A stretch of 40,005 nt of DNA from positions 1 through 40,005 of the IMG/VR virus record IMGVR_UViG_3300049733_000175, one strand, 5' to 3'. The notes beneath the pieces were generated by a model. It was not told where the DNA came from. It saw nothing but the letters and a program-made list of their open reading frames with translations, and did not search any database. The DNA is from a virus. A program made the position numbers and the translations under genes. Every line of letters starts with the position of its first letter. The stretch's first letter is position 1. This document shows positions 1 through 40,005 of this stretch, one piece after another.

Positions 1-120
1 GCTCAACCTCCCACGCAGGCTTTGACCGCTCTCCAGAAGGCTTCCATGCGCGCCGGGTCGCCTTCGAGCTCCGGCATAAACTTGATCGCCTCATCCTCGA
101 AGTCAGGCGGAATGGAGTAG
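1..120. repeat. Terminal direct repeat, left copy
   Basis: Bases 1-120 are identical, base by base, to 39886-40005. Joining the two copies restores an uninterrupted minus-strand operon: the stop of the gene at 3-221 lies three bases before the start of the gene at 39884. The repeat is therefore either an assembly overlap of a circular molecule or a short physical terminal redundancy. It lies inside coding DNA and has no special features of its own. Confidence 0.95.
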
Positions 121-221
121 TCCCCCTCGTCGGCTTCCATGTCGGGTGCCGGAGGATTCTCCATTCCGCCTTTCTTCTTTCCGAAGACGATGGCGAGCGC
201 GCTGCCGCCTTCTTTCTTCAC
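3..221 (-). CDS. Small acidic hypothetical protein downstream of capsid genes
   Basis: This gene encodes 72 residues. A basic, Gly/Lys-rich N-terminus (FGKKKGG near residues 13-19) is followed by a strongly acidic middle (DMEADEGDY) and a helical C-terminal half. No family is recognised. Its ATG overlaps the stop of the preceding decoration-like gene by four bases (ATGA). Its stop is three bases from the next gene across the circular junction, so it is translated with the head-completion genes. By position it could be a minor head component or a head-tail joining accessory, but this is inference only. Confidence 0.75.
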   Translation of the reverse strand: MKKEGGSALAIVFGKKKGGMENPPAPDMEADEGDYSIPPDFEDEAIKFMPELEGDPARMEAFWRAVKACVGG

Positions 222-598
222 GGAGCGACCTTCCCCAGGAGCTCAATGAAGATGATGTCTCCAGATGCCGGATCGGTCGCGGTGCCCGCCTTGCTGGTGC
301 GGACTGTTGCCGTGCCAGCCTCCGGATCGATCGCGGTGAAGATCGCCTCTGTGACGGTAGAAGCGGCGCTCTTCAGGTCCAGATGCGGCCGGTTTCCGGT
401 GGTGGTGGCAGCCGCCGGGAAGGTGACGGTTAAAAGACCGTTGCCCCCGCCGTCAACCGCCGTCCACTTCGCATCGTCCGCGGTGGTGCTCGTGACACCG
501 CCCGCGCCATCACACACGATGCTGGCTCCAGAGAGTACCTTCTCCGCGCTGTTCGAGCGCAGCGGCACCTGGACGGTGTTCGCCAGGATCTCCGTCAT
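218..598 (-). CDS. Putative head decoration protein, paralog 2
   Basis: This 126-residue, Ala/Thr/Gly-rich, probably all-beta protein follows the major capsid gene. It is clearly a paralog of the gene immediately upstream (595-963). Both share DDAKWT near residue 41, an SAA(S/A)TVTE motif near residue 77, a TSKAG element near residue 100 and an ASGD(I/K)IF(I/V)EL C-terminal strand. The ATG overlaps the upstream stop as ATGA. Position after the capsid and small beta-rich character suggest a capsid decoration or cementing protein; no family was recognised with certainty. A tail or fibre accessory role is an alternative. Confidence 0.8.
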   Translation of the reverse strand: MTEILANTVQVPLRSNSAEKVLSGASIVCDGAGGVTSTTADDAKWTAVDGGGNGLLTVTFPAAATTTGNRPHLDLKSAASTVTEAIFTAIDPEAGTATVRTSKAGTATDPASGDIIFIELLGKVAP

Positions 599-963
599 GG
601 CGCAACCGTCCCGATGAGCTCCACGAAGATTTTGTCACCGCTCGCGGGCGTGGTGGCGACACCTGCCTTGCTCGTGGTGAGTGTTCCGGTCCCGGCAGTC
701 ACGTCGAGCGCGGTCGCGATGCACTCGGTCACCGTGGCCGCCGCACTCTTGATCGCGAATCGCAGCCGCCCCGAAGGACAAGCCGGGAAGGTGATTGCCG
801 CCACCCCCGAGGCGAAAGCGGCACAGGTCCATTTCGCATCGTCGGAGTCGGTTTCGGTCGTCGCACCAGCGGCGCCAACCGCGACAGTCATGCCTGAGAT
901 GACTCGTTCCTTGGCGGTCGCCCGCACGGGGAACTGGGGAGCATCAGCTAGATTTACGGTCAT
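595..963 (-). CDS. Putative head decoration protein, paralog 1
   Basis: This 122-residue Ala/Thr-rich protein lies 12 bases downstream of the major capsid gene. It aligns along its whole length with the next gene, so the pair arose by tandem duplication followed by strong divergence. Shared elements include DDAKWT, TFPA, SAA(A/S)TVTE and the C-terminal ELxGxVAP. Several phages carry decoration proteins directly after the capsid gene, which is the basis for the role proposed here. It could also be another virion surface protein. Confidence 0.8.
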   Translation of the reverse strand: MTVNLADAPQFPVRATAKERVISGMTVAVGAAGATTETDSDDAKWTCAAFASGVAAITFPACPSGRLRFAIKSAAATVTECIATALDVTAGTGTLTTSKAGVATTPASGDKIFVELIGTVAP

Positions 964-975
964 GGTTCGATCCTC

Positions 976-2241
976 TCAGGAGACGTTTACTTGGCCGTTC
1001 CAGCCAGGTGCGTTGCAGGCCAGGCCGGGGAACGAAACGAGGCGGTACTCGTAATCGTTGGAGTTGGACTTTCGGAGCATCTGCAGGCCGTCGCCCGTCA
1101 GCGTCCCGATGAGCTCGCCCATGCTCATCAGCGTCCAGTTTTGGAGGCGCAGCCCAAGGCATTTGCCCTTGGGGACTGCGCGGCTCGGGTAGACCTCGCC
1201 GCTCACGCCACCGGCCGTCACTTCGATGTACCGGTAGCCGAACGAGGTGGACTCGTCCTTGAGAGGACGCTGCCCACGCGAGCGAAGCGAAATCTCTAGG
1301 TTCTGCCAGTCCTCCGAGTGAAGGAAGTAGGTGGTGAGACCTTTGCCCTTCGCTCGACCCGTTGCTCGAGCACCGAGCATCGAGATGCGCGTCTCGATAC
1401 CCTGGCCAGCCACTTCCGCGTCCGGGATGTAGACGCCCGCGAGGCGCTGCGGATCCTGAAGACGCTGAGCTGCGGTGACGCCGTAGATGGCCGGCGGAGT
1501 GCCGGTGGCATCGAGGTACGCCGTGACGCCGCTCATCATGAAGTTCTGCAGGGTTCCCATGAAGGTTCCCGCGCGGAACAGGTAGAGGACGCCCGCTGCG
1601 TTCCAAGCCGCAGGCAGAGCCGCGAGCGTGATAGTTCCGGCGTTCCGGTTGACCGCTGAGACGTAGGTCGAGCCCGCGAGCAACGCATCGGTGATGACCG
1701 CACCCGAGGCCAGAGAGGCCTCGAGGGGCATGTCCTTCTCGAACATGTACGTGTCGGACGGGTTCGTGAGCGTGACGGTCGTAGTCGTGACCGCCGCGTT
1801 CGAAACGCCCAGCGTGTTGGTGCCGTCTCCGAAAAGCGCCCCTTCCATCTGGTCGGCGCAGCCTTCGTAGAGGCCGTCGATTTCGGCTTGCTTGTTCTGG
1901 AGAAACGCGCCCGGATTGCCCTTCGATGCGCGAATCACGTACTCGCCGATGTCTACCGCGGCGCTCCAGTTTCCGGCCGTGACCATGAACTGAAGACCGA
2001 AGACGTTGCCAGCTACGCCGCTATTGGTGGTCGCGTTGATCTGCGCCTGCGGCAGATTGACGGCCATGCCTTGCGGCGCTCGGATGATGACCGGGATGGG
2101 ATGTCCGCGGCCCTGGAGTTCGGTGTCCTTTTGGAACTTCCCGAGGCCGGGTCGTTCTCCGAAGACGAGATTTTCGACGACTTGCTTGTTGGTGTAACGC
2201 TCTTTTAGAGCGAAATCGAACGTGTCTTTTGTGGAGCCCAT
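976..2241 (-). CDS. Major capsid protein
   Basis: This 421-residue protein is encoded directly after the scaffold gene, the usual order of portal, scaffold and capsid in P22/T7-type head modules. It starts with a helical, charged N-terminal segment (DTFDFALKERYTN) and continues with mixed alpha/beta sequence. It contains an Ala/Thr-rich insertion near residues 145-235 that looks like an added surface domain. The C-terminal part (SRGQRPLKDES, then LGLRLQNW) looks like the capsid core. The ATG at 2241 is preceded by a GAAGG ribosome site. The call rests on size, position and overall resemblance to HK97-fold capsids of podoviruses. Confidence 0.85.
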   Translation of the reverse strand: MGSTKDTFDFALKERYTNKQVVENLVFGERPGLGKFQKDTELQGRGHPIPVIIRAPQGMAVNLPQAQINATTNSGVAGNVFGLQFMVTAGNWSAAVDIGEYVIRASKGNPGAFLQNKQAEIDGLYEGCADQMEGALFGDGTNTLGVSNAAVTTTTVTLTNPSDTYMFEKDMPLEASLASGAVITDALLAGSTYVSAVNRNAGTITLAALPAAWNAAGVLYLFRAGTFMGTLQNFMMSGVTAYLDATGTPPAIYGVTAAQRLQDPQRLAGVYIPDAEVAGQGIETRISMLGARATGRAKGKGLTTYFLHSEDWQNLEISLRSRGQRPLKDESTSFGYRYIEVTAGGVSGEVYPSRAVPKGKCLGLRLQNWTLMSMGELIGTLTGDGLQMLRKSNSNDYEYRLVSFPGLACNAPGWNGQVNVS

Positions 2242-2274
2242 TGGGGTGAACCTTCACCCGCTTCGGCTACGTTC

Positions 2275-3381
2275 TCAGTCCGAGCTGGCCGCTAGTTTTG
2301 CTGCCCACTTGTCGCGCCATGACTTGGCGTCTGTTGTTCGACTCGGCGGAGAGGCTTCCGATGCGGATCGCGCGTTGAGCGCTTTTGGTGCCTTTTTCCC
2401 CACGGTCGCTATGCCGGACCGGCCAGCTCCCTGACTTGCGCCAGGAGTCTCCCGATTTGAGGGGTCGGGGTCCCCATAGACTTCGTGAAGCTCAGCATAC
2501 GCTGCGCGCAATTCCTTGTCCACCAGTCGCGCGGCTTCCTCGGTTGAGATGGTCTCATAACCATCCCAGTTCTGTTCCATCTTCGCCACCACCTGAGCGG
2601 CAAAGACAGGTTTCAGCGCGAGTTTGGATATGTATGGGTCGTCATAGGCCTTCATCTCCTCAGCCTTAGCGAGTACGAAGCGGTCGCGCTCTTGCTGCTG
2701 GCGCTGTTGCTCAGCTTGCTCCTGGGCTTCCTGAGCGCGGCGCGAATCCTCGGCTTCCCGTTGCGCCTTCCAGCGCGCGAGCTCGTCGATGCGCGGGTCC
2801 TCACCAGCAGCGCGCTTCAGCAGGCGCTTGTTCGCCGCGTTGAGTCCGCCCGTCGCGATTTCCTCATCGTTCACGGCCTTGGCGAGCGCGCGCACGGCCC
2901 CATCGATGTCACCCTGCTTGAGGGCTTCGACGGCCGGATGCAGCGGGGCAAAGTAGGCGTTGGTCTGCTCGAGCCGCTGTTTGTACTCGGCATCTCGCTT
3001 GTTCGCGCCCTCTTGCCACTTGCGCTTTTCCTGGCGGAACCCGTAGCGCTCCTCGGTGGTAACACCGCGCGCGTCGACCTTTAGGCCCAGCTCTTTGGCG
3101 AGCGTGTGAAGCTCCGCGACCTTCGGGTTGCCTTCGGTCTTGTCGTCGTCGTCCTTGGCCGCTGCGGGCTCAGGTTCGTCCTTGTCGGGTGGAGCCGGCT
3201 CGGTCGGAGTCTTTTCCGGATCGGGCGGAGGCGGAGGCGGAGGCGGTGATTTCCCACCGTTCGCCTCAATCGCCGCCAGAGCACGCTCGGCCTTCTGCCA
3301 TTGAATGGTTGCTGCCTGAGCCGTATTCTCGAGCGGGGTCGGTTCGGTGGCTTGTGCCGCTGCGGGTGCTTGCTCATCCAT
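2275..3381 (-). CDS. Head scaffolding protein
   Basis: This 368-residue, highly charged protein has the layout of an internal scaffold. A Pro/Ala/Glu-rich, disordered N-terminus includes a run of prolines near residues 46-53 and an acidic Asp/Lys stretch near residues 76-82. The middle is predicted coiled coil (about residues 110-260), including a Gln/Glu-rich segment with EQAEQQRQQQERDR. A basic C-terminus (GKKAPKALNARS) is the part of scaffolds that usually contacts the coat. It lies between portal and capsid. GAGGG precedes the ATG at 3381. The protein would be lost from mature heads. Confidence 0.85.
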   Translation of the reverse strand: MDEQAPAAAQATEPTPLENTAQAATIQWQKAERALAAIEANGGKSPPPPPPPPDPEKTPTEPAPPDKDEPEPAAAKDDDDKTEGNPKVAELHTLAKELGLKVDARGVTTEERYGFRQEKRKWQEGANKRDAEYKQRLEQTNAYFAPLHPAVEALKQGDIDGAVRALAKAVNDEEIATGGLNAANKRLLKRAAGEDPRIDELARWKAQREAEDSRRAQEAQEQAEQQRQQQERDRFVLAKAEEMKAYDDPYISKLALKPVFAAQVVAKMEQNWDGYETISTEEAARLVDKELRAAYAELHEVYGDPDPSNRETPGASQGAGRSGIATVGKKAPKALNARSASEASPPSRTTDAKSWRDKWAAKLAASSD

Positions 3382-3390
3382 GTGCGTCCC

Positions 3391-5382
3391 TCATGCTGCC
3401 GCTCCGATAGTTGGTGGCACAGCCGCACCGGGCATGCCTTGGGAGGGGTTTCCAATCGCTGCACTCGGGGGAGTGCCACCAGCTTGCTGCTCGGGTGGCT
3501 GCATCGCGCGATCGATGGCCTCACCGAGTTGCAGCATGTAGCGACGCAGGATCTGGAGATTGAACTCCGGCGCTCCGTCCCGCTTCGCTACGAAGTAAGC
3601 CTGGACGAACTGAATCATCGCGGCGGCCTTGTTCATGATGTAGCCGTCGGGCGGGTCGTACTGATAAGGCTCGTCCTCGGTGGCATCCAAGTAGCGCTCG
3701 AGAATGCTCTCGAGATACTCGTACTCGGCATTCTCGCGGTCGACCTCTGCAGCCAGGTCCGGCCATGCGACAAGCCGCTTATAGGTCGCAGGGCTCATCA
3801 GACCTTGCTGGAACGCTTCTGCAACCATCTGCGTCCGACCAGCAGGGTCATCGGGCAGCGCCGAGCCTGCGTAGACCAGGACCACCAGCTTATTCAGATC
3901 CAGTGAAGCCTCGCTCCACTTGATTTCTTTGACTCCGCGTTTGGTCGGGAGCGCGACGGAGAAGTCCTTCCCAGTCGCCTCGCACCATTCGGCAATCGCA
4001 TGGACGAGTTGCTTTGCCTGCTGGACGACGGGTTGCTCGTAGCCGTACTTCGCTTTGATGACGAGCCGCTGTGCGTTCTTGTCGATGAGCATTCGGATCG
4101 CGACGCCTGCGGTGACGTCCTGTTCCTTGCGTGCTGTGGCTCCCGCGAGCGATACACCCGGCGACTCGAAACAGAGCTGGCGCACCAGCGTAATGAACTC
4201 GAGCTCCTGCGGCGTGAACGGCGGTATCTGCGTTTCCACCGGCATCACGTCGCCGTCGACGTTGATGATATTCTCGACCTCGTTTTTCTCGAGCTCTTCC
4301 TCAGCAACGGAGCCGCGTTTGATGAACGTGCGCTTGTTCGCACATAGCACCATGCGTTCCTGCAAGAGCTGCATCGAGCGATTGAACTCCGCAGCTAGGC
4401 TCTTGGTTTCCTCAACAAGCCCAGTGCCCCAGTAGCCGCCACGTTCGCGCGCCCAGCGCCAGACAACAGCCGGATCGCCTCGCGTCCAATCGTCCTCATC
4501 GAGCACGCACTTAGGAATGCAGACGGCGCGAAGCCCCGGCTTATCCTTGCTGATGGGTTTTCGCCACGCGAGCCGGACCTTCACACTCCGAGCGATGCGC
4601 GTCGTCCCGTACTGCTGCAGCGTGACGCTATCGTCGTGCATCGCAGCGTCCTGGATCGCCCAGCGTCGCGCTTCTCGCTCTTCCTCGGTGATGGGCCGCC
4701 ACTCGCCGGCCTTTCCTTCGTCGTCGCGGTCGCGCACCATGATGTCATCGGCATCGACGAACATTGCGATTAGCTTGTCTTCGTCGAACATCTCATGGTC
4801 GAAAAAGTTCAGCGGGTCACCGTTCTCCGCTTCACGGGGATCGACTTTCAGTGAGCCCGGCTTGCGACGTTGGATGATCGCTTTCGGATCACCCATCGAG
4901 TCGTCCACGTAACAGGTCGTGACGCCTGCGCCGCAAATGGTCTCATCGAGAAACACGTCATCGAATAGCTCCCAAGCATTGGCGTACGTGGCTTGTTCCT
5001 GGTGGAACACAGCCTCCACGAGCTGGTCGAGTTTCTTCGCGCGGCGCCGAGTGCGCCAGTCTGCGCCAGTCGTCGAGAACTGCGCCTTGACGCGCTGTCG
5101 TCCTGCGATATCCGCTTGCACCGTATCGCACAAGCTGCGAGCCAGCGGGATGTAGATCTCTTCGTAATACTTGTCCGACTTGTCGTACGCCGCAGCCGTC
5201 AGCGAATCGAGCGGCCGCATTTCGTAGAGCGATGTCAGTAACAGGTATCGGTTCTGCCGCCCCTTCTGGTCAGCTTCTAAACCGTCCGCGATCGCGCAAA
5301 CCTCATGGGCCATCTTTTCGCCCGAGAGTTGATGCCAGCGCGGATGTACCGCGCGCACCCCAGGACGTCTGCCCTCAGCCAC
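3391..5382 (-). CDS. Portal protein
   Basis: This 663-residue protein matches podovirus portals (head-tail connectors), which form the dodecameric ring through which DNA is packaged and ejected. The N-terminal helical part is followed by a wing/stem region with conserved-looking WRTRRRAKKLDQLVE and GYWGTGLVEETKSLAAEFN segments. A long C-terminal helical crown ends in a Pro/Gly-rich tail. The chosen GTG start at 5382 has no clear Shine-Dalgarno; ATG at 5313 (MAHEVCAIADG) is an alternative start. It lies 9 bases after the out-of-frame stop (5392) of the preceding gene, which may couple them. It would cooperate with the terminase encoded upstream. Confidence 0.9.
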   Translation of the reverse strand: MAEGRRPGVRAVHPRWHQLSGEKMAHEVCAIADGLEADQKGRQNRYLLLTSLYEMRPLDSLTAAAYDKSDKYYEEIYIPLARSLCDTVQADIAGRQRVKAQFSTTGADWRTRRRAKKLDQLVEAVFHQEQATYANAWELFDDVFLDETICGAGVTTCYVDDSMGDPKAIIQRRKPGSLKVDPREAENGDPLNFFDHEMFDEDKLIAMFVDADDIMVRDRDDEGKAGEWRPITEEEREARRWAIQDAAMHDDSVTLQQYGTTRIARSVKVRLAWRKPISKDKPGLRAVCIPKCVLDEDDWTRGDPAVVWRWARERGGYWGTGLVEETKSLAAEFNRSMQLLQERMVLCANKRTFIKRGSVAEEELEKNEVENIINVDGDVMPVETQIPPFTPQELEFITLVRQLCFESPGVSLAGATARKEQDVTAGVAIRMLIDKNAQRLVIKAKYGYEQPVVQQAKQLVHAIAEWCEATGKDFSVALPTKRGVKEIKWSEASLDLNKLVVLVYAGSALPDDPAGRTQMVAEAFQQGLMSPATYKRLVAWPDLAAEVDRENAEYEYLESILERYLDATEDEPYQYDPPDGYIMNKAAAMIQFVQAYFVAKRDGAPEFNLQILRRYMLQLGEAIDRAMQPPEQQAGGTPPSAAIGNPSQGMPGAAVPPTIGAAA

Positions 5383-5443
5383 GCCAGAGTCTTAGCACGC
5401 CTGCCAAAGGGTTGTCATCCAAGGCATTGGCGCAGATGCCAAC

Positions 5444-6571
5444 TCAATGGCGCGGTAGCTTCCGGGTGGATAGCCGTTTCCGGCGACGGCCATGCGGAAT
5501 GCCCCCGTAGCAGGGGCGTCGAAGCGCAACGCTGTGGTTTTCGGCCCTGCCCACAAGTAATTCGATGACATCGCCTGTCGAGAGCTGGAAGGCGGTATCG
5601 CTCTCGATTGATACGCCGGCCAATCGCACCTTGATCCGCGCGAGCGCAAGGGAGGATTCTGTCTCGGACCCCGCTCCGATTGTCCGCACCTTGGATGCCA
5701 CCAGCGCCAGCGCAGCTGCCGTATCATCCGCGCGACCTACAGGGATTTCGGTTCCGCCGCCTTCTGACAATGCCAATGCGCCATCTGTCTCGGTAGCCGT
5801 TCCAGTCGCGCGAACCTTCACCCAGGCTAGCGACTGCGCGGCATCGGCCTCGGTCGCCTTGGTCACGAGGATGCGAATGCACGCGCAGTGGTCCATCTCC
5901 TGCGCGAAGTCGGCGGCCTTCCGTTTCAGCTTGCCGAGCGCGAGTGCCGAGTCCGTCTCGTTCGCTCGACCCGCGAGGCGCAACAGGCTCAGGGCTCGCG
6001 CTGTATCCGCTTCGGTCGCTACTCCCGTAGCCTTGCTCTTGACCTTCCCAAGCCCGAGCGCGGTGTTGGTCTGAGTCGCGATACCAGGCCCGGGTACCGT
6101 GTACTCGAGCGCCATCGTGACGTAATCGACGGCGATATTGTGCGCAGTCGTGTACCAAAAGCGCACGCCCCAATCGGCGTCATGGACCTTGTTCCCCGTG
6201 GGCGCCGACGTCCACACGTCCGACGTCGTGCCGTAGGTGTAGACGGTCTTGCTCGTACCGTTGATTGACGCCGTCTTGGTGTCGCCGACAAGCGCGCCGG
6301 TATCATCTTGGATCTTGGCGTTGAGGGTTTCTGCGCCGGTGCTGCTTTCGCTCGCCTCGATGCGGACGACGATGCCGGCGATCGTCGCGTTGGTCGGAAC
6401 GCTCGCGAAGTTGAAGTTGCGCGCTACGAGGTACTGTGACGATGCAGCTGCCGTGCACGTGGAATCGGTCGCGTTGTCGCTAACGATGTTGCCGGGGCTG
6501 ACCCACGCGGTCGCACCGATGCCTGCGTTGTTCTCCCCTGTGCCGGGAAATATGTTTCCGGTGTTCGCCAC
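5444..6571 (-). CDS. Virion protein with about 19-residue repeats, probably frameshifted at its 3' end
   Basis: The 375-residue reading frame has an N-terminal beta-sandwich-like domain (about residues 1-160). It then carries roughly nine degenerate repeats of about 19 residues (164-345), with core A-x-E-x-D-x-A-L-A-L and a Lys/Arg-rich end. Similar ETDTA-type repeats are known to me from other phage and actinobacterial surface-like proteins. The last 30 residues turn abruptly Arg-rich. The +1 frame continues with sensible sequence (LRFDAPATGAFRMAVAG) to a stop at 5392, nine bases before the portal start. A sequencing error, a true mutation or a programmed +1 shift would all explain this. GTG start at 6571, three bases after the upstream stop. 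Function unknown, probably structural. Confidence 0.75.
   Translation of the reverse strand: MANTGNIFPGTGENNAGIGATAWVSPGNIVSDNATDSTCTAAASSQYLVARNFNFASVPTNATIAGIVVRIEASESSTGAETLNAKIQDDTGALVGDTKTASINGTSKTVYTYGTTSDVWTSAPTGNKVHDADWGVRFWYTTAHNIAVDYVTMALEYTVPGPGIATQTNTALGLGKVKSKATGVATEADTARALSLLRLAGRANETDSALALGKLKRKAADFAQEMDHCACIRILVTKATEADAAQSLAWVKVRATGTATETDGALALSEGGGTEIPVGRADDTAAALALVASKVRTIGAGSETESSLALARIKVRLAGVSIESDTAFQLSTGDVIELLVGRAENHSVALRRPCYGGIPHGRRRKRLSTRKLPRH
5537..6082 (-). repeat. Coding tandem repeats (about 57 bp, protein-level ETDxALAL repeats)
   Basis: About nine diverged units encode ATEADTARAL, ANETDSALAL, ATETDGALAL, GSETESSLAL, SIESDTAFQL and relatives. Spacing is about 18-22 residues and is conserved mainly at protein level. 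Confidence 0.8.
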
Positions 6572-6574
6572 CGG

Positions 6575-7036
6575 TTAGCTCGCGCGGAAGAAGACTCCCG
6601 TGGTCATCTGGATATCGCTGCCATCCGGGGTCACGGCGAAGTCGAACAGCGTTAGCGGGATGATGTTCGAGTCCGTTCCGGCTCCCGTGTCAGCGTCGTA
6701 GCAGACCAAGATCTTGCTGATTGCGTTGCCGGTCGCCGCGGTCCACGTCACCGTCGGAAGCGAGACGTCATAGCGATCGTTACCGTCGTCGGGAGCCGGG
6801 AGCGCAGCGAGCTCGGCTTGCGTGAGCGTCTTACGCCCCATCGTCGTCTGTTCGTTTGTCGCGCCGCTCAATACCGCCGCGAGGTCATCCTTGTCGATCA
6901 GCGTCGCGTCCGACTCGAGGCCCGATGTTTCGATCGGAACAAGGATGAAAGCCGACGGTGATGGATCGTCGCTTTCGACGCGATTGTAGAACTCAACGAT
7001 GCGCCCCTTGGCGATATTGAAAACGATATTTGCCAT
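6575..7036 (-). CDS. Hypothetical virion-associated protein
   Basis: This 153-residue protein opens with MANIVFNIAKGR and an Asn-Arg-Val segment (EFYNRVESDD) that I recall from small conserved phage proteins encoded with structural repeat proteins. It is predicted beta-rich, ending TTGVFFRAS. It lies between terL and the ETDxA-repeat gene, with only a three-base gap to the latter. A repeated AGGTAGGTAGGT just before the ATG can serve as ribosome site. No biochemical role can be assigned; a virion surface or tail component is the likeliest guess. Confidence 0.75.
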   Translation of the reverse strand: MANIVFNIAKGRIVEFYNRVESDDPSPSAFILVPIETSGLESDATLIDKDDLAAVLSGATNEQTTMGRKTLTQAELAALPAPDDGNDRYDVSLPTVTWTAATGNAISKILVCYDADTGAGTDSNIIPLTLFDFAVTPDGSDIQMTTGVFFRAS

Positions 7037-7082
7037 ACCTACCTACCTCAGTGTTGCAGGATGCCACACCCATGTAGGTGAG

Positions 7083-8489
7083 TCACGTGCGACGCTTGCG
7101 CGCCCGCTTCTTGATCTCTTTCTCGCGTTCGGCTCTGACCTTGTCCACCTCGGCCTGTATCCATTCCGGGGTGCCTGGCTTGGGGCCTTCGAACTCGGGG
7201 CGGTAATAAGCTCGAGCGGCTCGCCAGGCATACAGGAGCGCATCGGCCGCGTGGTCCTGGAACCTCTCGTCGAAGCCGTCTCGGTCCTCGTTCCACTGGA
7301 GCACGGCGAGTTCATCCAGTAGCTCCCGGCACTTGAACGGGTCGATGAGCAGCGTCCCGGACAGGAAGTCTCCGCGCAGCATCTCGACGTACGCCATCTT
7401 GTGCTGTTTCTCGGCGTAGTCGACGCCGAGGTTGTAGCGCTGGTTGAACTCCTCTACGTAGCCCTTCCCGAGCGCGCCAGCGTCGGCAACGATGATTCCC
7501 GGCTTGTGTTCACGCTTCCATTTCTCGATGTGGGCTGCGATGGCGCTTGGTATCAAGTGCTGGCGCTTCCAGACTTCGAGCACGTAGATTTTAGGCGACC
7601 CTGGGACGTATCCGAGCAGCACAAATGCGGTCGAGTCCTCATATCCGAGGTCCACTCCCAGGACTTTGACCATGGGGGCCGCAGGATGGTCAGAATACCC
7701 GTTCCGCTCTGCGTCGTATGGATAAACCAGCGATTCGGTATCGTGGACCCAATGCCCGTAATACTCTCGCAGAAACGTAGGATGGTCCTCTGACCAGTTT
7801 CGTTTGACACGGATTTCCTCCCTGTACTTGTCGCCCTTCCCGTTTCGAAAGAACGTGTTCTCCGCCATCGTCCAGTGATGGCAACTCCATGCCGGGATAG
7901 CATGGCCGAAGCCATCATGGTCTAGCCCGGTTGTTACGCTGTGGAAGAATCCTACCGGGATCGGTGATGGTGTGCCGGACACGACCATCGCGCCGTCCAT
8001 GTCACCCAACGCAGGCTCGAGCACTTCCTCGACGGCCTCTTGCAAGTACACGCCGTGGAGCTGCGCTTCGTCCACCTGGATCTCACTGAACTTATGGCCG
8101 CGAAAGTCCTCGAAGGCCTCCCGATGATGCGCGCCGGCAAGCCAGATGCGCGAGCCGTTCGGGCACAGCACATTGAGCCGGCCGTCGACTTCCTTCATGA
8201 CCAAGCCGAGCTCGAAGATGCGCGACAAGTTCATCAGCGCACGGCCCACAATCATGCGCGCGTTGTTCTTGGTCTGCGCGATGTAGAGGCACATCTCGCC
8301 AGGGTGCCTCTCCGCAGCTAGCAGACACCGAATGGCTAACGCGATTGACTTGCCGCTACGTCGACCACAGCATGCCGCGACGCTCTTACTCGCATCGGTC
8401 GCGAACGCGCGCTGTTGAGGGAACGAGGCGGCAACAAACGCCGGCTCCAGTTTGCCGCGCCTTCTTAGCCACGCAGCGGATGCGCGCAC
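7083..8489 (-). CDS. terL: Terminase large subunit
   Basis: This 468-residue ATP-driven packaging motor also cuts concatemers. The N-terminal ATPase shows a Walker A-type CCGRRSGKS (residues 40-48), Walker B IQVDEAQ (137-143) and coupling motif SGTPS (171-175). The C-terminal RNase H-like nuclease shows VLGVDLGYEDS (D280), VADAG (D335) and DHAADALLYAW (D412/D416). The basic tail KKRARKRRT may bind DNA. It starts with GTG at 8489, with no good Shine-Dalgarno, three bases after the HNH stop. Its first 15 codons closely resemble those of the HNH gene, which has the strong ribosome site. TerL synthesis may therefore depend on coupling to the HNH gene. Confidence 0.95.
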   Translation of the reverse strand: MRASAAWLRRRGKLEPAFVAASFPQQRAFATDASKSVAACCGRRSGKSIALAIRCLLAAERHPGEMCLYIAQTKNNARMIVGRALMNLSRIFELGLVMKEVDGRLNVLCPNGSRIWLAGAHHREAFEDFRGHKFSEIQVDEAQLHGVYLQEAVEEVLEPALGDMDGAMVVSGTPSPIPVGFFHSVTTGLDHDGFGHAIPAWSCHHWTMAENTFFRNGKGDKYREEIRVKRNWSEDHPTFLREYYGHWVHDTESLVYPYDAERNGYSDHPAAPMVKVLGVDLGYEDSTAFVLLGYVPGSPKIYVLEVWKRQHLIPSAIAAHIEKWKREHKPGIIVADAGALGKGYVEEFNQRYNLGVDYAEKQHKMAYVEMLRGDFLSGTLLIDPFKCRELLDELAVLQWNEDRDGFDERFQDHAADALLYAWRAARAYYRPEFEGPKPGTPEWIQAEVDKVRAEREKEIKKRARKRRT

Positions 8490-8492
8490 TGA

Positions 8493-9005
8493 CTAACCAG
8501 CTGCGGGATAGTCCCAGACCATCCGCCGAATGATGAGACTTACGAGTGACTCACTGACACCGTGGCGCCTAGCCGCGGAGCGCTGCGTCTCGCCATTCCG
8601 ACAAGCCGTGCGTATTTCACACACCTGTACGTCGGTCAGCTTTGCAAAGACGTTTTGCGCTCCGCACTGCGCTGGAGGCTTCTTCCATCTCTGACGCTCG
8701 ACCATGTCGCGTGTGTTCTGTCGTTTCGTGCCAACGTACAGATGGTCCGGGTTGGCGCAAGATGGCGTGTCGCACTTGTGCAGAACGCACATCCCATCAG
8801 GGATTGGCCCACACTCATCTTCCCACACACGGCGATGTACAAGCCTTGACCGGCCCGCGCCTCGCTTCGCCAGACCATAGCCGCACGTGTTCAGTCCACC
8901 TTCCCATAGGTGGCAGCCGCTCATAGGCTCCGGGATAAGCCGGTCACGATAGTCCATCATCTCAAGCATTCCCCGACGGCGTAACCACGCCGCTGTTGCT
9001 CGCAT
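8493..9005 (-). CDS. HNH homing endonuclease with terL-like N-terminal extension
   Basis: This 170-residue protein has an HNH_3-type nuclease core with CVLHKCDTPSCANPDHLYVG at residues 73-92 (catalytic H76, N85, H88, with surrounding Cys) and W34 upstream. A C-terminal helix-turn-helix (about 122-165: AKLTDVQVCEIR, then SAARRHGVSESLVSLI) should guide DNA recognition. Its first 15 residues, MRATAAWLRRRGMLE, nearly equal the start of TerL (MRASAAWLRRRGKLE). The native HNH start is probably M16 or M17. AAGGAG stands just before the ATG at 9005. This is consistent with an HNH insertion at the 5' end of terL that left a duplicated start. Confidence 0.9.
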   Translation of the reverse strand: MRATAAWLRRRGMLEMMDYRDRLIPEPMSGCHLWEGGLNTCGYGLAKRGAGRSRLVHRRVWEDECGPIPDGMCVLHKCDTPSCANPDHLYVGTKRQNTRDMVERQRWKKPPAQCGAQNVFAKLTDVQVCEIRTACRNGETQRSAARRHGVSESLVSLIIRRMVWDYPAAG

Positions 9006-9354
9006 GTCGCTCCTTCCGCCGATGCTCGTAGATGGCCTCGACCAACGTCATGGCCTTCGAGATGCCGTCCGTCTCCGCGTTGTAATCCTTGAACGCTTCG
9101 GTGAAGTGGTCCCAGAGCCGGATAGCGTTCGCTTCTTTGTAGTCGTCCTGGAACCAACGGAACTGCTCGATGAGTTTGCGGCGCTCGTCTGCCAGCTCAA
9201 CTGTTGGAGCTGGCGCATCCGTATCGAACAGGATGCGATCGAGCGTGAGCGGTGGCGCGTGGAGCTTTCGTAGTCGGTTGCGGGTGAGTTTCATCGGCGT
9301 CTCTTCCTTCACCTGACAGTAAGGCTTGTCGTCGCTGTGGTCCCAGAAGCCCAT
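8962..9354 (-). CDS. Hypothetical protein upstream of the terL locus
   Basis: This 130-residue charged helical protein (MGFWDHSDDKPYCQ... to ...VVTPSGNA) precedes the HNH/TerL pair and overlaps the HNH start by 44 bases. The ATG at 9354 begins one base after the previous stop; a longer form from 9381 is possible but would overlap the preceding gene. Segments such as LADERRKLIEQFRWFQDDYK suggest alpha-helical packing. Its position before terL makes it one of two candidates for a small terminase subunit. It lacks an evident helix-turn-helix, so the gene at 10518-11021 is the better candidate. Confidence 0.75.
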   Translation of the reverse strand: MGFWDHSDDKPYCQVKEETPMKLTRNRLRKLHAPPLTLDRILFDTDAPAPTVELADERRKLIEQFRWFQDDYKEANAIRLWDHFTEAFKDYNAETDGISKAMTLVEAIYEHRRKERHASNSGVVTPSGNA

Positions 9355-9355
9355 G

Positions 9356-9511
9356 CTAATTCCACATCCGCTTCTGCTCACCGAGCACCCGCTTTTCCTC
9401 CACCGTCATCTGAGCGTAGATGCGCTTGAGCGCTTCCAGCTTCGCCTCGCGTTGTGTGTACGTGTAGCCGTAGCAGAGGACCCACAGGGCATCGAGAAGG
9501 CGTCGTCTCAT
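9356..9511 (-). CDS. Small hypothetical protein (51 aa)
   Basis: This gene encodes 51 residues starting MRRRLLDALWVLCYGYTYTQ, followed by a charged helix (REAKLEALKRIYAQMTVEEK). The ATG at 9511 overlaps the stop of the upstream 57-residue gene as ATGA, which favours this short form over a 110-residue reading from TTG at 9688. Its hydrophobic N-terminal stretch is too short to be a confident membrane segment. No function recognised. Confidence 0.6.
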   Translation of the reverse strand: MRRRLLDALWVLCYGYTYTQREAKLEALKRIYAQMTVEEKRVLGEQKRMWN

Positions 9512-9681
9512 CCCCGATACCCCCAGAGCGTGAAGTTCATAGATTTCCGCAACTGGAACCACATCGCTTTCATCTCTGTTCGCTTGCACCTCAAGAACGC
9601 CCATACCGCCGGACGATTGCGGTTCGAGCGACCAAGCCGTGGCTGTTGCAGCCGGCGGAGTTGTCGCGCGTGTTTGCTCAC
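9508..9681 (-). CDS. Small basic hypothetical protein (57 aa)
   Basis: GTG at 9681 overlaps the stop of the co-chaperonin gene as GTGA, and the stop overlaps the next ATG as ATGA. Both junctions follow the pattern seen throughout this genome. The product is very basic (MSKHARQLRRLQQPRLGRSN at the start) and aromatic at its end (FTLWGYRG). It may bind nucleic acid, but no family is recognised. Evidence is junction architecture only. Confidence 0.55.
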   Translation of the reverse strand: MSKHARQLRRLQQPRLGRSNRNRPAVWAFLRCKRTEMKAMWFQLRKSMNFTLWGYRG

Positions 9682-10082
9682 GACTCAACCACCGCCAAAA
9701 GCTCCGCCTCCCTCACCAACCGATGCTCCACCCCGTCCACGAAGATGACCTCTCCGACCTGTCTCCCATCGACGATCACGCGATCGCCCGGCTTCACTCC
9801 CATCGGATACGGATTCTTGGCCTTACCGCACTCGCCACACTTCGCGCTGTAGCTCGGTCCGGGGCCAGCAGCGACCACGATGGCCGCACGTCCGTCGATT
9901 GCTCGCGCGTAGTCGTTCCGAGGCAACGCTACGAGTCCGCTCTCGGTCGTCTCCGGTATCTCTTCCCAGCGGATCAAAACGTTATCGTTGCGCGGTTGGA
10001 CATCCCCCTCGACGTACTCGAAGTCGTAGTGGACGCCATCGACCTCGTAGAGTCCGCGTCCTGCGCTGTCCTTCTGGGTCAT
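9678..10082 (-). CDS. GroES-like co-chaperonin (Cpn10 family)
   Basis: This 134-residue protein aligns with GroES along its core. VQPRNDNVLIRWEEIPETTE (residues 28-47) matches the first strand and the start of the mobile loop. SGLVAL (48-53) sits where the GroEL-binding loop tripeptide lies. VVAAGPG (69-75), VKPGDRVIVD (96-105) and VREAELLAVVES (123-134) match the rest. A 25-residue N-terminal extension and a CGEC insertion (82-87) in the roof-loop region differ from bacterial Cpn10. It probably caps the host GroEL to fold a virion protein, as T4 gp31 does for its capsid. Overlaps both neighbours in the late operon; start ATG at 10082 within ATGA. Confidence 0.85.
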   Translation of the reverse strand: MTQKDSAGRGLYEVDGVHYDFEYVEGDVQPRNDNVLIRWEEIPETTESGLVALPRNDYARAIDGRAAIVVAAGPGPSYSAKCGECGKAKNPYPMGVKPGDRVIVDGRQVGEVIFVDGVEHRLVREAELLAVVES

Positions 10083-10360
10083 CGACTTCTCACCTTTCGC
10101 TTTTCCTTCGGGGTGTCCTTCAGCGCCCAGCCATCGCCGTTGTCAGGTGCCAGCTCCGGCATTGGCGGCACCTCATCGATCGGCATCCCAGTCCCATAGC
10201 TCGTGTGTGTGAACCACACCTTGGTGCCACGTGCAACGATGAGCACGCCTTCGAATAGTTGGATCTCTGTCACGCCATCGCGACCCACCGCAACGTTCTG
10301 CACTGGCATCCCCGCGACCTGGATCGCATGCGGGTGGAATTGGAATTCTTGGAGTTTCAC
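10079..10360 (-). CDS. Hypothetical protein (93 aa)
   Basis: This protein starts with GTG at 10360 (KLQEFQFHPHAIQ follows). The GTG overlaps the stop of the 53-residue gene upstream as GTGA and is preceded by GGGAGG. The sequence is beta-rich in the first two thirds (VQNVAVGRDGVTEIQLFEG) with a basic C-terminal tail (KEKRKVRSR). It is coupled to the co-chaperonin gene by ATGA. No family recognised. It might be a partner or substrate of the co-chaperonin, which is speculation from position. Confidence 0.7.
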   Translation of the reverse strand: MKLQEFQFHPHAIQVAGMPVQNVAVGRDGVTEIQLFEGVLIVARGTKVWFTHTSYGTGMPIDEVPPMPELAPDNGDGWALKDTPKEKRKVRSR

Positions 10361-10518
10361 ATTCCCTCCCAGTGGCAGCCACGCCTCGCCCAATCATCAG
10401 CCATCGCTTTGAGCCATCTCGTCTCGCGTTCAATCATCGCCTCTTCCCATGCATCACGCGGCGGTGCATCCGCAATCGGTTCCACTTCTACAGGCTGTCC
10501 GTATGCATCGAAGACCAT
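10357..10518 (-). CDS. Small hypothetical protein (53 aa)
   Basis: This reading frame runs from ATG at 10518, which shares one base with the stop of the TerS-like gene (TGATG), to a TGA overlapping the next GTG. The product starts MVFDAYGQPVEVEPIADAPP, followed by a charged helix (DAWEEAMIERETRWLKAM). It is acidic and Trp-containing. The perfect tiling between its neighbours is the evidence that it is real. Function unknown. Confidence 0.65.
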   Translation of the reverse strand: MVFDAYGQPVEVEPIADAPPRDAWEEAMIERETRWLKAMADDWARRGCHWEGM

Positions 10519-11021
10519 CACTCCACCGCTTCCCCCTCCGTCAGCAACGCCACATCCGCGCTCTCACTCTGCAAGAACGCGATTGCCTTCGCACGCAACG
10601 CCGGATCGCTCCGGATCTCGGTCATGCACAACACGAACAGCTCCGCGTCGCTTCGGTTACTGAGTTCGACCTTGTGCTCGTGACGCTGGACGATGCCGCC
10701 GACGGTTTCGATCAGGAGCTTGGCAGCCGGAACGCGGTCCGGTCCAAACTGGTCGATCCACTGGGCCGCTCGGTTCCGAACCATCTGAAGCACGTGCTCG
10801 CGCTGCCCCAGAAGCTCGAGATGCCTAGATGCCTGAGCCGCGTACTCCTCGGTGCTCTTGACCGAAAGTCCCCAGTCGGCGGCGAGCTCGCGGGATGTGA
10901 CGCCGCGCTCGTACAAGCCACTGGCCATCAACTCGATGACGTACCGAACCCGAGCCGAAACAGTGTCCTGGCGAGGATGAATCTCGCGTGTGACCTGGTC
11001 CAGTTGTTCGGCGGCGCTCAT
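10518..11021 (-). CDS. Putative terminase small subunit
   Basis: This 167-residue protein is the first gene of the late operon. Residues about 22-72 form a helix-turn-helix-like unit (GVTSRELAADWGLSVKSTEE) like those that let TerS recognise pac or cos DNA. A long helical middle (about 73-125) could form the oligomeric ring, and an acidic C-terminus (SADVALLTEGEAVE) could contact TerL. I chose ATG at 11021 because the longer frame runs into the divergent plus-strand gene and is Arg/Pro-rich. Unusually, terL lies about 2 kb downstream, with seven genes in between. An alternative is a transcriptional regulator. Confidence 0.6.
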   Translation of the reverse strand: MSAAEQLDQVTREIHPRQDTVSARVRYVIELMASGLYERGVTSRELAADWGLSVKSTEEYAAQASRHLELLGQREHVLQMVRNRAAQWIDQFGPDRVPAAKLLIETVGGIVQRHEHKVELSNRSDAELFVLCMTEIRSDPALRAKAIAFLQSESADVALLTEGEAVE

Positions 11022-11038
11022 CGTGCTTCCATTCCACC

Positions 11039-11380
11039 ATGCGTTCGGGGTTCCCGCTGGTCCTGTTGGCTTTGAGCTGCTCGGGCGGCACCACCGAATC
11101 CGAGGCCTACGAGCCCCGGGGAGAGGTTTTGGGTCCGCAACCCGACTTCGTCCCCGTCTGTACCGCAAACTGCGTCCTGAGCCATCCTGACCTGGCTGGC
11201 GGCGGTCCGTACTGCTGGTCCCTCGATGAGGCCAGCTGCAACGCCGCTCCCGGTGGCTGGATTACCCGAGTTCCAGCATGTGGCGAATCCGACCTGTGGC
11301 TTCAGAAGTGCGCTTGGAACCCAAGCGGAGGCTGCGTCATCGGGCCGATGTTCGTGAAGTGGCAGACTTGTGAGCCGTAG
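11039..11380 (+). CDS. Cysteine-rich putative lipoprotein (moron candidate)
   Basis: This 113-residue protein stands alone on the plus strand between two minus-strand operons. A short signal (MRSGFPLVLLALSCSGG) ends in an imperfect lipobox, ALSC. The mature part carries seven further cysteines (for example PVCTANCVLSH and WLQKCAW), compatible with disulfides in an exported protein. Its gene is divergent from the TerS-like gene by 17 bases, and its stop is two bases from the convergent gene's stop. No clear promoter or ribosome site was seen. Isolation and orientation suggest a moron, perhaps expressed in the lysogen at the cell surface. Function unknown. Confidence 0.65.
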   Translation: MRSGFPLVLLALSCSGGTTESEAYEPRGEVLGPQPDFVPVCTANCVLSHPDLAGGGPYCWSLDEASCNAAPGGWITRVPACGESDLWLQKCAWNPSGGCVIGPMFVKWQTCEP

Positions 11381-11382
11381 TT

Positions 11383-11628
11383 TCATCGCTGCCCTTTCGT
11401 CTCATCCTGACTCAGCACGGAAGCACACAGCGTAGCCATAACCGGCGACGGAACAATCAGCGGGCCATCCAGCGGCGGCTCAAGCGCATACTTCAGCCAC
11501 TTCGCCGCCAAGCTACTCACCCTCGCCGAGCTCTGCTTGCGGGGTTTCTTTTTGGTTTTGCGTTTTGCTTTGAAAGTCACCTTGTAAGCCCCAGAGGCGG
11601 TTGTGATTATGTTGCTTTTGCGTTTCAC
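11383..11628 (-). CDS. Basic hypothetical protein (81 aa)
   Basis: This is the last gene of the early minus operon. GTG at 11628 overlaps the upstream stop as GTGA. The N-terminal half is extremely basic (FKAKRKTKKKPRKQSSAR), suggesting nucleic acid binding or disorder. The C-terminal half is mixed (LAAKWLKYALEPPLDG). The longer 165-residue reading overlaps two well-supported genes and was not used. No family recognised. Confidence 0.6.
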   Translation of the reverse strand: MKRKSNIITTASGAYKVTFKAKRKTKKKPRKQSSARVSSLAAKWLKYALEPPLDGPLIVPSPVMATLCASVLSQDETKGQR

Positions 11629-11804
11629 TTCGCCCTGCCTTTCCGCTGCTTTTCTGCGTACCGTTTGCGCAAGGATCCTCCGAAGCTTTGGTACTTCCCG
11701 AGCAGATTCGCGTGATAAGCACATAGTATGACCTTGCCTGTGCCGTGTTGGCACGAACGGACTCCGGGGGCGTCGCAGACCATGCAGATGGCGTAGGCGG
11801 TCAT
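11625..11804 (-). CDS. Small zinc-finger-like protein (59 aa)
   Basis: ATG at 11804 overlaps the stop of the upstream gene as ATGA. The product has CMVCDAPGVRSCQHGTGKVI followed by LCAYH, a Cys/His set able to bind one zinc ion. A basic C-terminal helix (GGSLRKRYAEKQRKGRAK) follows. Such proteins in early operons often touch DNA or host transcription proteins. The specific role is unknown. Confidence 0.7.
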   Translation of the reverse strand: MTAYAICMVCDAPGVRSCQHGTGKVILCAYHANLLGKYQSFGGSLRKRYAEKQRKGRAK

Positions 11805-12136
11805 TCCTTGACTCGCTTCCGCTCCGCTGATGGGAGACTGCAAACATCTCTAGCCACGAGGAGGCACGTATCATCGTCAAGTCGCTCGCCCTGGCCAGTC
11901 CGCTTGTTGGCTATGTCCTGCGCAGGCTTGCCGAATACGCCGCGAAGCGCGCTGGCTGTGAGTGCGTGAGCCCAGTCGAGTTCGTCCTGTCGCTTCTGTG
12001 CGGCTCGAATCCGCTCCCTGGCCCAAAACTTCGGGTCATTCTCATTGCGCATGACGTGCCAATACAGTTCCTCCAGAAGTTTTCGAAACCCTGGATCCTG
12101 AACCTTTGCAAGCCTAGCTTTTGCGTCAGCGTCCAC
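11801..12136 (-). CDS. Hypothetical early protein (111 aa)
   Basis: This protein lies after the replication initiator. I prefer GTG at 12136, which has AAGGGAG seven bases upstream; ATG at 12160 would add eight residues and increase the overlap with the initiator gene. The first half is helical and charged (RKLLEELYWHVMRNENDPKF, RERIRAAQKRQDELDWAHAL). The rest contains TGQGERLDDDTCLL. Its place behind the initiator recalls helicase-loader positions (lambda P), but it has no P-loop, so this is only a positional guess. Confidence 0.65.
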   Translation of the reverse strand: MDADAKARLAKVQDPGFRKLLEELYWHVMRNENDPKFWARERIRAAQKRQDELDWAHALTASALRGVFGKPAQDIANKRTGQGERLDDDTCLLVARDVCSLPSAERKRVKE

Positions 12137-12911
12137 CGCCCGACTCCCTTCGCAAACCATTCACTTCGGCTTCCACCCGATCAAGCACCGCCTGCGATCT
12201 CCTGCTTGGAGGACGCTGGTGCTGCTCGTGAGCCACGAGGCCAGGCGGCTTCGAGTGACTGAACCCGTTGCGTTCTGGCCTGGCTTTCCGCATCCAGTTC
12301 CGTCCAACAGCCTCCCAGTCCGTATGGCCGTTGGCGAATTCGTGGTCTCGGAGTTTGTCGAACTCGAGCTCGAAGTCGATACCTCGCTTTTGTGCGATCT
12401 GCCGCATGGCCGCAGTGGCATCCAGCCCCACCGGCCAACGCTTCTTCCCTCTCGGTTTTTTCTCCGGAGTTTTTTTTTCCAAAAGTTTCTCAGGCTCGGA
12501 AACTGAGTTTCCCCCCTCAGACTCCCCTAAGCTCTCAGATTGGATTATGCTTACAGTCTTGGGATCTTCAGAGGTTACAGAAGAGAGATCTTCTCTGAGA
12601 CCGCGCGCGCAAGGCGCAGATTGGCTGCCATCGGCGGCAGCCACCGGTGACATATGGCTGCCATCTGTGGCAGGTTGGTCTGCCATGGGTGGCAGGATAA
12701 GTTGCCACCGGTGGCAGGTTTTGGCCAACCAGCCGGTGTCTCTTAGCTCAGCTGCCCAGCGTGCGAGTGACCGGTATGGGAGGCTTAGCATGATGACCGC
12801 TTCGGTGGGCTTGAGACCTTCACTGTGGTCATCGAGTACCAGAGCCAGCATCCGGGCTTGAGGGCCGAGCCTTGAGTCTCTGGCGATCTCGTCCCGCCGG
12901 CCCTTGCTCAC
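12126..12911 (-). CDS. Phage replication initiator (lambda O/DnaT-like layout)
   Basis: This 261-residue protein starts at GTG 12911, which overlaps the upstream stop (GTGA) and follows GGAGGA by seven bases. An N-terminal winged-helix-like domain (about residues 15-65: LGPQARMLALVLDDHSEG, RSLARWAAELRDTGWLAK) is followed by a low-complexity linker (65-160) whose DNA carries the iteron array. The C-terminal DnaT-like domain (about 160-212) has DKLRDHEFANGHTDWEAVGR and NWMRKA, which resembles the F-x-x-H...W-x-x-x-W-x-x-W tail of phage initiators. It would bind the iterons, open the AT-richer flank and recruit the host helicase. A run of nine A in the sense strand (12470-12478) lies in the linker. 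Confidence 0.75.
   Translation of the reverse strand: MSKGRRDEIARDSRLGPQARMLALVLDDHSEGLKPTEAVIMLSLPYRSLARWAAELRDTGWLAKTCHRWQLILPPMADQPATDGSHMSPVAAADGSQSAPCARGLREDLSSVTSEDPKTVSIIQSESLGESEGGNSVSEPEKLLEKKTPEKKPRGKKRWPVGLDATAAMRQIAQKRGIDFELEFDKLRDHEFANGHTDWEAVGRNWMRKARPERNGFSHSKPPGLVAHEQHQRPPSRRSQAVLDRVEAEVNGLRRESGGGR
12625..12717. repeat. Iteron array, probable replication origin
   Basis: Four 16-bp imperfect palindromes, (C/T)TGCCA-N4-(C/T)GGCAG, start at 12625, 12658, 12680 and 12702. A degenerate fifth (GCCACCGGTGAC) lies at 12640-12651. Starts are spaced 33, 22 and 22 bases, close to whole helical turns. They lie inside the initiator gene, over the linker, and are followed downstream in the gene's direction (about 12465-12600) by a visibly AT-richer stretch with T/A runs. 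Lambda ori has the same plan: dyad iterons in gene O next to an AT-rich unwinding segment. Confidence 0.7.
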
Positions 12912-13216
12912 GAGCACTTCCTCCAAACCCGCGCCAGCTCCACAGCCTCCGCCACGCTGTGAACCACAGCGACGCGAGCCCCCCGCCCACGTGCTTGCGC
13001 GTGCCACCGGAGCTGCTCGTCATCAGGCTCTTCGCCGGGCCGCTTCACTTCGAGCCAGCCAAGCCCAACCAGATGTAGGTCTGGCGTCCCCTTCGAGGCG
13101 AGATACATCCAGCCTCGACGGACCTTGACCTTGCCGCTTTGGATGCGCTCGACCATGAAGCCGCACTTAGTGAGCTGCTCTCGGATGGCACGGCTGAGCT
13201 TGGTCTCGGGCTTCAC
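12908..13216 (-). CDS. VRR-NUC domain nuclease
   Basis: This 102-residue stand-alone VRR-NUC (PD-(D/E)XK superfamily) protein shows QSGKV, SKGTPDLHLVG (D46) and GWLEVKRPGE (E56, K58), followed by DDEQLRWHAQARGRGARV. These match the catalytic core; the C-terminal helix AEAVELARVW completes the fold. Members cleave structured DNA such as Holliday junctions, so it may process replication or recombination intermediates. GTG at 13216 overlaps the previous stop as GTGA and is preceded by GGGAGGAG; ATG at 13237 is less economical. It is coupled to both the DnaA-like gene and the initiator. Confidence 0.85.
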   Translation of the reverse strand: MKPETKLSRAIREQLTKCGFMVERIQSGKVKVRRGWMYLASKGTPDLHLVGLGWLEVKRPGEEPDDEQLRWHAQARGRGARVAVVHSVAEAVELARVWRKCS

Positions 13217-13524
13217 GCTACGAGCTCCTCCCGACAAACCCTCATGATCCGCCCCACACGAGCAGCAAACAGAGCATCATCATCGATGCGCTTGGCGACC
13301 CTCCGGCACGCGACCATGACTGTCCCATGATCCCGCTTGAAAGCCTTGGCGAGCTCCGGATAGCTACGCTGTAGGACCGCGCGCGCGACGACGAAGGCTA
13401 CGGCTCTAGCTTCGGCGATCGACTTGGTGCGGTCGCGGCCTAGGATGTCATCGACGCTCATGTAGTAGCTCTCGGCCACGCGCCGCGCGACGATGGCGCA
13501 GCCGATGTCCCCAGCGCCGCTCAT
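13213..13524 (-). CDS. Stand-alone DnaA domain IV-like DNA-binding protein
   Basis: This 103-residue protein consists almost entirely of a DnaA C-terminal domain. VDDILGRDRTKSIAEARAVA (residues 24-43) and YPELAKAFKRDHGTVMVACR (55-74) match the helix-turn-helix and the DHTTV signature of DnaA, with G replacing one T. There is no AAA+ domain. It could bind DnaA boxes in the host or phage origin, either to redirect host initiation or to regulate transcription. It is encoded between the zinc protein and VRR-NUC in the replication cluster, coupled by ATGA and GTGA. Confidence 0.8.
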   Translation of the reverse strand: MSGAGDIGCAIVARRVAESYYMSVDDILGRDRTKSIAEARAVAFVVARAVLQRSYPELAKAFKRDHGTVMVACRRVAKRIDDDALFAARVGRIMRVCREELVA

Positions 13525-13973
13525 GCCCCAAGCACCCTGGCAAGGGCCCCTGGGAGGCGGCGTTCGTGGTCCAGCTCCACGTCGGGCTCGCGCTCGTACT
13601 GCTCGCCACAGGCCAGGCAGGCGGGCCGCTCACGGCGCCAGGGGAGGCCAGCACAATCGCAGCACGGAGCCGGCTTCCGGGGGATCGCCGCGCATGTCGT
13701 GCAGTAGAGGCGCCTCCGGCCAGCTGTGATGACGTATTGGAACTCCGAGCGCGGGTGGACTTCGCCGCATCGGACACAGGAGCGCAGGGCATCCGGATCG
13801 CAGAAGCCTCGACGCTGGCGCCTGGTCCCATCGACGCAGCCAGAGCAGAGCGTCTCGCCCTCTTTGCAGTAGCCCCCGCAGCGGCGGCAGTGGGCGGAGC
13901 CTGGGCGGCCCCGGCGGACTCCGCTTTCCTCTGGAACAGCCTCTATTTCCCAGTCGCTCGCGAATACGCTCAT
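13521..13973 (-). CDS. Multi-zinc-ribbon early protein
   Basis: This 150-residue protein has repeated Cys pairs: CRRCGGYCKEGETLCSGC (about 29-46), CVRCGEVHPR with CTTC (about 66-94), and CCDC with ACLAC (about 103-121). It can bind several zinc ions. It ends in an acidic/basic tail (VELDHERRLPGALARV). It is the second gene of the early operon, with AGGAGG eight bases before its ATG. The zinc ribbons suggest binding of nucleic acid or of a host polymerase. Tandem CxxC units of this type occur in HNH-like proteins and regulators; no nuclease motif is clear here. Confidence 0.75.
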   Translation of the reverse strand: MSVFASDWEIEAVPEESGVRRGRPGSAHCRRCGGYCKEGETLCSGCVDGTRRQRRGFCDPDALRSCVRCGEVHPRSEFQYVITAGRRRLYCTTCAAIPRKPAPCCDCAGLPWRRERPACLACGEQYEREPDVELDHERRLPGALARVLGA

Positions 13974-13995
13974 GCTGAGTCCTCCTGTTCACTCG

Positions 13996-14325
13996 TTAGG
14001 CTGCCGCTCCACGTCGTGCTCTCTGACGGCTACGTCGGTCAGCGACACTCACGTCGGAGCAAGAACCGGAGCTACGCTGGCCTTTCTCCGCATGGCGTCG
14101 GTCATTGATTGGCCAAAGTGCCGCAGGAACCGCCCCTTTCGTCGCAACCTCAATCGCGAGCTTGACGGCTTCGCTCGGGGTAGCGCGCCAGCGGCCGTCC
14201 CGGTCCTTACTCAGGTACTTGTAGACCTGGATGCCGCTGACCCGGATGCGCTTACCAAACGCAGGCTGGGAAAGACCGTGCTGAGCGAGAAAACTACGGA
14301 GCAGACGTCTAGGATTGCGAGACAC
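13996..14325 (-). CDS. Cro-like repressor
   Basis: This 109-residue protein is divergent from the CI-like gene. Residues about 5-70 form a Cro/YdaS-like helix-turn-helix (LRSFLAQHGLSQPAFGKRIR, then SGIQVYKYLSKDRDGRWRAT), followed by AVKLAIEVATKG and the ALWPI ending typical of such proteins. The last 35 residues are basic and low in complexity. It starts with GTG at 14325, just downstream of a TTGCGT-N17-TATAGG promoter, so its leader would be only a few bases. As first gene of the replication operon it should repress the CI promoter and tune early transcription. Confidence 0.75.
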   Translation of the reverse strand: MSRNPRRLLRSFLAQHGLSQPAFGKRIRVSGIQVYKYLSKDRDGRWRATPSEAVKLAIEVATKGAVPAALWPINDRRHAEKGQRSSGSCSDVSVADRRSRQRARRGAAA

Positions 14326-14363
14326 CGTACTATGCCTATAATCGAGAGCATGGGCGGACGCAA
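14315..14363. promoter_or_regulatory. Overlapping divergent promoters of the lysogeny switch
   Basis: Plus strand: TTGCGA (14315-14320), 16 bases, TATAAT (14337-14342), predicted start about 14349-14350, at the A of the repressor ATG. Minus strand: TTGCGT (14363-14358), 17 bases, TATAGG (14340-14335), start about 14328. The two -10 boxes share six base pairs, so polymerase can occupy only one promoter at a time. CCTATA at 14335-14340 followed eight bases later by CATGGG resembles the perfect operator dyad at 14824-14843. Confidence 0.65.
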
Positions 14364-14754
14364 GGTCTTTGGCTATCCGCCACGTCCGATTGTCAAAACC
14401 GCGAGCCCGTACGACCCTTTAGACGGGATGGCGGACGACCGGCACGAGGCGATCGGTTGGTACCTACACCTTTTGGTGCGCCAGGAATTAGCGCGCGGAT
14501 ACTCCCAGGTCCGTCTTTCTACGCGGACCAAGGTGAGCCAGCCGGTGCTTTCTAACATCGTAGGCGGGAACTACGAGCCAAAGTTCCAGACGGTGTGCGT
14601 GCTCGCGGACTACTTCAATCAGGCTCCGTGGGAGCTAGTGCGCGATGCCCTCGACTGGTGGGAAAACCGAGGCGGGAAGAAATACGCCTTCGACCAAGAG
14701 AACCAGCGGCACCAGCTCCGGATAGCCCAGCTCGCGGCGAAGCGCGCCAAGTAG
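14350..14754 (+). CDS. CI-like lysogeny repressor
   Basis: This 134-residue protein has a central helix-turn-helix (about residues 44-95: LVRQELARGYSQVRLSTRTK, VSQPVLSNIVGGNYEPKFQT) and a short helical C-terminus (ENQRHQLRIAQLAAKRAK). It lacks a LexA-like peptidase domain, so induction would not be by self-cleavage. ATG at 14350 is chosen because a TATAAT box eight bases upstream predicts a transcript starting at that codon. A leaderless mRNA is known for lambda cI from pRM. ATG at 14332 lies upstream of the -10 box. It heads the plus-strand operon that leads to int. Confidence 0.75.
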   Translation: MGGRKVFGYPPRPIVKTASPYDPLDGMADDRHEAIGWYLHLLVRQELARGYSQVRLSTRTKVSQPVLSNIVGGNYEPKFQTVCVLADYFNQAPWELVRDALDWWENRGGKKYAFDQENQRHQLRIAQLAAKRAK

Positions 14755-14814
14755 CGGCCCCGTACCGAATTCGCCTCGTTTATGGCTGGAAGAGCACATT
14801 CTTGCGTTTTGTCC

Positions 14815-14850
14815 TTGACTCGGCCTATACCCACGATTATAGGTTTAGGC
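14815..14850 (+). promoter_or_regulatory. Second plus-strand promoter with operator dyad
   Basis: TTGACT (14815-14820), 17 bases, TATAGG (14838-14843) is a strong sigma70-like promoter, with its start predicted at about 14850-14851, the ATG of the next gene. A perfect dyad CCTATA-N8-TATAGG (14824-14843) covers the spacer and -10. CGATTATAGG is shared with the minus strand of the switch region, suggesting a common repressor. Confidence 0.65.
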
Positions 14851-15096
14851 ATGGCCAGCAAGAACCGCCACGAACACGCCGCCCGCCAGCTCAAAGCCTA
14901 CCGCCTAGTCGCCGAAATCGAGCGATTGGGCTCGCAGCTCACCGAACAATGCGGAGCCACCGGGCTCGTCTCCTGGGCTCACACGCTTACGGAGGAGCAG
15001 TGGAGCAAGCTGGCCATCTGCGCCGGCTGCAAGCCGCCGAGCGAGAAGACTCGGGCGCTCGTCATCGAAGCTCTCGAGCGAAGGGCGGCAGCGTGA
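14851..15096 (+). CDS. Hypothetical helical protein (81 aa)
   Basis: This gene encodes a charged, helical 81-residue protein (ASKNRHEHAARQLKAYRLVA after Met) with two cysteines, C36 and an AGC near residue 61. Its ATG coincides with the predicted transcription start of the promoter at 14815-14843, so the mRNA may be leaderless. It is the first gene of the operator-controlled plus operon and is coupled to the next gene by GTGA. No family recognised. Confidence 0.7.
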   Translation: MASKNRHEHAARQLKAYRLVAEIERLGSQLTEQCGATGLVSWAHTLTEEQWSKLAICAGCKPPSEKTRALVIEALERRAAA

Positions 15097-15302
15097 ACGC
15101 ATTCGATATCTTCGAGCGAGCACGCGCTGCGTTGTTGGACGAGCCGCGCATCTGTTGTGGGGAATGCGGCTTCACTCCGTGCAAGTGCATCGAGTGCAAC
15201 GCATGCGGTGAGTTGATTGCCCCCGAGGACTCCTACGCGATCGAGGAAGAGCTTTACTGCGGCATCTACGCGAGGGTCCGTGTGTGCGGGGGTTGCCTGT
15301 GA
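15093..15302 (+). CDS. Small zinc-ribbon protein (69 aa)
   Basis: GTG at 15093 overlaps the previous stop (GTGA). The product carries CCGECGFTPCKCIECNACGE (residues about 21-40) and a terminal RVCGGC. That is ten cysteines, enough for two zinc sites, with an acidic stretch between (APEDSYAIEEEL). The layout resembles small LIM- or rubredoxin-like phage proteins. It probably serves as an interaction module; function unknown. Confidence 0.7.
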   Translation: MNAFDIFERARAALLDEPRICCGECGFTPCKCIECNACGELIAPEDSYAIEEELYCGIYARVRVCGGCL

Positions 15303-15526
15303 GCTCCGCCGCAAAAGCCGGAGCGCACATCATCCCCCGTGAACGCGCTGAAGCGCTTCGGGACTATCGCGAAGCCGTCGACATGTTGCAAAGCGTATGG
15401 GTCACACTGCGGATGCACGCGAATCGTCAGGACTTCTCAGAGCGCTACCTGCTTGAGCGCGTGGATGCGGCTCGCCAAGCCCTGCACATCATCGCTGCCA
15501 CTGCGGCGTTTGTGGGGAAGCAATGA
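15299..15526 (+). CDS. Hypothetical helical protein (75 aa)
   Basis: GTG at 15299 overlaps the preceding stop as GTGA, which is preferred to ATG at 15284. The protein is alpha-helical (ERAEALRDYREAVDMLQSVW; DFSERYLLERVDAARQALHI) and could form a helical bundle. It is coupled to the next gene through ATGA. No recognised domain. Confidence 0.65.
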   Translation: MSSAAKAGAHIIPRERAEALRDYREAVDMLQSVWVTLRMHANRQDFSERYLLERVDAARQALHIIAATAAFVGKQ

Positions 15527-15708
15527 CCGCAGATGTAGCCAAGGAATACGTCGATAAAATGCGTCCGCATGTGGACCGGTGCATGGAAGCATTGGAGCGC
15601 CACGAAACGCACCTTGCGCTGATAAGTCTGTCGCAAGCCGTCCTACAGCTGAGCGGCGCTGTTGCTGCGCTAGTTGTCGCCGTGTCGCGCGGGGAGCGAG
15701 AGACATGA
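15523..15708 (+). CDS. Small helical hypothetical protein (61 aa)
   Basis: This 61-residue protein overlaps both neighbours by ATGA. The C-terminal half is hydrophobic (LISLSQAVLQLSGAVAALVV), which could be a membrane segment or a buried helix. The N-terminal half is charged (ADVAKEYVDKMRPHVDRCME). No family recognised. Confidence 0.6.
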   Translation: MTADVAKEYVDKMRPHVDRCMEALERHETHLALISLSQAVLQLSGAVAALVVAVSRGERET

Positions 15709-16577
15709 CCGACCGAAGCACGCTGGAGCGGCAGCTTCGTGCATCGCTAGCCGAGGTGGAACGCTCGAAACGATTGGAGAGAAAACCCGTGACAATGCAG
15801 CTCGTAAAACACGAACCCTCAGCCGCTCTCGTGGAGCGCGTGGCGATCAGCGGCGACCTTTCGAAGCTCTCTGCGTCGGAGCGCGTGTCTTACTACGCCG
15901 AGGTCTGCCAGTCCTTAGGACTCAATCCGCTGACTCGTCCGTTCGATTACTTGCAGCTAAACGGCAAGCTCGTCCTGTACGCAAACAAGGGCTGCACTGA
16001 CCAGCTGCGTGCGGTACACAGCGTCAGTGTCCAGGTTGTTGACCGCCGCTTCGACGCTGAAGCCGGTGTGTATACCGTGACAGCTCGCGCTTCAAAGCCT
16101 GACGGTCGCGTCGATGAGGATGTGGGCTCAGTCGCAATCGGGCGCTTATCTGGCGAGGCACTCGCGAATGCAACCATGAAGGCTCACACCAAGGCGAAGA
16201 GGAGGGTCACGCTTTCGATCTGCGGGCTCTCGTTCCTGGATGAATCCGAGCTCGAATCGATTCGGGATGCTCGCCGCGTCGTCGTCGATCAGGAGACTGG
16301 CGAGGTGCTCGACGCTCCGCCGCGTATCTCCCCGCATGGCGAGGCTGAGCCAGGCGAAGTGTTCGGACGCGATGAAGATGACCTCGACGCCATCATCATC
16401 GCCATTCACCAAGCCGAAACCATGGCGCAGTTGTCCGCTGCCTTGGAAGACCATGGGTGCCATACGCCCGAGCAGCGCGACACCTGGCACCCCGACATGC
16501 GGAAGAAGATTGGCTATGCGTGGAATCGCCGTAAGCGCCAGCTCGAAGGTGACCTCAAGTCACAAGGACGTATCTGA
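15705..16577 (+). CDS. RecT-like single-strand annealing protein (probable)
   Basis: This 290-residue protein shows the phage motif NPLTRPFDYLQLNGKLVLYA (residues 74-93) followed by NKGCTDQLR. Later comes SGEALANATMKAHTKAKRR (149-167) with VTLSICGLSFLDESEL. I recall this combination in phage annealing/recombination proteins related to RecT/Redbeta. It would bind and anneal single-stranded DNA during replication-linked recombination. The C-terminal 90 residues are acidic, then basic (AWNRRKRQLEGDLK). Start ATG at 15705 overlaps the previous stop (ATGA). No partner exonuclease is obvious nearby except the VRR-NUC of the other operon. Confidence 0.6.
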   Translation: MTDRSTLERQLRASLAEVERSKRLERKPVTMQLVKHEPSAALVERVAISGDLSKLSASERVSYYAEVCQSLGLNPLTRPFDYLQLNGKLVLYANKGCTDQLRAVHSVSVQVVDRRFDAEAGVYTVTARASKPDGRVDEDVGSVAIGRLSGEALANATMKAHTKAKRRVTLSICGLSFLDESELESIRDARRVVVDQETGEVLDAPPRISPHGEAEPGEVFGRDEDDLDAIIIAIHQAETMAQLSAALEDHGCHTPEQRDTWHPDMRKKIGYAWNRRKRQLEGDLKSQGRI

Positions 16578-16855
16578 TGAACGCCAAGGTTCCCGCCAAG
16601 ACCAGACGCAACCGCAACAGCAAACTCTCCTTCGGCGCCGCCGTCGACCGCCTCGACCAGTACAAGGCGCGCGATCAAGCCGAACGCGAAGCGCTACTCC
16701 AGCGCTGCGAAAAGCAAACGAAGCTGAAGTTGGGCGCGCTGGAGCAAAAGCAGAACGCGCGACAGGCGATGCTGTACTCGCGTCTCGATGATGAGACCAA
16801 GCAGCGCGTTTGGGAGTTCATGGAGGGGCCGGATGAAACTCCTGACGCCGAATGA
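16577..16855 (+). CDS. Hypothetical basic coiled-coil protein (92 aa)
   Basis: ATG at 16577 shares a base with the previous stop (TGATG). A basic N-terminus (AKVPAKTRRNRNSKLSFGAA) is followed by a long charged helix (residues 25-80: KARDQAEREALLQRCEKQTK) and an acidic end. It may act with the annealing protein encoded just upstream. No domain recognised. Confidence 0.7.
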   Translation: MNAKVPAKTRRNRNSKLSFGAAVDRLDQYKARDQAEREALLQRCEKQTKLKLGALEQKQNARQAMLYSRLDDETKQRVWEFMEGPDETPDAE

Positions 16856-17177
16856 AGTGGCGACCGCGTTGGGGGTCTCGCGGCGTGTAGCGATCGCTCG
16901 CATGCGGTCGGCTGGCGCGTTCGAAGTGACTCGGGGCGAGTGGAGACTCACACAGGAGAGGTTGCTATCGTGGCTTCACGAAAACGGGACGGGTTCTACA
17001 AGCGCGGCGACAAATGGTGGACCCGCGATCCCGTCACGGGTCGGCGCGTCTCGACCGGCTGCACCGACAAGGAAGCCGCCCGCCGTTGGAAAGCCGCGCG
17101 CGAGCGAATTGCCGCAGACCCAGCCACGGCGAAGGCCCAAGCCGCAACGATCGGGGAGTGGATCGTCGCTTGGCTGA
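16833..17177 (+). CDS. Excisionase-like helix-turn-helix protein overlapping int
   Basis: This protein's first 53 residues form a winged helix-turn-helix like phage Xis/HTH_17: LLTPNEVATALGVSRRVAIA, then RSAGAFEVTRGEWRLTQERL. The strong site GGAGG lies six bases before ATG 16833. The remaining 60 residues are Pro/Ser/Arg-rich and are read from DNA that also encodes the integrase N-terminus. The overlap with int is 208 bases, far longer than the xis-int overlap of lambda. The protein may help direct excision at attP. Confidence 0.65.
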   Translation: MKLLTPNEVATALGVSRRVAIARMRSAGAFEVTRGEWRLTQERLLSWLHENGTGSTSAATNGGPAIPSRVGASRPAAPTRKPPAVGKPRASELPQTQPRRRPKPQRSGSGSSLG

Positions 17178-18166
17178 AGATGAAAAAGCCGCAGGTATCA
17201 GAAGCAACCATGAACGTCGCGAATCAAAAGCTCGGTCACTTCGTCCGCGTGTGGGGCGGTGACTTGTCGCTCGCATCGGTGACGCCGGAGCTGCTCGATG
17301 CCTACGTGGCCCAGCGACGCGACGAGGACGTGAAGGATCTGACCATCATGAAAGAGTGGACGCACCTTCGCAGCGTGCTCCAGCTGGCCAAGCGTGGCGG
17401 ATGCTTCCCGGGTGACATCGACTCTCTCAAGCCGCCGGACTTGCACGGCACGTACGACCCCAGGACACGAGCCCTAACCCGTCCCGAGCTCGGAGCCCTC
17501 CTGACCAGTCTCGAGCCATGGCAAGGCGCCTGGGTCGCGTTGATGGTCGGCCTGGGGCTCAGATACAGCGAGGCGCGGCGATTGCTCCCGTCCGATATCG
17601 GTTCCGACCGGGTCACAATTCGCGGCACCAAGACGGAAGGCTCGCTCCGCACGGTTCCGATCCTGTCGCTCTACCGGCCGCTTCTCGAGCCGGCGTTCGG
17701 GTACCTGCCGCTCAAGCCCTGGCCGGCGGCGCACAAGACGCTGAAATGGGCATGCAAGCGGGCTCGGATCGAGTACTGCTCGCCGAACGACCTCAGGCGG
17801 ACTCATGCGACGATGCTGCTCGAAAGCGGGATTGACCGGGACGTGATTCGGCGGCTGCTTGGGCATAGCTCGACGGCGATGTTGGACAAGGTTTACGGGC
17901 AGCCTCGGGTTGAGGCGCTCGCCTTGCTGGCGGAGGCGAAGCTAAAACACAGTGTTCAGCTCAGTGGGACGTTGGCTTTACCGCCATCGACGAGCTTGGC
18001 CGAGGGAGAGTGTCCCTACAACCCCGAAGCCCCTAAAGCGACTACGGAACAAGCGCCAACGTCAGGCGCACTGTCGCGCGACGTGACAGCCGGGAGAGAC
18101 CGGCACTTTGACCCAATCGAATTCCGGCGACGGAGCTGGGAGTGGCTAACAAGGAGCGCAGCATGA
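16970..18166 (+). CDS. int: Tyrosine-family site-specific integrase
   Basis: This 398-residue integrase has three parts. The N-terminal arm-binding region (DGFYKRGDKWWTRDPVTGRR) comes first, then a SAM-like core-binding domain (about 60-150: MNVANQKLGHFVRVW). The catalytic domain follows with R198 (GLRYSEARRL), K221 (GTKTEGSLRTVP), R276 (NDLRRTHAT), H299 (LLGHSS) and nucleophile Y309 (DKVYG). The first residue of the usual H-x-x-R box is Asn (N273). The GTG start at 16970 follows AGGAGAGG by eight bases. A long Pro/Thr-rich C-terminal tail (about residues 330-398) is extra. It probably recombines the attP at 18985-19034 with a host tRNA-Arg gene. Confidence 0.9.
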   Translation: MASRKRDGFYKRGDKWWTRDPVTGRRVSTGCTDKEAARRWKAARERIAADPATAKAQAATIGEWIVAWLKMKKPQVSEATMNVANQKLGHFVRVWGGDLSLASVTPELLDAYVAQRRDEDVKDLTIMKEWTHLRSVLQLAKRGGCFPGDIDSLKPPDLHGTYDPRTRALTRPELGALLTSLEPWQGAWVALMVGLGLRYSEARRLLPSDIGSDRVTIRGTKTEGSLRTVPILSLYRPLLEPAFGYLPLKPWPAAHKTLKWACKRARIEYCSPNDLRRTHATMLLESGIDRDVIRRLLGHSSTAMLDKVYGQPRVEALALLAEAKLKHSVQLSGTLALPPSTSLAEGECPYNPEAPKATTEQAPTSGALSRDVTAGRDRHFDPIEFRRRSWEWLTRSAA

Positions 18167-18303
18167 GCGACAACGACGTGAAGTGCTGGGGCTGCGAATG
18201 CGAGGTACCTGTGCGCGACGGGATGCACGAGGAGCCGACGGACATCCCCGATGTGGTCTACACGTATCCGTGCACGAAGCAGGACAAGGACCAACCCAAA
18301 TGA
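18163..18303 (+). CDS. Small Cys-containing hypothetical protein (46 aa)
   Basis: ATG at 18163 overlaps the int stop (ATGA) and follows AAGGAG by six bases. The 46-residue acidic product carries KCWGCECEVP near its start and a lone C38, so a small metal site is possible. Coupling to int suggests co-expression. Function unknown. Confidence 0.65.
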   Translation: MSDNDVKCWGCECEVPVRDGMHEEPTDIPDVVYTYPCTKQDKDQPK

Positions 18304-18322
18304 CCCCGCAGCGGTTTTGGAG
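18304..18322 (+). repeat. 19-bp direct repeat ahead of a small gene, copy 1
   Basis: CCCCGCAGCGGTTTTGGAG, identical to 18534-18552. In each case it follows a TGA stop and supplies the GGAG ribosome site of the next ATG. It looks like a duplicated translation-start cassette. Confidence 0.8.
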
Positions 18323-18328
18323 CGCAGC

Positions 18329-18532
18329 ATGAACAAGTATGACAATCAAACACCGATCCAGGACTTGCTCCAGGATATGCACACAGAGCTCGGCCATGCG
18401 ATCGCGCGACGTGGCGAGCGAGCGCGGGACCCGAACCGGGATGAAACGGGGGTCCCGGCTACCTGTGAATGCCACGCGATTGGTCGACTCTGCCAGGCGC
18501 TAAAGTGCCTTTCGGAGTTGCACACATGGTGA
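18329..18532 (+). CDS. Hypothetical protein (67 aa)
   Basis: ATG at 18329 follows GGAG from the 19-bp repeat. The first part is helical and acidic (NKYDNQTPIQDLLQDMHTEL). The second is Arg-rich, then Cys-containing (TCECHAIGRLCQALKC), perhaps a zinc site. It resembles small phage helper proteins of unknown role. No family recognised. Confidence 0.65.
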   Translation: MNKYDNQTPIQDLLQDMHTELGHAIARRGERARDPNRDETGVPATCECHAIGRLCQALKCLSELHTW

Positions 18533-18533
18533 C

Positions 18534-18552
18534 CCCCGCAGCGGTTTTGGAG
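18534..18552 (+). repeat. 19-bp direct repeat ahead of a small gene, copy 2
   Basis: Exact copy of 18304-18322, placed seven bases-class distance upstream of ATG 18559 with an extended GGAGGG ribosome site. Confidence 0.8.
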
Positions 18553-18558
18553 GGTGTG

Positions 18559-18906
18559 ATGGGCCAGTCAACGGACGCAATTGTCGCTTACGGTGTGCCG
18601 CTCGAAGAAGGCTCGGTAGAGGACTACGACGAGGAGGGTGGAGAGGAGTCCGGGCCCGCCTACATGGCATTCATGGGCAACTCGGAAGGCGGAATCGAAA
18701 TCGAGTCGCACTGCTCTGGCGACTACACGATGCACTTCGTCGCGATCAAGGGAACACGCCGGATTGCGCACCGAGGGCATCCGGTGAAAGTGACGACACC
18801 TGAGCCGAAGCCGGAGTGGGACGGCAAGATCGAAGCGTTTTGCAAAAAGTACAAGCTGAAAGCAACCGGTAAACCCGCCTGGTGGCTCATGTCCTGGTGG
18901 TGCTGA
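18559..18906 (+). CDS. Hypothetical acidic protein (115 aa)
   Basis: ATG at 18559 has GGAGGG upstream. The N-terminal half is strongly acidic (PLEEGSVEDYDEEGGEESGP), a feature of some DNA-mimic proteins, though this is not evidence of one. A beta-rich middle (GIEIESHCSGDYTMHFVAIK) and a basic C-terminus ending in Trp-rich WWLMSWWC follow. It is the last gene before attP. Confidence 0.65.
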   Translation: MGQSTDAIVAYGVPLEEGSVEDYDEEGGEESGPAYMAFMGNSEGGIEIESHCSGDYTMHFVAIKGTRRIAHRGHPVKVTTPEPKPEWDGKIEAFCKKYKLKATGKPAWWLMSWWC

Positions 18907-18984
18907 CGTGAACCGTTGCCCTATCCGATTTCCGGCGGTCCGGTACAACGACGTCACGTTTTCGGAGCCCGATCAGAAATCCAG

Positions 18985-19034
18985 CGCCCCCGATACGATT
19001 CGAACGTACGACCCACGGTTTAGGAAACCGCTCC
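18985..19034 (-). other. attP core: 3' half of a tRNA-Arg(CCU) gene
   Basis: Read on the minus strand, this 50-bp segment folds as the 3' half of a tRNA. The anticodon stem GCGGT/ACCGT surrounds loop TTCCTAA (anticodon CCT). A variable region GGGTC follows, then T-arm GTACG-TTCGAAT-CGTAT, acceptor strand CGGGGGC (18986-18992) and discriminator G (18985). No D-arm or 5' acceptor strand is present, so it is not a functional tRNA gene. Phages that integrate into tRNA genes carry exactly such a half so that integration restores the host gene. The 250-bp gene-free stretch around it (18907-19155) is the attachment region. Confidence 0.85.
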
Positions 19035-19071
19035 ATTTCGTCGACATTCGCGCAAGTTTGCGGGATTGTTT

Positions 19072-19111
19072 GCGTGGCGATGCGTGGGACGGCGTGAGAT
19101 GGCGTGGAACC
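19072..19111 (+). repeat. Four tandem 10-bp repeats beside attP (probable Int/Xis arm sites)
   Basis: GCGTGGCGAT, GCGTGGGACG, GCGTGAGATG and GCGTGGAACC follow each other without gaps, sharing GCGTG in register with the DNA helix. They begin 38 bases from the tRNA-like core, inside the gene-free region. Arm-type integrase or excisionase binding sites often have this placement. Confidence 0.6.
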
Positions 19112-19155
19112 GACGGCGGATGCGTACACCGTTGTCACAGTGAGAGGAGCGAGAG

Positions 19156-19359
19156 ATGACGATCACGGTAAACGGGAAACAGCACGTGTTCTCTCAGTTT
19201 CAACGGAGGCGCATCAGCTGCCGTTACATTGTCAAGCTTGCGGGGGTCCCATCTGATGCCTGCACGGTCGCGTGGACTCACGGTGGAAAATCGGGGCCTC
19301 TGCCCCAAGACGGCATAATCGACGCTCGGGACGGAATGGCGTTCACGGTGGTTCGGTGA
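19156..19359 (+). CDS. Ubiquitin-fold (Multi_ubiq-like) small protein
   Basis: This 67-residue protein, with AGGAG before its ATG, matches the bacterial/phage multiubiquitin-type beta-grasp pattern as I know it. A first strand-turn-strand (TITVNGKQHVF) is followed by the helix RRISCRYIVKLAG (residues 18-30) where the family has I-(T/S)-Y-x-x-I-V-x-L-A. A strand TVAWTHGG comes next, then GPLPQDGIIDARDGMAFTVV where the family has G-x-L-x-P-G...GM-x-F-x-V. It ends at R67, without a Gly-Gly tail or the usual extra C-terminal residues. Role unknown: structural, or interacting with host ubiquitin-like defence machinery. It is first in the operon after attP. Confidence 0.6.
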   Translation: MTITVNGKQHVFSQFQRRRISCRYIVKLAGVPSDACTVAWTHGGKSGPLPQDGIIDARDGMAFTVVR

Positions 19360-19562
19360 GGCTCGCGCGCGACGTAACGCTACCTGAGTTCTCGGAAGCT
19401 GTAACCGCTGACAGGCTCAGAGTCGTAGGCCTGCTACGCAGCTACGCCAATTGGGAGCGAGATGCCGACGCGATGCTCATCAATGCGCTTGCGGGAAGGC
19501 TTGAACAGGAAATCGGGCAAGCCGCCGTGACCCCAGCCGCGAAGGCGTGGAGTGAGCCTTGA
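19356..19562 (+). CDS. Hypothetical helical protein (68 aa)
   Basis: GTG at 19356 overlaps the stop of the ubiquitin-like gene (GTGA), and its stop overlaps the TTG of tnpB (TTGA). The protein is helical: LPEFSEAVTADRLRVVGLLR, then ADAMLINALAGRLEQEIGQA. It resembles small phage proteins without assigned role. Confidence 0.65.
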   Translation: MRLARDVTLPEFSEAVTADRLRVVGLLRSYANWERDADAMLINALAGRLEQEIGQAAVTPAAKAWSEP

Positions 19563-20680
19563 TCGTTCACAAAAGTTTCAGCTTCCGAATCTATCCGACT
19601 GCCGAGCAGCAGGAGCGTCTGGCGGCTTGGGAGTCCGCCTTGCGTTGGCTCTGGAACCTGGCCCTCGAGCAGCGCCTGATGGGGCTTGCGCGACCGAGCC
19701 GCGTCTATCCGTCCGCGTTCGACCAGATGCGAGACCTGACTCATCTGCGAGCCGAGCTCCCCTGGCTGAGCGATGTGCCTCGTGACGCCTGCGAAAGGCT
19801 TCTAGCGAACCTCGGCTCCGCCTGGGAGCGATGTTTCAAGCGCGACGCTGGAAGACCACGGTGGAAACGAAAAGGAGTGGACGCGGTCTCGATTACAGAG
19901 GCGCACGCCCGCGACTGGAGCCTGGACGGGAACCTCCTGAAGTTTCCCAAGATCGGCACCCTGCGCGTCGTTGCGCACAGGAAGCTCGAGGGCGTGCCGC
20001 GAGTATGCACGCTTCGCCGCGATGGGGACCAGTGGTTCGCATGCATCACCTGCGAGCTGAATGTCCCGGAGCCTGCGCCTCGTACCGAGCCCATCATCGG
20101 AATCGACCGCGGCATCACGTTCACACTCGCCGACTCCGACGGCAGATTGACTTCGAACCCGAAACACTTCGAGCGAACGCTGACGCGCCTCGCCAAAGCC
20201 CAGCGCGTTGTCGCCAGGCGGAAGAAAGGATCCAAGAATCGAGAGAAGGCAAAGCTTCGCGTCATGCGCCTGCACCGCAAGGTCCGGCGTCAGCGTGAAC
20301 ACTTCCTGCACGTTGAGTCGACACGATTAGCCAAGAGCCACGGCGTCGTCGTGATCGAGAAACTCAACGTAGCGGGAATGAAACGCAGCAACTTGGGACG
20401 CAGCATTGCCGGCGCGGGATGGTCCCGCTTCGCGTCGATGCTGAGCTACAAGCTTCGATGGTCAGGCGGCACGCTCGTTGAAGTGCCGGCGGCGTACAGC
20501 TCGCAAACGTGCTCCGCATGCGGGTGCATTGATGCGGCCTCGCGCTGTGGTGAGCGCTTCCGGTGCGCGACGTGTCACCACGAGGACCATGCCGACCTGA
20601 ATGCTGCGAAGGTTATCAAAACCCGTGCGAGTCGCTCGGGTCTGCCTGCTGAGGTAGCGGGGCTCGGGGCCGTCCGATGA
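19559..20680 (+). CDS. tnpB: TnpB RNA-guided nuclease (IS200/IS605 family)
   Basis: This 373-residue TnpB has the N-terminal OrfB_IS605 region (KSFSFRIYPTAEQQERLAAW). The RuvC residues are all present: D183 (IGIDRGITF), E267 (VVIEKLNVAGM) and D346 (DHADLNAAKVI). A zinc ribbon has C318/C321 (TCSACG) and C336/C339 (RCATCH). No TnpA gene or transposon ends were seen, and its TTG start overlaps the upstream stop. It may be a domesticated phage gene or a recent insertion. TnpB proteins cut DNA using an RNA derived from the 3' end of their own gene. Confidence 0.9.
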   Translation: MIVHKSFSFRIYPTAEQQERLAAWESALRWLWNLALEQRLMGLARPSRVYPSAFDQMRDLTHLRAELPWLSDVPRDACERLLANLGSAWERCFKRDAGRPRWKRKGVDAVSITEAHARDWSLDGNLLKFPKIGTLRVVAHRKLEGVPRVCTLRRDGDQWFACITCELNVPEPAPRTEPIIGIDRGITFTLADSDGRLTSNPKHFERTLTRLAKAQRVVARRKKGSKNREKAKLRVMRLHRKVRRQREHFLHVESTRLAKSHGVVVIEKLNVAGMKRSNLGRSIAGAGWSRFASMLSYKLRWSGGTLVEVPAAYSSQTCSACGCIDAASRCGERFRCATCHHEDHADLNAAKVIKTRASRSGLPAEVAGLGAVR

Positions 20681-20760
20681 AGCAGGAAACATGCGACTAC
20701 AGCCGCGAAGGAGAAGCGCATGACGACTACACCGCGCCGGGCGAAGGAGACGACAGGTGA
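20677..20760 (+). CDS. Possible 27-aa mini-gene or relic of the tnpB tail
   Basis: ATG at 20677 overlaps the tnpB stop (ATGA), and the TGA at 20758-20760 is directly followed by the next GTG. The product starts MKQETCDYSREGEAHDD. MKQE-type endings are common at TnpB C-termini, so this may be the displaced tail of tnpB after a small frameshift. It may also be part of the guide-RNA region rather than a true gene. Confidence 0.35.
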   Translation: MKQETCDYSREGEAHDDYTAPGEGDDR

Positions 20761-21183
20761 GTGACAACCGAACCGGGCGCGGGTGGGTTGAGACGGAAAG
20801 CGAGGCGGATGATGGCGATTGAGAGTGCTGCATACTTGGACGTCTTATTCGACGGACCTCCAAGCCACGAAGCGGGCAGGTTCGTCGAATGCGAGTCGCC
20901 GGCCGGGACCGGCGTAAAAGCTGGCGAATGGATCGACCGCGGAGACGGATACTGGGCGCTTCGCATTGACATTGCCGCCATCCGAGCCGAAGCGCGACGG
21001 GCTGCGATCGAGGAGTGCGCGAAGCTGTGCGAGGACGAATGGCGCGTGTCGACCGTGCTGGCTGAAGACGTAGTTCGAACCGACCCCAAAGCAGATCCGT
21101 CGATGCTGCACGCCCATGCCGCCGGCATCACCACGATCTGGCACAAGATAAGCGCCCTCCTTACCTCCGAGGCCGCCAAGTGA
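20761..21183 (+). CDS. Hypothetical protein (140 aa)
   Basis: GTG at 20761 immediately follows a stop and has AAGGAG upstream; ATG 20809 or 20812 would give a shorter form. The sequence has a beta-rich first half (AGRFVECESPAGTGVKAGEW) and a charged helix (IRAEARRAAIEECAKLCEDE). This layout is common in phage proteins of unknown role that end in a helical tail. No domain assigned. Confidence 0.65.
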   Translation: MTTEPGAGGLRRKARRMMAIESAAYLDVLFDGPPSHEAGRFVECESPAGTGVKAGEWIDRGDGYWALRIDIAAIRAEARRAAIEECAKLCEDEWRVSTVLAEDVVRTDPKADPSMLHAHAAGITTIWHKISALLTSEAAK

Positions 21184-21287
21184 CCGCGAATAAACCCGAC
21201 CACGGCAAGTTGATCAAACAATGGCGAGCCGCTGCGGAAGCCGCGAGGCGGAGGGAGAAATGGCGGAGGCGATGCACGTGCAACTGA
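21180..21287 (+). CDS. Possible small basic protein (35 aa)
   Basis: GTG at 21180 overlaps the previous stop (GTGA). The 35-residue product is very basic (GKLIKQWRAAAEAARRREKW, then RRRCTCN) and overlaps the start of the next gene by 28 bases. It fits the junction style of this genome, but its length makes it uncertain. Confidence 0.4.
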   Translation: MTANKPDHGKLIKQWRAAAEAARRREKWRRRCTCN

Positions 21288-21805
21288 CGAAGCAAGCGGT
21301 CATGCACGATCTCGGATCGCTGCCGAGAGCGCATTACGACCAAGCACGCGGGCGGCTAGAAGTCTTTGCTGAGGCCATCAGGGCCGACGAGAGACGGAAG
21401 CAGCAAGCGTACTGCGACTCGCTCCGCGAACGAGCCGACAACTATCAATCCGACTACGAGGCTCTGCAGGTACGCTACGGCTCCAGTTTGAAGCTTGGCG
21501 CAGAACTCAAAGGAAACTGCGACACGTATCGCACCAAGCTCGAAGCCGCCGAGCGCGAACGGGACAACTGGAAACGCCGCTACACCGAAAACGCCGGCAG
21601 CTATGTCGCGATGCAGTGCGAACTAGACGCTGCGAAGGCGAAGCTTGCGGCGGCGATGAAGGTGGTTGAGGCGGTACGGCACGCGCTCTCTATTCGGGAC
21701 TCAAAGCGGCTTTTGCCAGTGCAGGCAGCCCTCCGCGCGTTCGACGCTACGGCTTCCGCCCCGGAGTCGTTGGGAGCTCCGAAGCGGGGAAGCTCTCGGG
21801 AGTAA
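21260..21805 (+). CDS. Coiled-coil hypothetical protein (181 aa)
   Basis: ATG at 21260 is chosen because GGAGGGAGAA lies directly upstream. The protein is largely coiled coil: residues about 40-130 are rich in Glu/Arg/Lys (EAIRADERRKQQAYCDSLRE; TKLEAAERERDNWKRRYTEN). It ends in an Ala/Ser-rich tail. It is last in the plus operon, and its end overlaps the convergent late operon by 59 bases with no visible terminator. Function unknown. Confidence 0.75.
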   Translation: MAEAMHVQLTKQAVMHDLGSLPRAHYDQARGRLEVFAEAIRADERRKQQAYCDSLRERADNYQSDYEALQVRYGSSLKLGAELKGNCDTYRTKLEAAERERDNWKRRYTENAGSYVAMQCELDAAKAKLAAAMKVVEAVRHALSIRDSKRLLPVQAALRAFDATASAPESLGAPKRGSSRE

Positions 21806-21962
21806 TCCTCCGCGCCTGGCAATGGAGCTTCTTCCGCATGAGCCGTTCGGCTTCCTCGTTGGAGCCGGGGGCGTCGGAGTCGAGTAGCGCTCGGATTACC
21901 GAAGTGTCGGGCTCGTCCAGCCAGTCGGCAAGAGCTTCTTCCTCCGACTGGACCGGGATCAT
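21747..21962 (-). CDS. Small acidic hypothetical protein at the end of the late operon (71 aa)
   Basis: ATG at 21962 overlaps the stop of the holin-like gene (ATGA); the longer 139-residue reading runs through that gene in another frame and was rejected. An acidic first half (SEEEALADWLDEPDTSVIRA, LLDSDAP) precedes a basic stretch (RLMRKKLHCQARRI). Its place at the end of the lysis genes suggests a lysis accessory role; no family recognised. Confidence 0.65.
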   Translation of the reverse strand: MIPVQSEEEALADWLDEPDTSVIRALLDSDAPGSNEEAERLMRKKLHCQARRITPESFPASELPTTPGRKP

Positions 21963-22180
21963 TTGCGTAGCTCCTGGATCTGGTCCAGCAGGCGTTCCAC
22001 TTTCTCGTACACGGCCAGCATCGCGTTGGTGTTCGCTTTCGCTTCCGTGACCCGGAGCTCCTGGAGAGTGTTGTACAGGGCGCTCAGTTTCCGGTGCTCG
22101 TTCACCATATACACCAGGGCCGCGGACACGAGGCCGGTCGGTCCCACCTGACTTACGAATTGCCATGTGTTCGCGTCCAC
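21959..22180 (-). CDS. Putative holin or lysis membrane protein
   Basis: This 73-residue protein has one N-terminal hydrophobic segment (FVSQVGPTGLVSAALVYMVN, residues 8-27), which should span the inner membrane. A charged coiled-coil tail follows (EHRKLSALYNTLQELRVTEA). The layout fits a small holin-like or inner-spanin-like protein. It lies next to the lysozyme, which supports a lysis role. It shares a base with the upstream stop. Confidence 0.6.
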   Translation of the reverse strand: MDANTWQFVSQVGPTGLVSAALVYMVNEHRKLSALYNTLQELRVTEAKANTNAMLAVYEKVERLLDQIQELRK

Positions 22181-22356
22181 TACTCCGCGCCCGGCTCCGT
22201 CGAGTATCGCTGTTCCAGCGTATGCGTCAGTCGATCGATCTCGTCCTTCACGCCGAGCGCCTTACCCAATATGCGCATTGCTTGGAGTAAAAGACTGATG
22301 TCACGGCTGATTTCGTCAAGCTTCTGATCCATGTCTAGTTCTGGGAGTTGGTGCAT
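22180..22356 (-). CDS. Small helical hypothetical protein in lysis region (58 aa)
   Basis: ATG at 22356 shares a base with the lysozyme stop (TAATG). The soluble, acidic helical protein (DMDQKLDEISRDISLLLQAM) could form a coiled coil with the holin-like tail encoded next. No family recognised. Confidence 0.65.
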   Translation of the reverse strand: MHQLPELDMDQKLDEISRDISLLLQAMRILGKALGVKDEIDRLTHTLEQRYSTEPGAE

Positions 22357-22853
22357 TATGACTCCTCTGGCTCGAGTTGGCGCAAGATGCGGTTGTAGAG
22401 CCATACGCGATTACCAGCACCCTTCCATGAGCAGCTCTTACCGGTGGCGTACATGGCAAACATACCGGCAACAGTGCCGCATCGAGCTCGAGCCCAGGTC
22501 AGCACGCGAGCAGCAACGAGGGCCGCGCGCTTCGTGCCTTCGATGTGGCCCAGCGTTTTCCACTCGGCGTATGGAACGAGCCGCCAAGTGTGGAGCGACC
22601 AGAGGCTGATGGCCCACCCCTTCGTATCCTTCCGTGGCCCTTTCTCATGCACCTTTCGCGAGAGCCTGGTCTCATCCCATGCCGTTGCCAACAGAGCCGA
22701 TGCGAGCTCGGGGACGCCGTCGGAGGCGTCGTCGATGGCTACCGCAAGCTCGGCCAGCCGGTACTGCCGCGCGTCCGGTGGCTCGTTCTCACCGTACGGC
22801 GGAGGGAGAGCCATGGCGGCGTAGAAGATGGCCGATACGAGGTTGGTGCTCAC
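22356..22853 (-). CDS. Endolysin, lysozyme/transglycosylase-like
   Basis: This 165-residue protein has a lysozyme-like fold pattern. Catalytic Glu E61 lies in LLATAWDETRLSRK, where goose-type lysozymes and transglycosylases have their E-S/T. GWAISLWSLHTW follows as the substrate-groove segment. Further down are VAARVLTWARARCGTVAGMF, MYATGKSC and NRVWLYNRIL, as in muramidase C-terminal halves. There is no signal peptide, so it would need the holin. Its start overlaps the upstream NlpC/CHAP-like gene by ATGA. Confidence 0.7.
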   Translation of the reverse strand: MSTNLVSAIFYAAMALPPPYGENEPPDARQYRLAELAVAIDDASDGVPELASALLATAWDETRLSRKVHEKGPRKDTKGWAISLWSLHTWRLVPYAEWKTLGHIEGTKRAALVAARVLTWARARCGTVAGMFAMYATGKSCSWKGAGNRVWLYNRILRQLEPEES

Positions 22854-23473
22854 GAATTGGCCCGCTCCAGGCCGAGACGCTCAGGCGTCCAGAATCCGAT
22901 GGCGATGCGGCCCATCGAGTCCTTGGCTAGTACATCCTTGGGCTTGGCGCTGAGTCTGCAAACGGTGCCGTTTGTTGCCTTGGCATCGGCGACGGAAAGC
23001 TTCGATGCTTCCTCTGGAGTTAGCGATCCGCCACCTTCAGCCGTGAGCCACTTTCCCGGCTCCATTTCCCGCACCAGGATCTGAACGTGGCCCAGGTTTG
23101 TGGTCGCGCGGTTGTAGTCCCGATAGATGATTGCGCCCGGGACGAGCGGAGAGTTTTCGGTGAAACACCAACTCGGTGCGCTCATGCTCAGACCTTCGAG
23201 CCAGCCGCCGAAGATGCCCTGACCCGGCTTGCCCTTGCGTGTTGCGCGGCGCCCGCTCCAATGCAGCACAGCGCGCGCGAAGATGGCGCAGGATGTTCGC
23301 ACGGCGGACAGGTCCTGATCGTATCCGCACGCGATGAACTCCTTGTAGAAGTCGTGGCGGAGAGCAAATCCCATCGTGCCGGGGGTCAGCGCGAGCTCAC
23401 AGCACCGGGCGATGCGCAACCCATCCGGCTCGGCGTCGTTCCACAGAAAGGGGAATTCTTCGGCGAAGGTCAT
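22850..23473 (-). CDS. CHAP/NlpC-P60-like cysteine peptidase, probable second lytic enzyme
   Basis: This 207-residue protein has a candidate catalytic Cys in RTSCAIFARAVLHWSGR (C62) and His in LGHVQILVRE (H129). PGAIIYRDYN and TAEGGGS follow in positions typical of CHAP/NlpC-P60 domains. Such enzymes cut peptide cross-links in peptidoglycan. With the neighbouring lysozyme-like protein it would attack both glycan and peptide parts. It could instead be a virion-associated or prophage-modifying peptidase. Coupled to both neighbours by ATGA. Confidence 0.6.
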   Translation of the reverse strand: MTFAEEFPFLWNDAEPDGLRIARCCELALTPGTMGFALRHDFYKEFIACGYDQDLSAVRTSCAIFARAVLHWSGRRATRKGKPGQGIFGGWLEGLSMSAPSWCFTENSPLVPGAIIYRDYNRATTNLGHVQILVREMEPGKWLTAEGGGSLTPEEASKLSVADAKATNGTVCRLSAKPKDVLAKDSMGRIAIGFWTPERLGLERANS

Positions 23474-23640
23474 GGTAGCAAGTCCGGCACTTTCACACGC
23501 TGCGTGTCGCGCTTGCTGAGCTTCTCGCGAAGCGTCGCCGACACTTCTTCGAACAGCACAGCACGCTGGTCAGGCGGCACCAGATCCAGGTAGGACATGA
23601 TGATCGTCTTCAGGACTTCGCGTATGCGCTGCTCGATCAC
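23470..23640 (-). CDS. Small hypothetical protein (56 aa)
   Basis: GTG at 23640 overlaps the stop of the 61-residue gene (GTGA), and the stop overlaps the next ATG (ATGA). The product starts MIEQRIREVLKTIIMSYLDL and has a charged helical end (SATLREKLSKRDTQRVKV). The exact tiling supports it. Function unknown. Confidence 0.65.
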   Translation of the reverse strand: MIEQRIREVLKTIIMSYLDLVPPDQRAVLFEEVSATLREKLSKRDTQRVKVPDLLP

Positions 23641-23822
23641 CGCTTCCGCCTCGCATCCAGCATCGCTTGCGCATCAGCCCTCAAGGCCATGAGCTGCCCA
23701 TCTTGCAAGCGGCGCGAGGCTTCCTTCATGGCGATCGAGCGCTCGTCGTCGTCCTCTAGACGCGACTCGATGAACTTCAGAGCCAGAATGAATGCTTCGG
23801 CACCGACTTCTAACGGGCTCAT
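23637..23822 (-). CDS. Small helical hypothetical protein (61 aa)
   Basis: This 61-residue acidic/basic helical protein (SPLEVGAEAFILALKFIESR; RRLQDGQLMALRADAQAMLD) is the first minus-strand gene after the inserted HNH gene, 18 bases from the predicted HNH start. No family recognised. Confidence 0.7.
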   Translation of the reverse strand: MSPLEVGAEAFILALKFIESRLEDDDERSIAMKEASRRLQDGQLMALRADAQAMLDARRKR

Positions 23823-23839
23823 GTGCTACCTTTCACATA

Positions 23840-24490
23840 ATGTTGACACCGGGATGCATAGAGAAAGTCTGCCGAGCCTGCCTCACTGCCAAACCAGCTA
23901 CTAGCGAGTACTTCTACTTTTCGGCTCGCTCGCGAGACATGTGCCGGGCTGTCTGCCGCGCTTGCTGGTGGGATGACTGCAGAGGCCTGCTTCCGAAGCG
24001 CCCCAAGGTCAAGAGGGCGCCCTCGCCTAAGCCGCCCAGGCCGTCCGCCGCAGATAGGTTCTGGGCAAAGGTTGCGAAGACGGACACCTGTTGGCTGTGG
24101 ACTGGATGCCTCAACAGCACAGGCTATGGGTCGTTCAGGGCGCGGAAGGGACAGGTGGTCCTGGCACACAGATTCGCGTGGACGCTTACACACGGTCCGA
24201 CCGAGCTTTGCGTGCTGCACCATTGTGACAACCCCCCGTGCGTGAATCCGCAACATCTGTTCGTTGGAACCCTCATGGATAACGCAAGGGACCGAGACGC
24301 GAAGGGGCGCGGAGGAGCATGCCGCGGCGAGGCAAACCCCAACGCGAAACTGACGGCCGGAACGGTGAGAGCGATTCGGGCGGCGTACGCAAGTGGCAGA
24401 ACTCAGGTCTCGGTTGCGGCTGAGTTTGGCATCCGCCAGACGGACGTTTCTAAACTGGTGCGCCGCGAGTCCTGGAAACACGTCGTCTAG
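23840..24490 (+). CDS. HNH homing endonuclease with N-terminal zinc finger, antisense in the late operon
   Basis: The preferred 216-residue form starts at ATG 23840; ATG 23792 would run into the opposing gene. N-terminal cysteines (CRACLTAK, DMCRAVCRAC, residues about 11-42) resemble a zinc finger. The HNH_3 core is CVLHHCDNPPCVNPQHLFVG with an upstream TCWLWTGCLN. A C-terminal helix-turn-helix follows (AKLTAGTVRAIRAAYASGRT, SVAAEFGIRQTDVSKLVRRE). It is the only plus-strand gene between 21.8 and 40 kb and interrupts the late operon, as expected of a free-standing homing endonuclease. It is related in layout, not closely in sequence, to the HNH at 8493-9005. Confidence 0.85.
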   Translation: MLTPGCIEKVCRACLTAKPATSEYFYFSARSRDMCRAVCRACWWDDCRGLLPKRPKVKRAPSPKPPRPSAADRFWAKVAKTDTCWLWTGCLNSTGYGSFRARKGQVVLAHRFAWTLTHGPTELCVLHHCDNPPCVNPQHLFVGTLMDNARDRDAKGRGGACRGEANPNAKLTAGTVRAIRAAYASGRTQVSVAAEFGIRQTDVSKLVRRESWKHVV

Positions 24491-24723
24491 TGACACATGC
24501 CCTCCATGGCCAGTTTGAAGTCCGCCTCTACTGCGCGGTAGCTTGCGCATTTCTCAATACGCTCCACCGAATCGCAAGCGCCGCTCTCGATGACGTCACG
24601 AGCTGCGCGACCGTATAGCTCACGGAGCGCATTCAATGACTGTTCGGTGCACGTCGGCTTTTGCGCGCCTGAGCACGCTGTAAGCACCAGAGCAAGACTA
24701 ACTGCCAGAGCATGTCTCATCAT
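24487..24723 (-). CDS. Small lipoprotein, spanin candidate
   Basis: This 78-residue protein has a clear lipoprotein signal (RHALAVSLALVLTACSGAQK, lipobox LTAC with Cys 17). The mature part is helical with four more cysteines (PTCTEQ, SGACDS, EKCASY, GMCH). It is encoded with the lysis genes and could be an outer-membrane spanin subunit, although spanins of the Rz1 type are usually Pro-rich. Start ATGATG overlaps the tailspike stop. Its end overlaps the convergent HNH gene by four bases. Confidence 0.7.
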   Translation of the reverse strand: MMRHALAVSLALVLTACSGAQKPTCTEQSLNALRELYGRAARDVIESGACDSVERIEKCASYRAVEADFKLAMEGMCH

Positions 24724-27317
24724 GTCACCTTTATCGACATATCCCAGTCGACCTCCCAGATAGCTCCCGAGTCGGACGTCTCACGGAATCTGAGGGTGTC
24801 TCCGGAGTTGTCGATCGTGGCGACCCATGCCGCTGCTCCCGCATCGGCCCTGTCAGTCCCTATTGTTTCTGTGGCGCCAATCTGTGTGGTCGTGCCCGAC
24901 TCGCGTTTAAAGCACGCACGACGGACACCAGTGAAGTTCACCGCTCCAGTGGCGTAGCGGGCCAGGAAGCGCGCTTCGACGATGCAGGTCCCGTTCCGGG
25001 GGAGCGTGATGGTCGCAATGTTCTGCGCGCTGCCACTTGTGGCGGCATGCTTCGCGTAGCCTGACAGGTCGCGGCCATAATTCTCACTGTTGCCGAACTC
25101 AACTGCTTCTCCGCCCGTCCCCGCAGTCAGCGTCAGACCCGGGATGACGTACGAGGCGGCATGCTCGCCGGAATTAATCATGGGCAGACCGACGGCGATG
25201 GAGCCTTCGGTGCCATCCGTCCCTGGGATGGCGTTGCAGTGAAGGAACATGCTCCGGGTAGCCGTGCCGTCATGATAGAAGGTCCACGATAGCCGCTGAG
25301 GCATGCTCGACGTCGTGAAGCGTCGCGCGATACCCTGACCCAGTGCTACGTTACGCTCGAACAGCAGGACGCCGGAGAAGTTCGCCAGGACGTAGACGCT
25401 AAACGTGTAGATGCCTGCCGGGACACCGGTCCCCCACTTGGTCGACCCGTCGTAATCCAGGCCGTAACCGATATTGGCCGTGCTCGCATTTGTATTGCTG
25501 GTGAATTGTCGGACCGCGTATCCACCCATCAGGATATCGGTCGGGGACCCGAAGCCGTTAGCAACCGTGCCCGAGCCATACGAGACATCGAAGGACAAGT
25601 TTGCGGGAGTCCCGTACCAGTAATTCACAGCCGCACGCGGCGTTTCTGGCGCGTTGGATGTCTGGCGATATTCGGTGAAATAGTGGGTTATATCTTCGCC
25701 GCTCGACGACGTCGGGTCGGTGCTGTGCACGAAGCGCAGCCCGACCGGCAGGTCGATATCCAGACGGAGGCCGACCGGGTTCTGCGCAAAGATACTGCTC
25801 AGCGGGACCGAGTCGCTATCGATCCATATCGTACAATCGCTATTCGCGAACGGGGCCCAGTTCCGGTCAGTGGTGCCGAATGGGAGGATCCGCTGGAGGG
25901 AGACGAAGGCCGGGAACGAGTCATAAACCTCAATTAGGTGCTTCCCATCGGTCGATGCCAGCGCATCGCTGTCTGAGTCGATGGTAGCGGTCAGTTCCGG
26001 AAACTCGGAGATGCCTGCGGCGGAGATGCCGGCATAAGTCATCCCTTCCGAACGCAGCCGCCAGACCGGTTTTGCACCCTCTCCACCTACGCGCACGTTG
26101 CGGGTTGTGATATGCCCTGCCCCTTCGAACCACGGGGCGGCGCTGGAGTTCGCCGGTGCACCGTCCAGCGAATAGAACATGTTGTTACAACCACCGATAT
26201 GGACGACCCACCCCATAGGTTGGGCGTCGTCCCAGAGTACCGGGTAGCGGACATGGTCGATCACGATGTAGCCGTCATGGACGCTCATCATGTCGAAGCC
26301 ACCCCAGAACATAGTCTGGCCGTAGAAGCTGAAATTGCTGATCTCTAGATGCCCAATGGCACTCCGCCGCGAGCTCGGCGGACCGGTGTTGCTCATGTCC
26401 TGCCAGATGCTCGGACCGTGCTGATACCAGAAGTAACAGCCGTCGATCTTGCAGGAGCTGTCAACGTTCTGAGGGTGGCTGATGTAGCTGTCGCCGTATG
26501 CGGCAGCGCGACCGAAGAACTGGATCGCGTGCTTGCCGTATTTGAACTGGAAGCCGCGTATCTCGTTACTTGAAGCCGCGCAATTGATGATGATGTCATC
26601 GTCGCCTGCAGCCACGAGCGACGCGTGGTTGTCCGCAATCAGCTTGGAACCGCCTGTCATGTCCATGCATGCGCGGTTGCCGGTGCGGTGGACGAGGTAG
26701 GAGCCGCCCCCGCGCAGCCGGGCCTCAAACTGACTATAGGGGTAGAGCCCGGTGATCGTGCCGTGCTGCGCCTTCAGCCAGCGTTGCAAGTTGTCGGCGT
26801 TGTTGGTACCCCAACGACAAGGCTTTGCCGTCTGATTGGATGTGGCAGCGGTGTCGAGTGTGACGGAGCTCCCGGACACGCTGACGATGGTGCCGACCAG
26901 TGACTTGCCGCTCGCGCCGGCATAGTCGACGGCAAAGGTTTTACCTGCATCGGCGGATGTGAGAGAGCCGCTGACCATTGTGACGACAGCGCTGCTAGCC
27001 GTCGTGGTTGCAGTGCCTTCCAGGCAGTCACCGCGAGCTCCGAACCACTCGGCCTGGATGGGACCTGAATAGATGCGTTCCCAGCCGGCGCTACTGGACC
27101 CTACGCCGCCGGCATTGAATCTTGTCCCGCCGTTATCGGCCGCGGCAGTACTGCGCCACACAAACACGCCTCCGGCGTTTGCGTCCGAGACGACTGCGTC
27201 CGGGATCGTAGTGCCACCCGTAAGAGCACGCAGCGCGGTCAGATCCACGACTACCGGGACATCCGTCGGTACCGCGATCGATACCGGTTGCGTGCGTATG
27301 CGGGCTGAAAGCGGCAT
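24720..27317 (-). CDS. Tailspike / receptor-binding protein
   Basis: This 865-residue protein is the likely adsorption spike. The N-terminus (VSIAVPTDVPVVVDLTALRA) would attach to the virion. GPIQAEWFGARGD (about residue 84) is the pectate-lyase-type start of beta-helix spikes. Residues about 170-450 repeat short strands (IRGFQFKYGKHAIQFFG; GHLEISNFSFYGQ) as in right-handed beta helices, which often carry glycan-cleaving sites. The C-terminal part (about 580-865) is beta-sandwich-like and may bind glycans or trimerise. No catalytic residues can be named. It lies at the distal end of the tail genes. Confidence 0.8.
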   Translation of the reverse strand: MPLSARIRTQPVSIAVPTDVPVVVDLTALRALTGGTTIPDAVVSDANAGGVFVWRSTAAADNGGTRFNAGGVGSSSAGWERIYSGPIQAEWFGARGDCLEGTATTTASSAVVTMVSGSLTSADAGKTFAVDYAGASGKSLVGTIVSVSGSSVTLDTAATSNQTAKPCRWGTNNADNLQRWLKAQHGTITGLYPYSQFEARLRGGGSYLVHRTGNRACMDMTGGSKLIADNHASLVAAGDDDIIINCAASSNEIRGFQFKYGKHAIQFFGRAAAYGDSYISHPQNVDSSCKIDGCYFWYQHGPSIWQDMSNTGPPSSRRSAIGHLEISNFSFYGQTMFWGGFDMMSVHDGYIVIDHVRYPVLWDDAQPMGWVVHIGGCNNMFYSLDGAPANSSAAPWFEGAGHITTRNVRVGGEGAKPVWRLRSEGMTYAGISAAGISEFPELTATIDSDSDALASTDGKHLIEVYDSFPAFVSLQRILPFGTTDRNWAPFANSDCTIWIDSDSVPLSSIFAQNPVGLRLDIDLPVGLRFVHSTDPTSSSGEDITHYFTEYRQTSNAPETPRAAVNYWYGTPANLSFDVSYGSGTVANGFGSPTDILMGGYAVRQFTSNTNASTANIGYGLDYDGSTKWGTGVPAGIYTFSVYVLANFSGVLLFERNVALGQGIARRFTTSSMPQRLSWTFYHDGTATRSMFLHCNAIPGTDGTEGSIAVGLPMINSGEHAASYVIPGLTLTAGTGGEAVEFGNSENYGRDLSGYAKHAATSGSAQNIATITLPRNGTCIVEARFLARYATGAVNFTGVRRACFKRESGTTTQIGATETIGTDRADAGAAAWVATIDNSGDTLRFRETSDSGAIWEVDWDMSIKVT

Positions 27318-28042
27318 CAGGTGATCCCGAAGTTGCGCACTCCATACTGGCCGAGCGCCAAAAGCTCATCGTTCGTTAGCACGCGATCGTACTGGGCTAT
27401 TTCGTAGATGTAACCGAGCATGCTGGCGGAGACATCGGAGTTAACCCCGATATGATGCGTGCCTCCGCCGGGGGTTGCTCCCACTGTCCCCGTCTGCACC
27501 TGGGTCACAGTGCTGTCCTTATAGGTCGTAGCCACGTTGCCAGAGCTGATGGTCAAGACCCGCATGGTGCGGTTTGTGACCTGTGACGTTGAGGCACTAA
27601 TGCCGGAGGTGCGCGTGACGAACTCGGTTGTGGAGTTCTGCGTCCAGGTAAACTGGCCCGTCGTGCGCTGGATGCCAATCGTGCGCAGTGCGGCGTAATC
27701 GGTGTGTCGGCAGAACACGACCTGGGTAGTCGCCGCTGTGTTAAGCGCCGCCGTAAACCCAAGGGCCAGCCAGTGCGCGCCTGTGTCATAGAACAGGGCC
27801 GGCGTGGAGCCGTCGGTCGTGTACGTGGGCCGGTTTGCGTCCGTCCCTTGAGTGAAGGCGTAAGCAGCTCCGCTCTGATCGGTCCATGTGGTGACTTTGT
27901 CCGCGGCCAGCGTCACAGAACCCGCCACACGCGCGGGCAGCCAGAGCAGCAACCCTGAGAGCTGGATCTCATTGGGGATAGTAGGCTGCGCATGCGCCAC
28001 AATCCCCGCCGGGATGCCTTCGATGGGACGTCGGGAGATCAT
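27317..28042 (-). CDS. LamG / concanavalin A-like lectin-domain virion protein
   Basis: This 241-residue protein is mainly a LamG/concanavalin-like domain. LSGLLLWLPARVAGSVTLAA, VTTWTDQSGAAYAFTQ and PALFYDTG mark the first sheet. LGYIYEIAQYDRVLTNDELL near the end is the typical closing motif. Such domains bind carbohydrate or decorate virions. It precedes the tailspike gene and overlaps it by one base, so it probably helps adsorption. Confidence 0.8.
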   Translation of the reverse strand: MISRRPIEGIPAGIVAHAQPTIPNEIQLSGLLLWLPARVAGSVTLAADKVTTWTDQSGAAYAFTQGTDANRPTYTTDGSTPALFYDTGAHWLALGFTAALNTAATTQVVFCRHTDYAALRTIGIQRTTGQFTWTQNSTTEFVTRTSGISASTSQVTNRTMRVLTISSGNVATTYKDSTVTQVQTGTVGATPGGGTHHIGVNSDVSASMLGYIYEIAQYDRVLTNDELLALGQYGVRNFGIT

Positions 28043-28353
28043 TGGTACCTGCCTCGGAAGTATACAGGCGGAGGGCGCAGCTCCCCACCAGGAACGGTTA
28101 AAACCATCATGACGCGATATACCCCAACGCGATCCACGTCGGTCTCCGCCCAGTCGTGCTCGAGCAGGAGCTGGTCCGCGCTTGCGGCAGTGATACTGGC
28201 AGTCCAGGTTTCTTCCTCGAGGTCCGGCGAGCCTGGACGTGTAACCTCCAACGATACGGCGGAGACCGTAGTCAGATCCGGATCCACACCATCGCTCAGT
28301 ACCTCGAGCTCGAGGACTTCGGGCGCCTGGATCTTGAGGTAGAACTCTTCCAT
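28039..28353 (-). CDS. Beta-rich hypothetical virion protein (104 aa)
   Basis: This 104-residue protein is rich in strands (EEFYLKIQAPEVLELEVLSD; VYRVMMVLTVPGGELRPPPV) and has an acidic middle. It resembles small immunoglobulin-like virion accessory proteins, but no family is certain. ATG at 28353 shares a base with the upstream stop; its own stop overlaps the LamG gene start by ATGA. Confidence 0.7.
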   Translation of the reverse strand: MEEFYLKIQAPEVLELEVLSDGVDPDLTTVSAVSLEVTRPGSPDLEEETWTASITAASADQLLLEHDWAETDVDRVGVYRVMMVLTVPGGELRPPPVYFRGRYQ

Positions 28354-28766
28354 CAGGGAGGGCTCGTGACCTTCACCCAGAGCGTTCCCGACCCGGAGCC
28401 GTCATAGCAAAGGTAAACGTGTGACCCTGCGGCAGCGCGAGGCACCTTCTCTGGATCCACTTCCCCATCGCGGGTGGGCCACCCCATCTGTGGATCACGA
28501 TTGCCCGTCGCGGAGCCCGTCACTGAAGCGTCTGGTAGCTCTGCGCCGCTCGGGGCAGTGGTGTCCTCGCGAAAGAACCAGTAGACGTCAGCCCCGATCA
28601 TCTTGAGCGTGACGTGGCACCCTTGCCACTCATCGGGAATCTGTGCCGCGTTGGCCGTGGTAGATATCGTGATGGCAAGCACGCTCGAGTCATCGGAGCC
28701 GCTAGCGAACGGGGAGATGAGGTTGGCTGCCTGCATCTCGGGCGTGGTGGTAACTTGCGGTTGCAT
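28353..28766 (-). CDS. Hypothetical virion protein (137 aa)
   Basis: This 137-residue protein begins with a helical, acidic segment (ATTPEMQ-like region and LISPFASGSDD). A beta-rich part follows (IPDEWQGCHVTLKMIGADVY) with the end VYLCYDGSGSGTLWVKVTSP. Similar small proteins precede fibre genes in many phages. No specific function can be given. Confidence 0.7.
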   Translation of the reverse strand: MQPQVTTTPEMQAANLISPFASGSDDSSVLAITISTTANAAQIPDEWQGCHVTLKMIGADVYWFFREDTTAPSGAELPDASVTGSATGNRDPQMGWPTRDGEVDPEKVPRAAAGSHVYLCYDGSGSGTLWVKVTSPP

Positions 28767-28770
28767 GGTT

Positions 28771-31251
28771 CTATCCCTGTCCTGCGGCGATGCCGCCTGA
28801 GAGCGTGCGGAGTTGTCCGGCCATGGAAGATGGCGCGGTGGGCTGTCGAGGCTGCGACTGTTGCTGCCCTTGCTGCATGATCTGACTGATGTTCATCAGG
28901 GTACGCTGGAAGGTTGGGGCTAGAGACGGCTCGCCGGCACCGTTGAGATCTAGCAAGAGATCCAGCTGTAACCTTGTGGAATACGGCGGCGGTTCTTTCT
29001 GCCGAGTGAGAGCCTCACGCACCTTGAACTGGAGCTGCTGGAATAGCTCGGGATAGACCACCTTCACGGCCTCGACCTGTTCCGCGGTCAGCATGTTCTT
29101 TTGAAGGTCATCCAAGATGCTGAGAGGGTTATTCACCGTGGTCCAAGCGGTCGCGAACTTGTGTAGGTCCTCGTCGCTGATGTTCGTCTCCATCTTGGCA
29201 GGACTGAACACGTTGACGGAGACGGCAGCGGCCGGAATCTTTGATGCGAGGTAAGCCGCCGCACGCTGGGAGGTCGCGGTCGCGGCCTGCCCTAGCTGTG
29301 GAGCGTGCGAGTAGAGCGGCCCGAAGCTCTGTGCCATCTTGGCCGTGGACGTTGCTGGGTTCGTGGCCGCGTAGATGTCTCGGGCGTGCCGGACGAATGC
29401 GTCGCGCTTGTCCTCGTCCTTTTTTGCGAAGGCGACGTTGGCCGCCGTTCGGAGTTTCCCACCCACCGGGCCAAGCGCAGGCAGCTCGGCTTTGCTCAAC
29501 ACCTTCCCGATCGCGGTATCGATGCGCAGGTCCACATTTCGCGATAGGCGGTCGGCCAGGACAGCAAGGACCGCGCTCGAGTGCTCGCGGACTGTCTTAT
29601 GGACAGCTCCGGTTACAGCACCAGTGACGGCCGCTCCGAGCCCTCCACCGGCCATGCCGCCAATGATCGCGCCAGCCCCAGCCGTGAGGTAATCGGATGG
29701 CGAGACGACGCGATTGCCCAGGTCCTGAAGGTCGGCCTTGCCGGCAATCTGCGCGGCCTGATTGAAGCTCCGGAACTTACTCTTTAGTGTGACGTATTGC
29801 TCCGCCTTCGCTCCCGGCATCGTCGCCGCGACCTTGTCCGTCGCCGCTTCGATAACGTGCTCCAGGTTGCGCTCGACCGCCTGTAGCTCCTGCATCGCGA
29901 GCGGAGGCAACGGAGCTAGGCCAGGCGCGGTCGGCTTCGGGTAAACGATGCTCGCGAGGTCCTGGCGATACTTGGAGAGCTGCGGAAGGGAAGGGTTACC
30001 GCCGAGCGAGCGGATCTCGGCTAGCTTGTTCTCTACCGCGCCTGCCTTCGCAGCCACTTCAGCAACGCCGCTGCCTCGGAGTGGCTCTAGGACTTCCTTC
30101 TCCACCTTGGCGTAGAAGGCGTCCATGTCCACAAGCTTCGCGTTAGAGCGATAGCCGCCGGTTTCCTCGGCATGCTTCCAGACCTTGCTACGGAACGCTT
30201 CGAGCTTGGCCGCTGACTCGTCGCGAGCGCGCATGACGTTCTGAACGAGATCATCCTGTGACTGGAGCGGCTTGAAAATCTTAGTGCCATCATCGAGCGT
30301 GCCTTCGAGCACATCCCGGCTCATCTTGCGCATGTTGGCTTCGGCAGCTTCAGCCGTGCGACCCATCTTGCGGATGTCAGACCCCCTAGCCCCGAGCGCT
30401 TTCGTGGTCCGCTCCTCCGCGAACTCCGCCAGCATCTTTCGGAAGCCGGCCGGCCCGGGCTCCGCTGCCGCCGTCAGCCGCGGCGAATCCAACACCGCCT
30501 CCGCACGCGAACCGCTACGACTGAACAGGCGCGATGCGCCGGCCCCGAGCAATGCTGCGCCGCCCCCTAGCAGCGCCATCGGGCCCATCGACGCGACAAG
30601 CTTCTCCGATGTGAGGTCCGTCTTTTGGACGTAGGCTTCCTCGTGGGCTTGAGCGCCTCCCATGCTGGCGCCTTCGAGTGCACCAGCAATCGTCTTGGTT
30701 ACGGTGCCGGCGTTGCCAGCTGCGGCGACTGGCGCCATCGCTCCGCCGACTGTCTGACCGATGAGAGCCCCACCGAGTGCGGCTGCTGGATGCGCGGCAG
30801 CTCGCTCAGCTCTCTCTGCGGAGTAGCGCTTCCCAGCCTCGGGACTCCCAGCAATGCCTCCCGCGATACCCTCGGCCAGCGCTTCCTCGGACAGAGCGGC
30901 GACGCCCGGCCCCTGCATCGGCGCACCGGCCTTCTTCGCGATGACCTCTGCGGCGCCACCAAGTGCTCGCGGAACAGCTGTTAGCCCACCGTAGACCCCG
31001 GTCGCGGCGTGCTCAGCGGCGGTCCCGAGTGCCTCTAGAGCTCCTCCTTTACGCTGAGCGGCCGCATGCTTGGCGAAGTCCTCTGCACTCGCTGGAGCGT
31101 AGTCACCCGAAAGGATCGCGGTCCCGACCTGATGTGGCTCGAATGCAGCCAGCTCCCCGCCACGCTGAAGCACGACCTTGCCACCACGTACCGTGACGAC
31201 TGCGCCGCTGGTGGGGTCGCGGTAGAGCCCATCCTTGACTGGCTCAGCCAT
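28771..31251 (-). CDS. Large internal virion (ejection) protein, Ala-rich
   Basis: This 826-residue protein is the third of three very large proteins between nozzle and fibre genes. A small N-terminal beta part (GLYRDPTSGAVVTVRGGKVV) is followed by Gly/Ala-rich hydrophobic stretches that could insert in membranes (about 85-185; PMALLGGGAALLGAGASRLF; AGAIIGGMAGGGLGAAVTGA). Long helices and a Gln/Pro-rich end (PTFQRTLMNISQIMQQGQQQ) complete it. The pattern fits ejection proteins that form a DNA channel across the cell envelope. Confidence 0.75.
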   Translation of the reverse strand: MAEPVKDGLYRDPTSGAVVTVRGGKVVLQRGGELAAFEPHQVGTAILSGDYAPASAEDFAKHAAAQRKGGALEALGTAAEHAATGVYGGLTAVPRALGGAAEVIAKKAGAPMQGPGVAALSEEALAEGIAGGIAGSPEAGKRYSAERAERAAAHPAAALGGALIGQTVGGAMAPVAAAGNAGTVTKTIAGALEGASMGGAQAHEEAYVQKTDLTSEKLVASMGPMALLGGGAALLGAGASRLFSRSGSRAEAVLDSPRLTAAAEPGPAGFRKMLAEFAEERTTKALGARGSDIRKMGRTAEAAEANMRKMSRDVLEGTLDDGTKIFKPLQSQDDLVQNVMRARDESAAKLEAFRSKVWKHAEETGGYRSNAKLVDMDAFYAKVEKEVLEPLRGSGVAEVAAKAGAVENKLAEIRSLGGNPSLPQLSKYRQDLASIVYPKPTAPGLAPLPPLAMQELQAVERNLEHVIEAATDKVAATMPGAKAEQYVTLKSKFRSFNQAAQIAGKADLQDLGNRVVSPSDYLTAGAGAIIGGMAGGGLGAAVTGAVTGAVHKTVREHSSAVLAVLADRLSRNVDLRIDTAIGKVLSKAELPALGPVGGKLRTAANVAFAKKDEDKRDAFVRHARDIYAATNPATSTAKMAQSFGPLYSHAPQLGQAATATSQRAAAYLASKIPAAAVSVNVFSPAKMETNISDEDLHKFATAWTTVNNPLSILDDLQKNMLTAEQVEAVKVVYPELFQQLQFKVREALTRQKEPPPYSTRLQLDLLLDLNGAGEPSLAPTFQRTLMNISQIMQQGQQQSQPRQPTAPSSMAGQLRTLSGGIAAGQG

Positions 31252-33098
31252 TAGGGCACCTTCCCGGGTTCGCGCTTCTTCTCTTCAACAAGTGTCTGGC
31301 CGTAGCGCTTGAAATATTCCTCACGTACGGCCTTTGGGACCCCAGAGAGAAAATTGCGCTTCTTCGCGTCTACCTTGGCCTGCGCACGCTCGATCGCTGC
31401 CTTGCGCGCTTCCATAGTCGAAAGCTGCCCTTCCTTGTTCTGAGTACGCCGCTCAAGCTCCTTTTCAGGGACGCTCGCGCCTGACTCCTCGGCAGTGTCG
31501 GCAAAGACGAACTCGGAGAACGCCGCTCGTTTCTGTTGACGCCGTGCTGCGGACTTGCTCCCGAGTGCAGATGCGACGTCGGTTCCCAGATCGACCCCAG
31601 GAACCTTCCCGACAAGACCCGAGCCGCTCGACTCGAGCCCAGCCGCCTTGACGTTCTTGATCGACTGCTCGAGCTTGACGACCGGATCCAGCCGCTTCGC
31701 CAGCTCCTCCACTTGCTTTTCCTGGACATCCGGGAGTGAGCCGCCTGTGGCCTGACCGCGCTTCTGACGCGCCTCTACCACCTTCGTCTTCGACAGTTCG
31801 CGCGCTTCGAGGTCCTTATACGAGAACCCGCCACCCCCGCCGGCCTTCGGGTACTCGAATTGCGCCGATTGCTTGATGACGGTATTCCCAAGCCCGCGCT
31901 CGTATGCCTTCTGCATGTGCTCGACTACGCCGGCCTGGAACTGAGCCTGGAATAGCTGCCAATTGTTTGCGACGTCCGTACGCTTGGAGAGCGCTGCCAT
32001 CTCACCAGCGTGCGCCGCGGCTATGTTGAGCTGGATCGCCTTGGCCGCTTCCGTAGCTACATCGAGGTCCCCGGTAGCGCGTGCTATGTCCGCTACGAGG
32101 TTATTCCGCGCATCCTTGTCGCGCATGTACTCATCCCGCTGCGCTTCGATGTCTCGTTTCTGCGCATTCTGGATGATCTCCATGGCGTAGTTCTGCGTGT
32201 GGCCAGTGATGGCAGCCCACGCGCCGAGCCCCTGCATGATGGCTGCGCCAATGGTTGCCCAAGTACCCTTTTGCTTGAATAGGCGGTCCGGGCCGAAGTC
32301 CGCATAACGCGCTTGTGCTTCCTGGTCGAATGCGTGGACCGCCTGGATCTTGCGGTCCGCTTCCTCTCGCATAACGCGCTGGCGTTCCTGAGCAGTGATG
32401 AGTTTCATCTGCTCATCGACGGCCGCATTCGCTGCAGCTGCGCGCTGCGCATCGGCTATCGCTGCGTTCTGCTCAGCGATGCTTTTCTGTGCGTCGAACT
32501 CGGCCTTCTTCGCGCCGACCCAAGCCGCTTCAATCTCGGGGTTCTCCGGCACGGCGCCGGATGTCTCGAGCGAATACGCGCTGGGGACCGCTACGCCTTG
32601 CCCGACCTTTTTCAAGATCGATTGCTGAGTGGTCCCAGGGCTCCCAGCTGGGATGCGGTTATAGAGAGCTTCCTCTTGTGGAGTGAGTCCGTATGCGCTG
32701 CCAGGCGCAGCACCTTCCTGCGGAGCCGCTCCCGGCAGCGTCGGGATCGCGTTGTATGCGGCTACCTCTTGCGCAGCTGGGGCAATGGCACCGGTCTGCA
32801 TACCGGCCTGCATCGGGCGCCCAATAACAGGACCCTTCGGACCTTGCTGGACCACTCGAACCGGCGCCACATCCGGAACGCTCGGAGGCGCTTGAGGCGG
32901 GCCGCTCTGTCCTCCGAGGTTGATGTCCAGCGTCGTCCGGCCTCCGCGCGCCTCGTAGTCTGGTTGCGGAGCCGCCTGGAGTTGAGCCGCGTAGCGCTGC
33001 GCCTCGGGACTGTCCGGGACGTACAGCTCGGCCCCCGTGTCAGTCACAAACGAGTGACCGCCGAACTCATCCTGTCCGTTCCAGGCGGTAAGAGCCAT
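31251..33098 (-). CDS. Internal virion protein, helical
   Basis: This 615-residue protein starts at ATG 33098, sharing a base with the upstream stop (TGATG). A Pro/Gln-rich first third (for example QAPPSVPDVAPVRVVQQGPK) precedes long charged helices (residues about 200-350, including AQRAAAANAAVDEQMKLITA). A hydrophobic segment GTWATIGAAIMQGLGAWAAI follows. It probably belongs to the ejected internal core together with its two neighbours. No enzymatic motif seen. Confidence 0.75.
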   Translation of the reverse strand: MALTAWNGQDEFGGHSFVTDTGAELYVPDSPEAQRYAAQLQAAPQPDYEARGGRTTLDINLGGQSGPPQAPPSVPDVAPVRVVQQGPKGPVIGRPMQAGMQTGAIAPAAQEVAAYNAIPTLPGAAPQEGAAPGSAYGLTPQEEALYNRIPAGSPGTTQQSILKKVGQGVAVPSAYSLETSGAVPENPEIEAAWVGAKKAEFDAQKSIAEQNAAIADAQRAAAANAAVDEQMKLITAQERQRVMREEADRKIQAVHAFDQEAQARYADFGPDRLFKQKGTWATIGAAIMQGLGAWAAITGHTQNYAMEIIQNAQKRDIEAQRDEYMRDKDARNNLVADIARATGDLDVATEAAKAIQLNIAAAHAGEMAALSKRTDVANNWQLFQAQFQAGVVEHMQKAYERGLGNTVIKQSAQFEYPKAGGGGGFSYKDLEARELSKTKVVEARQKRGQATGGSLPDVQEKQVEELAKRLDPVVKLEQSIKNVKAAGLESSGSGLVGKVPGVDLGTDVASALGSKSAARRQQKRAAFSEFVFADTAEESGASVPEKELERRTQNKEGQLSTMEARKAAIERAQAKVDAKKRNFLSGVPKAVREEYFKRYGQTLVEEKKREPGKVP

Positions 33099-35395
33099 CA
33101 AATCCCCGAATCCCACCACATCGCAGGATCGTCGATATTCTTCACCGCAGTTCCGGAGCGCTCGATCCGCCGAAGCCTCTCCTCAAGCTCCGCATTCTGC
33201 CGCGCCAGGTCTCCAATCATACCCAGGCCGGACATGGCCACCTGACCACCGTCGACCTGGAGCATCCCGTCCGGTCCCTGCATGACTGCGCCGCGTGTGG
33301 CTGGCACACGCAAGAGGTCCTGCGCCATCGGCCCCGTCTTCTGCATGCGTCCGAACGGAGCGTCAGGCGGCTGGCCGTTCTTGACGTTCGCCTGAGCAGC
33401 GTGCTGCGGGTCGTAATTCCACGCAGCGGACGGGATCGCAGCCGCCTGCTTGGCCAGCGGGTATGAGCCTCGCGGGATGTTCTCGACGGTGATCGGGTCG
33501 ATCCGTCCCGCACGCGCAGCCATGGGGCGCGGGCCTTGCGCCATGTCCAAAGACTGCGGTCGGATCCCCGAAGATTCCCCGGCTCGCTGCGCCCACTCAT
33601 CCGTATTGCCCGTAGCTCGCGGAAGCGCGCCGAACATGTCCTCGTAGGCGATGAGCCGATTCTCCGCAGCGTCCAACATGCCGCGGAGGCGCTTTGCATT
33701 CTCATCGCTCGTGGTCGTCTGAGCCAAGCGCGCCTGGTCGTATTCCGAGACGGGCTGACTCGACTCCACACGCAACACACCAGGGCGCGGCTTGGATGTG
33801 ACGTCATACATAGGAGGCGGAGCTACCCCGGCTTCGAGGCTCTTGTTCGCCTTCCAGAGTTGCCCGTATAGAGCCGCCTCACCAGCGTCCCGGGGCATGA
33901 AACGTTGACCTTGTTCGATCGCTTGCTGTATCTCCCCGCGTCGGGTCATCGGCATACGCGGGTTATCCCCCAGCGCTTCTGCCTTCTTGTTCTGTACCCA
34001 ACGCTCGCCATATTGCTGCGCTTGAGCTGCGGACTTCGGGACGTAGGGCTTACCCTGCTCGATCGCGAGCTGCATCTGGCCGAGTTGTGACCTCAGTGCG
34101 GCGTTTTCGGTGCTGAGCTCTTTGGCTCGCGCGTCACTGATGGTTGGGAGGTAGTTCGCCGGATCCTGAATACTGGTGTCGACTTGGCCTTGCGGCTGGA
34201 ACGCTGAAAAGATGGTCGACGCCTGGCCGAAGCGATCCCGGAACGCCTGCTTGTCGGCAGCTTCCTGAGCGTCGTACATGTTGCCCATTGCCACGCCAGT
34301 CTGAGTCGGCATGGTCATCGCGCCGCCCGTAGTGATTTGCGGCTGCCCCGGCGTCCCAAATGGGACGATGTTCTGTTTCATCTCAGCGCCGGAACCGACC
34401 GGACCGCCCGCCGTAGCCATCGGGTTCGTCCCAAGCGGGGAACCGTAGATGGGCATGACGTTCATCTTGGTTTGCTCGTCGGACAGGAATGCAGCCCCGA
34501 GCGCCGCGCCTCCGCCGACAAGCGCCGACAAGCCCTGATTCTTGGCCTGCATCTGCGCAGCCTCGGCACCCAAGAGAGTTTTCCAGTAATCGGACAGGCC
34601 CTTCTGTTCGAGCGCTGCCGCGTTCTGTCCGAGCCCGTACATGCCGAGCAACCCTTGCTGTCCGAGCTGTTGCGAGCCTAGCTCGAGTTGCGCTTGCTGC
34701 ATGGCCGTTTGCGCATCGAGCCCGGACGCTTGCAGATCCATCGCACGCTGCTGCGCCATGAGTCCTGAGATTTGCTGATTCGCTGCCGCCGTCTCTTGCG
34801 CGCGCATCATGCCGACCTGCTGATTGAGCTGCTGGCCGGCAGCCATGTTGCCCATCTGCGCTTGGCGCAACGCCGCGCCCTGTGACGCACCGCTGCCGCC
34901 GCCCGCGCGCGCCAGTGCGAGCGCCTGGGTCATGTTCTGATTGCCGCCGGCTTTCATCTGCCAGTACGCCTGCGAAGCCTTCTCATCGTTCGCGAGATTG
35001 CGCAGCGTGGAGATCTGGTTGCCGATGTCTCCGCGGCTCTGCATCCCAAGTCCGCGCGACTGGTTGAACTGGTCTAGGTTCGCCTGAACCGGCGCTCGCC
35101 CATAGAGCTGCTGTCCGAGCGATTGGAATCCACCTTCACCCATGCCGCCGTATGAGAAATCACCCTTGTTCGGCGTACTGAGACCGGAGCCGCCGCCAAA
35201 GAGCCCGCCGAGCAGTTTTTCTCCGTATCCGAGGATCCCAAGCTTGTCGGCTTGCTTGGCTCCGCCCCAAAGGCTACCAAGGCTCGGCCCCTTGCCGTTG
35301 CCAGTGCCGGCGGCGATGTAACCCTGCGGCTCGCTCCCCGCTACGCCTGACCACTGAGTAGCCGTTCCCGCCGGTCCGAATGGATTGAACGCCAT
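33098..35395 (-). CDS. Internal virion protein with S74-like chaperone motifs
   Basis: This 765-residue protein has a Gly-rich N-terminus and Gln/Ala-rich helices (about 130-290). AAFLSDEQTKMNV follows at 301-313, matching the opening SDxxxKxxI of peptidase S74 intramolecular chaperones. About 350 residues later come NYDPQHAA, GPMAQDLLRVP and GPDGMLQVDGGQVA, then a coiled-coil end (QNAELEERLRRIE), as in S74 C-termini. The intervening Pro/Gln-rich part looks like an insertion. It may assist folding or auto-processing of the ejection complex. It is directly downstream of the nozzle gene. Confidence 0.75.
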   Translation of the reverse strand: MAFNPFGPAGTATQWSGVAGSEPQGYIAAGTGNGKGPSLGSLWGGAKQADKLGILGYGEKLLGGLFGGGSGLSTPNKGDFSYGGMGEGGFQSLGQQLYGRAPVQANLDQFNQSRGLGMQSRGDIGNQISTLRNLANDEKASQAYWQMKAGGNQNMTQALALARAGGGSGASQGAALRQAQMGNMAAGQQLNQQVGMMRAQETAAANQQISGLMAQQRAMDLQASGLDAQTAMQQAQLELGSQQLGQQGLLGMYGLGQNAAALEQKGLSDYWKTLLGAEAAQMQAKNQGLSALVGGGAALGAAFLSDEQTKMNVMPIYGSPLGTNPMATAGGPVGSGAEMKQNIVPFGTPGQPQITTGGAMTMPTQTGVAMGNMYDAQEAADKQAFRDRFGQASTIFSAFQPQGQVDTSIQDPANYLPTISDARAKELSTENAALRSQLGQMQLAIEQGKPYVPKSAAQAQQYGERWVQNKKAEALGDNPRMPMTRRGEIQQAIEQGQRFMPRDAGEAALYGQLWKANKSLEAGVAPPPMYDVTSKPRPGVLRVESSQPVSEYDQARLAQTTTSDENAKRLRGMLDAAENRLIAYEDMFGALPRATGNTDEWAQRAGESSGIRPQSLDMAQGPRPMAARAGRIDPITVENIPRGSYPLAKQAAAIPSAAWNYDPQHAAQANVKNGQPPDAPFGRMQKTGPMAQDLLRVPATRGAVMQGPDGMLQVDGGQVAMSGLGMIGDLARQNAELEERLRRIERSGTAVKNIDDPAMWWDSGI

Positions 35396-38300
35396 CTAAC
35401 CCCTATGCGCTTCCTGTAGCGGCTTCTGCGCTCCGCCACGCACCGCAACGTCCAGAGTCAGAGCATTGAAGGCAAAGCCTGACGTCGGCACCAAATAGCC
35501 AGGCGGGTGGATCTCGGTCGGATCCGGATCCCAGCCTACGTCCCGCACGCGCAGCTTGATCGCTTCGATGTTCGGCCACGGCAGTACCCATTCGCGTTCG
35601 AACTTCATACCCGCCGGCCCTTCCACGATCCACCATGTCGCATAGCTGAAGCTGGGGTCATCGTCCACCATAGCTTCGATCATGAGCTTAGCCCCATTGG
35701 CGTCTCGGAGCTCACCGCGTAGGCGTACACCGTAAGCCCGGCAGTAACCGTTCACCTTGCCGCTCGGCACCAGATACTGCGGCTCGATGGTAGTGACGAC
35801 ATGTCCGCCGAGTAGGGTAGCGTCTGAGTCCTCATCCCAGTAGTTGCCCTCGTCCGCCCATATCGTGGCCTCGTCCGAGTTGGAGCAAGCCATTTGGAGT
35901 GACGTGATGGTTTCGCCGCCGGCTTCCATGGGCGCCACGCATAGCCCCGTGATGACGTTTTCTATCGGGAGCGTCCATGTAGTCCACGCTCCGCGCTCGT
36001 AGTCGAACAGGAGCAGGATTCCGTTCGCCTTCGCCTCGTCATGCAGCGCCCAGCATGCCAGGTCCTTCTCGGTGAGCAGCGTTGCCGCCGCTACCACCGG
36101 ATACTGGTCAAGCACGTCGCGTGCTGCCTTCCCGAGCCACTGAATGGGCCCGTACCCGCGTGGGGCCAGGTACATGCCTCCCTCGCCCTGGAAGTAGACG
36201 CCTTGGCCGCCGAGTAGCAGCGACCGCGGATCGGTGACTCCGTTCTCCACGTTCCAGGCGCGCGGGGGCGCGTATGGGTTCTGTCCGAGCTGCGTCGGTC
36301 CACCGCCGGATACCAGGAACAGGCGCTTGTCCTTGGCGATTACGAGAGCGTCATCGAGCGGGGCCATCCCCGTAACGTCGTCCGCGTCGCGCGTGTCGAT
36401 CGTATGGGTCGGGTCGGCCACGAACTGAACCGCGCGATCAGGTACCCATTGCTTCGTGTGCGCAACGCCATCGGCTTGGGAGATGAAGAGCCGGTTGTCC
36501 CATACCGCGATCGTCTTCGACGCTAGGCACTGGGAGTTAGGCAGCGCTCCGCCATCGGTGTAGAGCGGGAAGCCAGCTGCAATATCCGCGTCCGTGCGCG
36601 AGTCAGCGTATATGTCGGTCGAAACGAAACCCTTGTCGTTCGGGATATCTGCGACCCAGTAATAGATATTCCCGCCGTCCTCGGTCCGGTAGATGCGTAC
36701 GGCAATCTCGGTACCACGCTCTCGGTCCGGCTGGTGCTTCTGCGAGCACGTCATCGTTATGACATTGATGCCAATTGGCAGCGCTGCCGATGTCACTTCC
36801 TTGGCAACACTGGGGGAGCTCTCATGTAGCTGGCCGAGCTTGTCTTGCCACACGTAGGTACACACGTACTGATAGGTGGCAGCGCCAGCGGTGGGATCCA
36901 GCTCGACCCATGACTGCTGTGGCGCGTACGCAAATCCCACCTCGTGGACCACATCTCCGTCGTACTGGCAGGTCACTCCACCGGAGAGGTACAGAGCCCC
37001 GCCGAGCTCGGTCGCGAGCGTGTTTGTGTCATCGACGGCCGAGAAGTCCCATGCAGTGACCCCGGCGGTGCCGAAACTGTACCTAGGCGCTCCGCTCGCC
37101 GTCCGTTCTGTCTTGGGGAAGGCGAAGTATTCCGGCAAAGCAACAGCCCACGAGCCTGCGCCTTCGATGACAGCCGTGTCGTTCAGCTGCATCAGATCGA
37201 AGGCAGCCGGGAGAAACTGCGCGGTCCCGTTGTTCGCCAGCGCACACACCGGACGCAAGTAGTCGTCATCGTTTAGCGGCAGCTCGCACACGAGGAAGGC
37301 CGATTGCAGATCCGTCGCGTTGGACGGGAACATCATCGGGCAGTACAGCCGCGCGTTATGTATGTACGGCTTTGCAGCAGCCGCGAAGTGCCAGAGGGTT
37401 CTGCTCACAACGAGTGTGGGCGTCGTCGTTACCGTTCCCGAGTAAGTGCCGTAGACGGCGACCCCGAACTCCGGCGCCAGTTGCCGGAATGAGTAGACAA
37501 AGGCCCATGTGGTTGCGTTGACCGGCGTCCATGCAACCCAAGCGCCGAGCGTAACCACTGGCTTGATGCTTCCGGGGGCCACCACCGATGTCAGATCGTC
37601 GACATCGCGGATTGACCCCTCTAGTCCTGTGGCATTCGTCCAGCCCACTGCTAGCGTCGCCCCCGCCGCGATGCCGATACCCTGTGAGGCATCCTCAGTC
37701 AGGGTGACGTTGTGGGTGATGGTCATATCCCCATCGAGGCGGTATATCTCGATGTTGGCTCCATCGATGGCGGCCACGAACGAGAGCGGTCCCAGCGGAC
37801 AGGCATCGTAACGAGCGTCCGACGTTACAGCCGTGAAGTTGGTAGCCCCGCTCCAGGCTGTTGGGGTGCTCGCAATATCGAGCCGGGCAAACATTAGATC
37901 CAGCGGCGCGCCGCCGGTCATGTCGAGCCACCAGAGGACGAAGTGCGACGTAGTCGCGTATAGGCGCGGGAGACTCGCCTCGGCTGCAGCCAGCTGCTCG
38001 CGGAACATCAAGGCGCCACCGAGCGTGTAAACAGCGGCCCAGAGCTCTCCCTTGGCGGATGCGGTGTCGTCCTCGATGACCCAGGCGTAAACGCGATAGC
38101 GATCGAGCACCGCTACGGCGCAGTGAGCAACGCTGCCAAGAACATCGTGCGATATTACCTCGCGATCCGGCGCTGCGATGTTAGCGATTGGCCCGCGGTC
38201 GAGTAGTTCTCCCGGGTTCGGCCCTCGCTCGTACATCGTGAGTACATCTGCGAACTGAGCTCGGTCCTGATACGCGAACGCCTTCTGCAAAGGGCCTGGC

Positions 38301-38488
38301 GCAGTGCCCGAGACTGCCGACACCTGCGTCTGGGTGAAGCCTGGGCGTTTGATGAGGCGTGCGTCCTTCTCGAAGTAGACGTTATCCGCTACCTCCATGC
38401 CGCCGGGCGCTTGCATGCGCTCGTCCGTCTGCTGGGACAGCCCCTGGACGAGCGGGATATCGATCGGCTGTTTGCGGAACTTAGGCAT
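35396..38488 (-). CDS. Tail nozzle / tail tubular protein B (gp12-like)
   Basis: This 1030-residue protein is like the T7 gp12 nozzle. It opens with FRKQPIDIPLVQGLSQQTDE and ARLIKRPGFTQTQ, the family's typical start, and continues with beta-propeller-like repeats. Downstream segments CLASKTIAVWDNRLFISQAD, DALVIAKDKRLFLVSGGGPT and GGQGVYFQGEGGMYLAPRGY are characteristic. It is longer than T7 gp12 (about 800 residues). ATG at 38488 shares a base with the upstream stop; ATG 38500 is an alternative. It forms the distal tail tube to which spikes attach. Confidence 0.85.
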   Translation of the reverse strand: MPKFRKQPIDIPLVQGLSQQTDERMQAPGGMEVADNVYFEKDARLIKRPGFTQTQVSAVSGTAPGPLQKAFAYQDRAQFADVLTMYERGPNPGELLDRGPIANIAAPDREVISHDVLGSVAHCAVAVLDRYRVYAWVIEDDTASAKGELWAAVYTLGGALMFREQLAAAEASLPRLYATTSHFVLWWLDMTGGAPLDLMFARLDIASTPTAWSGATNFTAVTSDARYDACPLGPLSFVAAIDGANIEIYRLDGDMTITHNVTLTEDASQGIGIAAGATLAVGWTNATGLEGSIRDVDDLTSVVAPGSIKPVVTLGAWVAWTPVNATTWAFVYSFRQLAPEFGVAVYGTYSGTVTTTPTLVVSRTLWHFAAAAKPYIHNARLYCPMMFPSNATDLQSAFLVCELPLNDDDYLRPVCALANNGTAQFLPAAFDLMQLNDTAVIEGAGSWAVALPEYFAFPKTERTASGAPRYSFGTAGVTAWDFSAVDDTNTLATELGGALYLSGGVTCQYDGDVVHEVGFAYAPQQSWVELDPTAGAATYQYVCTYVWQDKLGQLHESSPSVAKEVTSAALPIGINVITMTCSQKHQPDRERGTEIAVRIYRTEDGGNIYYWVADIPNDKGFVSTDIYADSRTDADIAAGFPLYTDGGALPNSQCLASKTIAVWDNRLFISQADGVAHTKQWVPDRAVQFVADPTHTIDTRDADDVTGMAPLDDALVIAKDKRLFLVSGGGPTQLGQNPYAPPRAWNVENGVTDPRSLLLGGQGVYFQGEGGMYLAPRGYGPIQWLGKAARDVLDQYPVVAAATLLTEKDLACWALHDEAKANGILLLFDYERGAWTTWTLPIENVITGLCVAPMEAGGETITSLQMACSNSDEATIWADEGNYWDEDSDATLLGGHVVTTIEPQYLVPSGKVNGYCRAYGVRLRGELRDANGAKLMIEAMVDDDPSFSYATWWIVEGPAGMKFEREWVLPWPNIEAIKLRVRDVGWDPDPTEIHPPGYLVPTSGFAFNALTLDVAVRGGAQKPLQEAHRG

Positions 38489-38910
38489 CAGACCGACCAC
38501 CAGCCGTTACCGTCGCAATAGAGATGGGTCGCAATCTTATCGCCCACCACATTCTTATTCGCAGCCCCGTCGATCAACTGGCCCGTGGCAGGCGTGACGA
38601 TGACCGACGTGAGCACACTCGAGACAGCTTTTAGGCGGATGGTCTTCCCATGGTCCTTCTGTGTGACCTTCGGCAAGAACACCTGGAAGGGGCCGCCTGT
38701 AGTGTCGTAGAGCAGCGTCTGGCCGAAGTCGGTGCGGACGTCGTCCTTCGCGATGGGCGTCGCCTGGTGGCGGTCGGCCTTCTGTTCCTTGTGAGCGTTG
38801 ACCGCGCGGTGGATGTTCTGCTCTTGCTCAGCGAGCACACGCTGGAGCTTTGGATCGTCCGTGAACTGGCCAATCCGCCGCAGCTCCTGGTCGGCATTCG
38901 TGCGCCTCAT
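38488..38910 (-). CDS. Hypothetical tail-associated protein (140 aa)
   Basis: ATG at 38910 overlaps the adaptor gene stop (ATGA). The product is helical and charged at first (NADQELRRIGQFTDDPKLQR; QNIHRAVNAHKEQKADRHQA). The C-terminal half is a beta domain (DFGQTLLYDTTGGPFQVFLP; AVSSVLTSVIVTPATGQLID) ending in DGNGWWSV. Such C-terminal modules occur in phage fibre and tail attachment proteins. Located between the two tail-tube genes. Confidence 0.75.
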   Translation of the reverse strand: MRRTNADQELRRIGQFTDDPKLQRVLAEQEQNIHRAVNAHKEQKADRHQATPIAKDDVRTDFGQTLLYDTTGGPFQVFLPKVTQKDHGKTIRLKAVSSVLTSVIVTPATGQLIDGAANKNVVGDKIATHLYCDGNGWWSV

Positions 38911-39617
38911 CCGACCCGCCACTTGTTGGACCATTCAACGCCCTGGCGTCGTCCTCGCGTATCGAGCCTGCGTCCGGACTTAGGCACAGTGCGCTTACCA
39001 GCCTCCGCTTTGATTCGCGTCTCGATGCGCGCCAGCTCACCCTGGAGGTATTGGTAATTGTCGTTCACGTCCGCGTCGCGCGTGGAGATGCGGAGAGCGG
39101 AATCGAATACGAGCCAATCCTCCCAACCGGCGATCCCGTCGAAGTCCGTGTCCGCATCGAGCTCGTCACCGGTCGGCAAGTACAACAAGCGGTAGTCATA
39201 CGAGCCGTCCGCTGTGGGCATGAACCGGATGACGTTGGACTCCTCGCGGAAGTAGGTCGGCGTCCCCGTCGTAACCCAGTTGTCCTGGTAGCGATTGCGT
39301 TCGCTCCGCTGATAGGGGAACAGCTCGCGCGGCTTGCCCTGGTAGTTGATATCGAAGCCGTAGAGGTGAACGAAGTCCGCCGGGAAGTCGACGCTTGATT
39401 CCCCCGCGAGGATAGTTGTCGCCGGCACAGCGCTGCCTGAGTCGTAATACGTGAGGTAGTAATCGCTCACGCTCGAGATCATCAGACGGAACGCCTGATT
39501 GCTCTGGTTCAGGGCGCGGACAATCTTCTCGGTCGTGTGGCGCTGTAGCGCGCCTTCCACGTCGGCCTGCCACCGGACGTCAGCGACCAGATCATCGGTG
39601 GTCCGCGTCCGCGCCAT
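38907..39617 (-). CDS. Head-tail adaptor / tail tubular protein A (gp11-like)
   Basis: This 236-residue protein has the layout of podovirus adaptor proteins. A helical start (TTEKIVRALNQSNQAFRLMI) is followed by FPADFVHLYGFDINYQGKPR and YDYRLLYLPTGDELDADTDF. A long helix then runs SALRISTRDADVNDNYQYLQ. The last residues are basic. It would form the ring between portal and nozzle and recruit the gp12-like protein encoded two genes later. Confidence 0.85.
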   Translation of the reverse strand: MARTRTTDDLVADVRWQADVEGALQRHTTEKIVRALNQSNQAFRLMISSVSDYYLTYYDSGSAVPATTILAGESSVDFPADFVHLYGFDINYQGKPRELFPYQRSERNRYQDNWVTTGTPTYFREESNVIRFMPTADGSYDYRLLYLPTGDELDADTDFDGIAGWEDWLVFDSALRISTRDADVNDNYQYLQGELARIETRIKAEAGKRTVPKSGRRLDTRGRRQGVEWSNKWRVG

Positions 39618-39620
39618 CTC

Positions 39621-39884
39621 TCAGCCCGCCAATCGTGCTTTGTGTTCCTTGATGACGTCCGCTTCGCTGGCGTTCGGAGTGAGCGTTCCGATCGTGAACA
39701 CCAGCGGCGCCCCCGTCGGGTCCTCGATGGTCCACCGGTGCACGTAATGCGCTGCGCGCGCGTCGCGCACGGCGCCGTGATAGTGCCAGCCGGAAGCTTT
39801 GGCTGGTGCCGACTTTTGCGGCGGCGGCTCCGACTTCGGTTGGCTCTTTTCTTTCACGAAATGTCCATGTTCATCACGAGGCAT
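39621..39884 (-). CDS. Hypothetical protein between head and tail genes (87 aa)
   Basis: This 87-residue protein has a disordered Lys/Pro-rich N-terminus (KSQPKSEPPPQKSAPAKASG) and a folded C-terminal part (HRWTIEDPTGAPLVFTIGTL) ending in a charged helix. Across the circular junction it starts three bases after the 72-residue gene. No family recognised. Confidence 0.7.
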   Translation of the reverse strand: MPRDEHGHFVKEKSQPKSEPPPQKSAPAKASGWHYHGAVRDARAAHYVHRWTIEDPTGAPLVFTIGTLTPNASEADVIKEHKARLAG

Positions 39885-39885
39885 A

Positions 39886-40005
39886 GCTCAACCTCCCACG
39901 CAGGCTTTGACCGCTCTCCAGAAGGCTTCCATGCGCGCCGGGTCGCCTTCGAGCTCCGGCATAAACTTGATCGCCTCATCCTCGAAGTCAGGCGGAATGG
40001 AGTAG
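39886..40005. repeat. Terminal direct repeat, right copy
   Basis: Exact second copy of bases 1-120. It marks the contig as circular, with a unit length of 39,885 bp. Confidence 0.95.
39888..40005 (-). CDS. Partial second copy of the gene at 3-221
   Basis: This is the C-terminal part of the 72-residue acidic protein, repeated because the contig ends overlap. The start lies beyond the window end. It does not represent a second gene if the molecule is circular. Confidence 0.9.
   Translation of the reverse strand, partial: YSIPPDFEDEAIKFMPELEGDPARMEAFWRAVKACVGG

Follow-up and report, generated by a model that had tools for sequence, protein, structure and literature searches.

An HNH endonuclease gene that begins with a diverged copy of the start of the adjoining phage terminase gene: a putative homing endonuclease at a duplicated gene end

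We analysed a 40,005-nucleotide stretch of viral DNA (IMG/VR record IMGVR_UViG_3300049733_000175, referred to here as the window), in which a gene for an HNH_3 endonuclease lies directly upstream of terL, the gene for the terminase large subunit, both on the minus strand. The ends of the window carry identical 120-nt direct repeats (1–120 and 39886–40005), which indicate that the record is probably a complete circular genome. The endonuclease gene (8493–9005, ATG at 9005) encodes a protein of 170 residues that matches PF13392 (E 7e-15; 54.8 bits against a cut-off of 24.8) and keeps the conserved H, C, D and N positions of the HNH_3 catalytic domain. Its C-terminus is HTH-like, with weak HTH matches that fall below the cut-offs. 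terL (7083–8489, GTG at 8489) encodes 468 residues matching PF03237 and PF17289 (Terminase_6N/6C) and PHROG 2. The terL reading frame is uninterrupted, and positions 7000–11500 gave no credible Rfam match to a group I intron. A second HNH_3 gene, 43% identical to the first, is located at 23792–24490 on the plus strand, opposite to its neighbours; no copy of a neighbouring gene was noticed at its start.

The first 15 codons of terL are present twice, once at the start of terL itself (8445–8489, minus strand) and once as the in-frame N-terminus of the endonuclease (8961–9005, minus strand). The N-terminus encoded by the HNH gene is MRATAAWLRRRGMLE and that encoded by terL is MRASAAWLRRRGKLE. The initial annotation, made from the letters alone, had described this duplication, and both its positions and its sequences are borne out, with 30 of the 45 nucleotides identical. 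The similarity extends from the start codon to codon 15 or 16, and the start codons themselves also differ (ATG in the HNH gene, GTG in terL). The signals for translation are distributed between the copies as the annotation had it. A Shine-Dalgarno-like AAGGAG (9010–9015) precedes the HNH ATG by 4 bases, and an orphan ORF upstream (8962–9354, minus strand, ATG at 9354, 130 residues), whose stop at 8962 falls inside the HNH copy, runs into the start of the HNH gene. The terL GTG follows the HNH stop after a gap of three bases (8490–8492), and no Shine-Dalgarno sequence is visible before it. Homologue searches with the orphan ORF returned no match. The orphan ORF lies between the HNH gene and the 3′ part of a homologue (9356–9532, minus strand) of a 54-aa gene, which directly precedes terL in the relative described below.

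Scans of IMG/VR with the single sequences of TerL, the HNH protein and the upstream ORF yielded no usable relative, and a scan of GTDB with TerL gave no match. When the codons of the shared N-terminus were written as a degenerate pattern and IMG/VR was scanned with it, one relative, L021, was recovered. The TerL of L021 (2811–4256) is 70% identical to that of the window, and the first 29 residues are the same. Over the full 7.2 kb, L021 and the window are collinear apart from the interval between the 54-aa gene, which forms the left edge of the synteny break, and terL: the window has the orphan ORF and the HNH gene at this position, whereas L021 has a single base. Thus, the two genomes differ at one site in the presence of the HNH gene. 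Since L021 has the identical TerL start without an HNH gene, this N-terminus can be assigned to terL, and the HNH region to an insertion at the terL 5′ end, as had been proposed; loss of this region in L021 would account for the difference less simply. Because L021 lacks the orphan ORF as well, the two genomes are more than one event apart. An empty allele from a close relative of the window phage was absent from the collections searched, the TerL of L021 being only 70% identical. In more distant TerL relatives (L026–L031, 26–34% identity), the N-termini before the FPQQRAF motif are unrelated and, therefore, do not date the duplication. The identity of 29 residues in proteins that are 70% identical overall, together with their absence from these distant relatives, suggests that the TerL N-terminus is strongly selected.

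The terL of L021 also starts with GTG, without a Shine-Dalgarno sequence, one base past the stop of the upstream gene. Coupling of terL to an upstream gene thus predates the HNH gene or is independent of it, and the suggestion that the insertion created a weak new terL start, and with it a new dependence on the gene upstream, is not supported. Instead, the HNH gene appears, from the comparison of the two sequences, to have replaced the former upstream coupling partner of terL. L021 also contains a short ORF (1841–2026) that resembles the start of an HNH protein (RFWNCVDIGENTDVCWKWTG) and lacks a Pfam match; it is possibly a decayed HNH gene.

We gathered HNH_3 loci from IMG/VR, GTDB genomes and phage records, which provided 221 distinct HNH genes with a neighbour. 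The N-terminus of each HNH protein was compared with the start of the directly downstream gene, using mispaired loci as the control and a score of at least 32 as the threshold. Eight of the 221 HNH genes (seven non-tandem and one tandem HNH) reached this score, against 0.4–0.55 expected from the mispaired controls. All seven non-tandem matches are in the HNH reading frame, and the other two frames gave none scoring 30 or more. Besides terL in the window, the downstream genes encode RusA-like proteins (L138, and L035, where the assignment is by sequence and without a Pfam match), an SSB (L060), a helicase (L051) and unknown proteins of 164 (L122) and 123 residues (L159). A DNA-level test added L117 as a further gene-start case. 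The start of the downstream gene is offset from the HNH gene end by 3 bases in the downstream direction, or by 4 or 11 bases in the upstream direction. In the other cases as well, the differences between the copies are largely synonymous, with 8 synonymous and 5 non-synonymous differences in L122, 5 and 0 in L035, and 5 and 2 in L159. Among HNH-free relatives, the SSB of Stenotrophomonas phage CUB19 has its own matching N-terminus, and the likeness of the downstream-gene N-terminus in Azospirillum phage Cd is weaker. No other HNH protein found carries the TerL N-terminus; those with copied starts carry the N-termini of their own neighbours. Neither of the two findings that the initial annotation had named as contrary to its reading was therefore obtained. 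Eleven annotated HNH genes of isolate phages were considered: ten, adjoining endonuclease I, DNA polymerase or SSB genes, have no clear N-terminal copy, and the eleventh (L190) is a 3′ case. Several candidates were rejected as survey cases, namely tandem HNH genes (L179, L163), repeated or shared HNH-type domains (L177, L032, L088), a self-overlap (L096), and L169 together with low-complexity matches. L050 was rejected as a 5′ case, as it is actually a duplication of a 3′ end.

The DNA-level test identified three duplicated 3′ gene ends (L050, L190 and L255). The 3′-terminal codons of the gene that precedes HNH, NATPPPLAAAVFRSLI in L050 (~3858–4434) and NPWVWVLSFRR in L255 (4145–4784), are repeated behind the HNH gene, as in the fungal mobile ORFs discussed below. 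The third case is a site in Klebsiella Drulisvirus represented by 248 records, only one of which covers at least 80% of the HNH-bearing query. In the empty alleles (L314, L315, L317 and L318), the DNA polymerase ends with AEMGTSMYSKEKVE. In phage pKP-M186-2.2 (L190, 1464–1965), the 3′ end of the polymerase gene is the site of an HNH gene, and the polymerase ends with CEMGVSMYAKEKIE, encoded by DNA that is identical to the empty alleles at 28–29 of 45 positions. The last codons of the HNH gene are the displaced native end (42–43 of 45 identical to the empty alleles), so that a recoded polymerase 3′ end is followed by HNH and then by the native 3′ end, which is displaced and continues the HNH reading frame. 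The flanks match the empty alleles at 110–117 of 120 positions upstream and at up to 56 of 60 downstream. Henu2_3 (L316) has the same recoded end (43 of 45) before an HNH gene with a broken frame; here, the displaced end and the sequence downstream of it agree with the SU552A/KpV475 background. As the same recoded end and HNH gene occur in two backgrounds, they behave as one cassette. On the evidence of these alignments, the two polymerase ends demonstrably derive from different alleles. Drulisvirus is the clearest evidence of polarity, but it is a 3′ case, whereas the window is a 5′ case. The idea that HNH genes insert at gene ends with duplication of the end is supported by seven other 5′ cases and three 3′ cases.

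We consider it probable that the window contains a putative free-standing homing endonuclease gene that went in close to the end of another gene, and that a diverged allele supplied the second copy of that end. This reading draws on direct observations: the anatomy of the locus, the HNH-free allele, selection at the protein level (see below), the recurrence at other genes and the 3′ version in Drulisvirus. The HNH gene would have entered the 5′ end of terL such that the first 15 codons now exist twice. The fused copy would provide HNH with a complete initiation region (Shine-Dalgarno sequence, ATG and first codons), so that HNH would be translated from a terL-type start, and the other copy would restart terL directly past the HNH stop, leaving TerL complete and probably made by termination-reinitiation. 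Two diverged terL alleles may have been joined by double-strand-break repair when HNH entered, or re-entered, the site. The nuclease is predicted to cut the uninterrupted gene end, near codon 15 in terL. Repair from an HNH-bearing genome would then insert HNH (homing), and the synonymous differences would spare the restored intact copy from cutting.

The divergence of the two copies bears on the main alternative, namely that the terL 5′ end simply duplicated in tandem long ago in a single lineage, and that both copies, one of them fused to HNH, have drifted since. Codons 2–15 contain 14 nucleotide differences, which result in only 2 residue differences (T/S and M/K). When one copy was randomly mutated to 14 differences in 20,000 neutral trials, ∼8 residue changes were expected, and 2 or fewer were reached in none of the trials. 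Thus, the copies diverged mostly while encoding a selected peptide, and the earlier description of them as mostly synonymous, and either old or derived from different phages, is upheld. This pattern is compatible with two terL alleles from different phages, or with an N-terminus selected within HNH, and does not fit a freely drifting duplicate. The anatomy is compatible with a tandem duplication, and the three available sequences (HNH copy, window terL and L021, with 9, 4 and 5 unique sites, respectively, the HNH copy being the longest branch) do not give a rooted tree. However, neutral drift of the HNH copy predicts about four times the residue changes seen, and the Drulisvirus ends come from different alleles. 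We therefore regard a tandem duplication as unlikely.

A second alternative is functional mimicry, in which HNH retains a TerL N-terminus so that the nuclease can bind TerS or the portal of the packaging machinery and cleave DNA at that place. The strong conservation of the first 29 residues between the two TerLs and the retention of 12 of 14 residues in the HNH copy would agree with such a role, and HNH proteins encoded beside a terminase gene are able to function in packaging (Kala et al. 2014, cited in PMC4351075 and discussed in PMC10448857). Nevertheless, where an HNH gene adjoins a gene for an SSB, a RusA-like protein, a helicase or an unknown protein, it carries the start of that neighbour, so that position, not packaging, is the common factor. 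In addition, an AlphaFold2 model of the HNH protein has a core mostly above pLDDT 90, whereas residues 1–20, including the copied segment, have values of 59–66; the modelled tail lies outside the confident core, compatible with a passenger. Mimicry thus seems very improbable. It is less credible still that the protein belongs with HK97 gp74 among the packaging-associated nucleases, whose genes normally adjoin terL, and that its N-terminal likeness is incidental: its position directly upstream of terL would be as expected, but the syntenic relative L021 lacks it, so that HNH is not kept with the terminase module even where the neighbouring genes are otherwise collinear, the protein is of the HNH_3/HTH homing type, and the likeness is far beyond chance. 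Finally, chance or compositional similarity of two N-termini rich in Arg and Ala is refuted, since the HNH/terL pair (12 of 14) is the best of all pairs among the 807 candidate ORF starts in the window, ahead of a repeat family (11 of 14) and of all remaining pairs (8 or fewer), and the codon pattern of the shared N-terminus occurs only at these two places in the window and in none of 100 shuffles.

Phage homing endonuclease genes (HEGs) near terminase genes and terminal duplications in fungal mitochondria are both already known. Mobile ORFs (mORFs) with carboxy-terminal duplications have been described for atp6 of Allomyces and for atp6, atp9, cox2 and nad3 of Glomus; the atp6 copies are 63.5% identical in DNA and 91% in protein, and the terminal segment is thought to be foreign (PMC3630166). 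As in those systems, the HNH ORF of the window is flanked by two diverged copies of one gene's terminal segment: an endonuclease ORF at a gene end, the end present twice, mostly synonymous divergence and an in-phase fusion are common to both. The fungal elements encode LAGLIDADG or GIY-YIG enzymes and occupy 3′ ends in mitochondria, whereas the window has a phage HNH_3 gene at a 5′ end, with the restored gene probably translation-coupled. By analogy, the arrangement in the window is the phage counterpart of these mORFs; it would work like one and is not classed as a member, since it is an HNH_3 gene in a phage. The Drulisvirus cassette, viewed in the same way, corresponds to the pattern reported for the fungal elements (PMC3630166). 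A similar pattern at N-termini has been reported for Tremella introns (PMC7315562), where a host-gene segment is duplicated at a mobile element and the model is replacement by a foreign gene fragment; those introns splice, whereas no intron was found in the window region. Among phages, the accounts of T4 seg/mob genes, ICP1 HEGs and skunavirus HNHEs (PMC2988022, PMC10448857, PMC12724721), in the portions consulted, describe free-standing genes that, like the HNH gene here, adjoin essential genes, and the region upstream of terminase is described as an HEG hot spot (PMC10448857). Unlike the window, the cases in those portions are intergenic insertions or split genes without a duplicated, recoded gene end. 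In an incomplete search of open-access full texts, no account came up of a phage HEG with a gene end that is both duplicated and recoded.

The recurrence of the arrangement suggests that such nucleases repeatedly become established in essential genes by this route and leave them intact. Beyond this, we tentatively propose, as a conjecture that is quite possible though short of likely, that phage HNH homing endonucleases, when they move into an essential gene, commonly bring a naturally recoded end of that gene with them, in natural analogy to a nuclease linked to a rescue copy of its own. Cutting would force repair from the nuclease-bearing genome, the recoded end would keep the gene both working and uncuttable, the synonymous differences would reflect selection for cleavage resistance, and the displaced native end would become the start or end of the nuclease itself. 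The insertion model addresses the open question of how a free-standing homing endonuclease can reside inside an essential phage gene without an intron, an intein or breakage; the suggested answer, a duplicated and recoded gene end, is found at unrelated genes and at both gene ends. If it is right, the duplicated segment would predict the target site of each nuclease from its sequence alone. Annotators should be aware that errors can arise in reading the N- or C-terminus of such a nuclease and in placing the start of the gene that follows it.

A related arrangement is found in the Cluster O mycobacteriophages (Corndog, Firecracker and YungJamal), in which an HNH gene precedes tmp, the tmp peptides set in past an ACG codon where a conventional start codon is missing, and the displaced tmp is still expressed, as determined by LC-MS/MS (PMC4351075). 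As in the window, HNH takes the start codon of an essential gene, which restarts just past the HNH stop; the difference is that no codons are duplicated and ACG replaces ATG. Comparison of Dylan (L311, position 1323), which has the empty site, with Firecracker (L312, 312–945) indicates that HNH took the tmp ATG together with upstream sequence. The Firecracker tmp is left with ACG-GCA-ATA-CAT a few bases past the HNH stop, and capture of the tmp start by HNH offers a simple reading of the published puzzle of the Corndog-like tmp start.
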